A stretch of 64,000 bases of DNA from Chrysiogenes arsenatis DSM 11915 (GCF_000469585.1 NZ_KI273144.1:170753-234752), one strand, 5' to 3'; shown: positions 1 to 64,000, counted from the stretch's first letter. Notes: generated by a model from the letters alone, not told the origin. Numbers and translations are program-made.

Positions 1-444
1 CTAACACAACTGGGCGTAACGTACGAACTTACCATTGTTTCGGCGCATCGCACGCCCGAGCGGCTGATAACCTATGCAACCACGGCGGCAGCGCGCGGCC
101 TGGACGTTATTATTGCCGGAGCTGGCGGCGCCGCTCATCTTCCTGGCATGGTGGCAGCCTGCACCTCGTTGCCAGTTATCGGTGTGCCGGTCAACGCCAC
201 CGCACTACAGGGGATCGACGCCCTGCTTTCCATTGTCCAGATGCCGCGCGGAGTGCCAGTGGCCACCGTCGCCATTGACAATGCCCAGAATGCCGGATTG
301 CTGGCAGCCCAGATTATGGGCGTCAAACGCGCCGCCGTGCGCCAGGCAGTCGAAGCGTTCAGACAGCGCCAAACACAACAGGTGCTGGAAAAAGCCGCCG
401 CGCTCGAAAAAAACACACCAGCATGCAGCGGAGTCAGCACGTAA
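1..444 (+). CDS. purE: PurE, N5-carboxyaminoimidazole ribonucleotide mutase (5' truncated by window edge)
   Basis: The reading frame is open from base 1 and ends with TAA at 442-444, giving 147 residues of a protein that normally has about 160. The visible part contains the PurE signatures SAHRTPERL (substrate and CO2-site loop), [12 protein letters not shown] and VIGVPV, followed by the usual C-terminal helix. PurE moves the carboxylate of N5-CAIR to C4 in de novo purine synthesis; it is an octameric cytosolic enzyme. LarB, which has a related fold, is longer and lacks these exact loops. The next gene, a bicarbonate transporter, begins at the base after the stop codon, so the two are surely co-transcribed. 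PurK, the usual partner that uses bicarbonate and ATP, is not visible in the window. Confidence 0.93.
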
Positions 445-1407
445 ATGTTCGATAACTTGCTTGATCCCGTTGTGTTATGTTTTGTCGTAGGCGTAACCGC
501 CGGGTTACTGAAGTCCGACCTACGCTTTCCCGATCAACTGTACGAAAGCCTTAGCATCTACCTGCTTTTTGCCATTGGCCTCAAAGGCGGTATCGAACTT
601 TCTCGCGCAGCTCCGGGCGAAGTGTTTGTGCCAGCGCTCGCCACCATTGCGCTGGGAGTCATCATTCCCGTGCTGGCCTACAATGTGCTCAGGCGCTTGG
701 GTCGCTTCAATCAACCGGATGCCGCTGCCATTGCCGCCCATTACGGATCGGTGAGTGCCGTCACCTACGCCGTGGTGATCGCGTACCTTGTGCGGCTTGG
801 GCAGAGCTACGAATCGTACATGACGGTGCTGCTCGTCGTACTGGAGATCCCCGCTATCGCCATCGGTATCCTGATCGCCCGCCTGCGCACCAGTTCTGGC
901 AGCATCAAGTGGGGTTCACTGCTACACGAAGTGTTCCTTGGGAAAAGCATCTACTTACTGATGGCTGGCCTGCTGGTTGGCCTGCTTAGCGGTGCTGAAC
1001 GGAGCGAAGCCATCGCCCCGCTTTTCAGCGGCCTGTTTAAAGGGGCACTTGCCCTTTTCTTACTGGAAATGGGGATTATTACGTCGCGACGTTTAGGCGA
1101 CCTGCGTCAGGCAGGCCCTTTTCTGATCGTCTTCGGCATGGCGATGCCGCTGTTCAGCGGTGCGCTTGGCACCATCGCAGGGGTACTCAGTGGACTTTCT
1201 CTGGGCGGCACTACTGTGCTTGCCACCCTTGCGGGGAGTGCGTCCTACATCGCGGCGCCAGCGGCCATGCGGATAGCTGTACCCAAAGCGAACCCTACCC
1301 TCTATTTAGCGGCATCGCTTGGGGTTACGTTCCCGTTTAATATCATCGCAGGCATTCCCATCTATTATGCGATGGCGAATTTTGCCCACAGCTTAGGAGG
1401 TTTCTGA
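445..1407 (+). CDS. sbtA: SbtA-family sodium-dependent bicarbonate transporter
   Basis: A 320-residue, very hydrophobic protein with about ten membrane segments arranged as two similar halves, matching the SbtA/DUF897 family in length and in motifs such as [11 protein letters not shown] near residue 46 and [14 protein letters not shown] near residue 95. Members characterised in cyanobacteria take up bicarbonate with sodium across the inner membrane. Start chosen at ATG 445, directly after the purE stop. The stop TGA overlaps the ATG of the next gene (TGATG), a sign of translational coupling to the PII-like regulator. A role in supplying bicarbonate for carboxylation, including purine synthesis, is inferred from position only. 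Confidence 0.88.
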
Positions 1408-1709
1408 TGCCACCAATTCAACGCAAACTGATTACGATCATCGCGGAGTCTGCTTTGGAAAACCGGCTGGTGCGCGATATGAAAGGCTTTGGCGTGAGCG
1501 GCTATACCGTTTTTGACGTGCGCGGCGAAGGGACGCGCGGCAAACGCAAAGGGGACTGGGATCATAACCGCAGCGTCTGCCTGACCAGCATTTGTCAGAG
1601 CGATTTGGCTCATGCTATACTCGACCACATAGCCGCCACCTATTTTGAGGATTATGCTATTGTCGCCTACCTAAGCGATGTTGAAGTACACCGTGGCAAC
1701 AAATTTTAA
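1407..1709 (+). CDS. sbtB: SbtB-like PII-family regulator of the bicarbonate transporter
   Basis: One hundred residues with the PII-like ferredoxin fold pattern: a first strand (KLITIIAES), a helix with LVRDMKGFGVSGYTV, a T-loop region rich in Gly, Arg and Lys (GEGTRGKRKGDW, about residues 40-51) and a final strand near AIVAYLSDVEV. Its place immediately after sbtA, with overlapping stop and start, is the classical SbtA-SbtB pairing; in cyanobacteria SbtB binds adenine nucleotides including cAMP and c-di-AMP and gates SbtA. The C-terminal CGPxGC redox hairpin known from some cyanobacterial SbtB proteins is absent here, so any gating is by ligand only. It acts at the inner face of the membrane. 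Confidence 0.85.
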   Translation: MPPIQRKLITIIAESALENRLVRDMKGFGVSGYTVFDVRGEGTRGKRKGDWDHNRSVCLTSICQSDLAHAILDHIAATYFEDYAIVAYLSDVEVHRGNKF

Positions 1710-1731
1710 CCCCTTGCACAGCGAGAAACCT

Positions 1732-2058
1732 ATGCCCACACACGAGAGCCAACCAGAGCGGAAAACCCCTGGCGGCGAATGGACCTTTCTGAATAATCAC
1801 ACGCATGTTTTGCTGTGTCTGGCACGCGAGCCGGGAGCCAGACTGCGCGACGTCGCACAGCTTGTCGGCATTACCGAGCGCGCCGTGCAGAAAATCGTGC
1901 GCGAACTGGAGGAAAGCGCGGTTCTGCAACGCTTTCGCGATGGCCGCCGCAATCGTTACCAGATCGACCTGCAACAACCGTTGCGTCATCCACTGGAGAG
2001 CAACTTCACGGTAGGGGAGTTGCTGGGGCTATTTTTTCATAAAGAGGAATCGAATTGA
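1732..2058 (+). CDS. small winged-helix DNA-binding protein
   Basis: A 108-residue protein with a helix-turn-helix of MarR/ArsR-like type: RLRDVAQLVGITERAVQKIV reads as helix-turn-recognition helix, and RFRDGRRNRYQID as the beta wing. ATG 1732 is preferred over the in-frame upstream ATG at 1678, because the latter would overlap 32 bases of sbtB and gives a non-conserved N-terminus. No ligand or phosphorylation domain is visible; the C-terminus (LGLLFHKEESN-like) is a short helix. As the last gene of the purE-sbtA-sbtB unit it is a candidate local regulator of that operon, but nothing in the sequence shows its target. Confidence 0.75.
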   Translation: MPTHESQPERKTPGGEWTFLNNHTHVLLCLAREPGARLRDVAQLVGITERAVQKIVRELEESAVLQRFRDGRRNRYQIDLQQPLRHPLESNFTVGELLGLFFHKEESN

Positions 2059-2139
2059 CGGCTCAGTTTTTCCGGATTCAGGTCGGCTGAGTCTGTTCTG
2101 CGTGATTATGTCGCGATCGTGTGACGTTGCAACTCACGA

Positions 2140-2172
2140 GCGCCATACTCGTAGTAGTGGAGAGTATGGTGC
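2140..2172. repeat. inverted repeat at the edge of the accessory island
   Basis: CCATACTC at 2143-2150 and GAGTATGG at 2162-2169 are perfectly complementary and the stem extends by three more pairs including one G-T. It lies between the 3' ends of two convergent transcription units (HTH gene rightward, hypothetical pair leftward). It may act as a transcription end structure, though no clear T-run follows on either strand. Confidence 0.55.
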
Positions 2173-2195
2173 CCGTTAGTTGTCGATTGTTAGAT

Positions 2196-2864
2196 CTAAT
2201 GTTGTATTTCATCACCAAACTGCACCTTCTCGTTACGAGCCAGTCGCTCTAGAACGAGCCTAGGGATAACTTGAGCAGCGTACTTGGCAAACACGATCCA
2301 TTGCATAAAGCAGAGTAAAAGAATGCCTGAGCCAAGAATTGCGAAATCCGCAATATTGGGGGTCGCTAGACCTAGAAGGGAAGAAATAATTAACACCAGT
2401 GACAAAAGCCCAACTCCATTTACGAGCGTAATTCTCTTCATGTGTTCATTCTTCTGCTCGTTTGCTGCGTTGGCGATATAAATACGCATCGCCGGCCCGC
2501 CCATACTCTCCACCGGATATTTGGAATTTATTTTCTTTACATAGTCTTCCATGTTCTTCAGAGATGCCAAAAAGGTGTACGAAGCTCTGGATATTTTTCT
2601 GTAGGCGGATATGGTGAGCAAAGTAAGCGCGCCTGAGCATAGAAAGTCCAAAACGCGTATCTTGGTTAGGGTTGCTTCATCCGAAAGAAGCAAATCGCCG
2701 ACACTCTTATATAGTATTGACCCCCATACCCCACCATCGCCTGTGCACATAAGCGCATGTATGGCAATGAGATAGACCAGGAAGGCCAGCGCCTCAAAGA
2801 AAGTGAACGATAATCCAACCTCCTCAGAATACTTCTCTTTAAGTACGTCAAAGATATCCGACAT
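2196..2864 (-). CDS. unrecognised four-helix membrane protein (accessory pair, gene 2)
   Basis: I do not recognise this 222-residue protein. Four hydrophobic stretches can be seen at about residues 20-40, 66-85, 148-166 and 172-195, with a charged central part of about 60 residues (SLKNMEDYVKKINSKYP and a following Lys/Glu-rich helix) between the second and third, and a short charged C-terminus. No catalytic motif is evident. It starts two bases after the stop of the upstream gene, so the two form one leftward transcription unit. Its base composition is visibly richer in A and T than the purE-sbtAB and iorAB genes on either side, suggesting transfer. A cytosolic partner plus a small membrane protein is a layout seen in defence and toxin-like modules, but that reading is speculative. 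Confidence 0.7.
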   Translation of the reverse strand: MSDIFDVLKEKYSEEVGLSFTFFEALAFLVYLIAIHALMCTGDGGVWGSILYKSVGDLLLSDEATLTKIRVLDFLCSGALTLLTISAYRKISRASYTFLASLKNMEDYVKKINSKYPVESMGGPAMRIYIANAANEQKNEHMKRITLVNGVGLLSLVLIISSLLGLATPNIADFAILGSGILLLCFMQWIVFAKYAAQVIPRLVLERLARNEKVQFGDEIQH

Positions 2865-2866
2865 TG

Positions 2867-3730
2867 TTAGCCTAGTAAATCTATGAAGTAAATATCTCCG
2901 GCATTCGGATCAAAAGCGCCATATTCAATAACGGGAGCACCAATGAATATCATATCATCATTGTTGCCAAGATAAGGATGAGCCTTAACAAAGTCTTTGT
3001 CATGTAGAAAGTGGACTATTACGGCTTTGTCATTCTCTAGGTTAACCACTTTTCCATTAAGGCGATCACGGTCTAGCTGCCGAACACGCGCAACGTAGAT
3101 TACTGGTTCCCCGACTTCTCGACGCGACACAATTGAGTGGAATCTTTCACTTTTGTGCTTATTGAATTTATACTTAAGCAACTTGTCCCCATGAGTCTCT
3201 ATCTCCAAAAAACTCTCTCCCGAGTTTTGAGAACGAATAATGGATAACACTTGGTCGATCTCTCTATTGATTGAACGATCCGCATAAGTCCGGATGACCT
3301 TCTCCCCAGGATTATCGATAAGAGCCCGAAAAGGTGTCGGCTCCAAAATCCCATGTGCGAGTTGATTTTTTCTACTTTCGACTTGCTGCGACATTGAATA
3401 AGCAACCTCCTCGCCTTCAGCCAACACACGTTCCATGGCAGGGGTTAGCGCTGAGGAAATTCGATTAACGATCTGCTTTCCTGCGTCAGATAATAGCCTT
3501 TGAACAAATCCTCCTTCTTCTGGATAGAGGGCAACAAAGTCTGCGAATGGGTAATCCTCCCCTCGCATGCGAGCATATTTCCATAGATTTCCATACTTTA
3601 AATCTAAATATGCTCGATCAATAGCATTCTGTGTATGGACTAGCGATTTACCGAGAGTTCTCGCAGAGACCATGTGATCTACGACGATCTCGCCTTCAAA
3701 GTGAAGAGATAGGCTACCATTATTTTGCAC
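2867..3730 (-). CDS. unrecognised soluble protein (accessory pair, gene 1)
   Basis: A 287-residue soluble protein that I cannot assign. No signal peptide or membrane segment is seen. The N-terminal half is mixed alpha/beta with an opening strand (LSLHFEGEIVVDHMVSAR) and a helical middle (AGKQIVNRISSALTPAMERV). The C-terminal third is beta-rich (EPVIYVARVRQLDRDRLNG followed by VVNLENDKAVIVHFL) and ends in an acidic FDPNAGDIYFIDLLG-like strand. It is first in a two-gene leftward unit; the second encodes a four-helix membrane protein. Codon use and base composition differ from the neighbours, and on the upstream side there is 0.5 kb without a gene, all consistent with an acquired cassette. Function unknown. 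Confidence 0.72.
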   Translation of the reverse strand: MQNNGSLSLHFEGEIVVDHMVSARTLGKSLVHTQNAIDRAYLDLKYGNLWKYARMRGEDYPFADFVALYPEEGGFVQRLLSDAGKQIVNRISSALTPAMERVLAEGEEVAYSMSQQVESRKNQLAHGILEPTPFRALIDNPGEKVIRTYADRSINREIDQVLSIIRSQNSGESFLEIETHGDKLLKYKFNKHKSERFHSIVSRREVGEPVIYVARVRQLDRDRLNGKVVNLENDKAVIVHFLHDKDFVKAHPYLGNNDDMIFIGAPVIEYGAFDPNAGDIYFIDLLG

Positions 3731-3891
3731 AGTCTTTCCTCGCTTCTTTTTGATCTAACGCCACATTGCAGCAGCTTGTCCGCTACAATGCTTTTTAAGC
3801 CATCTGTTCACAATGCATGCAGCTATTCTCAGCAAGCTTGCTTTCGCCTTATATTTAAACATATTACGAACACCTTAGCCTTTACCCTGCC

Positions 3892-3917
3892 CAGTATAGA
3901 CAGGTCAGTCTGTACTG
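3892..3917. promoter_or_regulatory. operator-like inverted repeat (TetR-type layout)
   Basis: CAGTATAGAC and GTCTGTACTG form arms that match at nine of ten positions around the six-base centre AGGTCA. The central AGAC..GTCT arrangement resembles sites bound by TetR/AcrR-type repressors. It lies about 160 bases before the leftward accessory gene; no TetR-like gene is in the window. Confidence 0.4.
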
Positions 3918-4144
3918 ACTTAAATCCATCAATCAAGCCGAGAAATGCTGCCTTATAGCACATTGCCATTTGCCCTATCACCTGTTTTTTGCGCCGTTTT
4001 CTAAAATAAACAAATATCGTTACGCAAAAGACACGAAAAAGCTATAGCATCAGCCCTACATTTATGATCATAAGCACTCTGACGTATGCGCGAAATATGA
4101 CGATTGATGCGTGATAAATACGGGAAAAATTACTGGTTAAAAGC

Positions 4145-4181
4145 TTTCGCCCCTTGCCGCAGAACGCAGCAAGGGGCGAAA
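4145..4181 (-). terminator. terminator of iorAB
   Basis: Perfect 13-base-pair stem (TTTCGCCCCTTGC with GCAAGGGGCGAAA) around an 11-base loop, about 50 bases after the iorB stop on the minus strand. The stem ends in AAA and is followed by GCTTTT, a short T-tract. Confidence 0.75.
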
Positions 4182-4229
4182 CTATGAAAATCAATCAAGT
4201 GAAGAGAGTTTCCCCTCTGGTATAACCAG

Positions 4230-4814
4230 TTACTGCGCTACTGCGTTGTAACCAAGTTCAAATGCTTTCGTGTTCACGGCCACGGTTTTTGGCGGCACTT
4301 TTTCCTGAATAACATCCAGCCAGATCTGCTTGTCATAGTGCATCAGTCGCGCGAGCGAGCCAATCAGCACCACGTTGGTGGCTTTAATCGTTCCCGCCTC
4401 AGTCGCCAACTGCGACGCATCGACGAGAAAGTACTTTTTCATGTTCTGCTGGAAATAGGCGTCAAGGTCTTCGGGGTAGCTGTCAATCCCAACGTTCACA
4501 TTGGTGGGGACAATACGGGTATCATTGATGATACTCACGGTTTGCGGCCCGATCAGCCCCTGCCAGCGGAGGGTTTCCATCTTTTCAAAGGAGAGTAAAA
4601 AGTCGCTCGCTCCTTGCGCAATCAGTGGCGAAAAGACCTTTTCGCCAATGCGCACGTGACTGACAACCGAACCGCCACGTTGTGCCATGCCGTGCACTTC
4701 GCTTTTCTTGACATCAAGGCCGAGGCGCAGCGCGATTTCGCTGAGAATTTCGCTGGCCAGCAGAATTCCCTGTCCACCCACGCCAGCAATCAGGATATTG
4801 GTTATTTTACTCAT
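4230..4814 (-). CDS. iorB: indolepyruvate:ferredoxin oxidoreductase, beta subunit
   Basis: A 194-residue protein with the pyruvate/ketoisovalerate oxidoreductase gamma-domain pattern: NILIAGVGGQGILLASEIL at the N-terminus (glycine-rich CoA/TPP-domain-associated loop) and EVHGMAQRGGSVVSHVRIG around residue 40, both hallmarks of IorB. With IorA it oxidatively decarboxylates aryl pyruvates from aromatic amino acid transamination to aryl-acyl-CoA, reducing ferredoxin; the complex is cytosolic and oxygen sensitive. Its ATG overlaps the iorA stop (ATGA), so the two subunits are translationally coupled. A strong terminator follows. Length matches the family. Confidence 0.92.
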   Translation of the reverse strand: MSKITNILIAGVGGQGILLASEILSEIALRLGLDVKKSEVHGMAQRGGSVVSHVRIGEKVFSPLIAQGASDFLLSFEKMETLRWQGLIGPQTVSIINDTRIVPTNVNVGIDSYPEDLDAYFQQNMKKYFLVDASQLATEAGTIKATNVVLIGSLARLMHYDKQIWLDVIQEKVPPKTVAVNTKAFELGYNAVAQ

Positions 4815-6607
4815 ACTTCACCACGATTCTTTTTTTCCGGAACAATAAAGGCATCAACTGGGCATTCTGGAACACAAACATCGCAACCGGTGCAAAGGGT
4901 AATATCGACGGTCACTTTTTTGCCTGCGCCATCCCACACGAGTGCAGGGCAGCCAACTTTCAGGCAGGCTTTGCAACCGATACACTTGAGCGCGTCAATG
5001 GTCAGTGGTTCTTCGATGATTTCGCGGAAAGCGAGAACGCACTCTTTTTCCACGATAACCACGCTCAGCTCGTCGCGCTCGATTTCGCGCTTTGCCAGCT
5101 CATGCAATTTTACCGTATCAAACGGGTTGCCTTTGTACACGTGCTCCACGCCAACCGCGCGGCAGAGCGCCACCATGTCGACATTGTTCGTCGCTTCGCC
5201 CATCAGCGTGGTGCCGTAGCCCGGATTTTCCTGCTGGCCTGTCATCGCGGTGGTGCGGTTATCAAGGATAAACACCGTGCCAGTTGATTTATTGTAGACC
5301 ATGTTAATGAGTGAGTTGATGCCAGTGTGCAGGAAAGTAGAGTCGCCAATCACGGCCACAACTTTCTTCTTCTCCGCACCACTGAGCACATGCCCCATCC
5401 CGTGCGCCATACCAAGGCTGGCACCCATACACACGCAAGCATGAATACCGTCCAGCGGCTTATTGACCCCAAGGGTATAGCAACCGATATCGCCGGAAAC
5501 AAAGGTTTTGAGTTTTTTTAGAACGGTAAACGTGCCACGGTGCGGGCATCCAGGGCAGAGCACTGGCGGACGCGGCGGCAACGCTTTGGCAGGGATCGTC
5601 GTCGAAGACGATGGAATACCGAACCCTTTTGCTACAAGGTCGGGATTTAACTCGCCTTGCAAGCCAAACAGGTTTTTGCCATCGCACTTGAAGCCGAGCG
5701 CTTTCACGGCGGTTTCAATATAAGGATCAAGTTCTTCGACTACGATGACACGCTCTACGCTGGAGCAGAAGCGGCTCAGCACATCGTCACTCAGCGGATG
5801 AATCATACCGAGTTTGAGAACGCTCCAGTTTTCCGGAATCACTTCCATCACGTATTGGTAACTGGCACCGGAAGTAATGACGCCAACCGAACGATCGTTT
5901 TTCATGTCAGTTCGGTTCAGTTCACTCTCGGCAGCGTGCAAGCGCAGTTTATTCAACGTCTCTTCCAGCACCACGTGACGCGCGCGGGCAAAAGCGGGAA
6001 TCATCACGTATTTCTGCGGATTGACTTCCAACGAACAGTGGCGACCGCTGAGGTCAAGCGGTGCGGCGCGGTGAACGACCCCTTTCCCATGGTTCACACG
6101 TGTAGTCGTACGAACAATAACGGGGATATCAAATTCCTCACTCAGATCGAATGCCATGCGGGTAAAATGGTACGCTTCGTCAGAATCCGATGGCTCTAGG
6201 ATCAGCACTTTAGCGGCTGGCCCGTAGTGGCGGTTATCCTGCTCGTTCTGACTGGAATGCATGCCGGGATCGTCGGCGCAAATAACGACCAAACCACCAC
6301 GCACGCCGGTATAGGCGGCGGTGAAAAGTGGATCGGCGGCCACGTTCAGGCCAACGTGCTTCATGGTTGAAAGGGCGCGTGCTCCGGCAAACGAAGCGCC
6401 AATACACACTTCAAGGGCTACCTTTTCGTTCGGCGCCCACTCGCAATACACGGCGCGATATTTCGCCAAATTTTCTAAAATCTCGGTACTCGGCGTTCCT
6501 GGGTAGCCAGATGCCAATTTGACGCCCGCATCGACAGCGGCCATAGCAATGGCTTCGTTGCCGGAAAGGAGAACCTTCTCGGCATATTCAACAGTGGTTT
6601 GTGTCAT
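4811..6607 (-). CDS. iorA: indolepyruvate:ferredoxin oxidoreductase, alpha subunit
   Basis: A 598-residue catalytic subunit. In order: an N-terminal pyrimidine-binding domain of 2-oxoacid:ferredoxin oxidoreductases (GYPGTPSTEILE near residue 34), a transketolase C-like domain, the TPP-binding domain (SGDIGCYTLG near residue 375 and VIGDSTFLHTGINSL near 416), and at the C-terminus two [4Fe-4S] motifs (CIGCKACLKVGCP and CTGCDVCVPECP, from about residue 542). This matches IorA of archaea and anaerobic bacteria. Together with IorB it converts aryl pyruvates to aryl-acyl-CoA with ferredoxin as acceptor. ATG 6607 has a GGAGTAA ribosome-binding site eight bases upstream. The presence of this enzyme argues for an anaerobic or microaerophilic lifestyle. 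Confidence 0.94.
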   Translation of the reverse strand: MTQTTVEYAEKVLLSGNEAIAMAAVDAGVKLASGYPGTPSTEILENLAKYRAVYCEWAPNEKVALEVCIGASFAGARALSTMKHVGLNVAADPLFTAAYTGVRGGLVVICADDPGMHSSQNEQDNRHYGPAAKVLILEPSDSDEAYHFTRMAFDLSEEFDIPVIVRTTTRVNHGKGVVHRAAPLDLSGRHCSLEVNPQKYVMIPAFARARHVVLEETLNKLRLHAAESELNRTDMKNDRSVGVITSGASYQYVMEVIPENWSVLKLGMIHPLSDDVLSRFCSSVERVIVVEELDPYIETAVKALGFKCDGKNLFGLQGELNPDLVAKGFGIPSSSTTIPAKALPPRPPVLCPGCPHRGTFTVLKKLKTFVSGDIGCYTLGVNKPLDGIHACVCMGASLGMAHGMGHVLSGAEKKKVVAVIGDSTFLHTGINSLINMVYNKSTGTVFILDNRTTAMTGQQENPGYGTTLMGEATNNVDMVALCRAVGVEHVYKGNPFDTVKLHELAKREIERDELSVVIVEKECVLAFREIIEEPLTIDALKCIGCKACLKVGCPALVWDGAGKKVTVDITLCTGCDVCVPECPVDAFIVPEKKNRGEV

Positions 6608-6706
6608 AGAACATTACTCCATATAAGATCAATCAACTGCGCGTGAGTTATACGCGAAAAGCGTGTACGGCTCAAGTGCTTCCGATGCAAACGGTTGAAA
6701 GCAGGG

Positions 6707-6732
6707 GGCGGACAGCATAGGGGCTGCCCGCC
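6707..6732 (-). terminator. hairpin after the transglutaminase/DUF2126 gene
   Basis: GGCGGACAGC and GCTGCCCGCC pair at nine of ten positions around a six-base loop, 15 bases beyond the stop codon on the minus strand. The T-tract that follows is weak (CTGCTTTC), so it may work poorly as an intrinsic terminator. Confidence 0.5.
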
Positions 6733-6746
6733 ATTCCCGAGTATTC

Positions 6747-9700
6747 CTATTGCTGCGGCTTGCGGCGCAGATCTAGGGTGTACGGATGTTCGGGGTCGAT
6801 ACTCTCGCGCAGCGGTTCGCGCGTTTCAATCCGTCCATTCGGCGCGTAGTCAGCGAGTTGCACCATCCCGCCCTGAGCTGATACTTGCCCCGGCGTGTGG
6901 CCATAGCCCCAAAAGCGGCTGATGCGGCGCGATTCGGCTTCATACGCATTGACGGGGAAGGTTTCGTAGCTGAGTCCGCCGGGGTGGGCGACATGGTAGG
7001 TGCACCCGCCAACGCTGTGGCCGCTCCAAGTGTCGATGATATCGAGCACGATCGGGGCGTGCGGAGCAATGGTCGGGTGCAACGCTGATGGCGGCTGCCA
7101 GGCGCGGTAGCGAATCCCCGCAACATATTCGCCCTGCGTTCCGGTATTGCAAAGCGGCACGCGCCGCCCGTTGCAGGTCAGCACGTAGCGACTGTCAATC
7201 ATCCCTTTGACGCGCACTTGCACGCGTTCAACGGAGGAATCAACATAGCGCGCGGTTCCCTGCCCCGTCACCTCTTCGCCCAGCACGTGCCACGGCTCAA
7301 TCGCCATCCGCAATTCCACTTCCATATCGCGAATAATCACGCGACCATAATGCGGGAAGCGGAATTCAAGGAATGGGTCAAACCAATCAAGCTGAAAAGG
7401 GAACCCAGCACGATTCAGGTCGCCGACGACATCGGCAACGTCACGATGCACATAATGCGGCAGCATAAAGCGGTCGTGTAACTGTGTCCCCCAGCGGACG
7501 AGTGGTTTTTCATACGGCGTCTGCCAGAACCATGCGAGCAGCGAACGAACCAGCAACATCTGCACGCAGCTCATACGAGCGTGTGGCGGCATATCAAAGG
7601 CGCGCAGTTCGACAATCCCCAGTCGCCCCGTACTGGAGTCAGGCGAAAAGAGTTTATCGATGCAAAATTCAGCGCGGTGCGTGTTGCCGGTGATATCTAC
7701 CAGCAGATTGCGCAGCAGGCGATCAACCATCCAGAACGGTGTGTGCTGATCTTTATCCGGCATTTCTTGGAACGCAATTTCGAGTTCGTAGAGCGTTTCG
7801 TGGCGCCCTTCGTCAACACGTGGCGCTTGCGATGTCGGCCCGATAAACATACCGGAAAAAAGATACGACAGGCCGGGATGATGCTGCCAATAGGTGATAA
7901 AGCTGCGCAGCACATCAGGACGGCGCAGCATTGGGCTATCAGACGCCGTTGCACCACCAATCGTCACGTGGTTGCCGCCGCCAGTTCCAACATGGCGCCC
8001 ATCAAGCATAAACTTTTCCGTGCCAAGGCGCGAAAAATGGGCATGTTCATACAACGTAGTCGTGTTGCGCACGATTTCGTCCCAGTTATTCGCGGGGTGA
8101 ATGTTGACTTCGATAACGCCTGGATCAGGCGTCACCATCAGTTGTTCCATGCGCCAGTCACGCGGGGGGTTGTAGCCTTCAAGGATAACCGGAAGTTTCG
8201 TAACGCGAGCCGTTGCTTCGATACTGGCGATAAGGTCAAGATAATGCTCTAGATATGCCATTGGAGGGAGGAAGATGTGCAACCGGCCATCGCGTGGTTC
8301 CACGCACAGTGCCGTAGGGAACACAGCGGTTTCGCCACTGGCAACCTGATGCGTGTCGGCATATTCGGCACCCGCCGTGCGCTCGTCGACCAGTTTGCTG
8401 TAGCGTCGCGTTACTTCACCGTACATGTCGCCAAGTGGAGGCACTTTATCAAAAAGACAACGGGGCTGGATTTTTGGACGCTCTTCCGGTGCGACCCACT
8501 GCACGGAATCAAGTGGCAGGCGAAATCCCATCGGTGAGGTGCCGGGAAGAAGAAATAAATTTTTACGCCGGAACTCCCAGCGGCACGAACGCCATCCGGT
8601 GCGTTGGTAATCCCATGCCAGCGGGATTACATAGCCGGTTGGAACATCGAGCCCACGCTCAAGGAGCTTGGCAAGTTGCTGTCGTTCAAGGTCATCCTTC
8701 AGGTTGACTTTCAGTGGGTCGACGTTGACGGGGAGATTTTTCTCTTTCCACAGGTGATACCATGTGTCTTCATACGCTGGCTGTGTAAAGTTTTTCGCAA
8801 TGCCAAGATGGTCGGCAAGTGACTGTATGAATTGCTCAGCGTGCTCGATACCGTGCTTGTAATCGACGGCTGGACTGGCGAGAAGCTTGGGGTTGCGCCA
8901 TACTGGCTGACGATCTTTGCGCCAGAAACAACCATACTGCCAGCGGGGAAGCGGCTCACCGGGATACCATTTCCCCTGCCCGTACTGCAACACGCCACCA
9001 GCACCAAAGGCTTCACGCAGTCGCAGAATCAAATCCTGTGCGAGCGCTCGTTTCTGTGGGCCATCGGCGGCAGTGTTCCATTCGGGCGCTTCCATATCGT
9101 CAACCGAAATAAAGGTTGGTTCGCCACCCATCGTCAGTCGCACATCGTTGGCATCAAGCACTTCATCAACTTTGTATCCGAGCGCTTTCACCGCTTCCCA
9201 CTGCTCATCGGTATACGGCTTCGTGGTGCGGGGGTCTTCGTGAATGCGTGTGACGCGGTTTTCAAATTCAAATTCAGTCTCGCATTTGTCGGTCATCCCG
9301 GTGACGGGGGCGGCGCTGATTGGGTCGGGCGTTCCCGCCAATGGGATATGCCCTTCGCCCGCAAAGAGGCCTGACGTTGGATCAAGACCAATCCAGCCTG
9401 CGCCGGGGAGATAGACTTCTGTCCAAGCGTGCAGATCGGTAAAATCTTTTTCAGGACCGGAAGGGCCGTCGAGCGACTTGACATCAGCGGTAAGCTGCAC
9501 GAGATAGCCAGACACAAAACGCGCCGCCAAACCGAGGTGACGCAAGATCTGCACCAGCAACCATGCGGAGTCACGACACGAACCAACACGCGATGCCAGT
9601 GTTTCTTCTGCCGTTTGTACGCCGGGCTCCATGCGAATGGAATATCCAATATGTTGTGAAATAAGGCTGTTGACTTTCACTAAGAAATCGACACTGCGGA

Positions 9701-10118
9701 GTGGCTCAGAAGTATCAATTTGTTTCAGCCACTTCAGAAGGAGCGGGCCGCGTTCCGTCACTTCCATATACGGGATGAGTTCTTTTTTCAGTTGCTCTTT
9801 ATAGGTGAAAGGAAAAGTTTCTGCATATTCTTCGGCAAAGAAATCAAACGGATTGATAACCGTCATATCTGCCAATACTTCTACTTCTACGGTAAGTTCA
9901 CGGGTTTTTTCGGGAAAGACAACCCGAGCAAGAAAATTGCCAAATGGATCTTGCTGCCAATTGATAAAGTGTTTTTCCGGTGTAATCCGCAGCGAATATC
10001 CTTTGATCGGGGTGCGGCTATGCACCGCAGGACGAAGGCGAAAGATATGAGGGGAAAGCGAAACGAGGCGATCAAACTTGTAGACCGTACGGTGATGGAT
10101 GGCGACAGAAATGGTCAT
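6747..10118 (-). CDS. transglutaminase-like protein with DUF2126 domain
   Basis: A 1123-residue protein. Residues 1-90 match the bacterial transglutaminase-like N-terminal beta domain (IHHRTVYKFDRLVSLSPH). The papain-like core follows with a complete triad: Cys181 in VGSCRDSAWLL, His230 in TDLHAWTEVYLPG and Asp246 in IGLDPTSG. From about residue 310 to the end it is the large DUF2126 region, which includes LTMGGEPTFISVDDMEAPEW. The two-part architecture is a known family often encoded beside circularly permuted ATP-grasp and alpha-E proteins; those partners are not here, so the gene stands alone. The substrate is unknown; peptide or isopeptide hydrolysis is the family-based expectation. No signal peptide, hence cytosolic. 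AGGAGG lies six bases before the start codon. Confidence 0.9.
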   Translation of the reverse strand: MTISVAIHHRTVYKFDRLVSLSPHIFRLRPAVHSRTPIKGYSLRITPEKHFINWQQDPFGNFLARVVFPEKTRELTVEVEVLADMTVINPFDFFAEEYAETFPFTYKEQLKKELIPYMEVTERGPLLLKWLKQIDTSEPLRSVDFLVKVNSLISQHIGYSIRMEPGVQTAEETLASRVGSCRDSAWLLVQILRHLGLAARFVSGYLVQLTADVKSLDGPSGPEKDFTDLHAWTEVYLPGAGWIGLDPTSGLFAGEGHIPLAGTPDPISAAPVTGMTDKCETEFEFENRVTRIHEDPRTTKPYTDEQWEAVKALGYKVDEVLDANDVRLTMGGEPTFISVDDMEAPEWNTAADGPQKRALAQDLILRLREAFGAGGVLQYGQGKWYPGEPLPRWQYGCFWRKDRQPVWRNPKLLASPAVDYKHGIEHAEQFIQSLADHLGIAKNFTQPAYEDTWYHLWKEKNLPVNVDPLKVNLKDDLERQQLAKLLERGLDVPTGYVIPLAWDYQRTGWRSCRWEFRRKNLFLLPGTSPMGFRLPLDSVQWVAPEERPKIQPRCLFDKVPPLGDMYGEVTRRYSKLVDERTAGAEYADTHQVASGETAVFPTALCVEPRDGRLHIFLPPMAYLEHYLDLIASIEATARVTKLPVILEGYNPPRDWRMEQLMVTPDPGVIEVNIHPANNWDEIVRNTTTLYEHAHFSRLGTEKFMLDGRHVGTGGGNHVTIGGATASDSPMLRRPDVLRSFITYWQHHPGLSYLFSGMFIGPTSQAPRVDEGRHETLYELEIAFQEMPDKDQHTPFWMVDRLLRNLLVDITGNTHRAEFCIDKLFSPDSSTGRLGIVELRAFDMPPHARMSCVQMLLVRSLLAWFWQTPYEKPLVRWGTQLHDRFMLPHYVHRDVADVVGDLNRAGFPFQLDWFDPFLEFRFPHYGRVIIRDMEVELRMAIEPWHVLGEEVTGQGTARYVDSSVERVQVRVKGMIDSRYVLTCNGRRVPLCNTGTQGEYVAGIRYRAWQPPSALHPTIAPHAPIVLDIIDTWSGHSVGGCTYHVAHPGGLSYETFPVNAYEAESRRISRFWGYGHTPGQVSAQGGMVQLADYAPNGRIETREPLRESIDPEHPYTLDLRRKPQQ

Positions 10119-10372
10119 AAAGCCTCCTCATAATGTATATACAACTGATTCGTACGTTGAAATATGCCGGCAACTATAGCATGATGCCACCTTACCAAAT
10201 ATCAAAATCAGCCCAATGCTGATAAAATCTCTCGAATACCACGCCAGCACAGGAGAAAAGCACAAAACACCAGAGATTTTGCGCAAACCTATTGCGTTTT
10301 TTTTGTACTTTGGAGTAATTTTGACGGCGCCAAATGGTTGCATTTTCTTATTGAATAAAGGAGCACAGCAAT

Positions 10373-10633
10373 ATGCCAATTTATGAGTACACGTGTCACG
10401 AATGCGGAAAAACTTTTGAAAAAATAGAAAAAATGGATGCCCCGAAAGAGACCGCCTGCGTAACCTGTAGCGGCACCGCACACCGCATTCTGAGCCTTGC
10501 AGCATTTAGCCTGAAAGGAAGTGGTTGGTACAGCGATGGCTATAGCGCAAATGCACAGCCAAAATGTTCGCCAGAGAAAGTGGAATCGTGCGGTTGTGCT
10601 GCCAGTGGCTGCCCCGCCGCTGCCGCCCAGTAA
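10373..10633 (+). CDS. FmdB-family zinc ribbon protein
   Basis: Eighty-six residues. The N-terminus MPIYEYTCHECGKTFE and a second CVTCSG pair give the Cx2C...Cx2C zinc ribbon of the FmdB/regulatory protein family, followed by RILSLAAFSLKGSGWYSDGY, which is also typical. The C-terminus is Cys- and Ala-rich (CGCAASGC). A ribosome-binding site GGAG lies eleven bases before the ATG. The family is small, widespread and mostly uncharacterised; a role in transcriptional control was proposed from the fmd operon of Methylophilus. It is followed 16 bases later by dciA. Confidence 0.9.
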   Translation: MPIYEYTCHECGKTFEKIEKMDAPKETACVTCSGTAHRILSLAAFSLKGSGWYSDGYSANAQPKCSPEKVESCGCAASGCPAAAAQ

Positions 10634-10649
10634 GCACAGTAGGAATGTA

Positions 10650-11138
10650 ATGGATCGTTTCCCCCAGAAAATCAGCACGCTGCTGCGCTCCACGCTGGAG
10701 CAATTTGGTCTCCAAAAAGGGGTCGAATCGTATCGCGTCGTGCATAGCTGGGGGAAAATTGTTGGTGTGCCGCTGTGCAATCATACGCGCGTGACGGGCA
10801 TTCAGGGGGAAACGCTCTTCGTTGCGACAGATGATCACCGTTATCTGCATCATTTAACGATGTTAAAGCCACAAATCATACGCAAGCTGGCCAGTGACGG
10901 GGCGGGCACGTTTCGGGATATCGTTTTTCGTTATTCACAACGATTTCCCGTGCCAGTAGCGGTTCAACCAACCGTCGCCCCCCCTCCCGCGCCACTTAAT
11001 GCTGAGGAAGAGGCATGGTGTAGCGACCTGACAAAGGAACTTAATCCGGAAATTGGCGAAATCATGGCACGGGTACTGCGGAAAGATTTACAGGCCAAAC
11101 ACGTTACAAACGATCATCCTGAGACGCTCAGCACCTAA
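10650..11138 (+). CDS. dciA: DciA-like (DUF721) replicative helicase loader
   Basis: A 162-residue protein whose first 100 residues match DUF721: VVHSWGKIVGVPLCNHTRVTG with the conserved W, then GETLFVATDDHRYLHHLTML and KPQIIRKLAS. The C-terminal part is proline-rich and then helical, as expected for the variable tail. DciA proteins interact with DnaB helicase and are the commonest loader in bacteria without DnaC or DnaI. The ATG at 10650 is chosen over the longer upstream frame because AGTAGGA precedes it and the domain begins directly after it; the upstream 43 codons overlap fmdB out of frame. Confidence 0.8.
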   Translation: MDRFPQKISTLLRSTLEQFGLQKGVESYRVVHSWGKIVGVPLCNHTRVTGIQGETLFVATDDHRYLHHLTMLKPQIIRKLASDGAGTFRDIVFRYSQRFPVPVAVQPTVAPPPAPLNAEEEAWCSDLTKELNPEIGEIMARVLRKDLQAKHVTNDHPETLST

Positions 11139-11159
11139 CCGTTTTGCACCTGCGCGTGC

Positions 11160-11465
11160 TCAAAATTCATCATCGTCGTCATCGTTAAACCAATCGGCAA
11201 TATCAAACTTCTTCGTTTCGTTACGCAAAAGCGTGTAGAGCGTGGCCGCGTTTTCTTTGCGCACATTCCCCTCAGGCAAGATGGCAATAGTGACTTCCAC
11301 CAAGCGCGTTGCCGAATCTACCATCAACGTATCGCCCACCTTGAGCTTGGTGCCAGCTTTGGCTATTTTTCCATTCACCTGCAAAAGTCCGTTATCGCAC
11401 ATCTGCTTGGCAACGGAGCGCCGTTTAATCAGGCGAGATTTCTTCAAAAAAAGATCAAGTCTCAT
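11160..11465 (-). CDS. S4-domain RNA-binding protein (Hsp15/RqcP-like)
   Basis: One hundred and one residues. The N-terminal 60 are an S4 domain: MRLDLFLKKSRLIKRRSVAK, then GLLQVNGKIAKAGTKLKVGD. In known relatives (Hsp15 in E. coli, RqcP in Bacillus) this small protein binds 50S subunits carrying stalled peptidyl-tRNA. The C-terminus is unusual: it ends in FNDDDDDEF, a strongly acidic tail opposite in charge to the domain. It converges with dciA (21 bases apart), and a terminator separates it from the upstream surA-like gene, so it probably has its own promoter in the short gap. Confidence 0.85.
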   Translation of the reverse strand: MRLDLFLKKSRLIKRRSVAKQMCDNGLLQVNGKIAKAGTKLKVGDTLMVDSATRLVEVTIAILPEGNVRKENAATLYTLLRNETKKFDIADWFNDDDDDEF

Positions 11466-11495
11466 GAATATCTACTCTCCGGTTGACTGACATAA

Positions 11496-11529
11496 GAAAA
11501 TCCCCTGCAAAGATAACTTCGCAGGGGAT
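11496..11529 (-). terminator. terminator after the surA-like gene
   Basis: ATCCCCTGC and GCAGGGGAT form a perfect nine-base-pair stem with a 12-base loop; on the minus strand it is followed by TTTTCTT. It lies 15 bases beyond the stop of the SurA-like gene. Confidence 0.8.
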
Positions 11530-11544
11530 AGAGCCGTTGTTCAA

Positions 11545-12498
11545 TTACTGTGGGATCTTATACGAAATGGTGGCCTGCTTGCGCAGCCCCTGCACAAATT
11601 CTTGCAGGGAAGCATTCTGCCGTTCGCGCATCAACATCATCTTGGTACGCGCCGCATCTTCTTCGGTCATTTCACGGTTAAACGTAATGTCTTCCAGTTG
11701 GACAATGTGATACCCCACCGCACTGTTCACAAGACGGACTTCGCCTGGTGTCATGCTAAATATCGCCTCATCCAGCTCTTTGAGGAGCCTACCGCGCTTA
11801 ATGCCGGTCATTTTGCCACCATCATCCGCCTGTGGCCCTTCGGAGTAGGTTTGAGCCGCAGCGGCAAAAGATATTTCGCTGCGAGATATCCGCGCCGCAA
11901 GTGCCGTAGCAATCGCCTGCGCCTCTTCATCCGTTTTACCGTCGCGACTAATCAGAATATGGCCAATATCCGCAAATGGTACGCGATAGAAACGTCCAGA
12001 GCGGAACGCCGAAGCGATCTCTTCGTCTGAAAGTACTATTTCGCGCGAGACTTGTCGATTGACTTGGAGCATCAGAAGTTGCTGACGAAGTTCCTGGCGA
12101 TAGTGAGCGACTGATACCCCTTGTTGCGCCAACAACTTTTCAAAGGTTGCCAGATCGACATTGTTGTTGCTGGCTACCTGCTGCATTGCCTCGCTGATTT
12201 GCCCTTCGCTCACGCGGAGATTATTGCGTCTGGCATACTCATCAATCAGTATAAGGTCGATTTTTTCCTGCAAGGCTTGCCGCACAAGGCGATCCACTGC
12301 AGCGTTTGCTTCCGCCGTGGAAAGTTGCAGGTTTGCCTGGCGAATTTGATCGACATAGAGGCTTTTCAGCTCAAAAATCGTTATCGGCGTCCCATTGACC
12401 ACCGCCGCCAACCCATCAATAACGGTTGCCGAAGCGAACGGAGTCGCAGCGAGCGTCAAGCCGCACACCAGCGAGCACAGTACTTTGCGTCCCTTCAT
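11545..12498 (-). CDS. SurA-like periplasmic peptidyl-prolyl isomerase/chaperone
   Basis: A 317-residue protein with a signal peptide (MKGRKVLCSLVCGLTLAATP..ASA), a SurA N-terminal domain that begins VIDGLAAVVNGTPIT and contains helices through about residue 160, then one parvulin/PpiC domain (ADIGHILISRDG ... GGKMTGIKRGRLLKELDEAIFSM ... VGYHIVQLEDI), and a C-terminal helix. It should fold and escort outer-membrane proteins in the periplasm. E. coli SurA is longer with two parvulin domains; single-domain forms are common. A GGGGGT ribosome site precedes the ATG. It follows a second PpiC-type gene by 17 bases, so both are one unit. Confidence 0.88.
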   Translation of the reverse strand: MKGRKVLCSLVCGLTLAATPFASATVIDGLAAVVNGTPITIFELKSLYVDQIRQANLQLSTAEANAAVDRLVRQALQEKIDLILIDEYARRNNLRVSEGQISEAMQQVASNNNVDLATFEKLLAQQGVSVAHYRQELRQQLLMLQVNRQVSREIVLSDEEIASAFRSGRFYRVPFADIGHILISRDGKTDEEAQAIATALAARISRSEISFAAAAQTYSEGPQADDGGKMTGIKRGRLLKELDEAIFSMTPGEVRLVNSAVGYHIVQLEDITFNREMTEEDAARTKMMLMRERQNASLQEFVQGLRKQATISYKIPQ

Positions 12499-12515
12499 CA
12501 GACCCCCTTCGTCAA

Positions 12516-13352
12516 TTATTTCAGGTTATCTTTATACAGCTTGACTGAATGCTTCAGTTCGAGTTCCTTTACGAGCTTCTCAAGGGCTTCACCTTTAGCG
12601 CGATTTTCCAAAGCATGGGAAATTTGCTCTTTTACTTCGGCATAGGGAACCGTGCGCGCAGGATTTTTTGAATTAATCTTCAGGATATGATAGCCGAACT
12701 TGGTTTGCACCAATTCTGGCACAACCCCGATAGACCCTTCAAAAGCTGCTTTTTCAAATTCGGGAACCATTTGTCCGCGACCAAAATCGCCTAGCTTACC
12801 GCCGCGAGTCGCCGCGCCTGGCTCTTCAGAATGCTGCTTGGCGAGTTCACTAAAATCAACCTCTGGCTTTTTTGCCTCTGCCAGAATCTGTTTGGCCTTC
12901 GCTTCATCTTTTAAAAGAATATGGCTGGCGTTCACGCTTTCAGCTTCCACAAACTGCGCCTGATTTTCCTTATAAAACGCTTCCATATCTTTTTCAGAAA
13001 CTTTGGCATTCTTTTCAAGGTACTCTTCAACAAACGCGCCAACCATCAGGTCTTTCTTAATAGACTCCAGACGCTCCAACACTTTCTTGTTCTTGGCATA
13101 TCCCGCTTTTTCGGCCTCTAGGTATACCAGACGCTGCTTTACCAGTTCATCAAGCAACAAACTTTTCTGGTCTGGAGATTGAGCCAACTGAGCTTGAACC
13201 TGCGGTGGGAGCGATTCAAATGATCTATTGAAGTCCTCTTGGGTAATAGGCATTTTACCAACAGTTGCGAGTACGGAACTCTGAGAGGCAAGCGCATACG
13301 GCCCGATAAGCAAGGCAGAGGAAAGGGCAACGGCCATCAATGACTTTTTCAT
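12516..13352 (-). CDS. PpiC-type peptidyl-prolyl cis-trans isomerase, exported
   Basis: A 278-residue protein with a signal peptide (MKKSLMAVALSSALLIGPYALA), a helical SurA-N-like region (ITQEDFNRSFESLPPQVQAQL onwards), a parvulin domain (VNASHILLKDEAKAKQILAE, GGKLGDFGRGQMVPEFEKAAF, FGYHILKI) and a C-terminal helix. This is the layout of PrsA/Cbf2-type isomerases such as Campylobacter PEB4, which assist outer-membrane or secreted protein folding. AGGAG stands eight bases before the start codon. It is the first of the two-isomerase unit and is downstream of ribD, separated by 79 bases without a clear terminator. Confidence 0.9.
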   Translation of the reverse strand: MKKSLMAVALSSALLIGPYALASQSSVLATVGKMPITQEDFNRSFESLPPQVQAQLAQSPDQKSLLLDELVKQRLVYLEAEKAGYAKNKKVLERLESIKKDLMVGAFVEEYLEKNAKVSEKDMEAFYKENQAQFVEAESVNASHILLKDEAKAKQILAEAKKPEVDFSELAKQHSEEPGAATRGGKLGDFGRGQMVPEFEKAAFEGSIGVVPELVQTKFGYHILKINSKNPARTVPYAEVKEQISHALENRAKGEALEKLVKELELKHSVKLYKDNLK

Positions 13353-13431
13353 GAAAACTCCTCAAAATAATAATAAAAGGCTCTTTTGAAGTAGCAGAAT
13401 TTATGGGGAAAAGCAAGCTGGAGAAACATCG

Positions 13432-14520
13432 CTAATGGTTTACCAGAATCAGCTTCACGTCATCGCCCAACGATATCACACGCTGAAAACGCCATTGTGG
13501 AGCACGTGCAGGATCGCTCACCCCAACCATTCCATTCCAGCCAATCCCGTCGTTGCCAAAAAGTTTCGGTGCAAGGTACAGGTGAACTTCGTCAAAAAGA
13601 CATTCTTGAATACACTGCGTTATAATCCCAGCCCCCCCTTCAACCAATACTGAGCAAATACCATGGGTTTCGTAGAGGTACTGCAAAGACGCTCGTATCT
13701 CTGGCCGGCCACTCGGCGTTGGAGCAATCACCATCGCCCCCGCAGCGCGCAACTGCTGGGCAGCTTCGGACTGCATCAGTGATCTCTGTGTGAGAATAAA
13801 AAGCTGTCGATCACCACGATTTTGCAATAACGCACACGTTAAGGGGGTACGCAAGCGGCTGTCGAATACGATAACATCGGGATGTGGCAAGGGGTGATCG
13901 CGACAGGTCAACAGCGGATCATCACTGAGCACCGTACCAATACCAACCGCAATAGCATCATGCAAACCCCGCTCGCGGTGTGCGTCATGTCGCGCCGCAG
14001 CGCCGGTAATCCAGCGCGAAGCACCATTGGCAAGGGCAATTTTTCCATCAAGGGTAATCGCGCTTTTCAATGTTACGAATGGCGCCTGGCAAGTAATGTG
14101 TTTATTGAAATGTCGATTCATCCATGTCGCTTCGTCAGCCATAATGCCCGATATCACCGATATTCCAGCCGCTTCGAGGATGGCGCGACTACGCCCTGCG
14201 ACACGTGGATTGGGGTCATCGGCCGCATACACCACCTGTGCGATGCCAGCAGCGATAATCGCCTCGGTGCACGGCGGAGTTTTGCCGTGAATGCAACATG
14301 GCTCCAAGGTAACATAAATGGTCGCACCGCATGCGCGCGTGCCAGCATCATGCAAGGCATGCACTTCGGCATGTGGTTCGCCCGCTTTCTGGTGGTAGCC
14401 ACGTCCAATAATTGTGCCATTAGAGGCGACCACAACCGCACCAACAGCAGGATTCGGTGATGTATGCCCAAGACCGAGGTTCGCTAACCGTAGCGCTTCT
14501 TGCATGTATTTCGTGTGCAT
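13432..14520 (-). CDS. ribD: RibD, bifunctional riboflavin deaminase/reductase
   Basis: A 362-residue protein. The N-terminal deaminase carries the zinc site HAEVHAL and PCCIHGKTPPC; the C-terminal half is the RibD reductase (TLKSAITLDGKIA, SRWITGAAARHDAHRER and VLVEGGAGIITQ). It performs the second and third steps of riboflavin synthesis, deaminating and then reducing the pyrimidine intermediate with NADPH. Length matches E. coli RibD (367). Divergent from folE, another GTP-using cofactor enzyme, with 110 bases between the start codons that must carry both promoters. The ribosome-binding site is weak (GAGAAATCCCT). Confidence 0.95.
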   Translation of the reverse strand: MHTKYMQEALRLANLGLGHTSPNPAVGAVVVASNGTIIGRGYHQKAGEPHAEVHALHDAGTRACGATIYVTLEPCCIHGKTPPCTEAIIAAGIAQVVYAADDPNPRVAGRSRAILEAAGISVISGIMADEATWMNRHFNKHITCQAPFVTLKSAITLDGKIALANGASRWITGAAARHDAHRERGLHDAIAVGIGTVLSDDPLLTCRDHPLPHPDVIVFDSRLRTPLTCALLQNRGDRQLFILTQRSLMQSEAAQQLRAAGAMVIAPTPSGRPEIRASLQYLYETHGICSVLVEGGAGIITQCIQECLFDEVHLYLAPKLFGNDGIGWNGMVGVSDPARAPQWRFQRVISLGDDVKLILVNH

Positions 14521-14630
14521 AGGGATTTCTCACAGTCGTAACAAGTGTAAATTTATGACGGTTCACCGTGGACAGTGCCGGAAAAAGGGGGTATGATTCG
14601 CCACCCCAAAAAGGATCAGGATAGATACTC

Positions 14631-15236
14631 ATGCTCGAACATACGCAATTAACCGTTCCCGAACTCTCTATTTCTCAAGCAGTCAGCCATATTCTTCGCG
14701 AAATAGGCGAAGACGAAACCCGCGAAGGGTTAGAAAAAACCCCACAGCGGGTCGAAAAAATGTACCAAGAGCTCATGTCAGGCTACACCACCAATATCGA
14801 CGATATTGTTAATGGTGCGATTTTTGATTGCCGTGATGATGACATGGTGCTGGTCAAAGAAATCAGCTTTTCGTCAATGTGCGAACACCACATGCTCCCT
14901 TTTCTCGGCAAAGTTCATGTGGCCTATATTCCCGATGGAAAAATTATCGGCCTCTCAAAAATCCCCCGCATCGTGGAGATGTTTGCCAAGCGGTTGCAAG
15001 TGCAAGAACGCTTGACGTCTCAAATCGCCAAAGCGCTCTACGATCACCTGAAGCCCCAAGGAGTCGCCGTGATGGTGGAAGCTATCCACTTGTGCGCCAT
15101 CATCCGTGGCGTGCGTAATCACTCCACGTCAATGGTCACGACGTCCCTGCTAGGAGCCTTCCGCAATGACAAGCTGCTCCGCAGCGAGTTTATGGAGCAA
15201 ACGGCGAAAAGTGCAACCACTTCAATTACGTGGTAG
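14631..15236 (+). CDS. folE: GTP cyclohydrolase I
   Basis: A 201-residue protein with all GTP cyclohydrolase I signatures: [24 protein letters not shown] (zinc ligands Cys84 and His87), [19 protein letters not shown], the RLQVQERLT segment and HLCAIIRGV, which supplies the third zinc Cys. It converts GTP to 7,8-dihydroneopterin triphosphate for folate or related pterins in a cytosolic decamer. Length is typical for the type IA enzyme. The stop overlaps the convergent ppx gene by 11 bases. Confidence 0.96.
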
Positions 15237-16179
15237 GAAGATACATCGCGATTAAGGCGCCTTCACGCATACCGTAATCGCTGACATAGAAATGGTCTTG
15301 CTCAAAACAGAGGTTGACGTTAATGGCGAGGCACATGCCAGCGATAATCAAATCCTCACGCCCTTTTTCGATACCGTAACGCTCAATCCGCCCCGAAAGG
15401 CCAAGACTTCCCATCTCTTCGAGAAGTTTTTTGGCATCGCTCACTTTGACACAATACCCGTTAATCAATTTTGGATTATATTCTTTGGCTCCCGATAAAA
15501 TGAAGCCAACGCTGGTGTACGTGCCAGCGGTACCAATGATGCGAACCCCTTCGAGGGGGAAACGGGTAAATTCGTCATGTATGCGGCTGATTTTTTCGGT
15601 TACAAATTCTTGCAGCAGCAAATACTCTTCGATATCCAGCGGAGCACGAGAAAGGAATTTTTCCGTCAATCGAACCACACCGATCTCTCGTGAAACACTG
15701 TGCAGGATTTTCCCCTCGCTGTCCACCAGCGTCAGTTCAACACTTCCTCCGCCAATATCAACGATCAGGCGTGGCGTGTGACCGCGAACCGCCGCACCAA
15801 CACCCAGTGTTGTAATGCGGGCTTCTTCCACGCCGTCGATAACACGAACCGTTAAACCCGTTTCACGAAACACACGCTCTACAAACTCCGCACCATTGTG
15901 AGCGTTGCGCACCGCACTGGTGGCAACGATATTCAAATCATCTGGCGTTAATCCAAAATCATCGAAAGATTTCCGGAAATCGCTCATCGCCGCAATTGAT
16001 TCCTGCATCCGCTCTTCCAGCAAAAAACCCTTATCGAGCCCCTGCCCAAGACGGGTAATGCGACGATCAGAATGGTGCACCTTGATCCCTTTTTGCGGGT
16101 CGTAGGTTCCTATAAGCAAGCGGAGTGTGTTCGATCCGATATCGACTGACCCCTTCAAACGCAACTCAGACACTGACAT
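15226..16179 (-). CDS. Ppx/GppA exopolyphosphatase family phosphatase
   Basis: A 317-residue protein with the actin-like ATPase fold of Ppx/Gpp[44 protein letters not shown] and [14 protein letters not shown]. These enzymes hydrolyse polyphosphate or the gamma phosphate of pppGpp. It is the short two-domain form without the C-terminal HD domain. ATG 16179 is preferred (GGAG, seven bases upstream) over a longer start at 16227 that would lie well inside the upstream gene; it still overlaps the carbonic-anhydrase gene by 14 bases. Last gene of the leftward dctP-nudix-hflKC operon and convergent with folE. Confidence 0.88.
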
Positions 16180-16696
16180 GGTGATACTCCTGTGCCAGCG
16201 ACACATATGTCTGCGCAGAGGTGCCAAGAAAGGTGATTTCGGCTTCGGTTAAAGAGCGCTTTATCACCGCCGGACTGCCGACAACAAGCGATCCCGACGG
16301 AATCTCCATTCCCTGTTTAAGAACACTTCCCGCGCCAATCATGCAGTTATCACCTATCGTGCACCCGTTCAGCACTACGGCATTCATTCCTATGAGTACG
16401 CGATTGCCTATCGTGCAACCATGCAGTGTAACATTGTGCCCAATCGTCACTTCGTCACCAATAATGGTCGGATACGAAGGGACGCCGTTGACATGCACCA
16501 CCGTGCCGTCTTGGATATTCGTGCGGCAACCGATACGGATGAAATTCACATCACCACGAATCACCACACTGTACCAAACATTACTGTCGGCGCCGATAGT
16601 CACCCGACCGATCAGCACAGCGTTCTGAGCAATAAACGCTGTGCTGTCAATGGAAGGGCATTCCCCGCGATATGGGAGAATAAGGGGAGAACTCAT
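16166..16696 (-). CDS. gamma-class carbonic anhydrase-like hexapeptide protein
   Basis: A 176-residue left-handed beta-helix protein with repeated hexapeptides (VLIGRVTIGADSNVWYSVVI, then TIGHNVTLHGCTIG). Three histidines in the family's zinc positions are present: in TVVHVNG, TIGHN and TLHGC. The NVWYSVVIRGD and IGxxTNIQDG motifs are those of the YrdA/PaaY/gamma-CA group. Activity as carbonic anhydrase is plausible but many members of the group lack it. Its ATG overlaps the hflC stop by four bases. Interestingly the window also has a bicarbonate transporter (445-1407). Confidence 0.87.
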   Translation of the reverse strand: MSSPLILPYRGECPSIDSTAFIAQNAVLIGRVTIGADSNVWYSVVIRGDVNFIRIGCRTNIQDGTVVHVNGVPSYPTIIGDEVTIGHNVTLHGCTIGNRVLIGMNAVVLNGCTIGDNCMIGAGSVLKQGMEIPSGSLVVGSPAVIKRSLTEAEITFLGTSAQTYVSLAQEYHHVSV

Positions 16697-17547
16697 TTCT
16701 TCTCCATCAACCGCTTATAGAATACGGAGTTGTTATCCAAAATAATGGTACTGTTTTCGTGAATTGACGACTTATACAGGTCGAGCTCACGCATAAAGCG
16801 ATAGAATTCTGGTGCACGTGAAAGGCCATCAGCATAAATTTTGGCAGCCAGCGCATCGCCTTCACCGCGAATCCGCTGTTCATTGCCATACGCTTCCGCC
16901 AGCATGATTTCTTTTTCGCGGTCGGTTTCGGCACGAATTTTTTGTGCCTCTTCTTCCCCTTCCGAACGGTAGAGCGTCGCCATTTTTTCGCGCTCACTGC
17001 GCATCCGGTCATAAATCGCCCGTTCGTTTTCTGTCGGAAGGTCAGCGCGCTTGATCCGCATGTCTATGATCTGTATCCCGAGGTCGGCCACTTTTTCGGC
17101 GGCTCCCTTTGCGATATTATTCATAATTTCCAAACGGTTATGGTTGATAACCTGAATCAGATCAAACGAACCGATTTCGCGCCGTGCTTCGCCGTACATC
17201 ACATCACCAATACGACGATTCCCTCCCGCTTCATTTTGCACCGATGTCAAAAAGCGGAGCGGATCAGCAATACGCCAAACAACGTAACTATCAACAACTA
17301 TATTCTTTTTATCCCGCGTAATCATCTCTGTCGGTGAACCGTCAAAGAGCAAAAGACGCTTTTCAAAATACTGAACATCCTGCACGAACGGAAGTCGGAA
17401 ATAGAGTCCCGGATCGTTGATCGCACGGACAGGTTTCCCCAACTGCGTGATAATGGCGTGTTGGGTAAAATCGACAATAAACATCGAAAATGATGCTACT
17501 GCGATAAGCACCGCCACGAGCGGAAAAGCAAACTTAGCAATTTTCAT
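16693..17547 (-). CDS. hflC: HflC, membrane protease modulator
   Basis: A 284-residue protein with one N-terminal membrane anchor (about residues 7-28) followed by a prohibitin/SPFH domain (IITQLGKPVRAINDPGLYFRLP begins it in two parts) and a long charged coiled-coil (RMRSEREKMATLYRSEGEEE). In E. coli HflC with HflK forms a cage around the FtsH protease in the inner membrane. AGGGG precedes the start codon. It lies 23 bases after hflK, as usual. Confidence 0.93.
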   Translation of the reverse strand: MKIAKFAFPLVAVLIAVASFSMFIVDFTQHAIITQLGKPVRAINDPGLYFRLPFVQDVQYFEKRLLLFDGSPTEMITRDKKNIVVDSYVVWRIADPLRFLTSVQNEAGGNRRIGDVMYGEARREIGSFDLIQVINHNRLEIMNNIAKGAAEKVADLGIQIIDMRIKRADLPTENERAIYDRMRSEREKMATLYRSEGEEEAQKIRAETDREKEIMLAEAYGNEQRIRGEGDALAAKIYADGLSRAPEFYRFMRELDLYKSSIHENSTIILDNNSVFYKRLMEKK

Positions 17548-17570
17548 AGGTGAAGCCCCTTCAGTATCAG

Positions 17571-18641
17571 TTATTGGCTTTTAAGCCCTTGGAGCGGTAA
17601 ATAAGGGAGAATCCCTTTTCCCGCTTGCGAGTCAATCAGGTAGAGCTTCGCGGTCGGCATAACTTCCTGCATAACATCAAGCAATAAGCGGTCGCGCGTA
17701 ATTTCCGGCGCCTGTTTGTATTCGTTATACAGCGCCGTAAAACGATCAACATCCCCTTGCGAACGGAAAATCTTTGACTCTTTATAGCCCCGTGCCGCTT
17801 CCATGATACGCGCCACTTCACCACGCGTTTGTGGCAGAACAGAGTTGCGATAGCCCTGCGCTTGGTTAATCAGCCGCTCGCGATCCTCACGGGCACTGGC
17901 GACATCTTTAAACGCCTGTACGACCTCGTTGGGTGGCTGTACGTCATACAGTTCGACCGCCGCAATATCGATACCCATTTTATATTCGTTCAGGGTGCGC
18001 TGGAGCTGGTTACGAATATCAGTCTGAATTTTAAACTTACCAATTGTCAGAGCGTTATCTATGGTTTCGCCACCCATAGTTTCACGAACAGCGGCTTCGG
18101 CAGCGTCCTTGATTGTTTCGCTGACATAACGGACATTGAAAAGGAATGCCATGATATCGTTAATGCGATACTGAACAATAACTTTTATATCAACGATATT
18201 CTCATCGCCGGTCAGCATCAGTGACTCTTTTCCGACTGTCATGGTGCGGTCGGCCGCCGAGCGGAACCCTATTTCTAAGCGACGCATATTCGTAACACTG
18301 GCTTTGTGGTACTTTTCAACGGGGTAAGGAAAGGCAAGGTGCGGCCCCGGCCCGACAACGCGATTGAGCTCGCCAAAGCGGAGAATAGCCGCTTGTTCTT
18401 CTGGCTTTACAATAAAAAAACCGGTCGAGAGCCAGAAGAGAAGTAAAACCACGCCAACAATCAGCGGGAGCTTTGTTTCCAGAAAGCGGGGGAGCTTAAT
18501 CTGGGGCGGTGTTGGCATTTTGAATGGCGTCGGGCCGCGCCCGCCACCGTTGTTTCCGCCGCCTCCGCCACCACTTGGACGTTTCTTCGCCCATGGATTG
18601 TTGTATTCAGCGAATAATCGCCCTAAAGAAAATTTCGTCAT
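17571..18641 (-). CDS. hflK: HflK, membrane protease modulator
   Basis: A 356-residue protein. The cytoplasmic N-terminus is glycine-rich (SGGGGGGNNGGGRG), as in HflK from many bacteria, followed by a membrane segment (PLIVGVVLLLFWLSTGFFIV), the SPFH domain (ILRFGELNRVVGPGPHLAFPYP) and a coiled-coil. ATG 18641 has AAGGAG eight bases upstream; a longer frame to 18710 would run into the upstream Nudix gene and is rejected. Partner of HflC, modulating FtsH. Confidence 0.93.
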   Translation of the reverse strand: MTKFSLGRLFAEYNNPWAKKRPSGGGGGGNNGGGRGPTPFKMPTPPQIKLPRFLETKLPLIVGVVLLLFWLSTGFFIVKPEEQAAILRFGELNRVVGPGPHLAFPYPVEKYHKASVTNMRRLEIGFRSAADRTMTVGKESLMLTGDENIVDIKVIVQYRINDIMAFLFNVRYVSETIKDAAEAAVRETMGGETIDNALTIGKFKIQTDIRNQLQRTLNEYKMGIDIAAVELYDVQPPNEVVQAFKDVASAREDRERLINQAQGYRNSVLPQTRGEVARIMEAARGYKESKIFRSQGDVDRFTALYNEYKQAPEITRDRLLLDVMQEVMPTAKLYLIDSQAGKGILPYLPLQGLKSQ

Positions 18642-18649
18642 AACACTCC

Positions 18650-19243
18650 TTACGATACTTGGTTGAATAGAGAAAAGAACTGCGCAATCATTCGAGCGGT
18701 TGCACCCCAAATGACGGCGCCATTATAGTGAAAAATTGGTGAAGCGCAACCGTGGTCTCCCCAAAAGAAAAACTCCACCGACGAAGTGTGGCGATTGAGA
18801 AAGTATTCTATCGGCACAAAGAGCGGATATTCCACTTCACGCGGGTCGGGATTCAAGCGTGGCCGCGAGGTGAGAATGGCCAAGTAGCAGTTGATAGTAT
18901 ATGAACTTACCTGAGTATGCGTTATCCCGCAAAGACCCACAACATCGTGCGGCGATAGAACGACGCCCATCTCTTCAAGAAATTCGCGCTCCGCACAGGT
19001 ACGTGCGTCTTCGCCAGCTTCCTGCCGGCCACCTGGTAAGGCAATTTCGCGTGAATGGTGATAGCCATCTTCTGTGCGACGGAACAATAACAGATCATAC
19101 GAATCATCCCGCGGCCATAGGGACAACACCACAGAAGCCGCCATCTCTCCAGTCCTCCCAGGTGATGGCACAAGGTTACGCTGCTGCACGAGCACCGCTG
19201 TTGCCTGAACAGCATCAAGAATAGGGTATTGAAAATGCGACAT
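18650..19243 (-). CDS. Nudix hydrolase, CoA pyrophosphatase type
   Basis: A 197-residue protein with a complete Nudix box (GGRQEAGEDARTCAEREF followed by LEEMGV, matching GX5EX7REUXEEXGU). The region before it (LLFRRTEDGYHHSREIALPG) matches the UPF0035/CoA-hydrolase subgroup (NudL/YeaB), which cleaves CoA and its derivatives to phosphopantetheine and 3',5'-ADP. AAGGAT stands before the ATG. It lies between dctP and hflK with gaps of eight bases, so it is part of that operon. Confidence 0.85.
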   Translation of the reverse strand: MSHFQYPILDAVQATAVLVQQRNLVPSPGRTGEMAASVVLSLWPRDDSYDLLLFRRTEDGYHHSREIALPGGRQEAGEDARTCAEREFLEEMGVVLSPHDVVGLCGITHTQVSSYTINCYLAILTSRPRLNPDPREVEYPLFVPIEYFLNRHTSSVEFFFWGDHGCASPIFHYNGAVIWGATARMIAQFFSLFNQVS

Positions 19244-19251
19244 AACTATCC

Positions 19252-20256
19252 TTATTTTTCCGACGGTTTAGCCTCTATCAGCTTCCTGATACTCTCTGGA
19301 AGTGTTGCCAGAAAATCTGACGCAACCGGCTTCACTTTCGTGCGCCAATAACGCCGCTGACCGGGTGTAAGATTCGTAATCTGGAGCGCTTCATTCTGCC
19401 AAAGTTGCTCTAGTGCATTGGCTTCTTCTGTTACCACCGAGTGATGAATGTGCTCTGTGGCATGGCGCACGGCTTCATCGACTATCTGTTGCTGTGCTTC
19501 GGAAAGTGACCGATAGTGCGATTCGCGCATAATAAAGAGATAAACCATCAAGCCGTGGTTGGTGAGAGTCAAATACGGTTGCAAGGGAGCCAAGTCTTCA
19601 TTCGCAAAGTTGATAACCGTATTTTCGGCACCATCAACAGCGCCAAGGCGAATCAACTGACGCATTTCACGAAACGAAAGATCAATTGCGGTTGCACCAT
19701 ACCGTTGGTAATAGCGACTCATATCTGTGCCCGACATCACGCGAATAGAAAATCCCTGCAAATCCTCAGGATAACTAACTTTTCCAATAGAATTGGATAT
19801 TTGCTTAAATCCATTATCCCAGAAGGCAAGCAGCCGAATATCTTGCAAACTCAGTTGCTCGCGCAGATATTCACCGAACGGACCTGCCAATAACGCGTAA
19901 TACGCTTCGCGCGTTTCAAACAAAAATGGGATATCCAGCAGAGCTAACGCGGGGACAAGCGGCGTTATTTTTGTCGTTGTCGGTGCCAGAAAATGCACCG
20001 CACCGAACTGCAATGCAGCAATCCCTTCCGCATCATCATAGAGACGAGCCGAATCGTGAATACGGATGGTAATCGCACCCTGACTGGCGGTTTCAATCTC
20101 ACGCGCAAAGTACTGTAAGGCTTTCCCTTTCGGAGAATTTGGCGTTAAGACATGCGTTAGCAGCCATGTGTGCGAGCTACCAAGAGCCGGTACAGACGTG
20201 AGCAGCCAGAAAATAATGCCTGACACCAGAGTGGCTGGGCGAATACGTATTGTCAT
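19252..20256 (-). CDS. TRAP-type solute-binding protein (DctP family), without transporter genes
   Basis: A 334-residue exported protein. The signal peptide covers about residues 1-27 (LVSGIIFWLLTSVPALG). The mature part shows the DctP pattern: SPKGKALQYFAREIE, ALALLDIPFLFE and GFSIRVMSGTDM, with the conserved Arg that binds the substrate carboxylate, and AVDGAENTV. These proteins bind organic acids in the periplasm and feed DctQM permeases. No dctQ or dctM is in the window, so the gene is an orphan at the head of an hflKC operon; its permease must be elsewhere or its role may differ. AAGGC ribosome site before the ATG. Confidence 0.9.
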   Translation of the reverse strand: MTIRIRPATLVSGIIFWLLTSVPALGSSHTWLLTHVLTPNSPKGKALQYFAREIETASQGAITIRIHDSARLYDDAEGIAALQFGAVHFLAPTTTKITPLVPALALLDIPFLFETREAYYALLAGPFGEYLREQLSLQDIRLLAFWDNGFKQISNSIGKVSYPEDLQGFSIRVMSGTDMSRYYQRYGATAIDLSFREMRQLIRLGAVDGAENTVINFANEDLAPLQPYLTLTNHGLMVYLFIMRESHYRSLSEAQQQIVDEAVRHATEHIHHSVVTEEANALEQLWQNEALQITNLTPGQRRYWRTKVKPVASDFLATLPESIRKLIEAKPSEK

Positions 20257-20357
20257 AGTTGCCTTTTTACGGGTTATCTTCTACTCTAAAGCGCTTCCAG
20301 AATTGGAAAGATAGCGCATCGAGTCGGATTTGCCAACTCGGGAATATAGAGGAATAC

Positions 20358-21182
20358 ATGATCGGCAAACTGTTTCGTAGTCTCTTTTACATCGCATTTA
20401 TTGCGGTCTGTACCATCGTTGTTATGAAAGTCACCGAACAAAGCCAAATGATTACCGAACCGTCACTCGCCCTCGTCGAACTCACCGGAGTGATTTACGA
20501 AAGTAACACCATTGTCGAAATGCTGCGCGATGTCGAGCGCGATCCAATGGTGAAAGGATTGATGATACGGGTCAACTCACCGGGCGGCATGGTGGCTCCA
20601 TCACAAGAGATGTATGCCGCCCTGCGCAACGCATCCAAACCCGTTTGGGCCTACTACGACGGCCTTGCGGCCAGCGGTGCCCTTTACAGCACACTTGCCG
20701 CTTCGCGTATTGGAACGCAAGGGGGAACGATCACGGGAAGTATTGGCGTCATTCTCAGTTCCGTGAATGCCAGCGAGCTATTCCGTAAAATTGGTTTGGA
20801 GCGGATTACCGTGAAAAGCGGGCGCTTCAAAGATCTCCTTGGCAGCGAAAATGGGCTGGGAGAAGAAGGACGCCTTATTCTGGATCAACTGGTCAACGAC
20901 ACGCATCAAGAATTCGTCCAAGCCATATCTGTTTCGCGTAACATTCCGCTGGAAAAGGTGAAAACCTTCGCCGACGGACGCGTTTTCACTGGGCGCCATG
21001 CGCTAGAACTAGGGCTGGTTGACGAAGTTACCTCGTTCGCTGAATTCCGCCAGAAAATGGCTGACGAATTAGGCGTTAACTCTGAAAACTACCTTGAAAG
21101 AAAGAAAAGCGATTGGGATTGGGTGAGCGATCTTCTCAGCGGAGCAAAAGCGGGAACACAACTCATGTACCTTTTTGACTAG
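20358..21182 (+). CDS. sppA: SppA-type signal peptide peptidase
   Basis: A 274-residue protein anchored by an N-terminal membrane segment (residues 8-24). The protease domain has the Ser-Lys dyad: Ser106 in GLAASGALY and Lys158 in SGRFKDLLG, 52 residues apart as in Bacillus SppA. Other family motifs are RVNSPGG, GSIGVI and GRVFTGRHALELGLVDEV. It is the short single-domain form (about half of E. coli SppA). It degrades cleaved signal peptides in the membrane. ATG 20358 has GAGG seven bases upstream; a longer upstream frame would reach into the dctP start region. Confidence 0.92.
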   Translation: MIGKLFRSLFYIAFIAVCTIVVMKVTEQSQMITEPSLALVELTGVIYESNTIVEMLRDVERDPMVKGLMIRVNSPGGMVAPSQEMYAALRNASKPVWAYYDGLAASGALYSTLAASRIGTQGGTITGSIGVILSSVNASELFRKIGLERITVKSGRFKDLLGSENGLGEEGRLILDQLVNDTHQEFVQAISVSRNIPLEKVKTFADGRVFTGRHALELGLVDEVTSFAEFRQKMADELGVNSENYLERKKSDWDWVSDLLSGAKAGTQLMYLFD

Positions 21183-21192
21183 CAAACCCGTG

Positions 21193-21378
21193 TCAAGACC
21201 CCTTCGCTTCGAAATACTGACAGTCAATGCCAGAATTTTTCTTCACTTCAACGCACGGATGATTTTTTGCTTTGAAGTCAAGTCGCCGACAGCCATAAGG
21301 GAAATACTGATCCCACGTAATATGAAAATGGCGACAGTCAAGACAGAGCGACCGGCTTCTGGTAGTTGGTGACTTCAT
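21193..21378 (-). CDS. small conserved four-cysteine protein
   Basis: A 61-residue protein that is easily missed. It contains CLDCRHFHITWDQYFPYGC, then DFKAKNHPC and SGIDCQYF. This Cx2C-HF-TWD-PYGC-FK-SG-C pattern is that of a small family found in many Proteobacteria and relatives, sometimes annotated loosely as uracil-DNA glycosylase because of sequence-name carryover; I know of no tested function. The cysteines suggest metal binding. Its ATG overlaps the trmB stop by four bases (ATGA), which supports it as a true gene and the last of the long trp-to-trmB cluster. Convergent with sppA. Confidence 0.75.
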   Translation of the reverse strand: MKSPTTRSRSLCLDCRHFHITWDQYFPYGCRRLDFKAKNHPCVEVKKNSGIDCQYFEAKGS

Positions 21379-22040
21379 TGTACGGGAGCCTTTGCGAAAA
21401 GGGCTCCTATCGGGGTAGGAACTTTATAAAGAAACATCTTTTCAAATTCGGTCAGAATATTTTCTGCCGTATATGGCGATTGGTGCAAATCAAGCGTTTC
21501 CCACACAATGTCAAATCCCGCTGCAGCCACATTGTCGCGCGCCCAGAGAAAATATTCACGGTGATCCGTCTTAAACGAAATCTCCCCGTCCGCACGCAAA
21601 AGCTTCGCAAACTGCTCCAGATTACTTTGCGACATCATCCGATGTTTGCGGGTACGGAGCTTTGACCAAGGATCTGGAAAATTGATAATAATGCGCTGAA
21701 TCGAGGCTGGAGGGAAAAATTTCTCCATCTCCTCAGCCGGGCATTGAACGACATATCCTTCGCGGCCAATGCGCGCAACTTTCTCCGCGGTTTTGTAGAG
21801 TCGCTTATAGCGCAACTCAAATCCAACGTAAAAAATATCGGGATAGCGTGCCACCATTTGTTCCATAAAACCACCACTCCCCGAACCGATTTCAACATAA
21901 ATCGGGCGATCCGTAGGTAGCGGCGGGAAGGTAGGATAGTTCCCATCGGCATCAGCGGTGATAATGTTTGGATATTCGCGAATTTTCGCGATATAGGGAT
22001 TAACCTCTTCAGGACGACGGCGCAAAGCAGCAGCTTCCAC
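21375..22040 (-). CDS. trmB: tRNA (guanine-N7-)-methyltransferase
   Basis: A 221-residue SAM-dependent methyltransferase with TrmB motifs: VEIGSGSGGFMEQMVARYPD (motif I), FVGFELRYKR-like IFYVGFELRYKRLYK, INFPDPWSKLRTRKHR (the catalytic PDPW and following basic segment) and SFKTDHREYF. It makes m7G46 in tRNA. The start is GTG at 22040, immediately after the cheX stop codon, so translation is probably coupled. Followed by the small Cys protein with a four-base overlap. Confidence 0.94.
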   Translation of the reverse strand: MEAAALRRRPEEVNPYIAKIREYPNIITADADGNYPTFPPLPTDRPIYVEIGSGSGGFMEQMVARYPDIFYVGFELRYKRLYKTAEKVARIGREGYVVQCPAEEMEKFFPPASIQRIIINFPDPWSKLRTRKHRMMSQSNLEQFAKLLRADGEISFKTDHREYFLWARDNVAAAGFDIVWETLDLHQSPYTAENILTEFEKMFLYKVPTPIGALFAKAPVQ

Positions 22041-22514
22041 TTACGGCGCTACTTCTTTGAGCGATACTTCGACAGCGAAATCTCCCACATCATCAATGTG
22101 GAAAGGGACGAGAATGCAAGGAACATTTTTCGGGCGGGTCACTTTATGTCCCGCCCCAACAACAATATTCGGTATCGAAAGCTTAAAACGCAATCCAGTT
22201 CCCATCAGGTTTTTTTTGGCGCCTCCGGCGATCATATTCACAAACTCACCGACAGCATCCTGCACGTCGTCATCCAGTGCATTCTTAATTTCGCCAATAA
22301 AACTGCTTACAACTTTCAGGGCAACGTCTTGAGGGAAGCTAATAACCACCGATCCATGCACATCGCCTGCGATACCAATAATCGCAGAAACATCAAACGC
22401 CAAAACTGTTTCAGCTTTCAAAGAGAGCTTACCGCGCGTCGGGGTGTGGCCAGTCATCGTACTAATGACATTGACCGTTGAGTCAATGAATGGATTTATG
22501 TGTTCTACTTTCAT
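22041..22514 (-). CDS. CheX-like CheY-P phosphatase domain protein
   Basis: A 157-residue protein of the CheC/CheX class: it opens MKVEHINPFIDSTVNVISTM and contains DAVGEFVNMIAGGAKKN, the helix with the Glu and Asn residues that act in dephosphorylating CheY-P. No other chemotaxis genes are in the window, so the response regulator it serves is unknown. GGAG lies eight bases before the ATG. The 5' end overlaps the preceding zinc-ribbon gene by 32 bases. Confidence 0.87.
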   Translation of the reverse strand: MKVEHINPFIDSTVNVISTMTGHTPTRGKLSLKAETVLAFDVSAIIGIAGDVHGSVVISFPQDVALKVVSSFIGEIKNALDDDVQDAVGEFVNMIAGGAKKNLMGTGLRFKLSIPNIVVGAGHKVTRPKNVPCILVPFHIDDVGDFAVEVSLKEVAP

Positions 22515-22656
22515 GGGGCAAAGACTCCAGTCTTATTATTTTCAGACAGTTCGGACAGACCAAGGCCTGCTTTTCTAAGTCACGTTTCGCGTAACGCAGG
22601 GACGCCTTGCATACAGGGCAATAGTCAGGAAACTTTTTGACGAAATGTTCAGTCAT
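22483..22656 (-). CDS. small zinc-ribbon protein
   Basis: Fifty-seven residues with two Cx2C knuckles 17 residues apart: YCPVCKASLRYAKRD and LVCPNCLKIIRLE. The rest is charged and short. A possible earlier GTG start at 22677 would add seven residues; AGAGG lies only one base before ATG 22656, which is closer than ideal, so the start is uncertain. It overlaps cheX. Function unknown; a metal-binding accessory or nucleic acid contact is the usual guess for such proteins. Confidence 0.6.
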   Translation of the reverse strand: MTEHFVKKFPDYCPVCKASLRYAKRDLEKQALVCPNCLKIIRLESLPHESRTHKSIH

Positions 22657-22727
22657 GCCTCTATCTACCTGAAGCACTCAGGAAATTCAACCGTGAAGTT
22701 ATCCTTCAGTTTTTTCACGACACGCAT

Positions 22728-23537
22728 TTACCCCAACAATGACAACCGCTTGACCCGCCGTATAACCCACCATCGCCATTTACTGCGCCAGAGCAGCGTT
22801 GCCATGAGGAAGACACCAAGCCCACCGAGCACAAATAGAAATCCTGGCTGACGCACCTGAAGCTCCAGCACCCCTTGCGGTGTCACGTGAACCTGGTAAT
22901 TTAACGTCCCTACCGTTTTTACTACGGCGCCATCTGGGAGCGGTATCCGATGCCGCCCCAACTCAGGGATAATCATCGTCAGTGTTGTGCCACTCGGTGC
23001 TACCGAACGAAGGGAAAGTATCCCCTGCGCAATAACACCATCAATCGGTGTTGTCAGCGAAAACTCCGCCGGAAGTGGAATATGGAGCGGAGCGGTCAGG
23101 CGCAACGGCTGATCGAAAGAAGTGTTCCCAATCGCGTAAGACAGGATGAGGTATTCGTCACCATGGCTCAGAGTCAGCTCGACCGGTGGCAACTCCGTTG
23201 CTACCAGAGCGGGACGAATCAATGGCATATAGTGATAGGTAGGATGAAGCGTAAAGTCAATTAAGGGCGAGAAAAACGTCACGTCATCGCTTGTCACACT
23301 CACCAAATAGCGCTGCTCTTCCGCCAACGCATCCAACATCAACGCAAATGTCACCTGCGACGTAAGCAACACCGCAGAGCTCCCTTCGCGGTGCTGCCAC
23401 ACTTGCACCAATGGCGGATCGATCCGTTCCTCCGGTTTCGTCAGAATAGAAACCTGTAACGTCTGAGCGGACAAGGGCAGCGCGTTCATAACCAGCAGCA
23501 GCGCAATGAGCCACCATGTGCCGCCCGCAAACCCCAT
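22728..23537 (-). CDS. exported, C-terminally membrane-anchored protein of unknown function
   Basis: A 269-residue protein that I cannot assign. It has a signal peptide (WWLIALLLVMNALPLSAQ), about 200 residues of predicted beta-sandwich character with Leu/Pro-rich strands, and one membrane segment near the C-terminus (FLFVLGGLGVFLMATLLW) followed by a basic tail, so most of it should face the periplasm. The start is placed at ATG 23537; an earlier ATG at 23549 overlaps the upstream gene's stop. It sits directly after the CapD-like gene, suggesting an envelope role, but no motif supports a specific one. Confidence 0.72.
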   Translation of the reverse strand: MGFAGGTWWLIALLLVMNALPLSAQTLQVSILTKPEERIDPPLVQVWQHREGSSAVLLTSQVTFALMLDALAEEQRYLVSVTSDDVTFFSPLIDFTLHPTYHYMPLIRPALVATELPPVELTLSHGDEYLILSYAIGNTSFDQPLRLTAPLHIPLPAEFSLTTPIDGVIAQGILSLRSVAPSGTTLTMIIPELGRHRIPLPDGAVVKTVGTLNYQVHVTPQGVLELQVRQPGFLFVLGGLGVFLMATLLWRSKWRWWVIRRVKRLSLLG

Positions 23538-23541
23538 GCGA

Positions 23542-25392
23542 TCACCCATTGTCGCGGCGATGCGCAAATTCCGGCACCATCGCCTTGAGCGCCCGCAACA
23601 GTTTTGCATCATGATCTTCCGCAATTGCCAGCCGCAAGTCACTCATGCAAGCGGCAACCACTTCCGGCTGCTGTTCCCGAGCGGCCAGAATCATAATTTT
23701 TTGGTGCTCAGTGCGGGCAATATTTTCCCCGTCAATCAGCAACTCCTCGTAGAGCTTCTCGCCTGGCCGCAAACCAGTAAACTGAATATCAATATCCTGA
23801 TACGGGCTCAAGCCGCCCAACTTAATCAACCGTTCTGCCAGTTGAACAATCTTGACAGGCTCACCCATATCAAGCAGGTATATTTCGCCACCTTTTCCCA
23901 TACTCCCTGCTTGCAGCACGAGTTGAGCCGCTTCGGGGATCGTCATAAAATAACGTGTCACTTCAGGATGCGTCACCGTTACCGGCCCGCCACGACGAAT
24001 TTGATCAAGGAAACGGGGTACAACTGAGCCATTTGAACCCAGCACGTTGCCAAAACGCACCGTCGTAAATTTTGTCTGCGAATAACTGCTACTCAACATC
24101 TGCACATAAATTTCTGCGGCGCGCTTGGTCGCTCCCATCACATTCGTCGGATTCACCGCTTTGTCAGTCGAAATCATGACAAAATTCTTCACCCCGACCT
24201 CTTCGGCACAATCCGCAATCGTTTGTGTACCAAAAAGATTATTGCTGACGGATTCACAGGGGTTCATTTCCATCATCGGAACGTGTTTATAGGCGGCGGC
24301 GTGAAAAACCGTGTCGGGACGTTCCAGCGCAAACACCGACCGCAGCCGGTCGCGATGACGAATATCAACAATATACGGAACAACGGCAACAGCAGGAAAG
24401 CTTTCGCGTAACTCAAGTTCAATCTGGTAGAGCGGCGTTTCCGCCTGCTCAACCAACACGATTTGGCGTGGCGCAAACCGCGCGATCTGCCGGCAGATTT
24501 CCGCACCGATAGAACCACCGGCACCGCTTACCATTACGACTTTCCCAGCGATATATCGCGCAATTCCGTCGGTATCAATCTGCACCGCATCGCGACCCAG
24601 CAGATCTTCCATATCGAGCGAACGCACCTGCGACAACAGATCTTCGTGCGCAATCAAACCACGGCGCGGGAGAATACTGAAATTTAAATGTCCCGGCGCA
24701 CGGTCAACAATCTCACGCACTTTGCGCACCGAAATCTCTTCTTCCGCTATCACCACCTGTTTGACGCCCAGTTTTTCACAGGCTCCGCCTAATACCTCAA
24801 GCCCTCCTATCACTTCAACACCGGAAATGAGCTTCCCGCTCGAACGAGTTGCCGTAAATTCGAGATCAATTATACCCGCCACCCAATACGGCGAGTGCGG
24901 TGAATACGTGCTTTTAACAAAAGATACCGCCAAATCGTGCGTTCCAATCACGATAATAGGCTCATCCCCGCGATGCTGCTGGAAAAAATACCCATCCTTC
25001 AGCATGCGCCACGCCAAACGAATGCCAATCAACAAGCCCGTGGTGAGCAAGAAGTCGAGCAGGATAATCGAACGCGAAAAAGCGCCAAAATGGTTGAGAA
25101 ATAAAAAGAGCGCAAAGGAGGCAATCGACGCCACCACCGAGGCTTGCACAATTCGCACGACTTCTGGAATCGATGTGTAGCGCACCACGCTACGGTAAAT
25201 ACCGAACAGATAGAAAACCGGTGGTTTCGCAATCAATGCCGCCAAAAGCCCGGTAGAGAACCAATCGAGGTACATCTCACTTTGCAAACCAAACAACTCA
25301 AAACGGAGCAAGAAAGCGAGAATCGACGCCAGTATAATGAGCAAAATATCGCAGAAAACCAATATCAGTGTTTTATGATTCAGACGTTTCAC
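23542..25392 (-). CDS. membrane-bound nucleotide-sugar dehydratase (CapD/WbpM/PglF family)
   Basis: A 616-residue protein. Four membrane helices occupy residues 1-115; a CoA-binding-like domain follows (to about 270), then an extended short-chain dehydratase domain with VVMVSGAGGSIGAEICRQIA (NAD-binding) and the active-site region MISTDKAVNPTNVMGATKRA, in which the Met-x-x-x-Lys pattern of WbpM/PglF replaces Tyr-x-x-x-Lys. Relatives convert UDP-GlcNAc to a 4-keto-6-deoxy sugar for O-antigen, capsule or protein glycosylation. The start is GTG 25392 with GGAG six bases upstream and overlaps yihY. No other sugar genes flank it. Confidence 0.92.
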   Translation of the reverse strand: MKRLNHKTLILVFCDILLIILASILAFLLRFELFGLQSEMYLDWFSTGLLAALIAKPPVFYLFGIYRSVVRYTSIPEVVRIVQASVVASIASFALFLFLNHFGAFSRSIILLDFLLTTGLLIGIRLAWRMLKDGYFFQQHRGDEPIIVIGTHDLAVSFVKSTYSPHSPYWVAGIIDLEFTATRSSGKLISGVEVIGGLEVLGGACEKLGVKQVVIAEEEISVRKVREIVDRAPGHLNFSILPRRGLIAHEDLLSQVRSLDMEDLLGRDAVQIDTDGIARYIAGKVVMVSGAGGSIGAEICRQIARFAPRQIVLVEQAETPLYQIELELRESFPAVAVVPYIVDIRHRDRLRSVFALERPDTVFHAAAYKHVPMMEMNPCESVSNNLFGTQTIADCAEEVGVKNFVMISTDKAVNPTNVMGATKRAAEIYVQMLSSSYSQTKFTTVRFGNVLGSNGSVVPRFLDQIRRGGPVTVTHPEVTRYFMTIPEAAQLVLQAGSMGKGGEIYLLDMGEPVKIVQLAERLIKLGGLSPYQDIDIQFTGLRPGEKLYEELLIDGENIARTEHQKIMILAAREQQPEVVAACMSDLRLAIAEDHDAKLLRALKAMVPEFAHRRDNG

Positions 25393-26215
25393 GCAACACT
25401 CCTGTCACCGTTTCTTCCTGCCACTCGCCAGCGCACAAACGCATACCGTACAAAAGCACGATCCACGAAATATAAATCCACAGGAAAAAGAGCAATACGA
25501 TGCTAAATGAACCATAAATGCTGGCATAGGCCTTATTCATAACGGCATACATAACAAACGCTTCTTTGGTTATATTCCATGCTATCGACGTTGCCAAAGC
25601 ACTCCACAGTAAGCGACGATTTGGCAGTGGCGTGTTTGCCGAAATTTTGAAAATGATGAAAAACGACAACCAGACAATCAGGTACGGCATGAGCAACGTA
25701 ATATCCAGATTGCGCGTATATTCGCTGCTTTGCAGGGCAATTTGCGCCTTGGTTGTGAAATAGAGCGACCCCGCCATCCCCATTGGCACGAGCGAAATCA
25801 TTGTCCAGTAGGTCGTGATGGAACCCCAGAAGTCACGTGGCGTGGAGCGAAAGATGCGACAAGCAATGTGCTGATAGTTTTTAAAGAAGAAAATCGACGT
25901 TACCGCCACGTAGACGCCGCCCGTCATCCCAAGGCGGCCAATATCGTTGACAAACATTTCGAGAAACGCATGTACCGCATCAACATTAGCTGGAATTAAA
26001 TTGCCAAGGATAAACGACTGCAACTCGCCAAAGTGATCATCAAATCCCGGCAGCCGCGTTGTCACCGATAAGACGATAAACAACAACGGGATAAACGCAA
26101 AAATCGTATAGAAGCTCAGACTGGCCGCATAGTAGTTGATTTCCGGCTCGATGAAGCCAAGGACGAGCTTTTTGACCGTCTGGTACAGCCGTTGGACATT
26201 CTCGCGTAGACTCAC
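25373..26215 (-). CDS. YihY/BrkB-family inner membrane protein
   Basis: A 280-residue protein with six membrane segments; YYAASLSFYTIFAFIPLLFI at residues 24-43 and FMLPYL..NRRLLWSALATSIAWNITK in the middle match the YihY/virulence factor BrkB family. Despite the old name RNase BN the family does not cleave RNA; its function is unsettled. GTG start overlapping the trpF stop by four bases (GTGA). Confidence 0.85.
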   Translation of the reverse strand: MSLRENVQRLYQTVKKLVLGFIEPEINYYAASLSFYTIFAFIPLLFIVLSVTTRLPGFDDHFGELQSFILGNLIPANVDAVHAFLEMFVNDIGRLGMTGGVYVAVTSIFFFKNYQHIACRIFRSTPRDFWGSITTYWTMISLVPMGMAGSLYFTTKAQIALQSSEYTRNLDITLLMPYLIVWLSFFIIFKISANTPLPNRRLLWSALATSIAWNITKEAFVMYAVMNKAYASIYGSFSIVLLFFLWIYISWIVLLYGMRLCAGEWQEETVTGVLRETSES

Positions 26216-26838
26216 GTGCTTGTCCCCCTTTTTGCTTCCGCGATAAACTTTGCTATCCGCTCACGCGATTTCACCCCACGCGTACTCTCCACCCCAGAAC
26301 TGACATCAACGCCCCAAGGCGATACTTGCGTAATGGCCAGCGCCACATTCTCCGGCGTTAATCCTCCCGCCAGCAGCAGTGGTGTCTGCTGTGCTAATTG
26401 TGCCGCAGCACTCCAATCGGCCTGCACCCCCATACCACCGTGTGCCTCGGTCGCACCATCAAAAAGGATGTGCGCCTGCGGAAACTTGGCGAGCACTTGC
26501 TGGGCGATTTGTTCGTCGGCGGTCGCAAAAATAGCTCGTGGATCGGCTTGCAAGAGCACGCCGTACTCATCTGGTGAGCCATAAAATTGAATAACATCGG
26601 TGTGTGCCGCTTGCTTCATTGTCAGCGCTTCAGCGGCACTCACTTTCACGGCAAGGCTCACCGTGCCGACCAGTGGTGGCAGTGCTGCCACAATCATTGC
26701 CGTGGCCGCTGGTTCGATAAAACGGGGCGATGGCGCGTAATGCACAAAACCAAGCGCATCAGCACCGCACTGCGCAGCGTAAACCGCCATTTCCGCATTC
26801 AGCAAGCCACAAATTTTTACCCGCACTGGTGATGACAT
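26212..26838 (-). CDS. trpF: phosphoribosylanthranilate isomerase
   Basis: A 208-residue TIM-barrel enzyme: VRVKICGLLNAEMA (active Cys in KICG), GADALGFVHYAPSPRFI, LLAGGLTPENVALAI and GVDVSSGVESTRGVKS are standard TrpF motifs. It converts N-(5-phosphoribosyl)anthranilate to CdRP in tryptophan synthesis. The ATG follows the trpC stop directly, consistent with a trpDCF cluster. Confidence 0.95.
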   Translation of the reverse strand: MSSPVRVKICGLLNAEMAVYAAQCGADALGFVHYAPSPRFIEPAATAMIVAALPPLVGTVSLAVKVSAAEALTMKQAAHTDVIQFYGSPDEYGVLLQADPRAIFATADEQIAQQVLAKFPQAHILFDGATEAHGGMGVQADWSAAAQLAQQTPLLLAGGLTPENVALAITQVSPWGVDVSSGVESTRGVKSRERIAKFIAEAKRGTST

Positions 26839-27597
26839 CTACACTCCGCGCAGCGTACGCAATGCCTGAGCCCGATCCGGCTGACGCATCAAGTATTCAC
26901 CGATCAAGAACATGCGAATGCCGTTACCCAGCATATACGTCACATCTTCCGCGCCGCCAATGCCGCTTTCACACACAATGGGACGACCCGTATTCTGATG
27001 GATGGCGATTGATGTTTCCAAACTGACCTCGAATGTTGAAAGATTACGATTATTCACGCCGACTAAGCCCGTAAAGTTGGCGGGAATCTTGGCCAACTGA
27101 TCGGCGCTGTGCACCTCAAACAAAACGTGCAGCCCAACTTCACCCGCCACGGCGACGAGCTCTCCGGCCTGAGCAGCACTGAGCGCTTCGCCAATCAACA
27201 AAATTGCGTCGGCACCAATTGCTGCTGCCTCGTAAATCTGTAGCGGGTCGATGATAAAATCCTTGCGCAATACCGGAAGCGACACATGACGCCGCACCGC
27301 CGTCAAATAGTCGATGCTCCCCTGAAAATAGTCACGATCGGTCAAAACACTGATAGCACGTGCGCCACCAGCGTCGTATTCGCAAGCGATAGCCACCGGA
27401 TCAAACTCGGTGCAGATAAGCCCCTTGGAAGGGCTGGCTTTTTTTACTTCAGCGATAATAGCAATGTCGCCAAACAGCATATTTCCGGTAAAATCACGTA
27501 TCTCGGTGCGCTCCGCAGCACGCTGCCGAAGCTCTTTACCGTGGGGCACCAGTGCCGCCACTTCATTTTTTTTTGTAGCCAGAATTTTCGTCAACAT
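26839..27597 (-). CDS. trpC: indole-3-glycerol phosphate synthase
   Basis: A 252-residue TIM-barrel protein with IIAEVKKASPSKGLI (substrate Lys), LPVLRKDFIIDPLQIYEA, GVNNRNLSTFEV and VCESGI motifs. It closes CdRP to indole-3-glycerol phosphate. ATG 27597 is chosen because GGAG stands six bases before it; a TTG two codons earlier is also possible. The start overlaps the trpD stop by seven bases. A run of nine A in codons 8-11 is present. Confidence 0.95.
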   Translation of the reverse strand: MLTKILATKKNEVAALVPHGKELRQRAAERTEIRDFTGNMLFGDIAIIAEVKKASPSKGLICTEFDPVAIACEYDAGGARAISVLTDRDYFQGSIDYLTAVRRHVSLPVLRKDFIIDPLQIYEAAAIGADAILLIGEALSAAQAGELVAVAGEVGLHVLFEVHSADQLAKIPANFTGLVGVNNRNLSTFEVSLETSIAIHQNTGRPIVCESGIGGAEDVTYMLGNGIRMFLIGEYLMRQPDRAQALRTLRGV

Positions 27598-28622
27598 GCG
27601 CAACTCCGATTAAACGCGATAAACGCTTCACAACTGCGTGCAGCAGCACCAGAATCGATCAGGCGGCGCGCAGATTCTACCCCTTCGCTCACCGAGCCAA
27701 CCACTTCACATGCTAAGAGCGCAAAGGCGGCATTCAACAAAACAATATCACGGCGCGCCCCCGTTATTGAGCCACGCAAAATGCCTAAACTGAGGTCACG
27801 ATTGATTTCGGGAGTGCTGCCGCGAATTTCCTCCGGGCTAACCTTATGCAAACCGACCGTTTCTGGATTAAAAATTTCGACGCGAATACCCTGCGCGTCA
27901 CCCGTCACCACTTTTGTGTCCGTGCACAGCGTCACTTCGTCCATGCCATCAAGACCACTGACGAGGATCACGCGGCGCGAACCAAGTTCCAGCAATACTT
28001 CGGCGAGTGTTTCTAAGAGTTGCGGATCAAAAACACCAAGCAGTTGATACGGAGCATTGGCGGGATTTGTCAGCGGCCCAAGGACATTGAAAATCGTCCG
28101 GATCCCTAGGCCACGGCGCACCGGCCCCGCATATTTCATGGCGGGATGATGCGTTGCCGCAAAAATAAACCCAAGGCGACATGCTTCAATCGAAGCGGCG
28201 ATTTTTTCCGGCGTCGCCTGAATGTCCACCCCCAGTTCGCGCATTAAATCAGCGCTGCCGCTTTTGCTGGAAATAGAGACATTGCCATGCTTGGCAACAT
28301 GCACCCCGCCGTGCGCCGCGAGCAGAAGCGCTACCGTCGTTGAGATATTAAAGGTTGAAGTTCCGTCGCCACCCGTGCCACAGGTATCGAGTAATCGCGG
28401 CGGAAGGGTTCTTAATGGGATCTTTACCGAGCGCTGGCGCATGGCCATGGTTGCCGCCAAGATTTCATCTTTCGACTCGCCCTTCATTCGCAGTCCGGTC
28501 AGGAGAGCGGCGAGCTGAATCTCGCTGCATTTCCCCTCCATAATATCGTTAAAAACTTCCAGCGCCTGCTCACGGGAGAGGTCTTTTCCGGCAAGTACTG
28601 TTTCAATCGCCTTGCGCAGCAT
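27591..28622 (-). CDS. trpD: anthranilate phosphoribosyltransferase
   Basis: A 343-residue enzyme. It contains DTCGTGGDGTSTFNIST (PRPP loop), HGNVSISSKSGSADLMRELG and FAATHHPAMKYAGPVRR, diagnostic of TrpD. It joins anthranilate to PRPP. AAGGAG lies eight bases upstream of the ATG. It heads a leftward series trpD-trpC-trpF; trpE, trpG, trpB and trpA are not in the window. Divergent from the L13/S9 operon across a 307-base gap that must hold its promoter. Confidence 0.95.
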   Translation of the reverse strand: MLRKAIETVLAGKDLSREQALEVFNDIMEGKCSEIQLAALLTGLRMKGESKDEILAATMAMRQRSVKIPLRTLPPRLLDTCGTGGDGTSTFNISTTVALLLAAHGGVHVAKHGNVSISSKSGSADLMRELGVDIQATPEKIAASIEACRLGFIFAATHHPAMKYAGPVRRGLGIRTIFNVLGPLTNPANAPYQLLGVFDPQLLETLAEVLLELGSRRVILVSGLDGMDEVTLCTDTKVVTGDAQGIRVEIFNPETVGLHKVSPEEIRGSTPEINRDLSLGILRGSITGARRDIVLLNAAFALLACEVVGSVSEGVESARRLIDSGAAARSCEAFIAFNRSCAC

Positions 28623-28753
28623 CGATAGGCTCCTTCACATCATGAATTAGGTCGTAAATCATAACGGCGAAAAGAATCGTTGTACATGAAAAAATCCTGT
28701 GCGCATCGCCTCGTCATTTTGATGCGCTTTGTCCTTCATACACATTTTTCCGC

Positions 28754-28783
28754 TTGACACTCGCTAGCACTCATCATTACTAT
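28754..28783 (+). promoter_or_regulatory. sigma-70-type promoter for rplM-rpsI
   Basis: A perfect -35 TTGACA (28754-28759) is followed after 18 bases by TACTAT (28778-28783), or after 17 bases by TTACTA. It lies about 150 bases before rplM. Confidence 0.6.
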
Positions 28784-28789
28784 GCTCGC

Positions 28790-28920
28790 TGCTGTTTTTT
28801 GCTGAAAGGTGGGTTCAGCGACAGTAATTCCTTGCATCGATACCACTTCCCGTTTGTTGGTATCGCTGTTCACTCCATCAGTTTGCCTTCGACAAGCAAA
28901 CAAGACTACTGAATCAAGGA
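28790..28920 (+). promoter_or_regulatory. structured 5' leader of the L13/S9 operon
   Basis: Downstream of the promoter three stem-loops follow one another: GCTGAA/TTCAGC (28801-28819), CGATACCA/TGGTATCG (28838-28865, perfect eight pairs) and GTTTGC/GCAAAC (28881-28901). The ribosome-binding site AAGGAAAGG comes next. L13 binds its own leader in other bacteria to control the operon; a similar role here is inferred, as I cannot match the fold to a described L13 leader by eye. The rest of the 28623-28929 gap shows nothing else beyond this and the trpD start region. Confidence 0.5.
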
Positions 28921-28929
28921 AAGGTTCTC

Positions 28930-29355
28930 ATGAAAACCTACGTATCTAAGGGCGAAATTGAAAAGAAATGGTTTGTAGTGGATGCTGAAGGGCAAACACT
29001 CGGACGTCTAGCCAGCGCAATTGCTACTATTCTGCGCGGCAAGCACAAGGTAACGTTTACCCCGCACATGAATGATGGCGACTACGTTGTGGTTATCAAC
29101 GCAGACAAAATCCACTTGACTGGCAAAAAAGCTCAACAAAAAATCTACTATCATCACACTTGGTATACCGGTGGCTTGAAAGCAGAAAGCTTTGCGAGCC
29201 TGATTGACAGAAAGCCGGAGAAGGTTCTTATGCAAGCCGTTAAAGGGATGCTCCCCAAAAACCGTCTGGCTCGCCAGATGATTAAACAACTCAAGCTTTA
29301 CGCTGGTGCGGAACATCCACACGCTGCGAACAAGCCTGAAGTTCTGAAAGTATAA
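28930..29355 (+). CDS. rplM: 50S ribosomal protein L13
   Basis: A 141-residue protein with typical L13 sequence: [39 protein letters not shown] and [20 protein letters not shown]. It is an early assembly protein of the large subunit. Strong ribosome-binding site. It is followed 11 bases later by rpsI, the universal bacterial arrangement. A basal promoter and three stem-loops precede it. Confidence 0.98.
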
Positions 29356-29366
29356 GGGAGTAAAGC

Positions 29367-29756
29367 ATGTCTGAACGTTACTATGCAACCGGTCGGCGTA
29401 AAGCTTCCATTGCTCGGGTGTGGCTCACTCCTGGGAATGGCAATATCGTAGTGAACCAGAAACCTTTCGAAGAATACTTCGTTCGCGAAACAACAAAAAT
29501 GGTGGCGAAGCAACCACTGAGCCTTACCAGCAACCTTGGCAAGTTCGACCTCTACATCACCGTTAAAGGTGGCGGTCTGACCGGACAAGCTGGCGCGTTG
29601 AAGCTTGGTATCGCTCGTTGCCTGTCGCAAATCTCGCTTGATCTGCGCAAGACACTGAAGGCTAACGGCCTTCTGACCCGCGACGCTCGCGTGGTAGAAC
29701 GTAAAAAGTACGGCCTGCACAAAGCTCGTCGCGCTTCTCAGTTCTCCAAGCGTTAA
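29367..29756 (+). CDS. rpsI: 30S ribosomal protein S9
   Basis: A 129-residue protein with [20 protein letters not shown] at the N-terminus, [20 protein letters not shown] in the centre and the invariant basic end [17 protein letters not shown], whose last Arg reaches the P-site tRNA. GGGAG precedes the ATG. A strong terminator follows the stop codon. Confidence 0.98.
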
Positions 29757-29774
29757 TTCTTTCTTGCTACATAC

Positions 29775-29810
29775 ATCCCCGGCAGGGCGCACCTTGCTGG
29801 GGATTTTTTT
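29775..29810 (+). terminator. terminator of rplM-rpsI
   Basis: ATCCCC..GGGGAT outer stem with an inner GC-rich stem, followed directly by seven T, 19 bases after the rpsI stop. Confidence 0.92.
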
Positions 29811-29829
29811 ATTGCACACGCGCGTATAC

Positions 29830-29865
29830 AAAAAAGCCCCCGACTCTTGCGAGCCGAGGGCTTTT
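29830..29865 (-). terminator. terminator of acnB
   Basis: AAAAAGCCC..GGGCTTTT with inner pairs CG.CTC/GAG.CG and a TTGC loop; on the minus strand a run of six T follows. It lies 15 bases beyond the acnB stop. Confidence 0.9.
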
Positions 29866-29879
29866 GATTGTGTGCAAAA

Positions 29880-32420
29880 TTATACTGAATAGACAGCCGT
29901 TGGGATTTCGTCGAACTGGAGGTACTGATAGATCGCTTCGCTTTTCGGAGCAATCTTCTTATTGTAGGCCTCCAGATATTCCGCTGGAGTTGGGAGCTTG
30001 CCCATAACTGCAGCGACCGCACCGAGTTCGGCGGAACCAAGGTAGACTTGTGCGCCGTCGCCCATACGGTCATCGAAGTTCCGTGTCGAGGTCGAGAAAA
30101 CGTTGACTTTATCTGGCACACGCGCTTGGTTCCCCATGCACAGTGAGCAGCCAGCAATTTCGATACGGCAACCAAAGGCGCTGTACACAGAGAAGTACGC
30201 TTCGTCCTTGAGCTTACTCTGATCCATGCGCGTTGGGGGGCAGATCCACGTACGCACGTTCGGATTAAACTTCTCGCCACGCCAGATTTCGGCAGCCGCG
30301 CGGAAGTGGCCAATATTGGTCATGCACGAACCAAGGAAGACGTCCTGGATGGAAGTTCCCGCAACGTCAGAGAGGAGCTTGACGTCATCTGGATCGTTCG
30401 GGCACGCCAAGATCGGCTCGGTGATTTCGGCAAGGTCGATTTCGATAACCGCCGCGTACTCAGCATTTTTATCGGCTTCGAGCAGCTCTGGCTTCGCTAA
30501 CCATGCTTCAACTTCAGCAATGCGGCGACGGATGGTATCAGCATCCTGATAGCCATCGACAATCATCTGTTTCATCAGCGCGACGTTCGAGCGGAGGTAG
30601 GTAGCGACTGACTCTTTGGAAAGTTGAATGCAGCCAGCAGCGGCAGAGCGCTCAGCAGCGGCGTCGGTCAATTCGAATGCTTGCTCGACGGTCAGTTCAG
30701 GCAACCCTTCCATTTCAAGGATGCGGCCATTGAAGATGTTCTTTTTGTTCTTTTTCGGAACGGTCAACAGTCCTTGCTTAATCGCCCAGAATGGGATGGC
30801 GTTGACGGCATCGCGCAACGTAATACCAGGATTTAGTTTGCCTTTGAAACGTACTAAAACCGACTCTGGCATGTCGAGTGGCATAAAGCCCATCGCGCCC
30901 GCGAAGGCAACGAGGCCAGATCCAGCAGGGAACGAAATGCCGATTGGGAAGCGGGTGTGCGAGTCGCCACCGGTGCCAACGGTATCTGGCAGCAAGAGGC
31001 GGTTGAGCCATGAGTGGATAACCCCATCGCCAGGGCGGCAGGCAACGCCACCACGCTCTGCGACAAAGTCAGGCAAGCTCTTGTGCATTTTAACGTCAGC
31101 TGGCTTTGGATAGGCGGCAGTGTGACAGAAAGACTGCATGAAAAGTCCCGCTTGGAACTTGAGGCAGGCGAGTTCTTTGAGTTCGTCGGCAGTCATCGGG
31201 CCAGTGGTGTCTTGCGAACCAACGGTGGTCATTTTCGGCTCACACGCCGTACCGGGAAGTATCCCCGCTACGCCGCAGGCTTTCCCGACCATTTTTTGCG
31301 CCAGCGTGTAGCCTTGGCCAGCTTTTGCGGTGGGGTTATCGGGCAGGGTGAATACGGTAGTAGCCGGCAGCCCAAGCGCTTTGCGAGCCTTGTCAGTTAC
31401 CGCGCGACCGATAATTAGTGGAATCCGTCCGCCAGCGCGGAATTCGTCCGAAAGGGTATTTGGCGCGATCGTAAAAGTAGAAATGACTTCCCCTTTTTCG
31501 TTGCTGATTTCCCCTTTAGCGGTGTTGATGGTAATAACGTCACCATCGTTCATTTTAGTAACATCAGCCTTCAGTGGCAATGCGCCGGAATCCTGTGCAG
31601 TGTTAAAGAAAATCGGAGCGATAACACTCCCGATAATCACGCCGCCGGTTTTCTTGTTAGGAACCGCGGGGATGTCAGAGCCAATGTGCCACAACACTGA
31701 GTTACAGGCAGACTTGCGTGAAGAGCCGGTGCCAACAACGTCACCAACAAAGGCGACCTGATGACCAGCGGCACGCCAGGCAGCAATATCCTTGAGACGA
31801 TTCGGGAAGCGAGTTTTCCCCATAACCAGAGCGTGAAGGGGGATATCGGGACGGCTCCACGCATCGCCAGCGGGAGAGAAGTCGTCGGTGTTGATTTCGC
31901 CTTCAACTTTGAAGACTTTTACCTTGATCACTTCAGGAACGCCGGCGCGCTTGGTGAACCATTCGGCGTTGGCCCATGATTCAAGTACTTTCTTGGCAGC
32001 AGCATTTGAAGAAGCCAAGGCGGCAACAGCGTCAAAACCATCATAGACAAGTGTCATACCGCAAAGAGCACAGGCTGCTTCATCAGCCAGCGCAGCGTCT
32101 TTCAGAGCATCAACAAGCGGCATAACGTTATAGCCACCCATCATCGTGCCGAGGATGCGCACGGCATCAACCGGAGCAACAAGCGGAGACTTTTTCTTAC
32201 CGGTAACGATTTCGGCAAGGTATTCCGCTTTTACTTTCGCGGCAGGGTCAACACCCGGGGAAATCCGCTCCTTCAGGAGGGTAAGCAGAAACGCTTCTTT
32301 GCCAGCCGGTGGATTGCTCAGCAATTCGCAAAGTTCAGTGGTTTGCTGTGGTGTCAGTGGCAGAGCGGGAATCCCCATCGCCGCGCGTTCGGCTTCATGG
32401 GCTAAGTAGGCTTCAATCAT
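29880..32420 (-). CDS. acnB: aconitase B (bifunctional aconitate hydratase)
   Basis: An 846-residue protein of AcnB type: N-terminal HEAT-like domain starting [20 protein letters not shown], a swivel domain ([20 protein letters not shown]) placed before the catalytic core, and the [4Fe-4S] ligands in [10 protein letters not shown] (about residue 695) and [11 protein letters not shown] (about 757-760). The order of domains distinguishes it from AcnA. It interconverts citrate and isocitrate and may hydrate 2-methyl-cis-aconitate. ATG 32420 is preferred: GGAG lies eight bases before it, whereas the longer frame to 32495 starts within the promoter region. A perfect palindrome 80 bases upstream suggests control by a GntR-type regulator. 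Confidence 0.96.
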
Positions 32421-32499
32421 GGGCATCTCCTGTAGAAAATTGCCAGTATCGCAAGGGGCAACCCTTCGCAAATCAAATGGCATTACATTTTTCATCTAT

Positions 32500-32511
32500 A
32501 TTGTATACAAT
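32500..32511. promoter_or_regulatory. perfect palindrome upstream of acnB (GntR/FadR-type operator candidate)
   Basis: ATTGTATACAAT is a perfect 12-base palindrome containing the GTnnnAC-like GTATAC core of sites for FadR-subfamily GntR regulators. It is 80 bases before the acnB start and 200 bases before the divergent nucleotidyltransferase gene; no GntR gene is in the window. Confidence 0.45.
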
Positions 32512-32710
32512 CGAGGAAATTTTTGTCAAAGGAAAACACTCACCGGAACAATGGTTACCCAAGCGCTCTCGATAAAAAACAACGTTGTGAAATTTTTGCC
32601 TTTTTCGTCGATGTTGCTTGATTTTTCACCACACAAGAAAGAGAATGGCGCCATTATTGGCGTTAGCGCGGGGAGCAGGCCGTTGCCAGCGCGTCCATGA
32701 AGGAGGAGAT

Positions 32711-35221
32711 ATGCAGGCAATATTACTCGCGGGGGGGTTTGGAACACGCATCCAACCGTTAACCAACTCACTGCCCAAACCGATGATCCCCGTTGCTGGC
32801 AAGCCGATGATGGAGCATATCGTGAACAAACTGCGTAGCAGTGGCATTCATGAAATCATTATGTTGCTCTACTATATGCCGGAAGTCATCCAAGGGCACT
32901 TTGGTAATGGTGATGATTTCGGGGTTTCTATTAAATATGTTGTTCCCGATGACGATTATGGTACGGCCGGAGCCGTAAAGTTTTGCGAGGAGCACATCAG
33001 CGAAACGTTCATGGTTATCAGTGGCGATCTGGTCACCGATTTTGACCTCAGTATCATTACGAACGCTCACGAGCGCAGCGGCGATCTCGTTACCATCACC
33101 CTCACCTCGGTTCCAAATCCGCTTCAATTCGGCGTCGTTGTCACTGACGAAAACCATAAAATCATCCGCTTCCTCGAAAAGCCAGGTTGGGGCGAAGTTT
33201 TCAGCGACACGATCAATACTGGTATCTACATTTTCGAGCCAGAAATTTTCTCGTACATTCCGGAAAAGGCCAATTTCGATTTCAGCAAGGATCTTTTTCC
33301 GCTGCTTCTGAAACAGCATATTCCAATTCACGGCTTCAACGCGCGGGGCTATTGGCGCGATGTCGGCAACCCCGACTCGTACCGCGAAGCGCTACAGGAA
33401 TTTGCCGCAGGCGATTACGCCCTCGACCTCGGTTTCGAGCCACTCCAAACCCCTTCGGCGCGGATTTGGGCGGCCACAGATGCCAACTACGAACAGGGAT
33501 TTTTTGAAGGCAATGTCGTTATCGGCTCTGGGTCAGCCATTGGGAATTATGCCAAGCTGACCAACTGTATTATCGGCAATCACTGCACCATCGGCGCGGG
33601 GGCAGAACTCGAAAACTGCATTCTGTGGGACTACTGCGTGGTTGGCGAAGAGAGTATGCTGAAAGATGTGGCGATGTGCAATCGCATTACCATCGGCAAC
33701 CAAGTGCAAATCATGCACGGAGCTATCATTGCAGAAAATGTCACTATCGGCGACCGCGTGGAAGTGGAAAAGGACATTACCATCTGGCCAGATAAACACA
33801 TTGAGGAGGGCGCAATCGTGTCAAGCAACATCATCTGGGGCGATAAATTCAAGGCAAGTCTGTTTGAAGGAGGAATGATTAAAGGATTCACCAACATTCA
33901 GATTTCGGTCGACTTTGCGGCCAAACTCGGGGCGGCGTACGCGTCGTTCCTGCCAAAAAACTCCACCATTATCATGAGCCGTGACTACCATAAAGCGTCG
34001 CGCATGATCAAGCGCGCCTTCCTAGGCGGCATTTTGTCCGCAGGTGTCAACGTCACCGATATTCGCCTCAGCCCGATCCCGATTACGCGCTATAAGCTCG
34101 AAAACAATCAAGACCTTATCGGTGGCGCCCATTTTCGGCAATCAAACGATAATATTGAAGAGACTGTCATTGTTTTCTACGATGCCAAAGGGAACATTAT
34201 CGATACCTCGGCGGAAAAAGCGATAGAGCGACTCTATTTCCGCGAAAAATTCCGCAAAGCGGGGCATGATGAAGTGGGCGACATCATGGAACAGCCACAA
34301 CAATTTGGCAGCTATATAGATTCCTTCATCTCCAAAGTGAAGTGCAAGGTCATTGCGGGAGCAAAGTTCAAAATTGTTCTCGACCTGAGCTTTGGCTCGA
34401 CGATCCGCGTCTTTCCCGAAATCCTCCAACGCCTTGGGTGTGAAACCATCGTATTGAATGCCTATGAGAATGCCAGCGGCCTTTCGCGCTCCGCAACACA
34501 GATGGAAGAGGCGATTCGCGATGTGCAGGCTATCGTTCGTTCAACGTCAGCCGATATGGGATTCATCCTCTTCCCAAATGGCGAAAAGTTCTTCATGATC
34601 GATAATCAAGGCGAGGTCAAATCCGAAGATAAATTGATGATGTTTATCGTCAAGCTCCTGTTTTTGTCGGTCAAAGGGAATGGCGGAAAAAAACAGGTGT
34701 ACCTCCCCGTGTCCGCTCCCACTGTGCTCGATAATGAAGTATCAAGCTACGTGCAAATCGTGCGCGGCAAGTTTGTCGGCTTGCAAAGCTCAAATCTGAC
34801 TGGGATAGACCTTATCGCGTACCATTACGGCCTTTTTGCCTTCCGCGAATTTTCCAGCGCTTTCGATGCGATGTTTACCGTGGCAAAAATTCTGGAAATG
34901 TTAGCGCTTGTTGGCCAGAACGTTTCCGAAGTGTACGCACACATCCCACCGTATGCCTTTGCGCATGAACAAATCAATTGCCCAGTCGAAATGAAGGGAA
35001 TGGTGATGCGCCGCATGAGCGAGGCTGCTATCTCTATGGAAGCCAACTTTACCGACGGAATTAAAATCTTCTTGCAGGGGGGGGGGACCATCCACATGAT
35101 TCCCGACCAACACAACCCCGCCGTTCACCTCTACTGTGAACATGCCACAGACGAAGGGTGCCGCGCCATCCTGAACGACTATAAGCAGAAAATTAGCGGT
35201 TGGCTGAGCGAAGCGTCATGA
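32711..35221 (+). CDS. sugar-1-phosphate nucleotidyltransferase fused to a degenerate phosphomannomutase domain
   Basis: An 836-residue, three-part protein. Residues 1-235: nucleotidyltransferase with LLAGGFGTRIQPLTNSLPKP. About 250-380: left-handed beta-helix (IIGNHCTIGAGAELENCIL). About 400-836: a phosphohexomutase (PMM/PGM) fold. Fused proteins of this plan occur in cyanobacteria and other bacteria and are often called mannose-1-phosphate guanylyltransferase. Here the mutase part looks inactive: the phosphoserine loop TASHNP is replaced by GGAHFRQSNDN near residue 471, the metal loop DGDxDR by FPNGEKFF near 621, and the phosphate-binding RPSGTEP by IPDQHNP near the end. The substrate is therefore uncertain. 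A run of ten G lies in the last domain. AGGAGG precedes ATG 32711; GH57 starts eight bases after the stop. Confidence 0.88.
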   Translation: MQAILLAGGFGTRIQPLTNSLPKPMIPVAGKPMMEHIVNKLRSSGIHEIIMLLYYMPEVIQGHFGNGDDFGVSIKYVVPDDDYGTAGAVKFCEEHISETFMVISGDLVTDFDLSIITNAHERSGDLVTITLTSVPNPLQFGVVVTDENHKIIRFLEKPGWGEVFSDTINTGIYIFEPEIFSYIPEKANFDFSKDLFPLLLKQHIPIHGFNARGYWRDVGNPDSYREALQEFAAGDYALDLGFEPLQTPSARIWAATDANYEQGFFEGNVVIGSGSAIGNYAKLTNCIIGNHCTIGAGAELENCILWDYCVVGEESMLKDVAMCNRITIGNQVQIMHGAIIAENVTIGDRVEVEKDITIWPDKHIEEGAIVSSNIIWGDKFKASLFEGGMIKGFTNIQISVDFAAKLGAAYASFLPKNSTIIMSRDYHKASRMIKRAFLGGILSAGVNVTDIRLSPIPITRYKLENNQDLIGGAHFRQSNDNIEETVIVFYDAKGNIIDTSAEKAIERLYFREKFRKAGHDEVGDIMEQPQQFGSYIDSFISKVKCKVIAGAKFKIVLDLSFGSTIRVFPEILQRLGCETIVLNAYENASGLSRSATQMEEAIRDVQAIVRSTSADMGFILFPNGEKFFMIDNQGEVKSEDKLMMFIVKLLFLSVKGNGGKKQVYLPVSAPTVLDNEVSSYVQIVRGKFVGLQSSNLTGIDLIAYHYGLFAFREFSSAFDAMFTVAKILEMLALVGQNVSEVYAHIPPYAFAHEQINCPVEMKGMVMRRMSEAAISMEANFTDGIKIFLQGGGTIHMIPDQHNPAVHLYCEHATDEGCRAILNDYKQKISGWLSEAS
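35077..35086 (+). repeat. ten-G homopolymer inside the coding sequence
   Basis: Ten consecutive G within codons for Gln-Gly-Gly-Gly (about residues 789-792). Deleting one G brings in TGA within seven codons and adding one brings in TGA some twenty codons later, so slippage would truncate the protein by roughly 40 residues or less-conserved tail. Confidence 0.85.
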
Positions 35222-35228
35222 GGACGTT

Positions 35229-37274
35229 ATGAAGCAAATACCCGTCGTTATCCTTTGGCACATGCACCAACCCTGCTATCAGCATCCTCTTACTGGGCGC
35301 TACGAGATGCCGTGGGTGTATCTGCACGCCATCAAGGATTACGGCGACATGCTGCAACTGGCAATTGACGCAGCGATTCCGTGCACGTTCAACCTTGTGC
35401 CATCGATGGTAGCGCAGTTGGAAGCCTACGCCAATGGCGAAGCCAGCGATCGCATTCTCGATCTCATCGCCGCCACACCCGATTCGCTGTTTGGCGAAGA
35501 GCGGACACTCCTCACCCGTTACTTGTTTTACGCCAACGAAACACACATGATAGCGCCGTTACGACGTTACGCGGAATTACTGGAACGAAAAAAACAAGGC
35601 GATATGGTGTTCGATCATCTCGACCTCGGTGACCTGCAAGTGCTTTTTCTCCTTGCATGGTGCGGCAATACATTGCAAAAGCACCCCTTCATCAAAACAC
35701 TACGCGAAAAAGGCAAATGGTTTACGGCAGCGGAAAAGCAACAACTCTTCGCCGTACTGCGGGAATATGTCGCCAGCATCCTGCCACTGTACCAGCAAGC
35801 GGTAGCGTCAGGACTTATCGAAGTCTCAACAACCCCGTACTACCACCCTATCCTGCCACTCCTGTTTGATATGTCCTCAGCACGCGTTGCGATGCCATCT
35901 GCTGATATACCGACCATCGACAACCAACTTTTCCGACAAGATGCCTATCGCCACATCGACGATGCGATTGACTTCATGCAAGAACGCGGCTTTGTCACCG
36001 GCGGCTTTTGGCCCTCAGAAGGGAGCGTTAGTCCGGCAATTGTCCCAGCGTTGCGCGAACGCGGCGTTCGCTGGATTGCGACTGACGAAGGGGTGCTTGC
36101 CCGCTCGCGCTCCCATTTTGATCGCGCTGATATCTACTATCCCTACAACTATCAGGGGATGAACTGCTTGTTCCGCGACCGCGAGCTCAGCGATCTTGTT
36201 GGCTTTACCTACAGTAGCTGGCCGCCGGAACTCGCCGCAACAGACCTTATGCGCCGCCTGAACGATATTGCCAGAACTCTCCCCGACGGAGGCTTGATTC
36301 CAATTATTCTTGACGGCGAAAATGCGTGGGAGTATTACGCCGACAACGGACGCACCTTTTTTCAGGCGTTTTATGCCCAACTTCAGGCACATGCCACTTT
36401 GGTGCCCATGACGGTTTCCCATGCTCTTACACATACACAACTGCGCACCCTTGAGCAGCTTCATTCCGGCTCTTGGATCAACGCCTCGTTTTCCACCTGG
36501 GTGGGGCATCCCGAAAAAAACCGAGCCTGGGAATTGCTGAATATGACGCGTGCGTTCTTACACACACGCGATCCGCACCTGAAAAATCCTGTCGCGCGCG
36601 AAGCACTGATGCGCGCCGAAGGAAGCGATTGGTTCTGGTGGCTTGGCGACGATCATTACACTGAGCTGGGCGACCTTTTCGACGAACTTTTTCGCGAATA
36701 CTTACTTGTCATCTACCGCGAATATGGAACGACCCCGCCCTCCATTCTCTACACCCCTATTCGCAGCCAACACGTAGTGAGCCGGTGCCGCGGTCCCGTC
36801 GGGACAATTACGCCGGTTATCGATGGAGAGTACGACTCGTTCTTTGCTTGGCTCCATGCCGGCACATACGATTTAAGCGACAACGCCAGCATGCACCGTC
36901 ACACCAACTTTCAAGCGGTTCACTATGGATATAACAACGCACGTAACCGACTCTACCTGCTCTTGCAAATGCAGAGTGGCGTAAAAATATCCGGACAGGA
37001 ACTCACCATTGAGATCAATGGCGAAGTCATTGGCCGGATACTCCTTGCAGCCGGAGAACACACGTCGGGAACAATAGTGCGCGCCGTTATCGGCACCACA
37101 CTAGAGTTTGAAATACGCCTTGATGCGCTCCCCGCGCACTTGCAACAACTCGCCGACCTGCCGATAGCATTTGCACTGTACGATGGAAGCGAACTTATCG
37201 AACGGGCACCTTCGCATGGAAATGCGATACTCGAAAAACCACAGGTATATGAACTTACCCACTGGATTGTCTAG
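35229..37274 (+). CDS. glycoside hydrolase family 57 (alpha-glucan hydrolase/transferase type)
   Basis: A 681-residue protein. GH57 conserved regions are recognised: ILWHMHQPCY at the N-terminus (region 1), GGFWPSEGSVSPAIV near residue 256 (region 3, Glu nucleophile) and IIDGEN-like IPIILDGENAWEYY near 357 (region 4, Asp acid/base). The remaining C-terminal 200 residues are beta-rich and specific. The family acts on alpha-1,4/1,6 glucans by a retaining mechanism; without regions compared to characterised members the specificity (amylase, 4-alpha-glucanotransferase or other) cannot be given. No signal peptide, hence cytosolic glucan. Directly behind the nucleotidyltransferase fusion, implying storage-glucan or glycoconjugate metabolism. 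Confidence 0.9.
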   Translation: MKQIPVVILWHMHQPCYQHPLTGRYEMPWVYLHAIKDYGDMLQLAIDAAIPCTFNLVPSMVAQLEAYANGEASDRILDLIAATPDSLFGEERTLLTRYLFYANETHMIAPLRRYAELLERKKQGDMVFDHLDLGDLQVLFLLAWCGNTLQKHPFIKTLREKGKWFTAAEKQQLFAVLREYVASILPLYQQAVASGLIEVSTTPYYHPILPLLFDMSSARVAMPSADIPTIDNQLFRQDAYRHIDDAIDFMQERGFVTGGFWPSEGSVSPAIVPALRERGVRWIATDEGVLARSRSHFDRADIYYPYNYQGMNCLFRDRELSDLVGFTYSSWPPELAATDLMRRLNDIARTLPDGGLIPIILDGENAWEYYADNGRTFFQAFYAQLQAHATLVPMTVSHALTHTQLRTLEQLHSGSWINASFSTWVGHPEKNRAWELLNMTRAFLHTRDPHLKNPVAREALMRAEGSDWFWWLGDDHYTELGDLFDELFREYLLVIYREYGTTPPSILYTPIRSQHVVSRCRGPVGTITPVIDGEYDSFFAWLHAGTYDLSDNASMHRHTNFQAVHYGYNNARNRLYLLLQMQSGVKISGQELTIEINGEVIGRILLAAGEHTSGTIVRAVIGTTLEFEIRLDALPAHLQQLADLPIAFALYDGSELIERAPSHGNAILEKPQVYELTHWIV

Positions 37275-37283
37275 CTGCCGTGC

Positions 37284-37308
37284 AATATCTGCACAGGTGT
37301 GCGATATT
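37284..37308. repeat. hairpin after the GH57 gene
   Basis: AATATC-T-GCAC and GTGC-GATATT pair over ten positions with one bulged T and a four-base loop, ten bases beyond the GH57 stop. No T-run follows, so it could be an RNA-stabilising structure or a weak, factor-assisted end point. Confidence 0.45.
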
Positions 37309-37456
37309 TACCGTGCACGCCAGTAACGCATTCCGGTAACCTTCTATAAAATAAATCGTTATCGTTGGCACTATTGTTGCTAGTCATTGCTGATTCGTGA
37401 ATTTGGTTTTCCCCCTGTGTCTGCAGGGTTATTTTGTTGAGTTGGAGTGGACTTTT

Positions 37457-40345
37457 ATGAAGGTTTTGGACGTGCTTTTCTCCATGAAAACCATGCTCGT
37501 GCTACTGTTTATTCTAGCAGTGGCCTGTGGCGCGGCAACATTCATCGAAAATGACTATGGACCGGAAACTGCGCGCGCACTGGTCTATAACGCAAAGTGG
37601 TTCGAAGTAGTTTTCGCCCTGCTGACTCTGAATTTTGTGGTCAACATCTTCACCTACAGAATGTGGGAAAAAGAGAAGATCTTCAGTTTTATTCTGCATC
37701 TGTCGCTTGTACTCATCCTCGTCGGCGCTGTGATCACCCGCTATTTCGGCTACGAAGGGATGATGCACATTCGCGAAGGCGAAACAGTAAATTACATCCT
37801 TTCAAGTGAAACCTACGTCGAAGTTCACCATAACGGCCAACCACTCGAAGCATGGCCGGTACTTATTTCCCAACGCGGTAAAAACGATTTCACCTTTTCA
37901 ACCTCCATTAATGGAAAAGATCTGAAAGTTTCCTACATGGGCCATTCCGGCGGACGCAACAAGCAACTCTCCGCTCTGGTCAATTATGCTGGCGAAACGC
38001 AAACGGTACAATTGATCGGCGGGCAAGGGCTGGAAGGTATTCCTGTCAATATCACAATGGGCGGAGAAAATTTGCGCCTGCTCTATGGTGCGATGCGCCT
38101 GACGCTTCCCTTTGCGGTTAAGCTCGATAACTTTGTGCTCGAACGTTACCCCGGCTCAAACTCACCCGCTTCATATTCCAGTTATGTTGAGGTTATTGAT
38201 GATGCCAACGCTGAACGCTTCCCATTTCATATCTACATGAACCACGTACTTGATCACCAAGGCTACCGTTTCTATCAATCATCATACGATCAAGATGAAC
38301 TCGGAACCTACCTTTCTGTCTCAAGCGACCCGGGGAAACTGCCAACCTATGTGGGGTATTTTTTCTTAACCCTCGGCATCATCGTCAGCCTCTTTATGCC
38401 ACAAGGGCGCTGCCGCGTGTTGCTGCGTGAGCTTTCTACCTCCAAAGCAGCGCGAAGCGTCGCTATGCTCGCTGCGGCTATTCTGCTGAATATGCATTTC
38501 ACGGCTCCGGCTCATGCTTTCCCTGAGTATGCCAACCGCGATAGCGCTGAAACATCGGAACAACAAGCAAACACAACGGCTGCCACAGAAGCACCCGCAA
38601 CACCACGCACATTTGTCCGTCCACCGCTACCCATCCCGTACCAATACGATCTTCAACACGCGGAAAAGTTCGGCTCACTACTCGTGCTTGACACCACGCT
38701 TGGTCGCATCAAGCCAATCGACACGTATGCACGCGAACTGCTCTATAAGATCGCTAAAACCGTTGCACTCGATGGATTTACGCCGAATCAAGTTATTCTC
38801 GGCATGATGGTCGATCCGTTCTCGTGGCAATTCGTCAACATGATTCGCGTCGAGCACCCACAACTGCGCCGCGTCATGAATCTTTTTGACGACAAACAAC
38901 GCCGCACCTCATTCGCCAGCTTCTTTTCTGATGTCGATGGCAGCTACGTTCTCCAGCCATATGTCGAGGCGGCCTACCAAAAAGATCCTTCGTTTCGCAA
39001 CACTTTCGACCGTGGCGTGATTGCCGTCGACGAACGGGTCAGCATTGCCTACATGATTTACGCGGGACTTCTGTGGAACTTCTTCCCGCATCAAGAAGGA
39101 ACCAGCAATACGTGGTACACCATCAACGATGCCATGGAACAATTTCCCGAAAACGAACGTCGCGATGTAATGGGGATCTTCTCCCGCTACTTCACCGCCG
39201 TCGAACACGGCATTGCCTCTGGCAACTGGACCGCTGCCGACGCAGAATTGGCAACGTTTAAACAGTATCAGCGCGAACACGACAACACCTCGGCCATTCC
39301 GGCACCCGCCAAAGTGAGCGCTGAAGTGCTACTGAATAAGCTCTCCATCTTTAAGAATGTAACTTTCTACTACCTGCTGACCGGCTTTGTGCTGCTGCTG
39401 GGTGCCTTCTATCGCATGTTCTTTGCAGAACATTTTCTGGCGAAAAAAGGGGATGCTAAACTCTTCCGTTATTTCCAAACTGGCATGCTCGGACTTATAT
39501 GGCTTGGCTTTATCGCCCAAACCATCGGACTTGGCCTTCGCTGGTACGTGTCAGGCTATGCGCCAATGAGTAACTCCTATGAATCGATGATCTACATCGG
39601 ATGGGCTTCCGTGCTGGCTGGTTTGATGTTCTACCGCACGCACGTCGTCAGTGCTCCCGCTGCCGCCATCATGGGATCGATTGCTCTGATGGTCGCGCAC
39701 CTGACAGATATGAACCCACAAATCACGAACCTTGTTCCTGTACTTAAATCCTACTGGCTCACCTACCACGTAGCTGTTATTACCGCGAGTTACGGCTTCT
39801 TCGGCCTGAGTTTGATGCTCGGCATGATCGTGCTGCTCTTTTATGCCTTCCGTTCGCCTAAGCGACCGCATATTGACGGATCAATCCGCGATATGATGGC
39901 ACTGAATCAGGTTTCGATGATTGTCGGCCTTGGTCTCTTTACCATCGGTAACTTCCTTGGCGCCGTTTGGGCGAACGAATCGTGGGGTCGCTATTGGGGT
40001 TGGGATCCAAAAGAAACTTGGTCGCTGATCATCATCTTGATCTACAGTCTGGTTATCCACCTTGGCGTCATTCCGAAGCTGAAATGGAACCTCTACCCAA
40101 TGGCTATCGGTTCGGTACTGGCATTCTCAACCGTGCTCATGACCTACTTCGGCGTCAACTTCTACCTTGCGGGAATGCACTCCTACGCCGGTGGCGATCC
40201 GGTGCCAATCCCAGGATGGGTCGCTCCGACCTTGGCGGCTATTGCCTTCTTGATTCTCATTGCCTTCCCAAAACGCGACGCTAAATTTCCGCTGGCTGAT
40301 CCAGCATCGGATCCTGTTCCCACTCCAACGAAAAACAAAAAATAA
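37457..40345 (+). CDS. ccsBA: CcsBA, fused system II cytochrome c synthase
   Basis: A 962-residue inner membrane protein joining ResB/CcsB (residues 1 to about 330, with four membrane helices and a large periplasmic part) to CcsA (about 640 to the end). The CcsA part has WGRYWGWDPKETWS, the tryptophan-rich heme-binding WWD motif, and flanking histidines. Between them is a periplasmic stretch of about 250 residues that starts after an Ala-rich helix. Fused CcsBA exports heme and attaches it to CxxCH in apocytochromes, as in Helicobacter, Wolinella and Bacteroides. ATG 37457 has GGAG nine bases upstream. Its presence implies periplasmic c-type cytochromes. It ends at a bidirectional terminator. 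Confidence 0.93.
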   Translation: MKVLDVLFSMKTMLVLLFILAVACGAATFIENDYGPETARALVYNAKWFEVVFALLTLNFVVNIFTYRMWEKEKIFSFILHLSLVLILVGAVITRYFGYEGMMHIREGETVNYILSSETYVEVHHNGQPLEAWPVLISQRGKNDFTFSTSINGKDLKVSYMGHSGGRNKQLSALVNYAGETQTVQLIGGQGLEGIPVNITMGGENLRLLYGAMRLTLPFAVKLDNFVLERYPGSNSPASYSSYVEVIDDANAERFPFHIYMNHVLDHQGYRFYQSSYDQDELGTYLSVSSDPGKLPTYVGYFFLTLGIIVSLFMPQGRCRVLLRELSTSKAARSVAMLAAAILLNMHFTAPAHAFPEYANRDSAETSEQQANTTAATEAPATPRTFVRPPLPIPYQYDLQHAEKFGSLLVLDTTLGRIKPIDTYARELLYKIAKTVALDGFTPNQVILGMMVDPFSWQFVNMIRVEHPQLRRVMNLFDDKQRRTSFASFFSDVDGSYVLQPYVEAAYQKDPSFRNTFDRGVIAVDERVSIAYMIYAGLLWNFFPHQEGTSNTWYTINDAMEQFPENERRDVMGIFSRYFTAVEHGIASGNWTAADAELATFKQYQREHDNTSAIPAPAKVSAEVLLNKLSIFKNVTFYYLLTGFVLLLGAFYRMFFAEHFLAKKGDAKLFRYFQTGMLGLIWLGFIAQTIGLGLRWYVSGYAPMSNSYESMIYIGWASVLAGLMFYRTHVVSAPAAAIMGSIALMVAHLTDMNPQITNLVPVLKSYWLTYHVAVITASYGFFGLSLMLGMIVLLFYAFRSPKRPHIDGSIRDMMALNQVSMIVGLGLFTIGNFLGAVWANESWGRYWGWDPKETWSLIIILIYSLVIHLGVIPKLKWNLYPMAIGSVLAFSTVLMTYFGVNFYLAGMHSYAGGDPVPIPGWVAPTLAAIAFLILIAFPKRDAKFPLADPASDPVPTPTKNKK

Positions 40346-40353
40346 TCTACGCG

Positions 40354-40388
40354 AAAAGCCCCGGAGCCATAACAAATCCGGGGCTTTT
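40354..40388. terminator. bidirectional terminator between ccsBA and the hybrid kinase
   Basis: AAAAGCCCCGGA and TCCGGGGCTTTT form a perfect 12-pair stem with an 11-base loop; T-runs follow on both strands. The two genes converge here. Confidence 0.93.
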
Positions 40389-40398
40389 TCATTTTCAC

Positions 40399-42315
40399 TT
40401 ACACCCAGCGTTCTATTGTTTCAAAAAACACTGTCCGCTTGATCGGCTTGGCTATCGAATCGTTGATTCCCACTTCTGCACCGTGCTGCCGCTCCTCTTC
40501 GTGTGTTGCGGCACTCAGCGCGATGATAGGCACCTCGAGACTGCTCTGGCGTATCTGACGGGTGGCTTCAAAACCATCCAAAATAGGCATCTGCAAATCC
40601 ATCAGAATCAAATCAAAATGGTGCTCCTGCGCTAACCGTACCGCGATTTCACCATTCTCAGCCCACTCGACGTGCGCACCGGCGCGCATAAGCAGGTGTT
40701 GCACCACATCCCAGTTGATCGGATTGTCTTCGGCCACAAGTATCTTTTTCCCTTCGAGCCGCGTCTGTTCACTCCCTTCCGCCTGCCCTTTTGACCCCAC
40801 ATCGTGAGATTGCTGTGGAACCTTGGCGATAGCAAAAGAAATCGTTACAGCAATACTGGTTCCTTCGCCGACTTTGCTGTGAATCTCTATGGTTCCATCC
40901 ATCATTTCGATTAAACGGCGCGCAATCGTCATTCCCAGACCGGTACCACCATAGCGGCGGGTTGTGGACGTATCGCCCTGCGTGTACGGGGTGAATAACC
41001 GCGCCATCTGTTCCTCGTTCATCCCTATGCCGGTATCGCTAATAGTAAAACAGAGAGTAACCGACGTTTCAAGCCGTTCGCACACTCGACTCTGCAACGT
41101 AACCGTACCCGTTTCGGTAAACTTGATGGCATTCCCGAGCAAGTTGGTCAAGACCTGTGTCAGGCGCGTAGAATCGCCAGCGATCATCGGTGGAATATCA
41201 GGGGCGACATCTATGACAAAATCGATTCCTTTGGCTCGAGCGGACGAAGCAAACAAGTCGCGCAGCATGGATGTCACTTCAGCAAAGGCGAATGGCCGCA
41301 CTTCTAATTCGAGCTTCCCCGCTTCAATCTTTGAAACATCAAGCACGTCGTTGATAATACCAAGCAGAAGATGCGACGAACGCTGAATCTTGGCGAAATA
41401 TTCGCGGTGCTCGCCATCGCCACACTCGTCGAGCGCTATTTCCGCAAGGCCGATAACCGCATTCATTGGTGTGCGTATTTCATGACTCATGTTAGCGAGA
41501 AAATCAGATTTTGCTTGGTTGGCGCGATCGGCCGCTTCTTTGGCATGCAGCAATTCGACGGTCCGTTTTTCCACCTCAGCTTCCAATATTTCTTTATGGC
41601 GGCGAAGCTGTTCGTTCTGTGATTCGATCTCGCTGATCATTTCGTTAAAATCGGCGGTCAGCAGGCCAATCTCATCGTTACCACGCTGCACCACACGCAC
41701 TGAATAATCTTTAAATTCTGATACTTGGCGCGACGCAGCCGCCAGATCAGAAATAGGCTCAGTGATTCGACGACTCAGCCTTCTTCCTAACCAAAGCGCA
41801 CCTAACATGCTGCAGAGTGAGGCAAAAACAATCAACAAAATCCCCACCAGTAAACGAACCCAAGTGGACGAAATATCGGCCTGCAGCACTAAATAACCAA
41901 TGTGCTCACTACCCAAAAATATTGATTGATTTAACTCTAGGTGGACGGGCAAAAACGAAGCGACCATTTCCTGAGTGGCTGCGACCAGAGGGTGTACCGA
42001 AAGGGGAACCGAGGCTTGGTATTGGGCAAAAAGCTGATTGCTGAGATCGTAGATCTGAGCAGCTTGAACTTCATGGTTGACACGCAGGGCGCCTAACGTG
42101 TTTTCAGCGCTTGCCAAATCGCCAAAAGCGAGCGCTCCTTGCGAGTTTTGTGCAATTACTGCAGCCAATATCCGCAGTTGTTCCTGCGTATCGGAATAGA
42201 CCTTAATCGCCGCCCCACCGCAGAAGACCAGCACCATTAAACTGAACATAACGACCGAAGTCATTGTCAGCAAAAAAGTAAGCTTGCGGGCGAGGGAGTG
42301 GCGAAACGTTTTCAT
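40399..42315 (-). CDS. hybrid sensor histidine kinase with receiver domain
   Basis: A 638-residue protein: two membrane segments (about residues 12-36 and 153-176) flanking a periplasmic sensor of about 115 residues, a HAMP domain, a coiled-coil, HisKA with the phospho-accepting His in [18 protein letters not shown], an ATP-binding domain ([15 protein letters not shown] and [15 protein letters not shown]), and a C-terminal receiver ([18 protein letters not shown]; Asp in [13 protein letters not shown]). The sensor is of the kind seen with DUF4154 proteins. The ATG overlaps the YfiR-like gene stop by four bases, and a TonB receptor lies upstream, giving a receptor-periplasmic protein-kinase series. 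Output partner not visible. Confidence 0.92.
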
Positions 42316-42869
42316 TGGAGAACCCTGACCGCCAGACCCAACAACTGTGAGCTAATGTGCATTTCAATCCGCCTTGCTGTGGCAAGGTTAATGTCAAAAC
42401 GGACGCGCCCATCGTGAATACGCAACCCGATAATGCCACCCTTGTCGGCAAAGTCGGGCATATCGCTGATCGTTAAAATCGGCAGAGTTGCCACTCGTGC
42501 CAGAATTTCGCTGACACGCGGCGCTTCTGATTCTGCAATATAGAGAATATCGCACTGCGACCACTCTTTCGCCGGAACATCCAGCCGCACCACAATCGGC
42601 CGCCCGAACGTCAATTGCCCTTCAAGTTTCTCAATATCATCCAGTGGTCGTTTCCCGACAACACAAAGCTGAATCTGACCACTCGGAGGTTGACCAGCAA
42701 CCGGTGGCCATTGGATAAACTTCGTGAAATTGTAAATAAACGCAACTTTTACTTGGTGTTCCGGCGCACTGTTTGCCAATGATGTTGTGCCAATACCGAG
42801 TATCAGCAACACCATCAATCCCCATTGACATACCCAGTGCTTGCGGAAAATTCCCTCAGAAATCCCCAT
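42312..42869 (-). CDS. YfiR-like (DUF4154) periplasmic protein
   Basis: A 185-residue protein with a signal peptide ([18 protein letters not shown]) and the DUF4154 opening [19 protein letters not shown], plus [20 protein letters not shown] and [15 protein letters not shown]-like [16 protein letters not shown] near the end. YfiR in Pseudomonas represses the membrane cyclase YfiN; here the neighbouring target is a hybrid kinase. The start ATG 42869 has a GGGGGGGA ribosome site that contains a seven-G run. Encoded between the TonB receptor and the kinase. Confidence 0.87.
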
Positions 42870-42916
42870 ATCCCCCCCTTGATACTCCGTCAATCCTTAC
42901 AAGTCCCCTTTTCGCA

Positions 42917-44935
42917 TTAGTCCCATTGATAGGATAGGGTTGCCATGACGCTCTGCGGCGTACGCCCGACGAGCCTCCACCCGCCACGCGACTCCATTTC
43001 TAAATGTTTCGGCGTCAGCAAATCACGCCCCGTCAGTGCCAACTCCACTTTTGGCGTCACCTTCCACGCCGCGCGGAGATCAAGACCCCAGTAAGGATCG
43101 ATATTGGTTTGTAATATCGCATCCATCGGACTAAAGCCTTTCGTTTTGCCATAGTACCGTCCCCACGCATCCAATGTAATGGTATCGGTCGGCTGATAGC
43201 CGACGCGCAGCAGACCAAGATGTTGTGGGGATCTTTTCCAGAGATTTACTTCGTTGTCGGGAGAGATGTTCAGGAAGCTGTACCCCCCTTGAAAAATCCA
43301 ATTCTCCTTTGCCCACTCGCTACTCATTTCGAATCCACGTGTGCGGTATGCATCTACATTACCTGTGCTAATGCGCCAAATAACTCCACCACTACCATCT
43401 GGTACAGCCATCCCGACAAGATTTTCGATAGAGTTTTTATAGCGATGCTCAAACACGCTCACATCAATACTCCACGGCTCACTGATGCGATGCCGAACCC
43501 CGAGTTCATAGGCGGTAAGCTTTTCCGTTTTCAAATTAAGACTTCCTAGAATGTGAGCATCCATCGGCGGCTCACCCGGTGGCATATTCAACGGCACTAC
43601 CAGTACCATTTCACGATCTTTGCGGTTGGGATTACGTACCGCCTGCGATGCGGCTCCCCAAAACGTTGTACTGTCGCTCGGCATCCACGCCACGCGAACA
43701 TTCGGCTGCAGATCAGTTTCGTCAATGTAATCATTCTGTTCGACTTTTGCACCATACGTGAAAGAAAGCGCTGGAGTCAGTCGGTATTCGTGCTGCCAGA
43801 AAGCACTGAGCAGCCAAGCCGCTTCGGTTGGTTCTTGGAAGGACATTCCTCCACCTGATTGCAACGTGTTCTCCGTCCAACGCGCACCCACACCCATGAG
43901 GATTTCATGCTTCGGGCTGCCATGCCACAGTCGCGTCGCTTCGATATCGAAAAGTTTGGTTTCAGAAACAACCGGAACTTCGGCCTTGAAGAAGTCATAA
44001 TACGATTTGACCCGCCACGTACCATTGGAATCGTGCAGGCTGACATCACCCAGTATATTGTGGCTGCGGGCATTTTCTTTATAAGGGGTATTGAGTGGAA
44101 CCCATCTTTCACTGTGAATCTGTTGCGCGGCCATATCACCTTGCACGGTATAATTCAGCCGTCCCGATTCGCCGTCTACACGAAATCCAGCTTGTTGTGC
44201 TTGTAAGCCATCATCAGTATAGGCATCCTGAAAATTACCGCGTTCACGCGATTTCAGATAGACGCGGTATGCAGGGCCATCAACTCCGATACGATCACTA
44301 AATGCCGTTTCTGCCACATGTTTATTTAACGACCCGACACCGGCAAAAACTTGCCAGCCATCCTCGGCATTCGCCGCTTTCGTGACAATATTGATCACGC
44401 CATTAACAGCATTTGCACCCCAGATGGCACCACCTGGGCCGCGCACGACTTCAATGCGATCAATCGCCAGAATCGGCACATCAACACTGTGCCAATACGT
44501 TCCACTAATCGGCCATGAGTACACCGTCCGTCCGTCAACCATAACCAGTAAGCGATTGGAGTAGACATCGCTCTGCCCGCGAATGGAAATTGCCCACGTG
44601 TGGGCATTCTGTGCTGCCACGTGCACTCCGGGAATAAGACGAAGCAAATCAGGAATATTCGTCGCGCCGGAGCGCTTGATATCTTCACGCCCAAGGACAT
44701 ATGCCGAAGCAGGCATTTGCTGCAAACTCTGCGGCTTTTTGGCCAGCGCACTCACTTGCACCTGCATAAGGTCTTCTAAACTCATACTTAAAAAGTGTTC
44801 AATTGTATCCGAAGTTGTAGCATGCGCTACCCCATGGGGTACAATCAGCAAAGAGGCGGCAGCGACTGCAAGCGCCGCTCGCAATCGGAAGCGCGAGCGT
44901 GCTGAAAGCGTATGAATATGAGTATGTGTTTTCAA
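42917..44935 (-). CDS. TonB-dependent outer membrane receptor
   Basis: A 672-residue outer membrane beta-barrel protein. A signal peptide (ALAVAAASLLIVPHGVAHA) is followed by a short segment (SLEDLMQVQVSALAKKPQSL) and the plug domain: PASAYVLGREDIKRSGATNI, LLRLIPGVHVA, RIEVVRGPGGAIWGANAVNG and INIVTKA. The barrel ends in a strand terminating in Trp-Asp (TLSYQWD), close to the usual aromatic C-terminus. The substrate is unknown. The start codon is TTG at 44935, with GGAGG eight bases upstream, and no ATG fits better. It heads the operon with the YfiR-like protein and hybrid kinase, a known module thought to sense outer membrane uptake. Confidence 0.92.
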   Translation of the reverse strand: MKTHTHIHTLSARSRFRLRAALAVAAASLLIVPHGVAHATTSDTIEHFLSMSLEDLMQVQVSALAKKPQSLQQMPASAYVLGREDIKRSGATNIPDLLRLIPGVHVAAQNAHTWAISIRGQSDVYSNRLLVMVDGRTVYSWPISGTYWHSVDVPILAIDRIEVVRGPGGAIWGANAVNGVINIVTKAANAEDGWQVFAGVGSLNKHVAETAFSDRIGVDGPAYRVYLKSRERGNFQDAYTDDGLQAQQAGFRVDGESGRLNYTVQGDMAAQQIHSERWVPLNTPYKENARSHNILGDVSLHDSNGTWRVKSYYDFFKAEVPVVSETKLFDIEATRLWHGSPKHEILMGVGARWTENTLQSGGGMSFQEPTEAAWLLSAFWQHEYRLTPALSFTYGAKVEQNDYIDETDLQPNVRVAWMPSDSTTFWGAASQAVRNPNRKDREMVLVVPLNMPPGEPPMDAHILGSLNLKTEKLTAYELGVRHRISEPWSIDVSVFEHRYKNSIENLVGMAVPDGSGGVIWRISTGNVDAYRTRGFEMSSEWAKENWIFQGGYSFLNISPDNEVNLWKRSPQHLGLLRVGYQPTDTITLDAWGRYYGKTKGFSPMDAILQTNIDPYWGLDLRAAWKVTPKVELALTGRDLLTPKHLEMESRGGWRLVGRTPQSVMATLSYQWD

Positions 44936-45016
44936 AGTGACGACCTCCGTAAACGAACAAGAGTCTGAAGCGCTTGCCGTACATTACCCTATACCGCAGG
45001 CAAAATAACGCCTGAC

Positions 45017-46261
45017 TTATTTTTCCGTCAAATGCGCAATACGCCGTTCTAAACGTCTTGTTCCAAGTGTACAGAGTGCGACGCAAAAGGCAATATAGAG
45101 AATTGCAACAGAACCAATTTCATATACACCAAACCCCGTGTCAAGAGCAAATCCCACCAAAAATGGCGCAACCGCCGTTGAAATTACCATTACCCCTTGT
45201 GTCATAGAGCGGATGCCACCCAAAAATTTGGTACCATATATCTCTGCCCATAACGCATTGATAGTGGTATTGGTGACGCCAATCGTCATTCCCATCAAAG
45301 CCATATAGAGAAATGCCACCAGCGGTGTATGCAGGAACGTGAATACCGCAACGCCAAGCAGCATTGGTATAAGGATAAACGGTAACACACGCCGTGCACC
45401 CCAGCGATCGATCACACCACCCATGATCACAAGCGCGGTAACATGTGCCAGTGCAAAGGCACTAAAGCTGGCTGCCAAGAGTGATGGCGGCCACCCTTTA
45501 TCCGTTGCAAAAGAAAGTTGATGGAAAAACAAACCGGTAATAACCGCCGGTGTCGCCGTGGCAGCTGGGAGAATCAACTGAAACGCACGGTCGCGCAGCA
45601 CTTCGCTGGCGCGCCAGTGACGCTCGGCGGCCACATCAGCCACCGTTTCCGCATTCGCCGCTTCCGTCACCACACGGCTTTCCACCGCACTTTTCGCCAA
45701 CCAATACCAAAGCGGCGCGACCACTACCAAAATGCCAATCGCAAAAACAATCCACACTGTGCGCCATGACACCAAGGCATTCAGCGCTACCGCCGTTGCG
45801 GGAAACACCGCTTCTGCCGCGGCAAAACCCATGACCGTGATACTCAACGCCTTGCCGCGATTTGTAGTAAAACAGCGTGCTAATGTTGTTACTGCGGTGT
45901 GCGACATCAGCCCTTGACCACAAAGCCGCAGTGCAAAAAAAGCCAGCAACAGTGATGCCCACCCTGCAACACCCGCAAAAAGCAAACAGGCGAGCGCCAG
46001 CCCCACGCAAACAGCAAGGGCAAAATAGCGAACATCAAAGCGGTCAACCAGCCGCCCTAACCAAATCAGCGTAATGCCACTCCCCAGCGTTGCCGCCGAG
46101 TAGAGCAAACCATACGTGCCATGTGTCAGCTGCAATGCCTGCTGCACATCGGCGTTAAACAATGCCAAGAAATACGTTTGGCCAAAGGCAGAAAAAAATG
46201 TTCCCAGAAAACCAAATAACAGCAGACGTGGCGATAAACGAATACATGAAAAATAATTCAT
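45017..46261 (-). CDS. major facilitator superfamily transporter
   Basis: A 414-residue protein with twelve hydrophobic segments, a GxxxDRxGxR-like loop (GRLVDRFDVRY between helices 2 and 3) and an equivalent MGGVIDRWGARRVL in the second half. TRGKALSITVMGFAAAEA at helix 5 recalls monocarboxylate and oxalate:formate type transporters, but substrate is not clear. ATG 46261 overlaps the rsmC-like stop by four bases, so it is translated from the methylase mRNA; a longer frame to 46300 is rejected. Confidence 0.85.
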   Translation of the reverse strand: MNYFSCIRLSPRLLLFGFLGTFFSAFGQTYFLALFNADVQQALQLTHGTYGLLYSAATLGSGITLIWLGRLVDRFDVRYFALAVCVGLALACLLFAGVAGWASLLLAFFALRLCGQGLMSHTAVTTLARCFTTNRGKALSITVMGFAAAEAVFPATAVALNALVSWRTVWIVFAIGILVVVAPLWYWLAKSAVESRVVTEAANAETVADVAAERHWRASEVLRDRAFQLILPAATATPAVITGLFFHQLSFATDKGWPPSLLAASFSAFALAHVTALVIMGGVIDRWGARRVLPFILIPMLLGVAVFTFLHTPLVAFLYMALMGMTIGVTNTTINALWAEIYGTKFLGGIRSMTQGVMVISTAVAPFLVGFALDTGFGVYEIGSVAILYIAFCVALCTLGTRRLERRIAHLTEK

Positions 46262-47370
46262 GGTTCGAGCAACTTTGCCTGCCGATAGTATTCTGCCCAC
46301 AGCTCTTCAGGAACGGTTTCGACCCCATCTTCCTGTGGTTCTTCCACCTCGGCCTGGTGATAGCGGAGTTCCAGTACCTTGAAGCGGCTGTCTTCAGTTA
46401 GCACGCGCCAACCAATGTTGTGTTCACGGCACAACGCTTCATACGGCAGGAAAAGATTGGCGACAAGGATCATCCTCCCCGTCCCTTTCAGGTGTCGCCC
46501 ACCATCGAGAATCATAGTACGTGCCGTATCGTATTCCGTAGCAACACCTTGATGAAAAGGGGGATTCAGCAAAATAGTTCCGAACTTCCCTTTGATATGT
46601 TGGTAGCGGTCAGAAAGGAGCGGCGGGGCAATCTGCGCCAGTTGTGCTGTCAGACGTGCACTGCGGATCGCCTGCGCGCTGACATCGCTCATCGTGATAT
46701 TTTTCTGCCCACGCGCGGCGACAAACGCGGCGACAGCACCACCACCACAGGCGAAATCGAGTATCGGTTCCCGCAGTTTCACCGGAAGTGCTTGCAGGAG
46801 TGCGCGCGTTCCATCATCAAGCTTGCCTCCCGCAAACGTTCCCGGTAGTGATGCAAAGGAAAACGATACCCCGGCAACGGTTTCCTGAATGATTGCTGGC
46901 GTTTGGGAGGCCTCCCACCATGACGCGATCAGCGCATCGTGCGTGGGCTGGCGTTTCCACTCCAGTGTCCGGCCGCCCCCTTTGCTGACGACTTGCCGTG
47001 AAGCAATCCCCTGTTTTTTGGCAACCGTTTCAATCGCGCGAATCCCTTCATCATTATAGCCACAAATCAAGAGTGTGCCGGCCGCCGCCAGACGGTTCCA
47101 GCCAAAGGCAATGTCAGCCAGTTGGTTATCACGCCCTTTGCGCAGCGCCACGCAGCACACATCGAGATTTTTTGCATTGGGAAATGATGCAGGATCAGTC
47201 AAAGCGGCCGGAAATCCCGCTGCTGACCATCGCTCACATTCGCCAAAATGATCGGTACAAACCCCCACAAGCGAAGGTGTGCGAACCAACGGCAAACGAT
47301 TGATAAATAAAACAGACTGTGGTAATAACGCATTAATGTATTCTTCCGTTTTTTGCCAAAGTTTGGGCAT
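46258..47370 (-). CDS. RsmC/RlmG-type rRNA (guanine-N2)-methyltransferase
   Basis: A 370-residue two-domain protein. The C-terminal half has the methyltransferase motifs LDFACGGGAVAAFVAARG (SAM loop) and TILLNPPFHQGVATEYDTAR, the NPPFH catalytic signature of guanine-N2 methylases RsmC and RlmG. The N-terminal half is the degenerate, substrate-guiding methylase domain. Whether it modifies 16S G1207 or 23S G1835 cannot be told by eye. ATG 47370 (MPKLWQK) preferred; the frame extending to 47511 would cross the divergent gene's promoter area. Confidence 0.83.
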   Translation of the reverse strand: MPKLWQKTEEYINALLPQSVLFINRLPLVRTPSLVGVCTDHFGECERWSAAGFPAALTDPASFPNAKNLDVCCVALRKGRDNQLADIAFGWNRLAAAGTLLICGYNDEGIRAIETVAKKQGIASRQVVSKGGGRTLEWKRQPTHDALIASWWEASQTPAIIQETVAGVSFSFASLPGTFAGGKLDDGTRALLQALPVKLREPILDFACGGGAVAAFVAARGQKNITMSDVSAQAIRSARLTAQLAQIAPPLLSDRYQHIKGKFGTILLNPPFHQGVATEYDTARTMILDGGRHLKGTGRMILVANLFLPYEALCREHNIGWRVLTEDSRFKVLELRYHQAEVEEPQEDGVETVPEELWAEYYRQAKLLEP

Positions 47371-47485
47371 AATGGACACCTTTAAGGAAAAGTTGCTGAA
47401 CTCTAGCTTTCCGCGATTTATTAGACAAGCAAAATCAGGATTCTCCTGCTTTGCCACCACATCTTCGACAATTAAGGAGCTTACA

Positions 47486-47890
47486 ATGAAAGACTTACAA
47501 CAGTACTTCACCGAAAAAAGCGGTCACGCTATCTTAGGAACAGCCGACGCCGCAGGCAAAGTTGATATGGCGATATACTCCAAGCCATTCTTCCTTGGAA
47601 CCGAAGGGGAAATTGCCCTGATTATGGCCAATCGCTTGTCGTATGCCAACATCACCAAAAACCCTCACGCCGCCTATATGTTTATCGAACAAGGGACGGG
47701 CTACCATGGCAAGCGACTCTACCTCACCAAAGTGCGTGAAGAAAAAGACGCCGCCCTGATCCAGAAACTGATGGATGAAAAAGGGTATCACTTTACGAAA
47801 GAGGAAGACGCCAGCGCGATGACATTGGTGCACTTCCGAGTCGAATCCATCATCCCGCTTGTGGGGCACACCGTAGCAACTGGTGCCTGA
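47486..47890 (+). CDS. pyridoxamine 5'-phosphate oxidase-fold protein
   Basis: A 134-residue protein of the PNPOx-like split-barrel flavin family: GHAILGTADAAGKVDMAIYS, IALIMANRLSYANITKNPHA and YMFIEQGTGYHGKRLYLTKV. Members bind FMN or heme and reduce or oxidise varied small molecules; the sequence alone does not give the substrate. AAGGAG precedes ATG 47486 at nine bases; the long upstream frame (from 47279) is rejected because it crosses the rsmC-like start. Confidence 0.83.
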   Translation: MKDLQQYFTEKSGHAILGTADAAGKVDMAIYSKPFFLGTEGEIALIMANRLSYANITKNPHAAYMFIEQGTGYHGKRLYLTKVREEKDAALIQKLMDEKGYHFTKEEDASAMTLVHFRVESIIPLVGHTVATGA

Positions 47891-47936
47891 ACCACACACC
47901 CCGGCACATATTTGCGGGGGTAGTAACCGCCTGCAA

Positions 47937-47958
47937 CAGGGGAGCTTCGGCTCCCCTG
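47937..47958 (+). terminator. UUCG-loop hairpin between the PNPOx-like gene and gltB
   Basis: CAGGGGAGC-TTCG-GCTCCCCTG is a perfect nine-pair stem with the very stable TTCG tetraloop, followed by AACTTTTCTTCT. It lies 27 bases before gltB, so it either ends the upstream gene's transcript or modulates gltB expression. Confidence 0.7.
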
Positions 47959-47984
47959 AACTTTTCTTCTGACAGGACACGCGC

Positions 47985-50900
47985 ATGAACTACGCAGACG
48001 ATTTTAAAGACAGTTGCGGCTTTGGTCTTCTGGCTCACATTTACAACAAAGCGAGCCACGCAATGCTCAGCGATTCGATTCACGCACTGAGCCGGATGAT
48101 GCACCGTGGCGCCGTTGCCGCCGATGGAAAAACTGGCGATGGTTGTGGTCTGCTCTGCTCCATGCCGCACCGTTTCTTTCAGAGTATCGCTACGGAACAG
48201 GGAGCCAGCCTCCCATCTCAATACGCCGTGGCTGTTTTATTCCTTACCGATCCCGAACGGCAGAAAGCCGTTTTCACCGAATACTGTGAACGTAACGACT
48301 TGCGCGTACTCCTCTTCCGTGACGTTCCACTGAATACCGAAGTACTGGGCGAACACGCCCTTGCCATGCTCCCGACTATTATTCAGGCAATTGTTGTTCC
48401 CGACTCGATCATTGCCACACGCCGTTTCGACGCCTTGCTCTACCTGACTCGCCGCGAAGTGGAACACACCCTTTCAAACGACAGCGATTTTTACATCCCT
48501 TCCTTTTCGCGCCGTGTTATTTCCTATAAAGGGCTCGTGATGCCACGCTACTTGCGCCAACTCTATCCCGACCTCACCCGCACCGATTTTGAAATCAGCT
48601 TTGCCCTCGTGCATCAACGCTTTTCCACCAATACCCTGCCGAAGTGGAAATTAGCACAGCCACTCCGCTCCGTCGCCCATAACGGCGAAATAAACTCCAT
48701 TCAGGCCAACCGCACCAACGCCACCGCCAAAATGGCCGGCGTCCGCAGCAGTGTCTTTAGTCAAGAAGAACTGCAACGCATTTTCCCAATTATGGATAAA
48801 GGGGTTTCTGACTCCGGCAGTCTGGACAATATGTTCGAATTCCTGATCGCCAACGGGATGGATTTTTTTAAAGCGATCCGCTGCCTGATACCACCACCCC
48901 GCCACAACGTTTCGAATATGGCCGCCAAACTCCGTTCATTTTATGAATATCACGCCGGCGCCTTTGAGCCATGGGATGGCCCCGCGGCCGTCAGCGTCAC
49001 CGATGGCCGCTACGTGGGCTGCATCCTTGACCGCAACGGTCTGCGCCCCGCGAAGTATATCGTTACCAATGACGACCGACTCATTATCGCCAGCGAATAT
49101 GGCGTGCTCGATGTTGACCCGAAAAACGTCCGTGAGCGCGGACGACTGCAAAGCGGCCAGATGATCGCTGCCGACCTCTTGCACGGTAAAATCTTCACCT
49201 CCGCCGATATCGACAAATACCTGATGCGCTCACAACCCTACAGCCAGTGGCTGACTGACCACACCTATTTCCTACAAGAGTTTATCGAACGCCAGTTCGA
49301 AGATATTTCCGATTACACCTACCCGAACCTGATTGAACTGCAGCGTTACCACAACTACACCAACGAAGTGGTTGACCTCATCATCAACCCCATGTGGAAA
49401 GGGGGCAAAGAGGCTACCGGTTCCATGGGTGACGACACGCCGATTGCTGCCTTCAGCGATATCCAGCGCAACTTTACCGACTTTTTCCGGCAGAAGTTCG
49501 CTCAGGTGACCAACCCGCCGATCGACCCGATCCGCGAAAAAACCGTTATGTCGACCACCATCGGTTTTGGCGAAGTTGGCAATATCCTGACGGAAACAGC
49601 GGAACGAGCCAAACGCCTGAAAACTATCTCGCCGATATTATCGCGCGATATTTTTGACGCCCTGCTTTCCTTTGGCGATACGAACCGTCCACGCTTTGAG
49701 CCATGCTACAAGCACGCTATTTTCTCGACCGCGTATCAAGGGAATACGCTGCACGAATCACTCGATGCGCTTGGCCTCAAAGTCATGCGAGCGGTTATCG
49801 AACAAGGGGTACGCCTCATCATTCTTGATGACCGCGACCTCGACGCTCACCACAAAATCATTCCGATGGCGATGGCAACCGGGTTCATCCATCAGGCACT
49901 CCTGCGCTCGCAAGTGCGTTACCAATGTTCGATTATTGTCACTACTGGCGAAGTCATGGATTCCCATTCCGCTGCTGTTATGCTGGGCTACGGTGCCACC
50001 GCGATTTATCCGTACTTACTCTACGCCACCGCGCTCGATATGTGCCAAAGTGCCGGAGGCGGGCGCAAAGAGTTTCGCCAAGCGCTGAAACACACCTTTG
50101 ACGCCATGAGCAAAGGGATTTTGAAAATCATGTCGAAAATGGGGATTTCCACTGTTTCAAGTTACCGCAACTCAGCGCTGTTCGACATCATTGGACTCAG
50201 TCGCAACGTCGTAGAATCATGCTTTCAAGGCTCATCGCTCTTGCTGCCCGGGCTTGACTTTGCCGATATTGATGAACGGATTGAAAAAATTCACCGTCAG
50301 GTCTTCCACCAGAATTACCTGAAAAAACTCTATCCGCTCGAAATCGGCGGCTTTTACAAACATAATAACGGTTGGGAATACCACGACTTCGGCCCAAAGG
50401 TGATTACGCAAATCCACCGTTTTGCCGAAGTACGCACCCGCGAAGAATATATTAAGTTTCGCGATATGATTGCAGGGCGCGGCCTGAAAATGGTGCGCGA
50501 CTGCCTTGAGTACCAATCACCCAATGCTCCGATTCCCGTGGATGAAGTGGAATCGATTGCCTCCATCTGCCGCCGCTTCGACTCCGCCGCTATGTCACTT
50601 GGCGCCCTTTCCCCCGAAGCGCATGAAGCCCTTGCCGAAGCGATGAACATCATCGGCGGCATGTCAAACTCCGGCGAAGGGGGCGAAGCTACCACCCGCT
50701 ACGGCACGATAAAAAACAGCAAAATTAAGCAAATTGCCTCCGGTCGATTTGGTGTGACACCGGCTTACTTACGCAGTGCAGAAGAGATTCAGATCAAAGT
50801 AGCCCAAGGGGCAAAACCGGGCGAAGGGGGACAACTTCCAGGCGAAAAGGTGACGCCACTGATCGCATCACTCCGTTTCACCATTCCCGGTGTCACCCTC

Positions 50901-52412
50901 ATTTCGCCACCACCACACCACGATATTTATTCGATTGAAGACCTCGCGCAGCTCATTTTTGATATGAAGCAGATCAACCCCGAAGCACGCGTCAGCGTCA
51001 AGCTGGTTTCGACCGATGGCGTTGGGACGATTGCAGCAGGCGTTGCCAAAGCCTACGCCGACAAAATTATCATCTCCGGTTCCGACGGCGGCACGGGCGC
51101 GGCGCAATTCGCTTCGATTAAATTTGCCGGCAATCCATGGGAATTTGGACTGTCGCAAGCGCATAAAGCGCTGAAAGGGAACCATTTGCGCGGTCTCGTA
51201 GAAGTGCAAACCGATGGCGGACTGAAAATCGGCAACGATGTTGTCAAGGCTGCGCTGCTCGGTGCCGAAAGCTACGGCTTTGGCACACCGCTGCTTGCCA
51301 TCCTCGGCTGTAAACTCCTGCGCGTTTGTCACCTGAACCGCTGCACCGTCGGCATTGCCACGCAGGATGAAAACCTGCGTGCCCACTACGTTGGCACCGT
51401 GGAAAAAGTGGTCAGCTATCTCGAAAACGTGGCGCAGGACGTGCGTGAAATCCTTGCCTCGCTCGGTTTCCGCACCCTTGAAGACATTATCGGTCACACA
51501 GAATTGTTACGACCAAAAGATGACCCCCTCGCGCAAAAATTTGACTTTTCTGCGCTGCTTACTCCGGTAGCTGGTGTCAACACCCGCCAAGCCGCAAGCA
51601 ATAAACCATTTGACGACAATGCTTTTGAAAAAGACGTGTTGCGCGAAGCAACGCCCGTCATCCGCAACCCAAAGGAAACCATTGTTATCGAGCGGGAGAT
51701 TCAAAACGTCCACCGCAGCTTTGGTACTCTTCTCAGCGGAGAAATCGCCCGATACTATGGCGACGAAGGACTTCCCAAAGATGCCATTTCCATCAAACTG
51801 CGTGGCGTCGCAGGCCAATCGCTCGGTGCCTTCCTGGTGCAAGGGGTGAGCATTACCCTGAGCGGTATCGGTAACGACTACGTCGGCAAAGGGATGAACG
51901 GCGGACGGATCGTGGTAATGCCGCAAATCTACCGCGACAACTACTCCGTTATTGGCAATACCTGCTTGTATGGTGCAACCGGCGGTAAGTTATTTGCTTC
52001 GGGAACTGCCGGTGAACGTTTTGCGGTGCGCAACTCCGGCGCATTGGCAGTCGTCGAAGGAACCGGCGACCACGCCTGTGAATACATGACCGGCGGCACC
52101 GTGGTTATTCTCGGCCAGACTGGTATTAACTTTGGTGCGGGGATGACGGGTGGGGTCGCCTTTATCTACGATAACAACAAAAGCTTTATCGATCGGATGA
52201 ACTCTGAGTTGGTGGAAGCTAAACGGATTGACGTCGATGATGATAACGAAGGAAAACTTTACCTGAAAAAAATCCTCATCAGCTACCATAACTACACTCG
52301 CAGCCCCAAAGCACGGATGATACTGGATAACTTCCGCGAAGAACTTGCGGCCTTCTGGATGGTGACGCCAAAAGATATGAAAGCGCCACTGAACCCGAAA
52401 GACGGGGATTAA
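47985..52412 (+). CDS. gltB: glutamate synthase (NADPH-type), large subunit
   Basis: A 1475-residue enzyme. After a ten-residue propeptide the catalytic glutaminase Cys11 (DSCGFGLLAH) is exposed; then the glutaminase domain (VHQRFSTNTLPKWKLAQPLR), central domain, FMN-binding synthase domain (KLVSTDGVGTIAAGVAKAYA, SGSDGGTGAAQFASIK, the [3Fe-4S] Cys cluster in LGCKLLRVCHLNRCTVGIAT) and the C-terminal beta-helix (GGTVVILGQTGINFGAGMTG). It transfers the glutamine amide to 2-oxoglutarate. Length matches the bacterial alpha subunit. It is followed 12 bases later by gltD, whose product feeds it electrons. An AGGA site precedes the ATG. Confidence 0.97.
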   Translation: MNYADDFKDSCGFGLLAHIYNKASHAMLSDSIHALSRMMHRGAVAADGKTGDGCGLLCSMPHRFFQSIATEQGASLPSQYAVAVLFLTDPERQKAVFTEYCERNDLRVLLFRDVPLNTEVLGEHALAMLPTIIQAIVVPDSIIATRRFDALLYLTRREVEHTLSNDSDFYIPSFSRRVISYKGLVMPRYLRQLYPDLTRTDFEISFALVHQRFSTNTLPKWKLAQPLRSVAHNGEINSIQANRTNATAKMAGVRSSVFSQEELQRIFPIMDKGVSDSGSLDNMFEFLIANGMDFFKAIRCLIPPPRHNVSNMAAKLRSFYEYHAGAFEPWDGPAAVSVTDGRYVGCILDRNGLRPAKYIVTNDDRLIIASEYGVLDVDPKNVRERGRLQSGQMIAADLLHGKIFTSADIDKYLMRSQPYSQWLTDHTYFLQEFIERQFEDISDYTYPNLIELQRYHNYTNEVVDLIINPMWKGGKEATGSMGDDTPIAAFSDIQRNFTDFFRQKFAQVTNPPIDPIREKTVMSTTIGFGEVGNILTETAERAKRLKTISPILSRDIFDALLSFGDTNRPRFEPCYKHAIFSTAYQGNTLHESLDALGLKVMRAVIEQGVRLIILDDRDLDAHHKIIPMAMATGFIHQALLRSQVRYQCSIIVTTGEVMDSHSAAVMLGYGATAIYPYLLYATALDMCQSAGGGRKEFRQALKHTFDAMSKGILKIMSKMGISTVSSYRNSALFDIIGLSRNVVESCFQGSSLLLPGLDFADIDERIEKIHRQVFHQNYLKKLYPLEIGGFYKHNNGWEYHDFGPKVITQIHRFAEVRTREEYIKFRDMIAGRGLKMVRDCLEYQSPNAPIPVDEVESIASICRRFDSAAMSLGALSPEAHEALAEAMNIIGGMSNSGEGGEATTRYGTIKNSKIKQIASGRFGVTPAYLRSAEEIQIKVAQGAKPGEGGQLPGEKVTPLIASLRFTIPGVTLISPPPHHDIYSIEDLAQLIFDMKQINPEARVSVKLVSTDGVGTIAAGVAKAYADKIIISGSDGGTGAAQFASIKFAGNPWEFGLSQAHKALKGNHLRGLVEVQTDGGLKIGNDVVKAALLGAESYGFGTPLLAILGCKLLRVCHLNRCTVGIATQDENLRAHYVGTVEKVVSYLENVAQDVREILASLGFRTLEDIIGHTELLRPKDDPLAQKFDFSALLTPVAGVNTRQAASNKPFDDNAFEKDVLREATPVIRNPKETIVIEREIQNVHRSFGTLLSGEIARYYGDEGLPKDAISIKLRGVAGQSLGAFLVQGVSITLSGIGNDYVGKGMNGGRIVVMPQIYRDNYSVIGNTCLYGATGGKLFASGTAGERFAVRNSGALAVVEGTGDHACEYMTGGTVVILGQTGINFGAGMTGGVAFIYDNNKSFIDRMNSELVEAKRIDVDDDNEGKLYLKKILISYHNYTRSPKARMILDNFREELAAFWMVTPKDMKAPLNPKDGD

Positions 52413-52424
52413 AAGGAGCACACC

Positions 52425-53819
52425 ATGCAGTCATTCATCAATATAAACCGTAGCGAGCCAAAGAAAACCGAAGTCAAAGAGCGGGTCAAGCATTTCGACG
52501 AAATCTACACCCTCTATAACCGTTCCAAGCTTGCGCAACAGGCTGATCGGTGCGTGCAGTGCGGCGATCCGTTCTGCTCCGCTAACGGCTGTCCCCTGAG
52601 TAACGCTATCCCTCAGTGGTTATTAGCGATTGCGGGCAACGATCTGAAAAAGGCGTTCCTGCTTTCCAACGAAACTTCGCCATTCCCCGAAATCCTCGGG
52701 CGTGTCTGCCCGCAAGCCAATCTGTGCGAGGGTGCGTGCACGCTGGCTGACGGCTACGGCGCTATCACCATTGGCTCCATTGAAGCCACAATTACCGACT
52801 TAGCCTTTCAACAGGGGTTGTCGATTGAATTTCCGCCGCTCCGCCCAAATCTAAAAGTGGCCGTTGTCGGCTCCGGCCCAGCGAGTATGTCGGCGGCACA
52901 TTTTCTGTTGCGCGCTGGGATTAAGGTGGAAATGTTTGAGCGTGCCGACCGTGCTGGCGGTTTGTTAACCTACGGTATTCCTGGCTTTAAACTGAGCAAG
53001 GATATTGTCGACTCGCGGATTGAACTCCTCAAAAAAGCTGGCATGGTGCTACATCTTGGCACGACAATTGGTGTCGATCTGTCACTCAAACATTTGCATG
53101 ATTCCTTCGACGCCGTCTTTCTCGGTGTTGGCGCGACGGGCGGCAAGCGTTCCGGCCTTACCAACGAAGATCACCCCAGCGTTTTTATCGCGATGGAGTA
53201 CCTGACGCACATTCAGAAAAAGCTTTTTGGCATGGACTCTGATCCTCGCTTTAGCGTCAAAGGGAAGAAGGTCGTCGTCATCGGCGGTGGTGATACTGCC
53301 ATGGATTGCCTGCGCACCGCCGTGCGTGAAGGTGCCGAGAGTGTCAAATGTCTCTATCGGCGCGACGAAGTGAACATGCCAGGCAGCCCGAAAGAATATA
53401 TCAATGCCCGCGAAGAAGGGGTTGGCTTCCTGTTTAACGCTAGCCCGCGGAAAATAGAGCTGGGCAAGCAAGGCGATATTGCAGGGGTAGAACTCGTACG
53501 TACCCGACTGGGCAAACCGGGCGAAGATGGTCGCGCCCAAATTGAAGAGATCCCCCGCAGTGAATTCTGTGCCCCTGCCGATGTTGTCATTCTCGCACTC
53601 GGCTTTGATATTGAGTCGGTCAGCTATTTGAGCGAAGTTGGTGTCGAAGTCAACCGCTGGGGACAAGTGGTGGTTGACGCGCAGACTGGCAAAACCAGCA
53701 ATCCAAAAATCTATGCCGGTGGCGATTGTCAGCGTGGCGCCGACTTAGTCGTTACCGCCGCTCGCGATGGACGACAGGCGGCATTGGCCATAACACTCGA
53801 ACTGCTTGGCAACAACTAA
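52425..53819 (+). CDS. gltD: glutamate synthase, small subunit
   Basis: A 464-residue protein with an N-terminal double [4Fe-4S] domain (CVQCGDPFCSANGCPLSNAI and CPQANLCEGACTL), the FAD loop VAVVGSGPASMSAAHFLLRA, the NADPH loop VVVIGGGDTAMDCLRTAVRE and the end motif IYAGGDCQRGADLVVTAARD. It oxidises NADPH and passes electrons to GltB. GGAG eight bases upstream of the ATG. Confidence 0.97.
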   Translation: MQSFININRSEPKKTEVKERVKHFDEIYTLYNRSKLAQQADRCVQCGDPFCSANGCPLSNAIPQWLLAIAGNDLKKAFLLSNETSPFPEILGRVCPQANLCEGACTLADGYGAITIGSIEATITDLAFQQGLSIEFPPLRPNLKVAVVGSGPASMSAAHFLLRAGIKVEMFERADRAGGLLTYGIPGFKLSKDIVDSRIELLKKAGMVLHLGTTIGVDLSLKHLHDSFDAVFLGVGATGGKRSGLTNEDHPSVFIAMEYLTHIQKKLFGMDSDPRFSVKGKKVVVIGGGDTAMDCLRTAVREGAESVKCLYRRDEVNMPGSPKEYINAREEGVGFLFNASPRKIELGKQGDIAGVELVRTRLGKPGEDGRAQIEEIPRSEFCAPADVVILALGFDIESVSYLSEVGVEVNRWGQVVVDAQTGKTSNPKIYAGGDCQRGADLVVTAARDGRQAALAITLELLGNN

Positions 53820-53891
53820 GGTATCCAATAACGCGAGGTGATGGCTCGCCGAAAACCATCAGCGAGACATCAATATAATCAGGGTGAAAGC

Positions 53892-55157
53892 ATGCAGCCA
53901 ACGCGAATTTTGGTAGTTGAAGATGAAGGTGTTGTGGCACTGGACATTGAAAGAACGTTACGGAGACTGGGGTATGAGGTATGCGGCTCATGCCCCTCTG
54001 CCGAAGAAGCACTGGAAAGCATCACCCCTCTTATGCCTGACATTATCCTGATGGATATCATGTTGCGGGGCGAAATGGACGGCATTAATGCCGCCGACAT
54101 CATCCGCCATCGCCATGGACTCCCTGTTGTTTTTCTCACGTCGCATGCCGACCGCCCAACGCTTGAGCGCGCTAAGGTGACCAAACCATTCGGCTATATC
54201 CTGAAACCATTTGATGATCGCGAACTGCATTCCAATATCGAAATGGCACTTCACAGTCACCGTATCGAAAAAAAACTGGAAGAGAGTGCCGAACTCTTTC
54301 GCGCCGTATCAGAAAATGCTGTGGCTGCCGTATTTATCATCTGTGAAGATCAGATTATCTATGCCAACGACGCCTTCCTGAAAATTATCGACTACGATGC
54401 CGCAGAGCTCGCCACACTCCGTTTTTCGGAACTGTTGCCAGCAGAATCCCGCGACATTGCCGAGCTGATTCAATGTTGCCAACTCGCGCCGAATCGCTAC
54501 CAAAGAACCATTCAACTGATTGCAAAATCAGGCACTCCCCGTTGGGTAGAACTTGCCACCAATAGCATTATGCTGCAAAATCGATGTTCCGCTATTGCCA
54601 CCGCGCTTGACGTCAGTCTCCTCAAAGAGCTTCAGGAAAAACTCGAGATTTCTGCCAGCACCGATATGCTTACGGGAAGCTTTAACCGCCGCAAATTAGA
54701 CGAAAGTTTCGCACAGGAAAAACACCGTTCCTTCCGCTATCAAGTCCCATTCTGTCTGGCCATTTTCGACATCGACCACTTTAAACAGGTCAACGATACC
54801 CATGGACACTCAGTTGGCGACGATGTACTCCGCACACTCGCAGCGCTTGTTGCTAAATCACTGCGTCCCAATGATTCCCTTTTCCGCTGGGGCGGCGAAG
54901 AGTTTGCGATTCTGACATCCGGCATTGAAGGGGATTCGGCGTATCACATGGCAGAACGGCTCCGGCAGATCATCGCCAACTTTACATTTGAGAGTATTGG
55001 CCGCCTGACTGTCAGTTTTGGCATTGCTGAGTCGTGCGAAGCAGATACCCTTGATTCACTCTTCTTGCGGGCGGACGCGGCGCTGTATCAGTCAAAAGTT
55101 CAAGGACGCAATCGGGTTACCTTGGCGCCAAAACCCACGCCGCATGAACCGTCATGA
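53892..55157 (+). CDS. response regulator with PAS and GGDEF (diguanylate cyclase) domains
   Basis: A 421-residue cytosolic protein: receiver (ILVVEDEGVVALDIERTLRR, phospho-Asp in DIILMDIMLRGEMDG), a PAS domain (ELFRAVSENAVAAVFIICED) and a GGDEF domain with FRWGGEEFAIL. The signature is GGEEF, an active form, and an inhibitory-site RxxD (RPND) lies five residues before it, so product feedback by c-di-GMP is expected. Start at ATG 53892 with AGGGTGA upstream; a longer frame is rejected. Its stop overlaps the next gene, a PAS histidine kinase, by four bases, indicating a kinase-regulator pair that controls c-di-GMP. Confidence 0.92.
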   Translation: MQPTRILVVEDEGVVALDIERTLRRLGYEVCGSCPSAEEALESITPLMPDIILMDIMLRGEMDGINAADIIRHRHGLPVVFLTSHADRPTLERAKVTKPFGYILKPFDDRELHSNIEMALHSHRIEKKLEESAELFRAVSENAVAAVFIICEDQIIYANDAFLKIIDYDAAELATLRFSELLPAESRDIAELIQCCQLAPNRYQRTIQLIAKSGTPRWVELATNSIMLQNRCSAIATALDVSLLKELQEKLEISASTDMLTGSFNRRKLDESFAQEKHRSFRYQVPFCLAIFDIDHFKQVNDTHGHSVGDDVLRTLAALVAKSLRPNDSLFRWGGEEFAILTSGIEGDSAYHMAERLRQIIANFTFESIGRLTVSFGIAESCEADTLDSLFLRADAALYQSKVQGRNRVTLAPKPTPHEPS

Positions 55158-57295
55158 GAAAAGTTCCGGTTCCGATCGACTCGCTCCCCGATATTGTTTT
55201 CTGTAAAGATCGTGAAGGCCTGTATGTTGAGTGCAACAAAGCGTTTGAAGCGCTTTTCGGGCGCACACGCGAAGAAATTCTTGGTTTACGTGATAACGAC
55301 TTTATCCCACAAACGCATGCCGATCTCTTCTACACCGAAGATCAATCCATCATTCATGAAGGCTGTACCATCCGCTCGGATTCATGGATAAAAACTCCCG
55401 ACGGAAATTTTGTACTCTTCGATGTGGTCAAGATCCCGCTGCGTGATGCTTCCGGTGCGATTATCGGCGTATTTGGTACAGGGCGGGACATTACCGACCG
55501 CGAATCACTGCGGATAAAACTGGAACAAAGCGAACAACGACTGCGCCAGGCGCACGCCCTTGCAGGGATGGGACACTGGGAGTGGAATCTTGTCACAAAC
55601 ACCTGTTATTGGTCAGAAGAGTATTATGAAGTCATCGGGCATGATACCAACAAACTTGTGGCCAGTTGCCACTCAATGACCGACATTACCCACCCTGATG
55701 ACCGAAAAATTTTAGATGATTTCATGTCAGCGGTTTTTTCCGCAAACCCCGATCCAATCTTCCGGCTTGAATACCGCATTATCACTGCCACCGGCGCGGT
55801 ACGAACGATTAGCACTCAAGGAGAAGTGATTTTTGATTCCTATGGCACCCCCAGTAAAATCTGCGGCGTCACGCGTGATATCAGCCAAGTGAAAGCTTCG
55901 CGCAAAACCATCGAGCAGTTAAAATCAGCGCTCGATAACAGTTCGGAAGCCGTATTAATCCACACCGGCAGAGGAAAATTTTTGTACGTCAACCAAGCGG
56001 TGGCAGATATTTACAGGTACAGCGTTCAGGATTTCCTGCACCGTGTCCGGCTCTGGGATCTTGATCCAGCTATCACCGCCGAGAATATTGATCGCGTCAT
56101 GCAAACCGTTCGCGAACAAAAAGCCGTACATCTTGAGCTCAACAATCGTCGCAGTAATGGCGAAGTATTCCCCGCCCATATCCGCGTCGAACAACACTTT
56201 CATGATGGCGAAGAGTTCTTTCTGGTGATTGTCCGTGACCTGACCGAAGAACGGCAGAAGCAACGGGCATGGGAAGCATTGATCGCCAAAAATACCGTAT
56301 TAGAGAATATGAATGATGCCATTTTTATCCACGAAGTTGATGGACGTCTTTTAGAAGTCAACCAGAAAACACTTGAAATGTACCGCATTGAGTTCGGCGA
56401 CGAAAGCTATCAGCGTGCAATTACCTACGATATCGCCAAAGATCTTTCAGGACCCGACAACGACCTTGCTGGGCTGACTGCGCTCTGGCAACGGGTAATC
56501 AATGGCGAAATCGCCCGCTTTGAGTGGCAGGCACGGCGTCCACTTGATGGATCGCTGTTCTATGTCGAAGTCATTCTGCGGAAAATATCGCTCTATAACC
56601 GCGAAGTTATCCTTGCCAACGTACGCGATATCACCGAACAAAGAGAATTACGCGAGCAGATCATTTCATCATTACGCGAAAAAGAGCTGATGCTGAAAGA
56701 GATCCACCACCGCGTCAAAAATAACATGCAAGTCGTCTCCAGCCTGCTGAATCTGCAATCCTACCATGCACGCGACAACCATGAAATCGTTACTATTCTG
56801 GCCGAGTGCCAAGAGCGTGTTCGTTCCATGTCGCTGATTCACGAACGACTATACCGCTCGGAAAACCTCTCGCATATCGATTTTTCCGAATACATTCAGT
56901 CACTCGCGCACGGATTATTCCGTAGCTATGTCGCTGCGCCACGACAAATACACTTTCATACCGACGTTGACGCCGTGCCGCTGGATATCAACACCGCAAT
57001 ACCGCTCGGACTCATCCTGAATGAGCTTATTTCCAATGCGTTAAAGCATGCCTTTACCTTACACCAGACCGGTAATTTGACCGTGACACTAAGAAGTAGC
57101 GCCGAGCAGATGGCGTTATGCGTCATTGACGATGGTGTCGGATTACCCGAAGGGTTCGATGCCACCTCCGGCGGCAGTCTCGGTCTGGAACTGGTACGCA
57201 CACTTGCATTACAGTTAAGCGGCACATTCAGCTTGACACACCATGCCGGTGGCGGCTCATGCGCAATGGTAGAGTTTCCTTTTCGGAAGGGGTAG
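55154..57295 (+). CDS. multi-PAS histidine kinase of HisKA_2 type
   Basis: A 713-residue protein without membrane segments. Four PAS domains can be traced: about residues 9-120 (DIVFCKDREGLYVECNKAF), 131-250 (MGHWEWNLVTNTCYWSEEYY), 253-370 (AVLIHTGRGKFLYVNQAV) and 377-500 (NDAIFIHEVDGRLLEVNQKT). The kinase core is HisKA_2: LKEIHHRVKNNMQVVSSLLN carries the phosphorylated His at about residue 517, followed by an ATPase with NALKHAF and DDGVGLPEGFD. It should phosphorylate the receiver of the diguanylate cyclase encoded directly before it. What the PAS domains sense (redox, light, small ligand) is unknown. Confidence 0.92.
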   Translation: MRKVPVPIDSLPDIVFCKDREGLYVECNKAFEALFGRTREEILGLRDNDFIPQTHADLFYTEDQSIIHEGCTIRSDSWIKTPDGNFVLFDVVKIPLRDASGAIIGVFGTGRDITDRESLRIKLEQSEQRLRQAHALAGMGHWEWNLVTNTCYWSEEYYEVIGHDTNKLVASCHSMTDITHPDDRKILDDFMSAVFSANPDPIFRLEYRIITATGAVRTISTQGEVIFDSYGTPSKICGVTRDISQVKASRKTIEQLKSALDNSSEAVLIHTGRGKFLYVNQAVADIYRYSVQDFLHRVRLWDLDPAITAENIDRVMQTVREQKAVHLELNNRRSNGEVFPAHIRVEQHFHDGEEFFLVIVRDLTEERQKQRAWEALIAKNTVLENMNDAIFIHEVDGRLLEVNQKTLEMYRIEFGDESYQRAITYDIAKDLSGPDNDLAGLTALWQRVINGEIARFEWQARRPLDGSLFYVEVILRKISLYNREVILANVRDITEQRELREQIISSLREKELMLKEIHHRVKNNMQVVSSLLNLQSYHARDNHEIVTILAECQERVRSMSLIHERLYRSENLSHIDFSEYIQSLAHGLFRSYVAAPRQIHFHTDVDAVPLDINTAIPLGLILNELISNALKHAFTLHQTGNLTVTLRSSAEQMALCVIDDGVGLPEGFDATSGGSLGLELVRTLALQLSGTFSLTHHAGGGSCAMVEFPFRKG

Positions 57296-57318
57296 GTGAG
57301 CATCATCCCAAAAATATT

Positions 57319-57346
57319 TTGTAACCTTGGGCAACCATTTCCGTTC
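57319..57346 (+). promoter_or_regulatory. ECF-type promoter of the sigma factor operon
   Basis: TGTAACCTT (57320-57328), 13 bases, then CGTT (57342-57345). The same elements with the same spacing occur at 59677-59702. GTAACC and CGTT are typical of ECF sigma -35 and -10 elements. The sigma gene's ATG is eight bases beyond the -10, so the message would have almost no leader. Confidence 0.7.
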
Positions 57347-57353
57347 CCCTTGT

Positions 57354-57872
57354 ATGCAATCAACCTTCGCTGAATTTTATCATCGCTACCAGCGTGAGCT
57401 GTATTACTACCTACTGAAAGTTACCGGATGCGTGGATGATGCGGCGGAGCTTATGCAGGAAAGTTTTGCCCGCTATTTCGAACACTATCACCACGAACAA
57501 CCTTCGCGCTCACTCCTGTATACGGTTGCCAGAAACGCATCCATTGATCGCTTTCGACAACATCATGAACATGTTGCGTTTGATCCAGAATGCCATGCGC
57601 AAAGTAGCGAGTCACTTGAAACAGAGGCCTGCCAACGCGAACAATTTAAGAACGTGTTGTGTGCGATGCAGCATCTACCGCTCGATGAGCGTGAAGTATT
57701 GGCGCTGGCAACCATAGAGGATCTTTCCTACCGAGAAATTGCGAGCATCCTCGGCTGGAGCGAAGGAAATGTAAAAGTTCGCGTGCACCGCGCACGGCAA
57801 GCACTTCGTCAAGTTTTGTCACATTCGCGAAAGCAAGCGCGTGTTTCAACGGGAGGACACCATGAAGAATGA
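57354..57872 (+). CDS. ECF-type RNA polymerase sigma factor
   Basis: A 172-residue sigma factor with only regions 2 and 4: FAEFYHRYQRELYYYLLKVT and DDAAELMQESFARYF (region 2), then LPLDEREVLALATIEDLSYR and EIASILGWSEGNVKVRVHRA (region 4, helix-turn-helix). It directs RNA polymerase to dedicated promoters. No good ribosome site precedes ATG 57354, and a TTG nine codons earlier lacks one too; the promoter-like motif just upstream suggests a leaderless message. The downstream gene, which starts inside its 3' end, encodes a membrane anti-sigma-like protein. It probably controls its own operon and the lipoprotein gene at 59772. Confidence 0.9.
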   Translation: MQSTFAEFYHRYQRELYYYLLKVTGCVDDAAELMQESFARYFEHYHHEQPSRSLLYTVARNASIDRFRQHHEHVAFDPECHAQSSESLETEACQREQFKNVLCAMQHLPLDEREVLALATIEDLSYREIASILGWSEGNVKVRVHRARQALRQVLSHSRKQARVSTGGHHEE

Positions 57873-58524
57873 AGAGCTTATTAGTCTCTATATCGATGAT
57901 GAACTATCGCTGACTCAAAAAAAAGCATTTGTGGGGTGCGTACACGAAAATCCATCGTATGTGGCTGAAGTGCATGAATTTATCGACCAGGAACTCATGC
58001 TTCATGCAGGCGATACACTCCCGCTTCCGAAAAACTTCGAAGTGCCGCAGCAGACGCACTCAATACCTTCTGTGGCGTCCGTACAGAAAAAGAAACTACT
58101 CGATCATCCTTTTGTGCGGTACGGAAGTGGTTGGGTAGCGGCAGCGGGAATCTTCCTCTTTCTGTTTGCCCACTACCGACCAATGCCACTACAAACCACG
58201 CCAACACTCGCATCAGATATTGCAACAATACGCTATCAGCCAGATGCGCCAGCACCCCTACGGGAATACCGTTTTCTGCTGTATGAACCACAGGCGCAAG
58301 AGGTTTCTGTCGTCGGTAGTTTTAATAATTGGCAGCCAATTCCGTTAAGCGCGTTGGGCACATCAGGCTACTGGGAACTGCACTTACCACTTCCTGCAGG
58401 GGAGTACGCCTATACTTTTCAAATTGATGGCGTTCTGTCGTTGCCAGATCCCACTGTCCCCTATGTACAGCCCGATGGCTTTGGGGGTGTCAACTCAATT
58501 TTAGTGGTGGGGGACATGCTGTGA
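57862..58524 (+). CDS. anti-sigma-like membrane protein with periplasmic glycogen-binding (CBM48/AMPK-beta) domain
   Basis: A 220-residue protein in three parts. Residues 1-85: cytosolic, with LISLYIDDELSLTQKKAF, as in anti-sigma N-termini. Residues 88-104: one membrane helix (GWVAAAGIFLFLFAHY). Residues 137-216: a CBM48/AMPK-beta domain, with VVGSFNNWQPIPL (Trp157), GYWELHLPLPAGEYAYTFQI, DPTVP and the end PDGFGGVNSILVV. One of the two ligand tryptophans of AMPK-beta is kept (Trp157); the second position is Leu. By topology the sugar-binding part is outside the inner membrane, so it could sense a glucan or envelope glycan and release the sigma factor. No zinc-type HxxxCxxC motif. GGGAGG upstream of the ATG; overlaps the sigma gene by 11 bases. 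Confidence 0.82.
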   Translation: MKNEELISLYIDDELSLTQKKAFVGCVHENPSYVAEVHEFIDQELMLHAGDTLPLPKNFEVPQQTHSIPSVASVQKKKLLDHPFVRYGSGWVAAAGIFLFLFAHYRPMPLQTTPTLASDIATIRYQPDAPAPLREYRFLLYEPQAQEVSVVGSFNNWQPIPLSALGTSGYWELHLPLPAGEYAYTFQIDGVLSLPDPTVPYVQPDGFGGVNSILVVGDML

Positions 58525-58889
58525 GCCGTTTAAAACAGTTCTTTGTAGCGTTTATCCCCGTAACGATGCTCTCCGCAAGTGGATGCGCTACGCATACAAT
58601 AAAACAAAATGGGCCGATGCTTGAGTTCGTCATGCAGATACCAGAAGCAAAATCTGTAGTGTTAGCAACATCATACGACGACTTTGTCCATCACCCCGTA
58701 CAACGCAACAAGGATAATATATGGAGCATCACCCTGCATATGCCACTGGCAACTCAACCCATTCGATACTTTACTGTGATTGATGGCATTCCCATATTGC
58801 CAGAATGCCCTTTGCGAGAACCTGATGGCTTTGGTGGCTATAATTGCCTGTATGAATTGAAATATACCATAGCGGAGAACGGCTCATGA
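58521..58889 (+). CDS. small lipoprotein with a CBM48-like fold
   Basis: A 122-residue protein with a GTG start overlapping the anti-sigma stop (GTGA). The signal peptide ends at a lipobox-like SASGC (Cys22). The remaining 100 residues look like a shortened CBM48-type domain: strands near LEFVMQIPEAKSVVLAT, then NIWSITLHMPLATQPIRYFT and finally REPDGFGGYNCLYEL, which repeats the PDGFGG-x-N end of the domain in the preceding protein. Probably the two domains share ancestry. Outer or inner membrane attachment is expected; what it binds is not visible. Confidence 0.75.
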   Translation: MSRLKQFFVAFIPVTMLSASGCATHTIKQNGPMLEFVMQIPEAKSVVLATSYDDFVHHPVQRNKDNIWSITLHMPLATQPIRYFTVIDGIPILPECPLREPDGFGGYNCLYELKYTIAENGS

Positions 58890-59668
58890 AAACGCACCCT
58901 TTCCTTTGGCTGTTGAAGGCCATTTGTTTTATTCTTCTCCTCGCACTTGCGGTACATGCAGAGGAAGCTTTCTACCAAGCATTGGAGAACTCGGGATGGA
59001 ATGAGACAGAAAAAAACCAGCTGACAATGATAGTGCAACAAGCCGAGCAGGATGGGCTTCCCACCTCTCCCTTGCATGCCAAAGTGTACGAGGGAATGGC
59101 AAAAAATATCCCTGCAGAAAGAATTATTCGTGCGGTATCACTGGCGAATGAGCAGCATAAAGCTGCCCGAACTCTGAGCACAAAACTTTCGCAAGCGCCC
59201 CTTGAACAGAACGCTCTCTTCGAGCATGCCGTCGAAGCAATGACGGCTGGTATTCCAGCACAATCCATTATGGCAGTCATGTCGCACCAGCATTTTTCTC
59301 ACCCAGGGGTTGCGCAAGAAACTTTAGCTCTCATGCGCGATCTTGCGCGTCGAGGCTCTTCAGCAGAAGAAGTAGAAAATCTCGCACAAACTATCGCCAA
59401 ATCACGCCTGAGCAAACGAGAAATTGGAGAGTTGCGCACAGAAATTACTCGGCACGGCAGATGGGGAAAATCAGACACATTTACGCGTGATATTACGCGC
59501 CGTGTTTCTCGTGGCGAGCGCGGATCTGCCGCCGTTCGCGGAAGCTCTTCCGGGGGGAGTAGTAGCCAAAAGAGCACAAACAGCAGCAATCCATCGCGTA
59601 AAGGGAGCGGTTCTTCCGGTGGAAGTCACGGCTCATCCAAAGGTGGTGGGTCTGGAAGCGGGAGATAA
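58886..59668 (+). CDS. secreted protein with Ser/Gly-rich C-terminal tail
   Basis: A 260-residue protein with a signal peptide (LWLLKAICFILLLALAVHA, cleavage about residue 25), an all-helical body of about 185 residues (AFYQALENSGWNETEKNQL and later repeats of helical Ala/Glu segments), and a low-complexity tail from about residue 212 made of Ser, Gly, Lys and Asn (RGSSSGGSSSQKSTNSS and so on, ending SGSGR). No catalytic motif is seen. The start overlaps the lipoprotein stop by four bases. The helical part could interact with the other envelope members of the unit; the tail is reminiscent of flexible linkers or surface-exposed ends. Function unknown. Confidence 0.78.
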   Translation: MKTHPFLWLLKAICFILLLALAVHAEEAFYQALENSGWNETEKNQLTMIVQQAEQDGLPTSPLHAKVYEGMAKNIPAERIIRAVSLANEQHKAARTLSTKLSQAPLEQNALFEHAVEAMTAGIPAQSIMAVMSHQHFSHPGVAQETLALMRDLARRGSSAEEVENLAQTIAKSRLSKREIGELRTEITRHGRWGKSDTFTRDITRRVSRGERGSAAVRGSSSGGSSSQKSTNSSNPSRKGSGSSGGSHGSSKGGGSGSGR

Positions 59669-59676
59669 AAAAACTT

Positions 59677-59703
59677 TGTAACCTTTTGGGCATTACACCG
59701 TTT
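59677..59703 (+). promoter_or_regulatory. ECF-type promoter of the DUF2202 lipoprotein gene
   Basis: TGTAACCTT (59677-59685), 13 bases, then CGTTT (59699-59703): identical in both elements and spacing to the motif before the sigma gene. A 60-base leader follows, containing the perfect hairpin TCCGGC-CTA-GCCGGA (59741-59755) just before the ribosome-binding site. Confidence 0.75.
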
Positions 59704-59771
59704 ACTCATACAGATGGGCAACAACGCCATCCACAATATTTCCGGCCTAGCCGGATAAAGAGGTGATACGT

Positions 59772-60992
59772 ATGAGAACACGAACCGTAGTAATTTCTCT
59801 GGCAATTGGTGCGCTCTTGCTTCATGGATGCGGGAGCAGTAGCAGCGATAGTGCACCAGCACCTCAAGCAATTTTTACTGACATTACTGTTGAGCGAGGC
59901 CCCGTACTCGGTGCTGTTGTAACAGACAGCATGGGAAATCGTGCTCGTCAACTTGAAGTCGGAAAATCCGTCTACCGCTTTGATGGCCAAATCCACTATC
60001 CCATCGCCGCTCAAGGTGGGTATATTGACGTCAATCGCAACGGAAACATTGACACGAATGACGCTCCCCTTTTGGGTTCCCTTCGATCATCTCAGGGCAA
60101 TGTTGTTACCGTATTGACCACTGTACTACAAAATAACCCTGAGCTTTTGGAAACTGTAGTCAATACGTTTGGCTTGGATCCCGACGAGCTGTATGGACAA
60201 ACTCCAGGCAAGAACAGCCGCATTGCTGCACTCTCCGATGGCATTTATGAACAATGCTTATTGAGCAATATTCCCGTTGACAGTTTGGATGCCACGGATG
60301 TGAATGCGCTTGTAGGTGCCCTGCAAATGCGGATAGATTCGTACGAATCACTGGAAGCGACCGAAGGGATGAATGCGGTTCAAATGCGCGAAGCGCATAT
60401 CGTAAACCAATGGGTAGCGGCTCTTACAGGAAACCAATTACTTGATGCCATAGACGCCGAAGAGGAATCGATGGCGATGAAAAGTTATCGCATGATGTCG
60501 CATACCCCCGAATCTTTGGTCACTACATTCCCCTTAGCAACCCTAAACGATTCTCAAGAAAACTTTCTGGCCACCCTCTGGGAAGAAGAAAAATTGGCGC
60601 GCGACGTATATCTTGCTCTGTATCAACAACATAACCTGAGACTTCTGAGAAATATTGCCGCCTCGGAGCAAGAACATATGGACGCTACCGCTGCGCTGCT
60701 GACACGGTACAGCATTGAATACCCACTAACGCTGGCCAGCGGCACGTTTGCGAATGAAACATTTCAAACCCTGTATAACACGTTGGTAGCACAAGGAAGC
60801 GCTTCGCTAGGAGCGGCACTGCAAGTCGGCGCCTCTATTGAACAGCTTGATATTGATGACATTGATCACGGCTTAACGCTCAATATGCCCACCGACGTAC
60901 GCACAATTCTCCAAAACCTCCGCCAAGGAAGTGTGAATCATCTTTCGTCGTTTCACCGCCTTGCCGAGCGCGTTGCAATACTCCCAAATTAA
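59772..60992 (+). CDS. lipoprotein with EF-hand-like loop and ferritin-like DUF2202 domain
   Basis: A 406-residue lipoprotein: signal peptide with lipobox LLHGC (Cys20), then a Ser-rich linker. Residues 35-180 are a beta-domain with a calcium-loop-like DVNRNGNID (residues 86-94; Asp97 could be the twelfth position of an EF-hand loop). The C-terminal half (from about 280) is DUF2202: LWEEEKLARDVYLALY, SEQEHMDATAALLTRY and ASLGAALQVGASIEQLDIDD. The EEEK and EQEH helices are ferritin-like and could hold a di-metal centre. GAGGTGA precedes the ATG; an earlier GTG is also possible. A strong terminator follows, so it is a single-gene unit, driven by the ECF-type promoter. Confidence 0.85.
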   Translation: MRTRTVVISLAIGALLLHGCGSSSSDSAPAPQAIFTDITVERGPVLGAVVTDSMGNRARQLEVGKSVYRFDGQIHYPIAAQGGYIDVNRNGNIDTNDAPLLGSLRSSQGNVVTVLTTVLQNNPELLETVVNTFGLDPDELYGQTPGKNSRIAALSDGIYEQCLLSNIPVDSLDATDVNALVGALQMRIDSYESLEATEGMNAVQMREAHIVNQWVAALTGNQLLDAIDAEEESMAMKSYRMMSHTPESLVTTFPLATLNDSQENFLATLWEEEKLARDVYLALYQQHNLRLLRNIAASEQEHMDATAALLTRYSIEYPLTLASGTFANETFQTLYNTLVAQGSASLGAALQVGASIEQLDIDDIDHGLTLNMPTDVRTILQNLRQGSVNHLSSFHRLAERVAILPN

Positions 60993-61015
60993 CGTACCCG
61001 AACATTCAGAACAAA

Positions 61016-61060
61016 AAAACAATCGCCATGTTGCATCGATTGCAGCATGGCGATTGTTTT
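61016..61060. terminator. strong bidirectional terminator after the DUF2202 lipoprotein gene
   Basis: AAAACAATCGCCATG and CATGGCGATTGTTTT form a perfect 15-pair stem with an inner TGCA/TGCA extension and loop; T-runs on both strands. Confidence 0.93.
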
Positions 61061-61161
61061 ATGATCGCACTACCATTTCACACCTTTTTTACTTTTCAGT
61101 CAGATGAGTGTGATATATATTCCACGGCTTTGAACGACATGCTTTACCGAAAGGATTGCCC

Positions 61162-62349
61162 ATGAGTACGGTACTGATTATCGGCGCTGGCGGCGTAGGC
61201 CGCGTGGTCGCACATAAGTGCGCGATGAATTCTGACGTGTTTACCCGCATAGTTCTTGCGAGCCGCACCCTGTCGAAATGCGAGCAAATCCGCGACGAAA
61301 TCACCGCTGCGAAGCTAGAAGTCGCTGCTGTCGACGCTGATAATGTCCCAGAACTGGTCGCGCTGATCCGTAACGTTCAACCGAAACTCGTCATCAACGT
61401 GGCACTTCCCTATCAGGATCTCACCATCATGGATGCCTGCCTAGAAACCGGCGTGGACTACCTTGACACCGCCAACTACGAGCCCATCGACGAAGCCAAG
61501 TTCGAATACAAGTGGCAATGGGACTATCAGGATCGCTTCAAAGAAAAAGGACTGATGGCGCTGCTCGGCTCCGGTTTTGACCCCGGCGTGACCAACGTTT
61601 TCTGCGCCTACGCCCAGCAATACCTATTCGACGAAATTCACTACGTCGACATTCTGGATGCTAACGGCGGCGACCACGGCTACCCATTCGCCACAAACTT
61701 CAACCCTGAAATCAACATCCGCGAAGTGACCGCCAAAGGGCGCTATTGGGAAGAAGGGGAATGGAAAGAAACCGAACCCCTTTCCGAACATTTCGAATTC
61801 AACTTTCAACAAATCGGCCCGAAAGAGTGCTACCTGATGTACCACGAAGAGCTAGAATCGCTCGCCAAAAACATCAAAGGACTCAAGCGGATCCGCTTCT
61901 ATATGACGTTCTCGCAAAACTACCTCACCCACCTGCGCGTACTGGAAAACGTCGGCATGACTCGCATTGACCCCGTGCTCTACAACGGCGTGGAAATCGT
62001 GCCGCTACAATTCCTGAAAGCCGTATTGCCCAATCCCGGCGACCTCGGCATCCGCACCAAAGGGAAAACCAACATCGGCTGCATCATCACCGGCATTGGC
62101 AAAGACGGCAAACCAAAGAAAATCCACATCTACAACGTCTGCGACCACGAAGAGTGCTACCGCGAAGTGATGTCACAGGCCATTTCGTACACCACCGGCG
62201 TTCCCGCTATGATCGGCGCAATGTGCATCCTGAAAAAAGAGTGGCACCGCCCCGGCGTGTGGAATATGGAAGAGTTCGACGCCATGCCGTTTATGAACTA
62301 CCTCAATCAACACGGCCTGCCGTGGCAGGTGGAAGAGCTGGAAGTATAG
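61162..62349 (+). CDS. carboxynorspermidine/carboxyspermidine synthase (saccharopine dehydrogenase-like)
   Basis: A 395-residue enzyme of the saccharopine dehydrogenase fold: VLIIGAGGVGRVVAHKCAMN (NADPH loop), VINVALPYQDLTIMDACLE, GVDYLDTANYEP and GSGFDPGVTNVFCAYAQQ, all characteristic of the carboxynorspermidine dehydrogenase family. It condenses aspartate semialdehyde with a diamine or putrescine reductively. ATG 61162 follows AAAGGA at seven bases; a TTG two codons earlier is possible. The matching decarboxylase nspC begins 0.9 kb downstream, but a toxin-antitoxin pair and a terminator now separate them. Confidence 0.94.
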   Translation: MSTVLIIGAGGVGRVVAHKCAMNSDVFTRIVLASRTLSKCEQIRDEITAAKLEVAAVDADNVPELVALIRNVQPKLVINVALPYQDLTIMDACLETGVDYLDTANYEPIDEAKFEYKWQWDYQDRFKEKGLMALLGSGFDPGVTNVFCAYAQQYLFDEIHYVDILDANGGDHGYPFATNFNPEINIREVTAKGRYWEEGEWKETEPLSEHFEFNFQQIGPKECYLMYHEELESLAKNIKGLKRIRFYMTFSQNYLTHLRVLENVGMTRIDPVLYNGVEIVPLQFLKAVLPNPGDLGIRTKGKTNIGCIITGIGKDGKPKKIHIYNVCDHEECYREVMSQAISYTTGVPAMIGAMCILKKEWHRPGVWNMEEFDAMPFMNYLNQHGLPWQVEELEV

Positions 62350-62373
62350 GCTCAATAAAATTTTGCGTATCTG

Positions 62374-62408
62374 AAACCGAACGTTCGTAACAGAGCGTTC
62401 GGTTTTTT
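62374..62408 (+). terminator. terminator of the carboxynorspermidine synthase gene
   Basis: AAACCGAACG and CGTTCGGTTT pair perfectly over ten positions with a 12-base loop, ending in six T, 25 bases after the stop. Confidence 0.9.
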
Positions 62409-62503
62409 ACGTATAGAGTCTTCAGCAATAACAGTTCACATCTCAGTTTCCAATCTTGACATCCAGTCCGTATTTGGTACCTTTTGGCAACTGGGGGTGA
62501 AAT

Positions 62504-62779
62504 ATGAATATAACAAACGACATAAAGCCGGTGAGCTATTTTAAGTCCCACACCGCCGATATGCTAAAACAGATCAATGAGACACATCGCCCAGTAATTA
62601 TTACACAAAACGGTGAAGTAAAGGGCGTTCTCCAAGATCCCAGAAGCTACGAAAATATGAAAAACGCTTTCGGAATCATTAAGTTAATCTCTATGGGAGA
62701 AGAAGATATAAGAAAAGGAGATACCATCCCACAGGATGAAATTTTTGATACTCTTGAAAAAATGTTATCAAATAAATGA
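62504..62779 (+). CDS. Phd/YefM-family antitoxin
   Basis: A 91-residue protein with the Phd/YefM N-terminal DNA-binding fold (KPVSYFKSHTADMLKQINET, then RPVIITQNGEVKGVLQDPRS) and a charged, presumably flexible C-terminal part (EEDIRKGDTIPQDEIFDTLE) that would wrap the toxin. The stop overlaps the toxin ATG by four bases. Base composition is AT-richer than its neighbours, in line with horizontal transfer. Such antitoxins also repress their own operon; no obvious operator was identified in the short upstream gap, though the start is preceded by GGGGGTG. Confidence 0.93.
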   Translation: MNITNDIKPVSYFKSHTADMLKQINETHRPVIITQNGEVKGVLQDPRSYENMKNAFGIIKLISMGEEDIRKGDTIPQDEIFDTLEKMLSNK

Positions 62780-63102
62780 ACAATCAATACCAAGTAGAGT
62801 GGACGCGCACCGCAAACAATGACTTAATTCGTATCATTGAATTTATTGCGACGGATAGTCCTACCAACGCAAGACGGGTTCTGAAAAAAATTAAATCAGA
62901 AGTGGCGTCCTTGCACCAGACACCGAAAAGAGGAAGAGTTATTCCCGAGCTAAAAGAGCAAGGTATAACGCAGTACAATGAAATTGTCATAGCGCCATGG
63001 AGATTGATGTATAGGGTTTCAGAAAAAACAGTTTATGTCGTTTCCGTTATAGACTCCAGAAGAAATGTCGAGGATATCTTGCTGGAAAGGTTCACGATGT
63101 AA
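62776..63102 (+). CDS. RelE/ParE-family toxin
   Basis: A 108-residue protein with the RelE/ParE fold: YQVEWTRTANNDLIRIIEFI, SPTNARRVLKKIKSEV, then PKRGRVIPELKEQGITQYNE, and the closing strands APWRLMYRVSEKTVYVVSVI plus DSRRNVEDILLER. This is closer to ParE (gyrase poison) than to RelE (ribosome-dependent RNase) by the RVIPEL and IDSRRN segments, but mechanism cannot be settled by eye. It pairs with the Phd/YefM antitoxin and is inserted between two polyamine genes. Confidence 0.92.
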   Translation: MNNQYQVEWTRTANNDLIRIIEFIATDSPTNARRVLKKIKSEVASLHQTPKRGRVIPELKEQGITQYNEIVIAPWRLMYRVSEKTVYVVSVIDSRRNVEDILLERFTM

Positions 63103-63128
63103 AGCTCATCGTGGATGAAAAGCATGAC

Positions 63129-63202
63129 TCACGCCGAGGTGCGGAGGCCACGGAGGGAACGATGAGAAGTTATATCTCTGTGTTCTCTGCGGCTCAGCGT
63201 GA
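63129..63202. repeat. palindromic dispersed-type repeat (CTCTGCG...GCGTGA element)
   Basis: The stretch begins TCACGC, contains GAGG.GCGGAGGCCACGGAG, and ends CTCTGTGTTCTCTGCGGCTC followed by AGCGTGA; the two halves are imperfectly complementary around an AT-rich centre. This resembles a short repeat family scattered between genes in many environmental bacteria. It sits between the toxin gene and nspC. Confidence 0.65.
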
Positions 63203-63259
63203 ATACAAATGCAAGACGTGACTCACGTAATAGTAATTGATTAACACAGAGGAATTCCC

Positions 63260-64000
63260 ATGCCCCTTAATATTTCTAGCATCCCCACCCCCTGCTACGT
63301 TTTGGAAGAGTCCAAACTGCAACACAATCTCGATATTCTGGACGATGTCCAGCGCCGTTCCGGTGGCAAAATTCTGCTTGCGCTCAAAGGGTTTGCCATG
63401 TGGAGCACGTTTGATATGGTCGGCAAGGTTTTGCACGGCACCGCCGCCAGCGGCCTGCACGAAGCGCGGCTCGGGCACGAAAAAATGGGCAAAGAGGTGC
63501 ACACTTTTTCGCCCGCCTTTACCGAAGAGAGCCTGCGCGAAATCCTCCGCTATTCCGATCATCTCGTATTTAACTCCTTTAGTCAGTGGGAGCGACTGCG
63601 TCCCCTGGTTCAGGCGTGGCCAACGCCGGTATCGTGCGGCATCCGCATCAATCCTGAATATTCCGAAGTGCATCCACCGATTTACAATCCCTGCATCCCT
63701 TTTTCGCGCTTCGGCGTCACCCGTTCGCAATTCCGCGAAGATCTGCTGGACGGCATCGACGGTATCCATTTTCACACCCACTGCGAACAAGATTCCGACG
63801 CGCTAGAGCGGACACTGGAAGTGGTTGAAGCAAAATTCGGCACATTCCTGCACCGCATGAAATGGATCAACTTTGGCGGCGGTCACCACATCACCCGCAG
63901 GGATTATGATATTGAACGGCTGATCCGCCTCATTCGCCATGTGCGCGAAACATATAACGTCGATGTGTATCTGGAGCCGGGCGAAGCGGTCGGCTGGCAG
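63260..64000 (+). CDS. nspC: carboxynorspermidine/carboxyspermidine decarboxylase (3' end beyond window)
   Basis: The first 247 residues of an alanine racemase-fold, PLP-dependent decarboxylase. ATG 63260 has AGAGGA eight bases upstream and the frame stays open to the window edge. Visible motifs: TPCYVLEESKLQHNL at the start, LLALKGFAMWSTF with the PLP lysine, HFHTHCEQDS, FGGGHHITR and the final EPGEAVGW, which is characteristic of NspC. About two thirds of the usual 370-380 residues are present. The enzyme removes CO2 from carboxynorspermidine or carboxyspermidine to give norspermidine or spermidine. It forms the pathway with the synthase at 61162, from which it is separated by the TA pair and repeat. 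Confidence 0.94.
   Translation, partial: MPLNISSIPTPCYVLEESKLQHNLDILDDVQRRSGGKILLALKGFAMWSTFDMVGKVLHGTAASGLHEARLGHEKMGKEVHTFSPAFTEESLREILRYSDHLVFNSFSQWERLRPLVQAWPTPVSCGIRINPEYSEVHPPIYNPCIPFSRFGVTRSQFREDLLDGIDGIHFHTHCEQDSDALERTLEVVEAKFGTFLHRMKWINFGGGHHITRRDYDIERLIRLIRHVRETYNVDVYLEPGEAVGWQ

Follow-up and report, generated by a model that had tools for sequence, protein, structure and literature searches.

We describe a compact gene cassette in which an ECF sigma factor is followed by a membrane anti-sigma-like protein whose far end is a CBM48/AMPK-beta domain, predicted to face outward. The locus, at 57354-60992 of the window (the whole stretch of DNA analysed, 64,000 nt from a genome of 2.83 Mb in 22 contigs), is no artefact and is not ordinary. 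ECF signalling with a putative CBM48 anti-sigma factor appears to be new, is unusually well conserved and comes with a testable regulon, and the cassette is apparently a widespread bacterial gene switch that has gone undescribed. As the ligand we favour a sugar-type polymer of the envelope or surface matrix, and the main rival is protein-protein sensing of a partner. The features on which the argument rests are as follows.

57320-57345, + strand: ECF-type promoter of the sigma operon, TGTAACCTT-N13-CGTT, immediately ahead of the sigma start codon (ATG at 57354; motif search)
57354-57872, + strand: ECF sigma factor of 172 residues, regions 2 and 4 (Pfam; alignment A2)
57862-58524, + strand: anti-sigma-like membrane protein of 220 residues with a predicted periplasmic CBM48/AMPK-beta domain (Pfam, homologues, model, Foldseek, topology)
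57862-58041, + strand: residues 1-60, a three-helix part predicted to be the cytosolic anti-sigma domain, lacking the zinc ligands (model, conserved residues, zf-HC2-type profile link)
58123-58170, + strand: single membrane helix, about residues 88-103 (model, hydrophobicity and positive-inside count)
58258-58509, + strand: CBM48/AMPK-beta domain, residues 133-216, predicted to face outward (Pfam, PDB profile search, model, Foldseek)
58521-58889, + strand: lipoprotein with lipobox Cys22, a second, paralogous CBM48-type domain and invariant Cys96 and Cys109 (profile comparison, alignment)
58886-59668, + strand: secreted all-helical KxxEGxAK protein with a Gly/Ser-rich disordered tail at about 59534-59665 (model, conserved partner)
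59677-59702, + strand: second copy of TGTAACCTT-N13-CGTT, before the DUF2202 gene (motif search)
59772-60992, + strand: DUF2202 (ferritin-like family) lipoprotein, predicted regulon member (profile match; homologues near other cassettes)
61020-61057, strand-neutral: probable terminator, the inverted repeat caatcgccatg...catggcgattg with a run of T after it (direct sequence reading)
37335-37360, + strand: tentative weaker third site, GGTAACCTT-N13-CGTTATCG (-N13-CGTTAT), some 100 bp upstream of a cytochrome c biogenesis gene of ResB/CcsA-like type

Each of the first four genes shares 4 to 11 bases with its neighbour, the start of the anti-sigma gene overlapping the sigma stop, and the DUF2202 gene follows after a gap. 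The initial annotation had read the first two genes as an ECF sigma factor and a membrane anti-sigma-like protein, and the analysis bears this out: the sigma factor scores 42.5 bits against Pfam Sigma70_r2 and 66.8 bits against r4_2, and its neighbour combines a membrane helix with a CBM48 domain. Consistent with an ECF assignment, the sigma factor has regions 2 and 4 only, an ECF-type promoter and predicted autoregulation. The protein encoded at 59772-60992 matches the DUF2202 profile with 137.2 bits against a curated cut-off of 22. Directly upstream of the sigma promoter, at 53838-57295, lie genes for a response regulator-PAS-GGDEF protein and then a multi-PAS HisKA_2 histidine kinase, a pair that looks independent of the cassette; at 62504-63102, two overlapping small genes resemble, by reading only, a toxin-antitoxin pair of the Phd/YefM-ParE type.

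That similar gene sets might exist in other genomes had been anticipated, and a neighbourhood search found them in number. The anti-sigma protein is present in 24 of 60 relatives, and 399 candidate stretches in GTDB contigs were confirmed for it; of the best 80, those with a name are Desulfobacterota-type or Deferribacterota. Among 100 fetched loci from Deferribacterota and Desulfobacterota, which include about 10 duplicates, the anti-sigma gene lies directly downstream of sigma in every case, and the exact order sigma, anti-sigma, lipoprotein, helical protein is found in 90, with a few of the others reordered. In the phylum of Desulfosarcina, 18 of 20 more divergent loci carry the sigma factor, the CBM48 anti-sigma factor and the helical partner, and the remaining two are at contig ends; several of these loci encode an anti-sigma domain of the canonical zinc type, which scored above the cut-off in those tested. 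Across bacteria, 385 genomes gave 25 matches to the helical family, 13 of them outside the phylum of the window, and a comparison of coordinates placed all 25 no more than about 1 kb from a CBM48 anti-sigma match. At 20 loci from other phyla, an ECF sigma gene adjoins the anti-sigma gene in all 20 and the helical partner is found in 16. Judged by these matches, the looser trio of sigma factor, predicted CBM48 anti-sigma factor and KxxEGxAK helical protein spans further phyla. Clustering of the neighbours yielded no fifth conserved cassette gene; the glycine-rich genes are too divergent to have grouped into a single large cluster, and they surfaced through their promoter instead.

What is known of CBM48 domains comes mainly from glucan enzymes and kinases of the cytosol. 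The protein encoded at 57862-58524 scores 40.8 bits against CBM_48 (curated cut-off 22.4) and 37.8 bits against AMPK1_CBM (26.8), and all 89 aligned homologues match both profiles at E <=0.01. By profile search, AMPK beta is the top PDB match (E 1.8e-12). The AlphaFold model has three N-terminal helices, one membrane helix and a confident domain at residues 133-216 (pLDDT 94-98 over 131-210), and Foldseek ranks AMPK beta first, with a TM score of 0.87 (TMt) and 34% identity to the isolated glycogen-binding domain 1z0m_B. The predicted CBM48/AMPK-beta fold was thereby upheld by structure prediction. Stand-alone 'isoamylase early set' proteins of Pseudoalteromonas, about 100 residues long and encoded within glycogen operons, were considered as anti-sigma factors and rejected.

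The orientation of the domain can be read from its flanks. In every one of the 89 homologues, a 19-residue segment reaches a mean hydropathy of at least 1.49, and the lysines and arginines flanking this segment number 3.47 on its N side and 1.39 on its C side; the N side is the more positive in 78 of the 89 homologues, and the opposite holds in 3. Because of this charge bias around a hydrophobic stretch, the sequence points to a cytosolic N-terminus and an outward-facing CBM48 domain, in agreement with the topology first suggested.

The name glycogen-binding, which the domain had also been given, fits its fold, and binding itself is a putative function. Its fold is that of the AMPK beta domain (PDB 1z0m, 4yee), and W157 and N211, equivalent to AMPK W100 and N150, are invariant in 89 of 89 homologues, with F207 nearly so. 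The equivalent of W133, in contrast, is lost in the branch of the window (mostly R, K, E or Q; L in the window itself), and that of K126 is replaced by S, T or A in a hand alignment to AMPK, so the anti-sigma domain lacks a complete AMPK-type glucan site made up of the W100, K126, W133 and N150 equivalents. In the related zinc-finger branch, 7 of 11 proteins have Trp at the W133 position, and this second Trp is retained in most members with the W-L-P-D-P motif. As GDFNxW is common in CBM48 domains, the conservation of W157 may have a structural reason. That the outer domain would bind a glycan is plausible. Clustering of the neighbours at the 100 loci revealed no polysaccharide gene as a conserved neighbour of the cassette, which we count against a glycan sensor.

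The two genes that follow supply possible partners. By itself, the lipoprotein gave no Pfam match; its family, however, aligns with the CBM48 half of the anti-sigma factor with an hhalign probability of 99.2 (E 2.6e-19), as expected from the earlier suggestion that the two proteins share a domain type, and the two are also linked by a search match at E 1.2e-5. The lipobox Cys is invariant in the family, as are Cys96 and Cys109 (75 of 75), and a DDFG-x-EN loop is common to the CBM48 domains of both proteins. Among the distant loci, L186, L189, L192, L263, L266 and L277 have a short CBM48 protein adjoining the module. At the other-phyla loci L269, L270, L272, L274 and L281, a longer open reading frame beside the trio ends in a weak CBM48-like stretch and may encode an outer-envelope counterpart of the lipoprotein. 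The next protein was correctly noticed as secreted and Ser/Gly-tailed: its model shows an all-helical body, with pLDDT 94-98 for residues 31-190, and a tail predicted to be disordered. It has no credible Pfam or NCBIfam family and no significant Foldseek match in the PDB (best E 0.12). What had been overlooked is that, on the evidence of its alignments and gene neighbourhoods, it belongs to a near-obligate partner family, in which the core K66..E69-G70..K73 is invariant. Short relatives that lack the Gly tail have this core too (hhalign probability 99.1, E 7e-19).

These partners raise the possibility that the CBM48 domain is a protein-protein module, with the lipoprotein or the helical protein binding this domain and controlling the stability of the anti-sigma factor, and with a misfolded or overproduced secreted protein as the signal. 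RseB controls RseA in this manner in the envelope-stress response of E. coli. The helical gene is nearly always adjacent and often has its own promoter, as would be expected of a feedback regulator; the shared DDFG-x-EN loop could form a common interface, one glucan-site Trp is lost in the branch of the window, and no sugar genes are linked to the cassette. Against this, the two invariant residues W157 and N211 map to the glucan site of AMPK, and part of the related branch retains the second Trp. We consider the protein-protein explanation unlikely, and it is the strongest of the alternatives to the sugar-type polymer that we favour.

The promoter connects the cassette to its predicted targets. 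The motif TGTAACCTT-N13-CGTT occurs twice in the window against 0.01 occurrences expected, at 57320-57345 and 59677-59702, as fits the initial assignment of the DUF2202 gene to the same promoter type as sigma. The genome's one remaining exact match was rejected as a target, as it sits inside a bioA-like coding region. The site at 37335-37360, one base off the -35 consensus, may be a third site at which this sigma factor acts in the window. In relatives, [TCA]GTAAC-N16-CGT is found near the gene start of sigma in 54 of 88 cases and of the helical gene in 36 of 85, against 1 of 86 for the lipoprotein and 0 of 90 for the anti-sigma factor. Spacings of 15 or 17 occur near cassette gene starts in two cases only; over all loci there are 147 sites at N16 against 1, 3, 3 and 2 at N14, N15, N17 and N18, and the spacing-15 version, used as a negative control, gave 12 sites, none of them near a cassette gene. 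At L168, the helical gene does not lie behind sigma and anti-sigma, and it retains the promoter. As TGTAAC-N16-CGT was not seen in the zinc-finger branch or at the other-phyla loci, the regulon claim is limited to the branch of the window.

Within this branch, the regulon is predicted to include glycine-rich secreted proteins, which had also been overlooked. Outside the cassettes, 49 remaining promoter sites have a downstream open reading frame; 35 of these 49 are glycine-rich (19% Gly or more), compared with 27 of 890 neighbouring genes (Fisher p 2e-35), a value that is conservative because the 27 include some of the targets. The glycine-rich targets mostly begin with a signal-peptide-like segment, and many have GPGDGTG-type repeats. 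Small secreted glycine-rich proteins with GPGDGTG or QDGTGFG repeats lie under the promoter, sometimes beside DUF2202 genes, at L042, L061, L066, L086, L096, L115, L129 and others. In most Deferribacterota loci, a glycine-rich gene directly upstream of sigma bears the promoter, which explains why sigma lacks one of its own there. Homologues of DUF2202 are found near seven further cassettes, several of them behind a promoter target of the glycine-rich type, and are absent from most cassettes. The promoter also stands before a PAS-like protein of 205-209 residues with a C-terminal Cys-containing stretch at L069 (5536-6165) and L084 (7570-8187), possibly a second kind of target. In the window itself, DUF2202 is the one clear target outside the cassette, and this counts against a sensor module.

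The ferritin-like family of the DUF2202 protein and a Cys96-Cys109 disulfide would, if they indicate output and signal, make the cassette a metal or redox stress module in which CBM48 is a scaffold. The Cys pair is invariant in all 75 lipoproteins, DUF2202 genes recur as just described, and some promoter targets carry Cys repeats such as RDGSC. However, disulfides are common among periplasmic proteins, most cassettes are without DUF2202, and most other targets are glycine-rich, secreted and free of repeated Cys motifs; we regard a metal or redox module as quite improbable.

The N-terminal part of the membrane protein bears on whether it is an anti-sigma factor. In this part of the family, S8, D12, E14, K20, F23 and E44 are invariant. 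The match to zf-HC2 reaches 14.6 bits, under the Pfam threshold, and the zinc ligands are missing: the HxxxCxxC motif is absent from the protein of the window and present in sister branch A9. In tested members of the related zinc-finger branch, zf-HC2 is above the Pfam cut-off and the gene adjoins sigma. Over the full length, the branch of the window and the zinc-finger branch are homologous by profile (E 1.4e-29); the N-terminal part alone matches weakly (hhalign probability 9.5, E 0.0034). As in class I anti-sigma factors, there is a helical N-terminal domain, a single span, a predicted N-in/C-out orientation and a gene directly after sigma. The missing zinc-finger motif would suit an unrelated glucan-binding protein sharing the operon by chance, but the translational overlap with sigma, the constant position behind it, the canonical zf-HC2 of the related branch and the full-length homology to that branch make this highly improbable. 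The membrane protein probably binds and inhibits its cognate sigma factor.

From the gene set, fold, topology trend, promoter with its targets and partner conservation, all of which come from sequence statistics or models, we infer a mechanism in which sigma is sequestered, a glycan is the signal and proteolysis frees sigma to drive a surface output. The anti-sigma factor would keep sigma at the inner membrane through its small helical N-terminal domain, span the membrane once and present its CBM48/AMPK-beta domain to the periplasm, and the envelope lipoprotein with the paralogous domain would complete the sensor as its other half. Both domains would change state in response to a sugar-like polymer of the envelope or surface matrix, or to the loss of such a polymer. 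Release of sigma would probably follow from proteolysis of the anti-sigma factor, or else from a conformational change, as class knowledge suggests, and free sigma would then switch on its own operon, the gene of the helical KxxEGxAK partner (which often has a second promoter to itself) and those of the secreted glycine-rich or DUF2202 proteins. We give this self-contained module, in which two CBM48 domains sense an envelope polymer, an even chance of being correct. More tentatively, and with some doubt, we propose a hitherto undescribed class of ECF signalling, spread over several phyla, whose paired CBM48 domains, one on the inner-membrane anti-sigma factor and one on the envelope lipoprotein, would gauge a polysaccharide outside the cytoplasm; with its near-obligate helical KxxEGxAK partner, the system would turn on a surface layer made of secreted glycine-rich proteins.

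Several known systems resemble the cassette in part. RseA and RseB likewise combine an inner-membrane anti-sigma factor with a dedicated envelope partner from the same operon; we saw no sequence relation to them, and here the partner bears a copy of the sensor's own domain. Class I ECF/zf-HC2 anti-sigma pairs are alike in gene order, overlap and single span, and the sister branch even has their canonical zinc motif, whereas the branch of the window differs in its missing zinc ligands, its CBM48 outer half and its additional conserved lipoprotein and helical partner. The AMPK beta domain differs in that the domain of the window is predicted to be extracytoplasmic and is fused to an anti-sigma factor, besides the two glucan-site residues not kept. 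ECF52 and ECF53 sigma factors have membrane and predicted carbohydrate-binding extensions on sigma itself (PMC10766802); sigma control is tied to a predicted carbohydrate-binding part in both cases, but there it is fused to sigma and here it lies on a separate anti-sigma factor. We found no paper on this set of genes, nor any on a CBM48/AMPK1_CBM anti-sigma factor, on an isoamylase early set in this role or on DUF2202 with a sigma factor; a catalogue entry in the ECF re-classification (10.1093/nar/gkaa1229) is possible.

The nearest functional precedent is RsgI/SigI, although it differs from the cassette in both sigma type and sensor module. In Clostridium thermocellum, RsgI is a membrane anti-sigma factor with an extracytoplasmic sensory module and an intracellular part that holds sigma, encoded in an autoregulated operon (PMC6056542). 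These biomass sensors (PMC6056542, PMC4711584) share with the cassette the membrane anti-sigma plan, the one membrane part and the autoregulated operon; SigI, however, is not of this ECF type, the sensors include CBM3-type rather than CBM48 modules, and the targets are saccharolytic and cellulosome genes. SigI is absent from the 25 best NCBIfam matches of our sigma factor, and the membrane protein gave no RsgI match. We know of no CBM48 lipoprotein or KxxEGxAK partner in RsgI/SigI systems. The CBM48 domain described here probably serves as the sensor in a transcription switch that occurs in hundreds of genomes from several phyla and for which we found no function on record; the promoter motif, partner family and target list now supplied make the questions of sensing and output directly testable. 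If a glycan is sensed, the cassette would be to Gram-negative ECF signalling what the RsgI biomass sensors are to clostridia.
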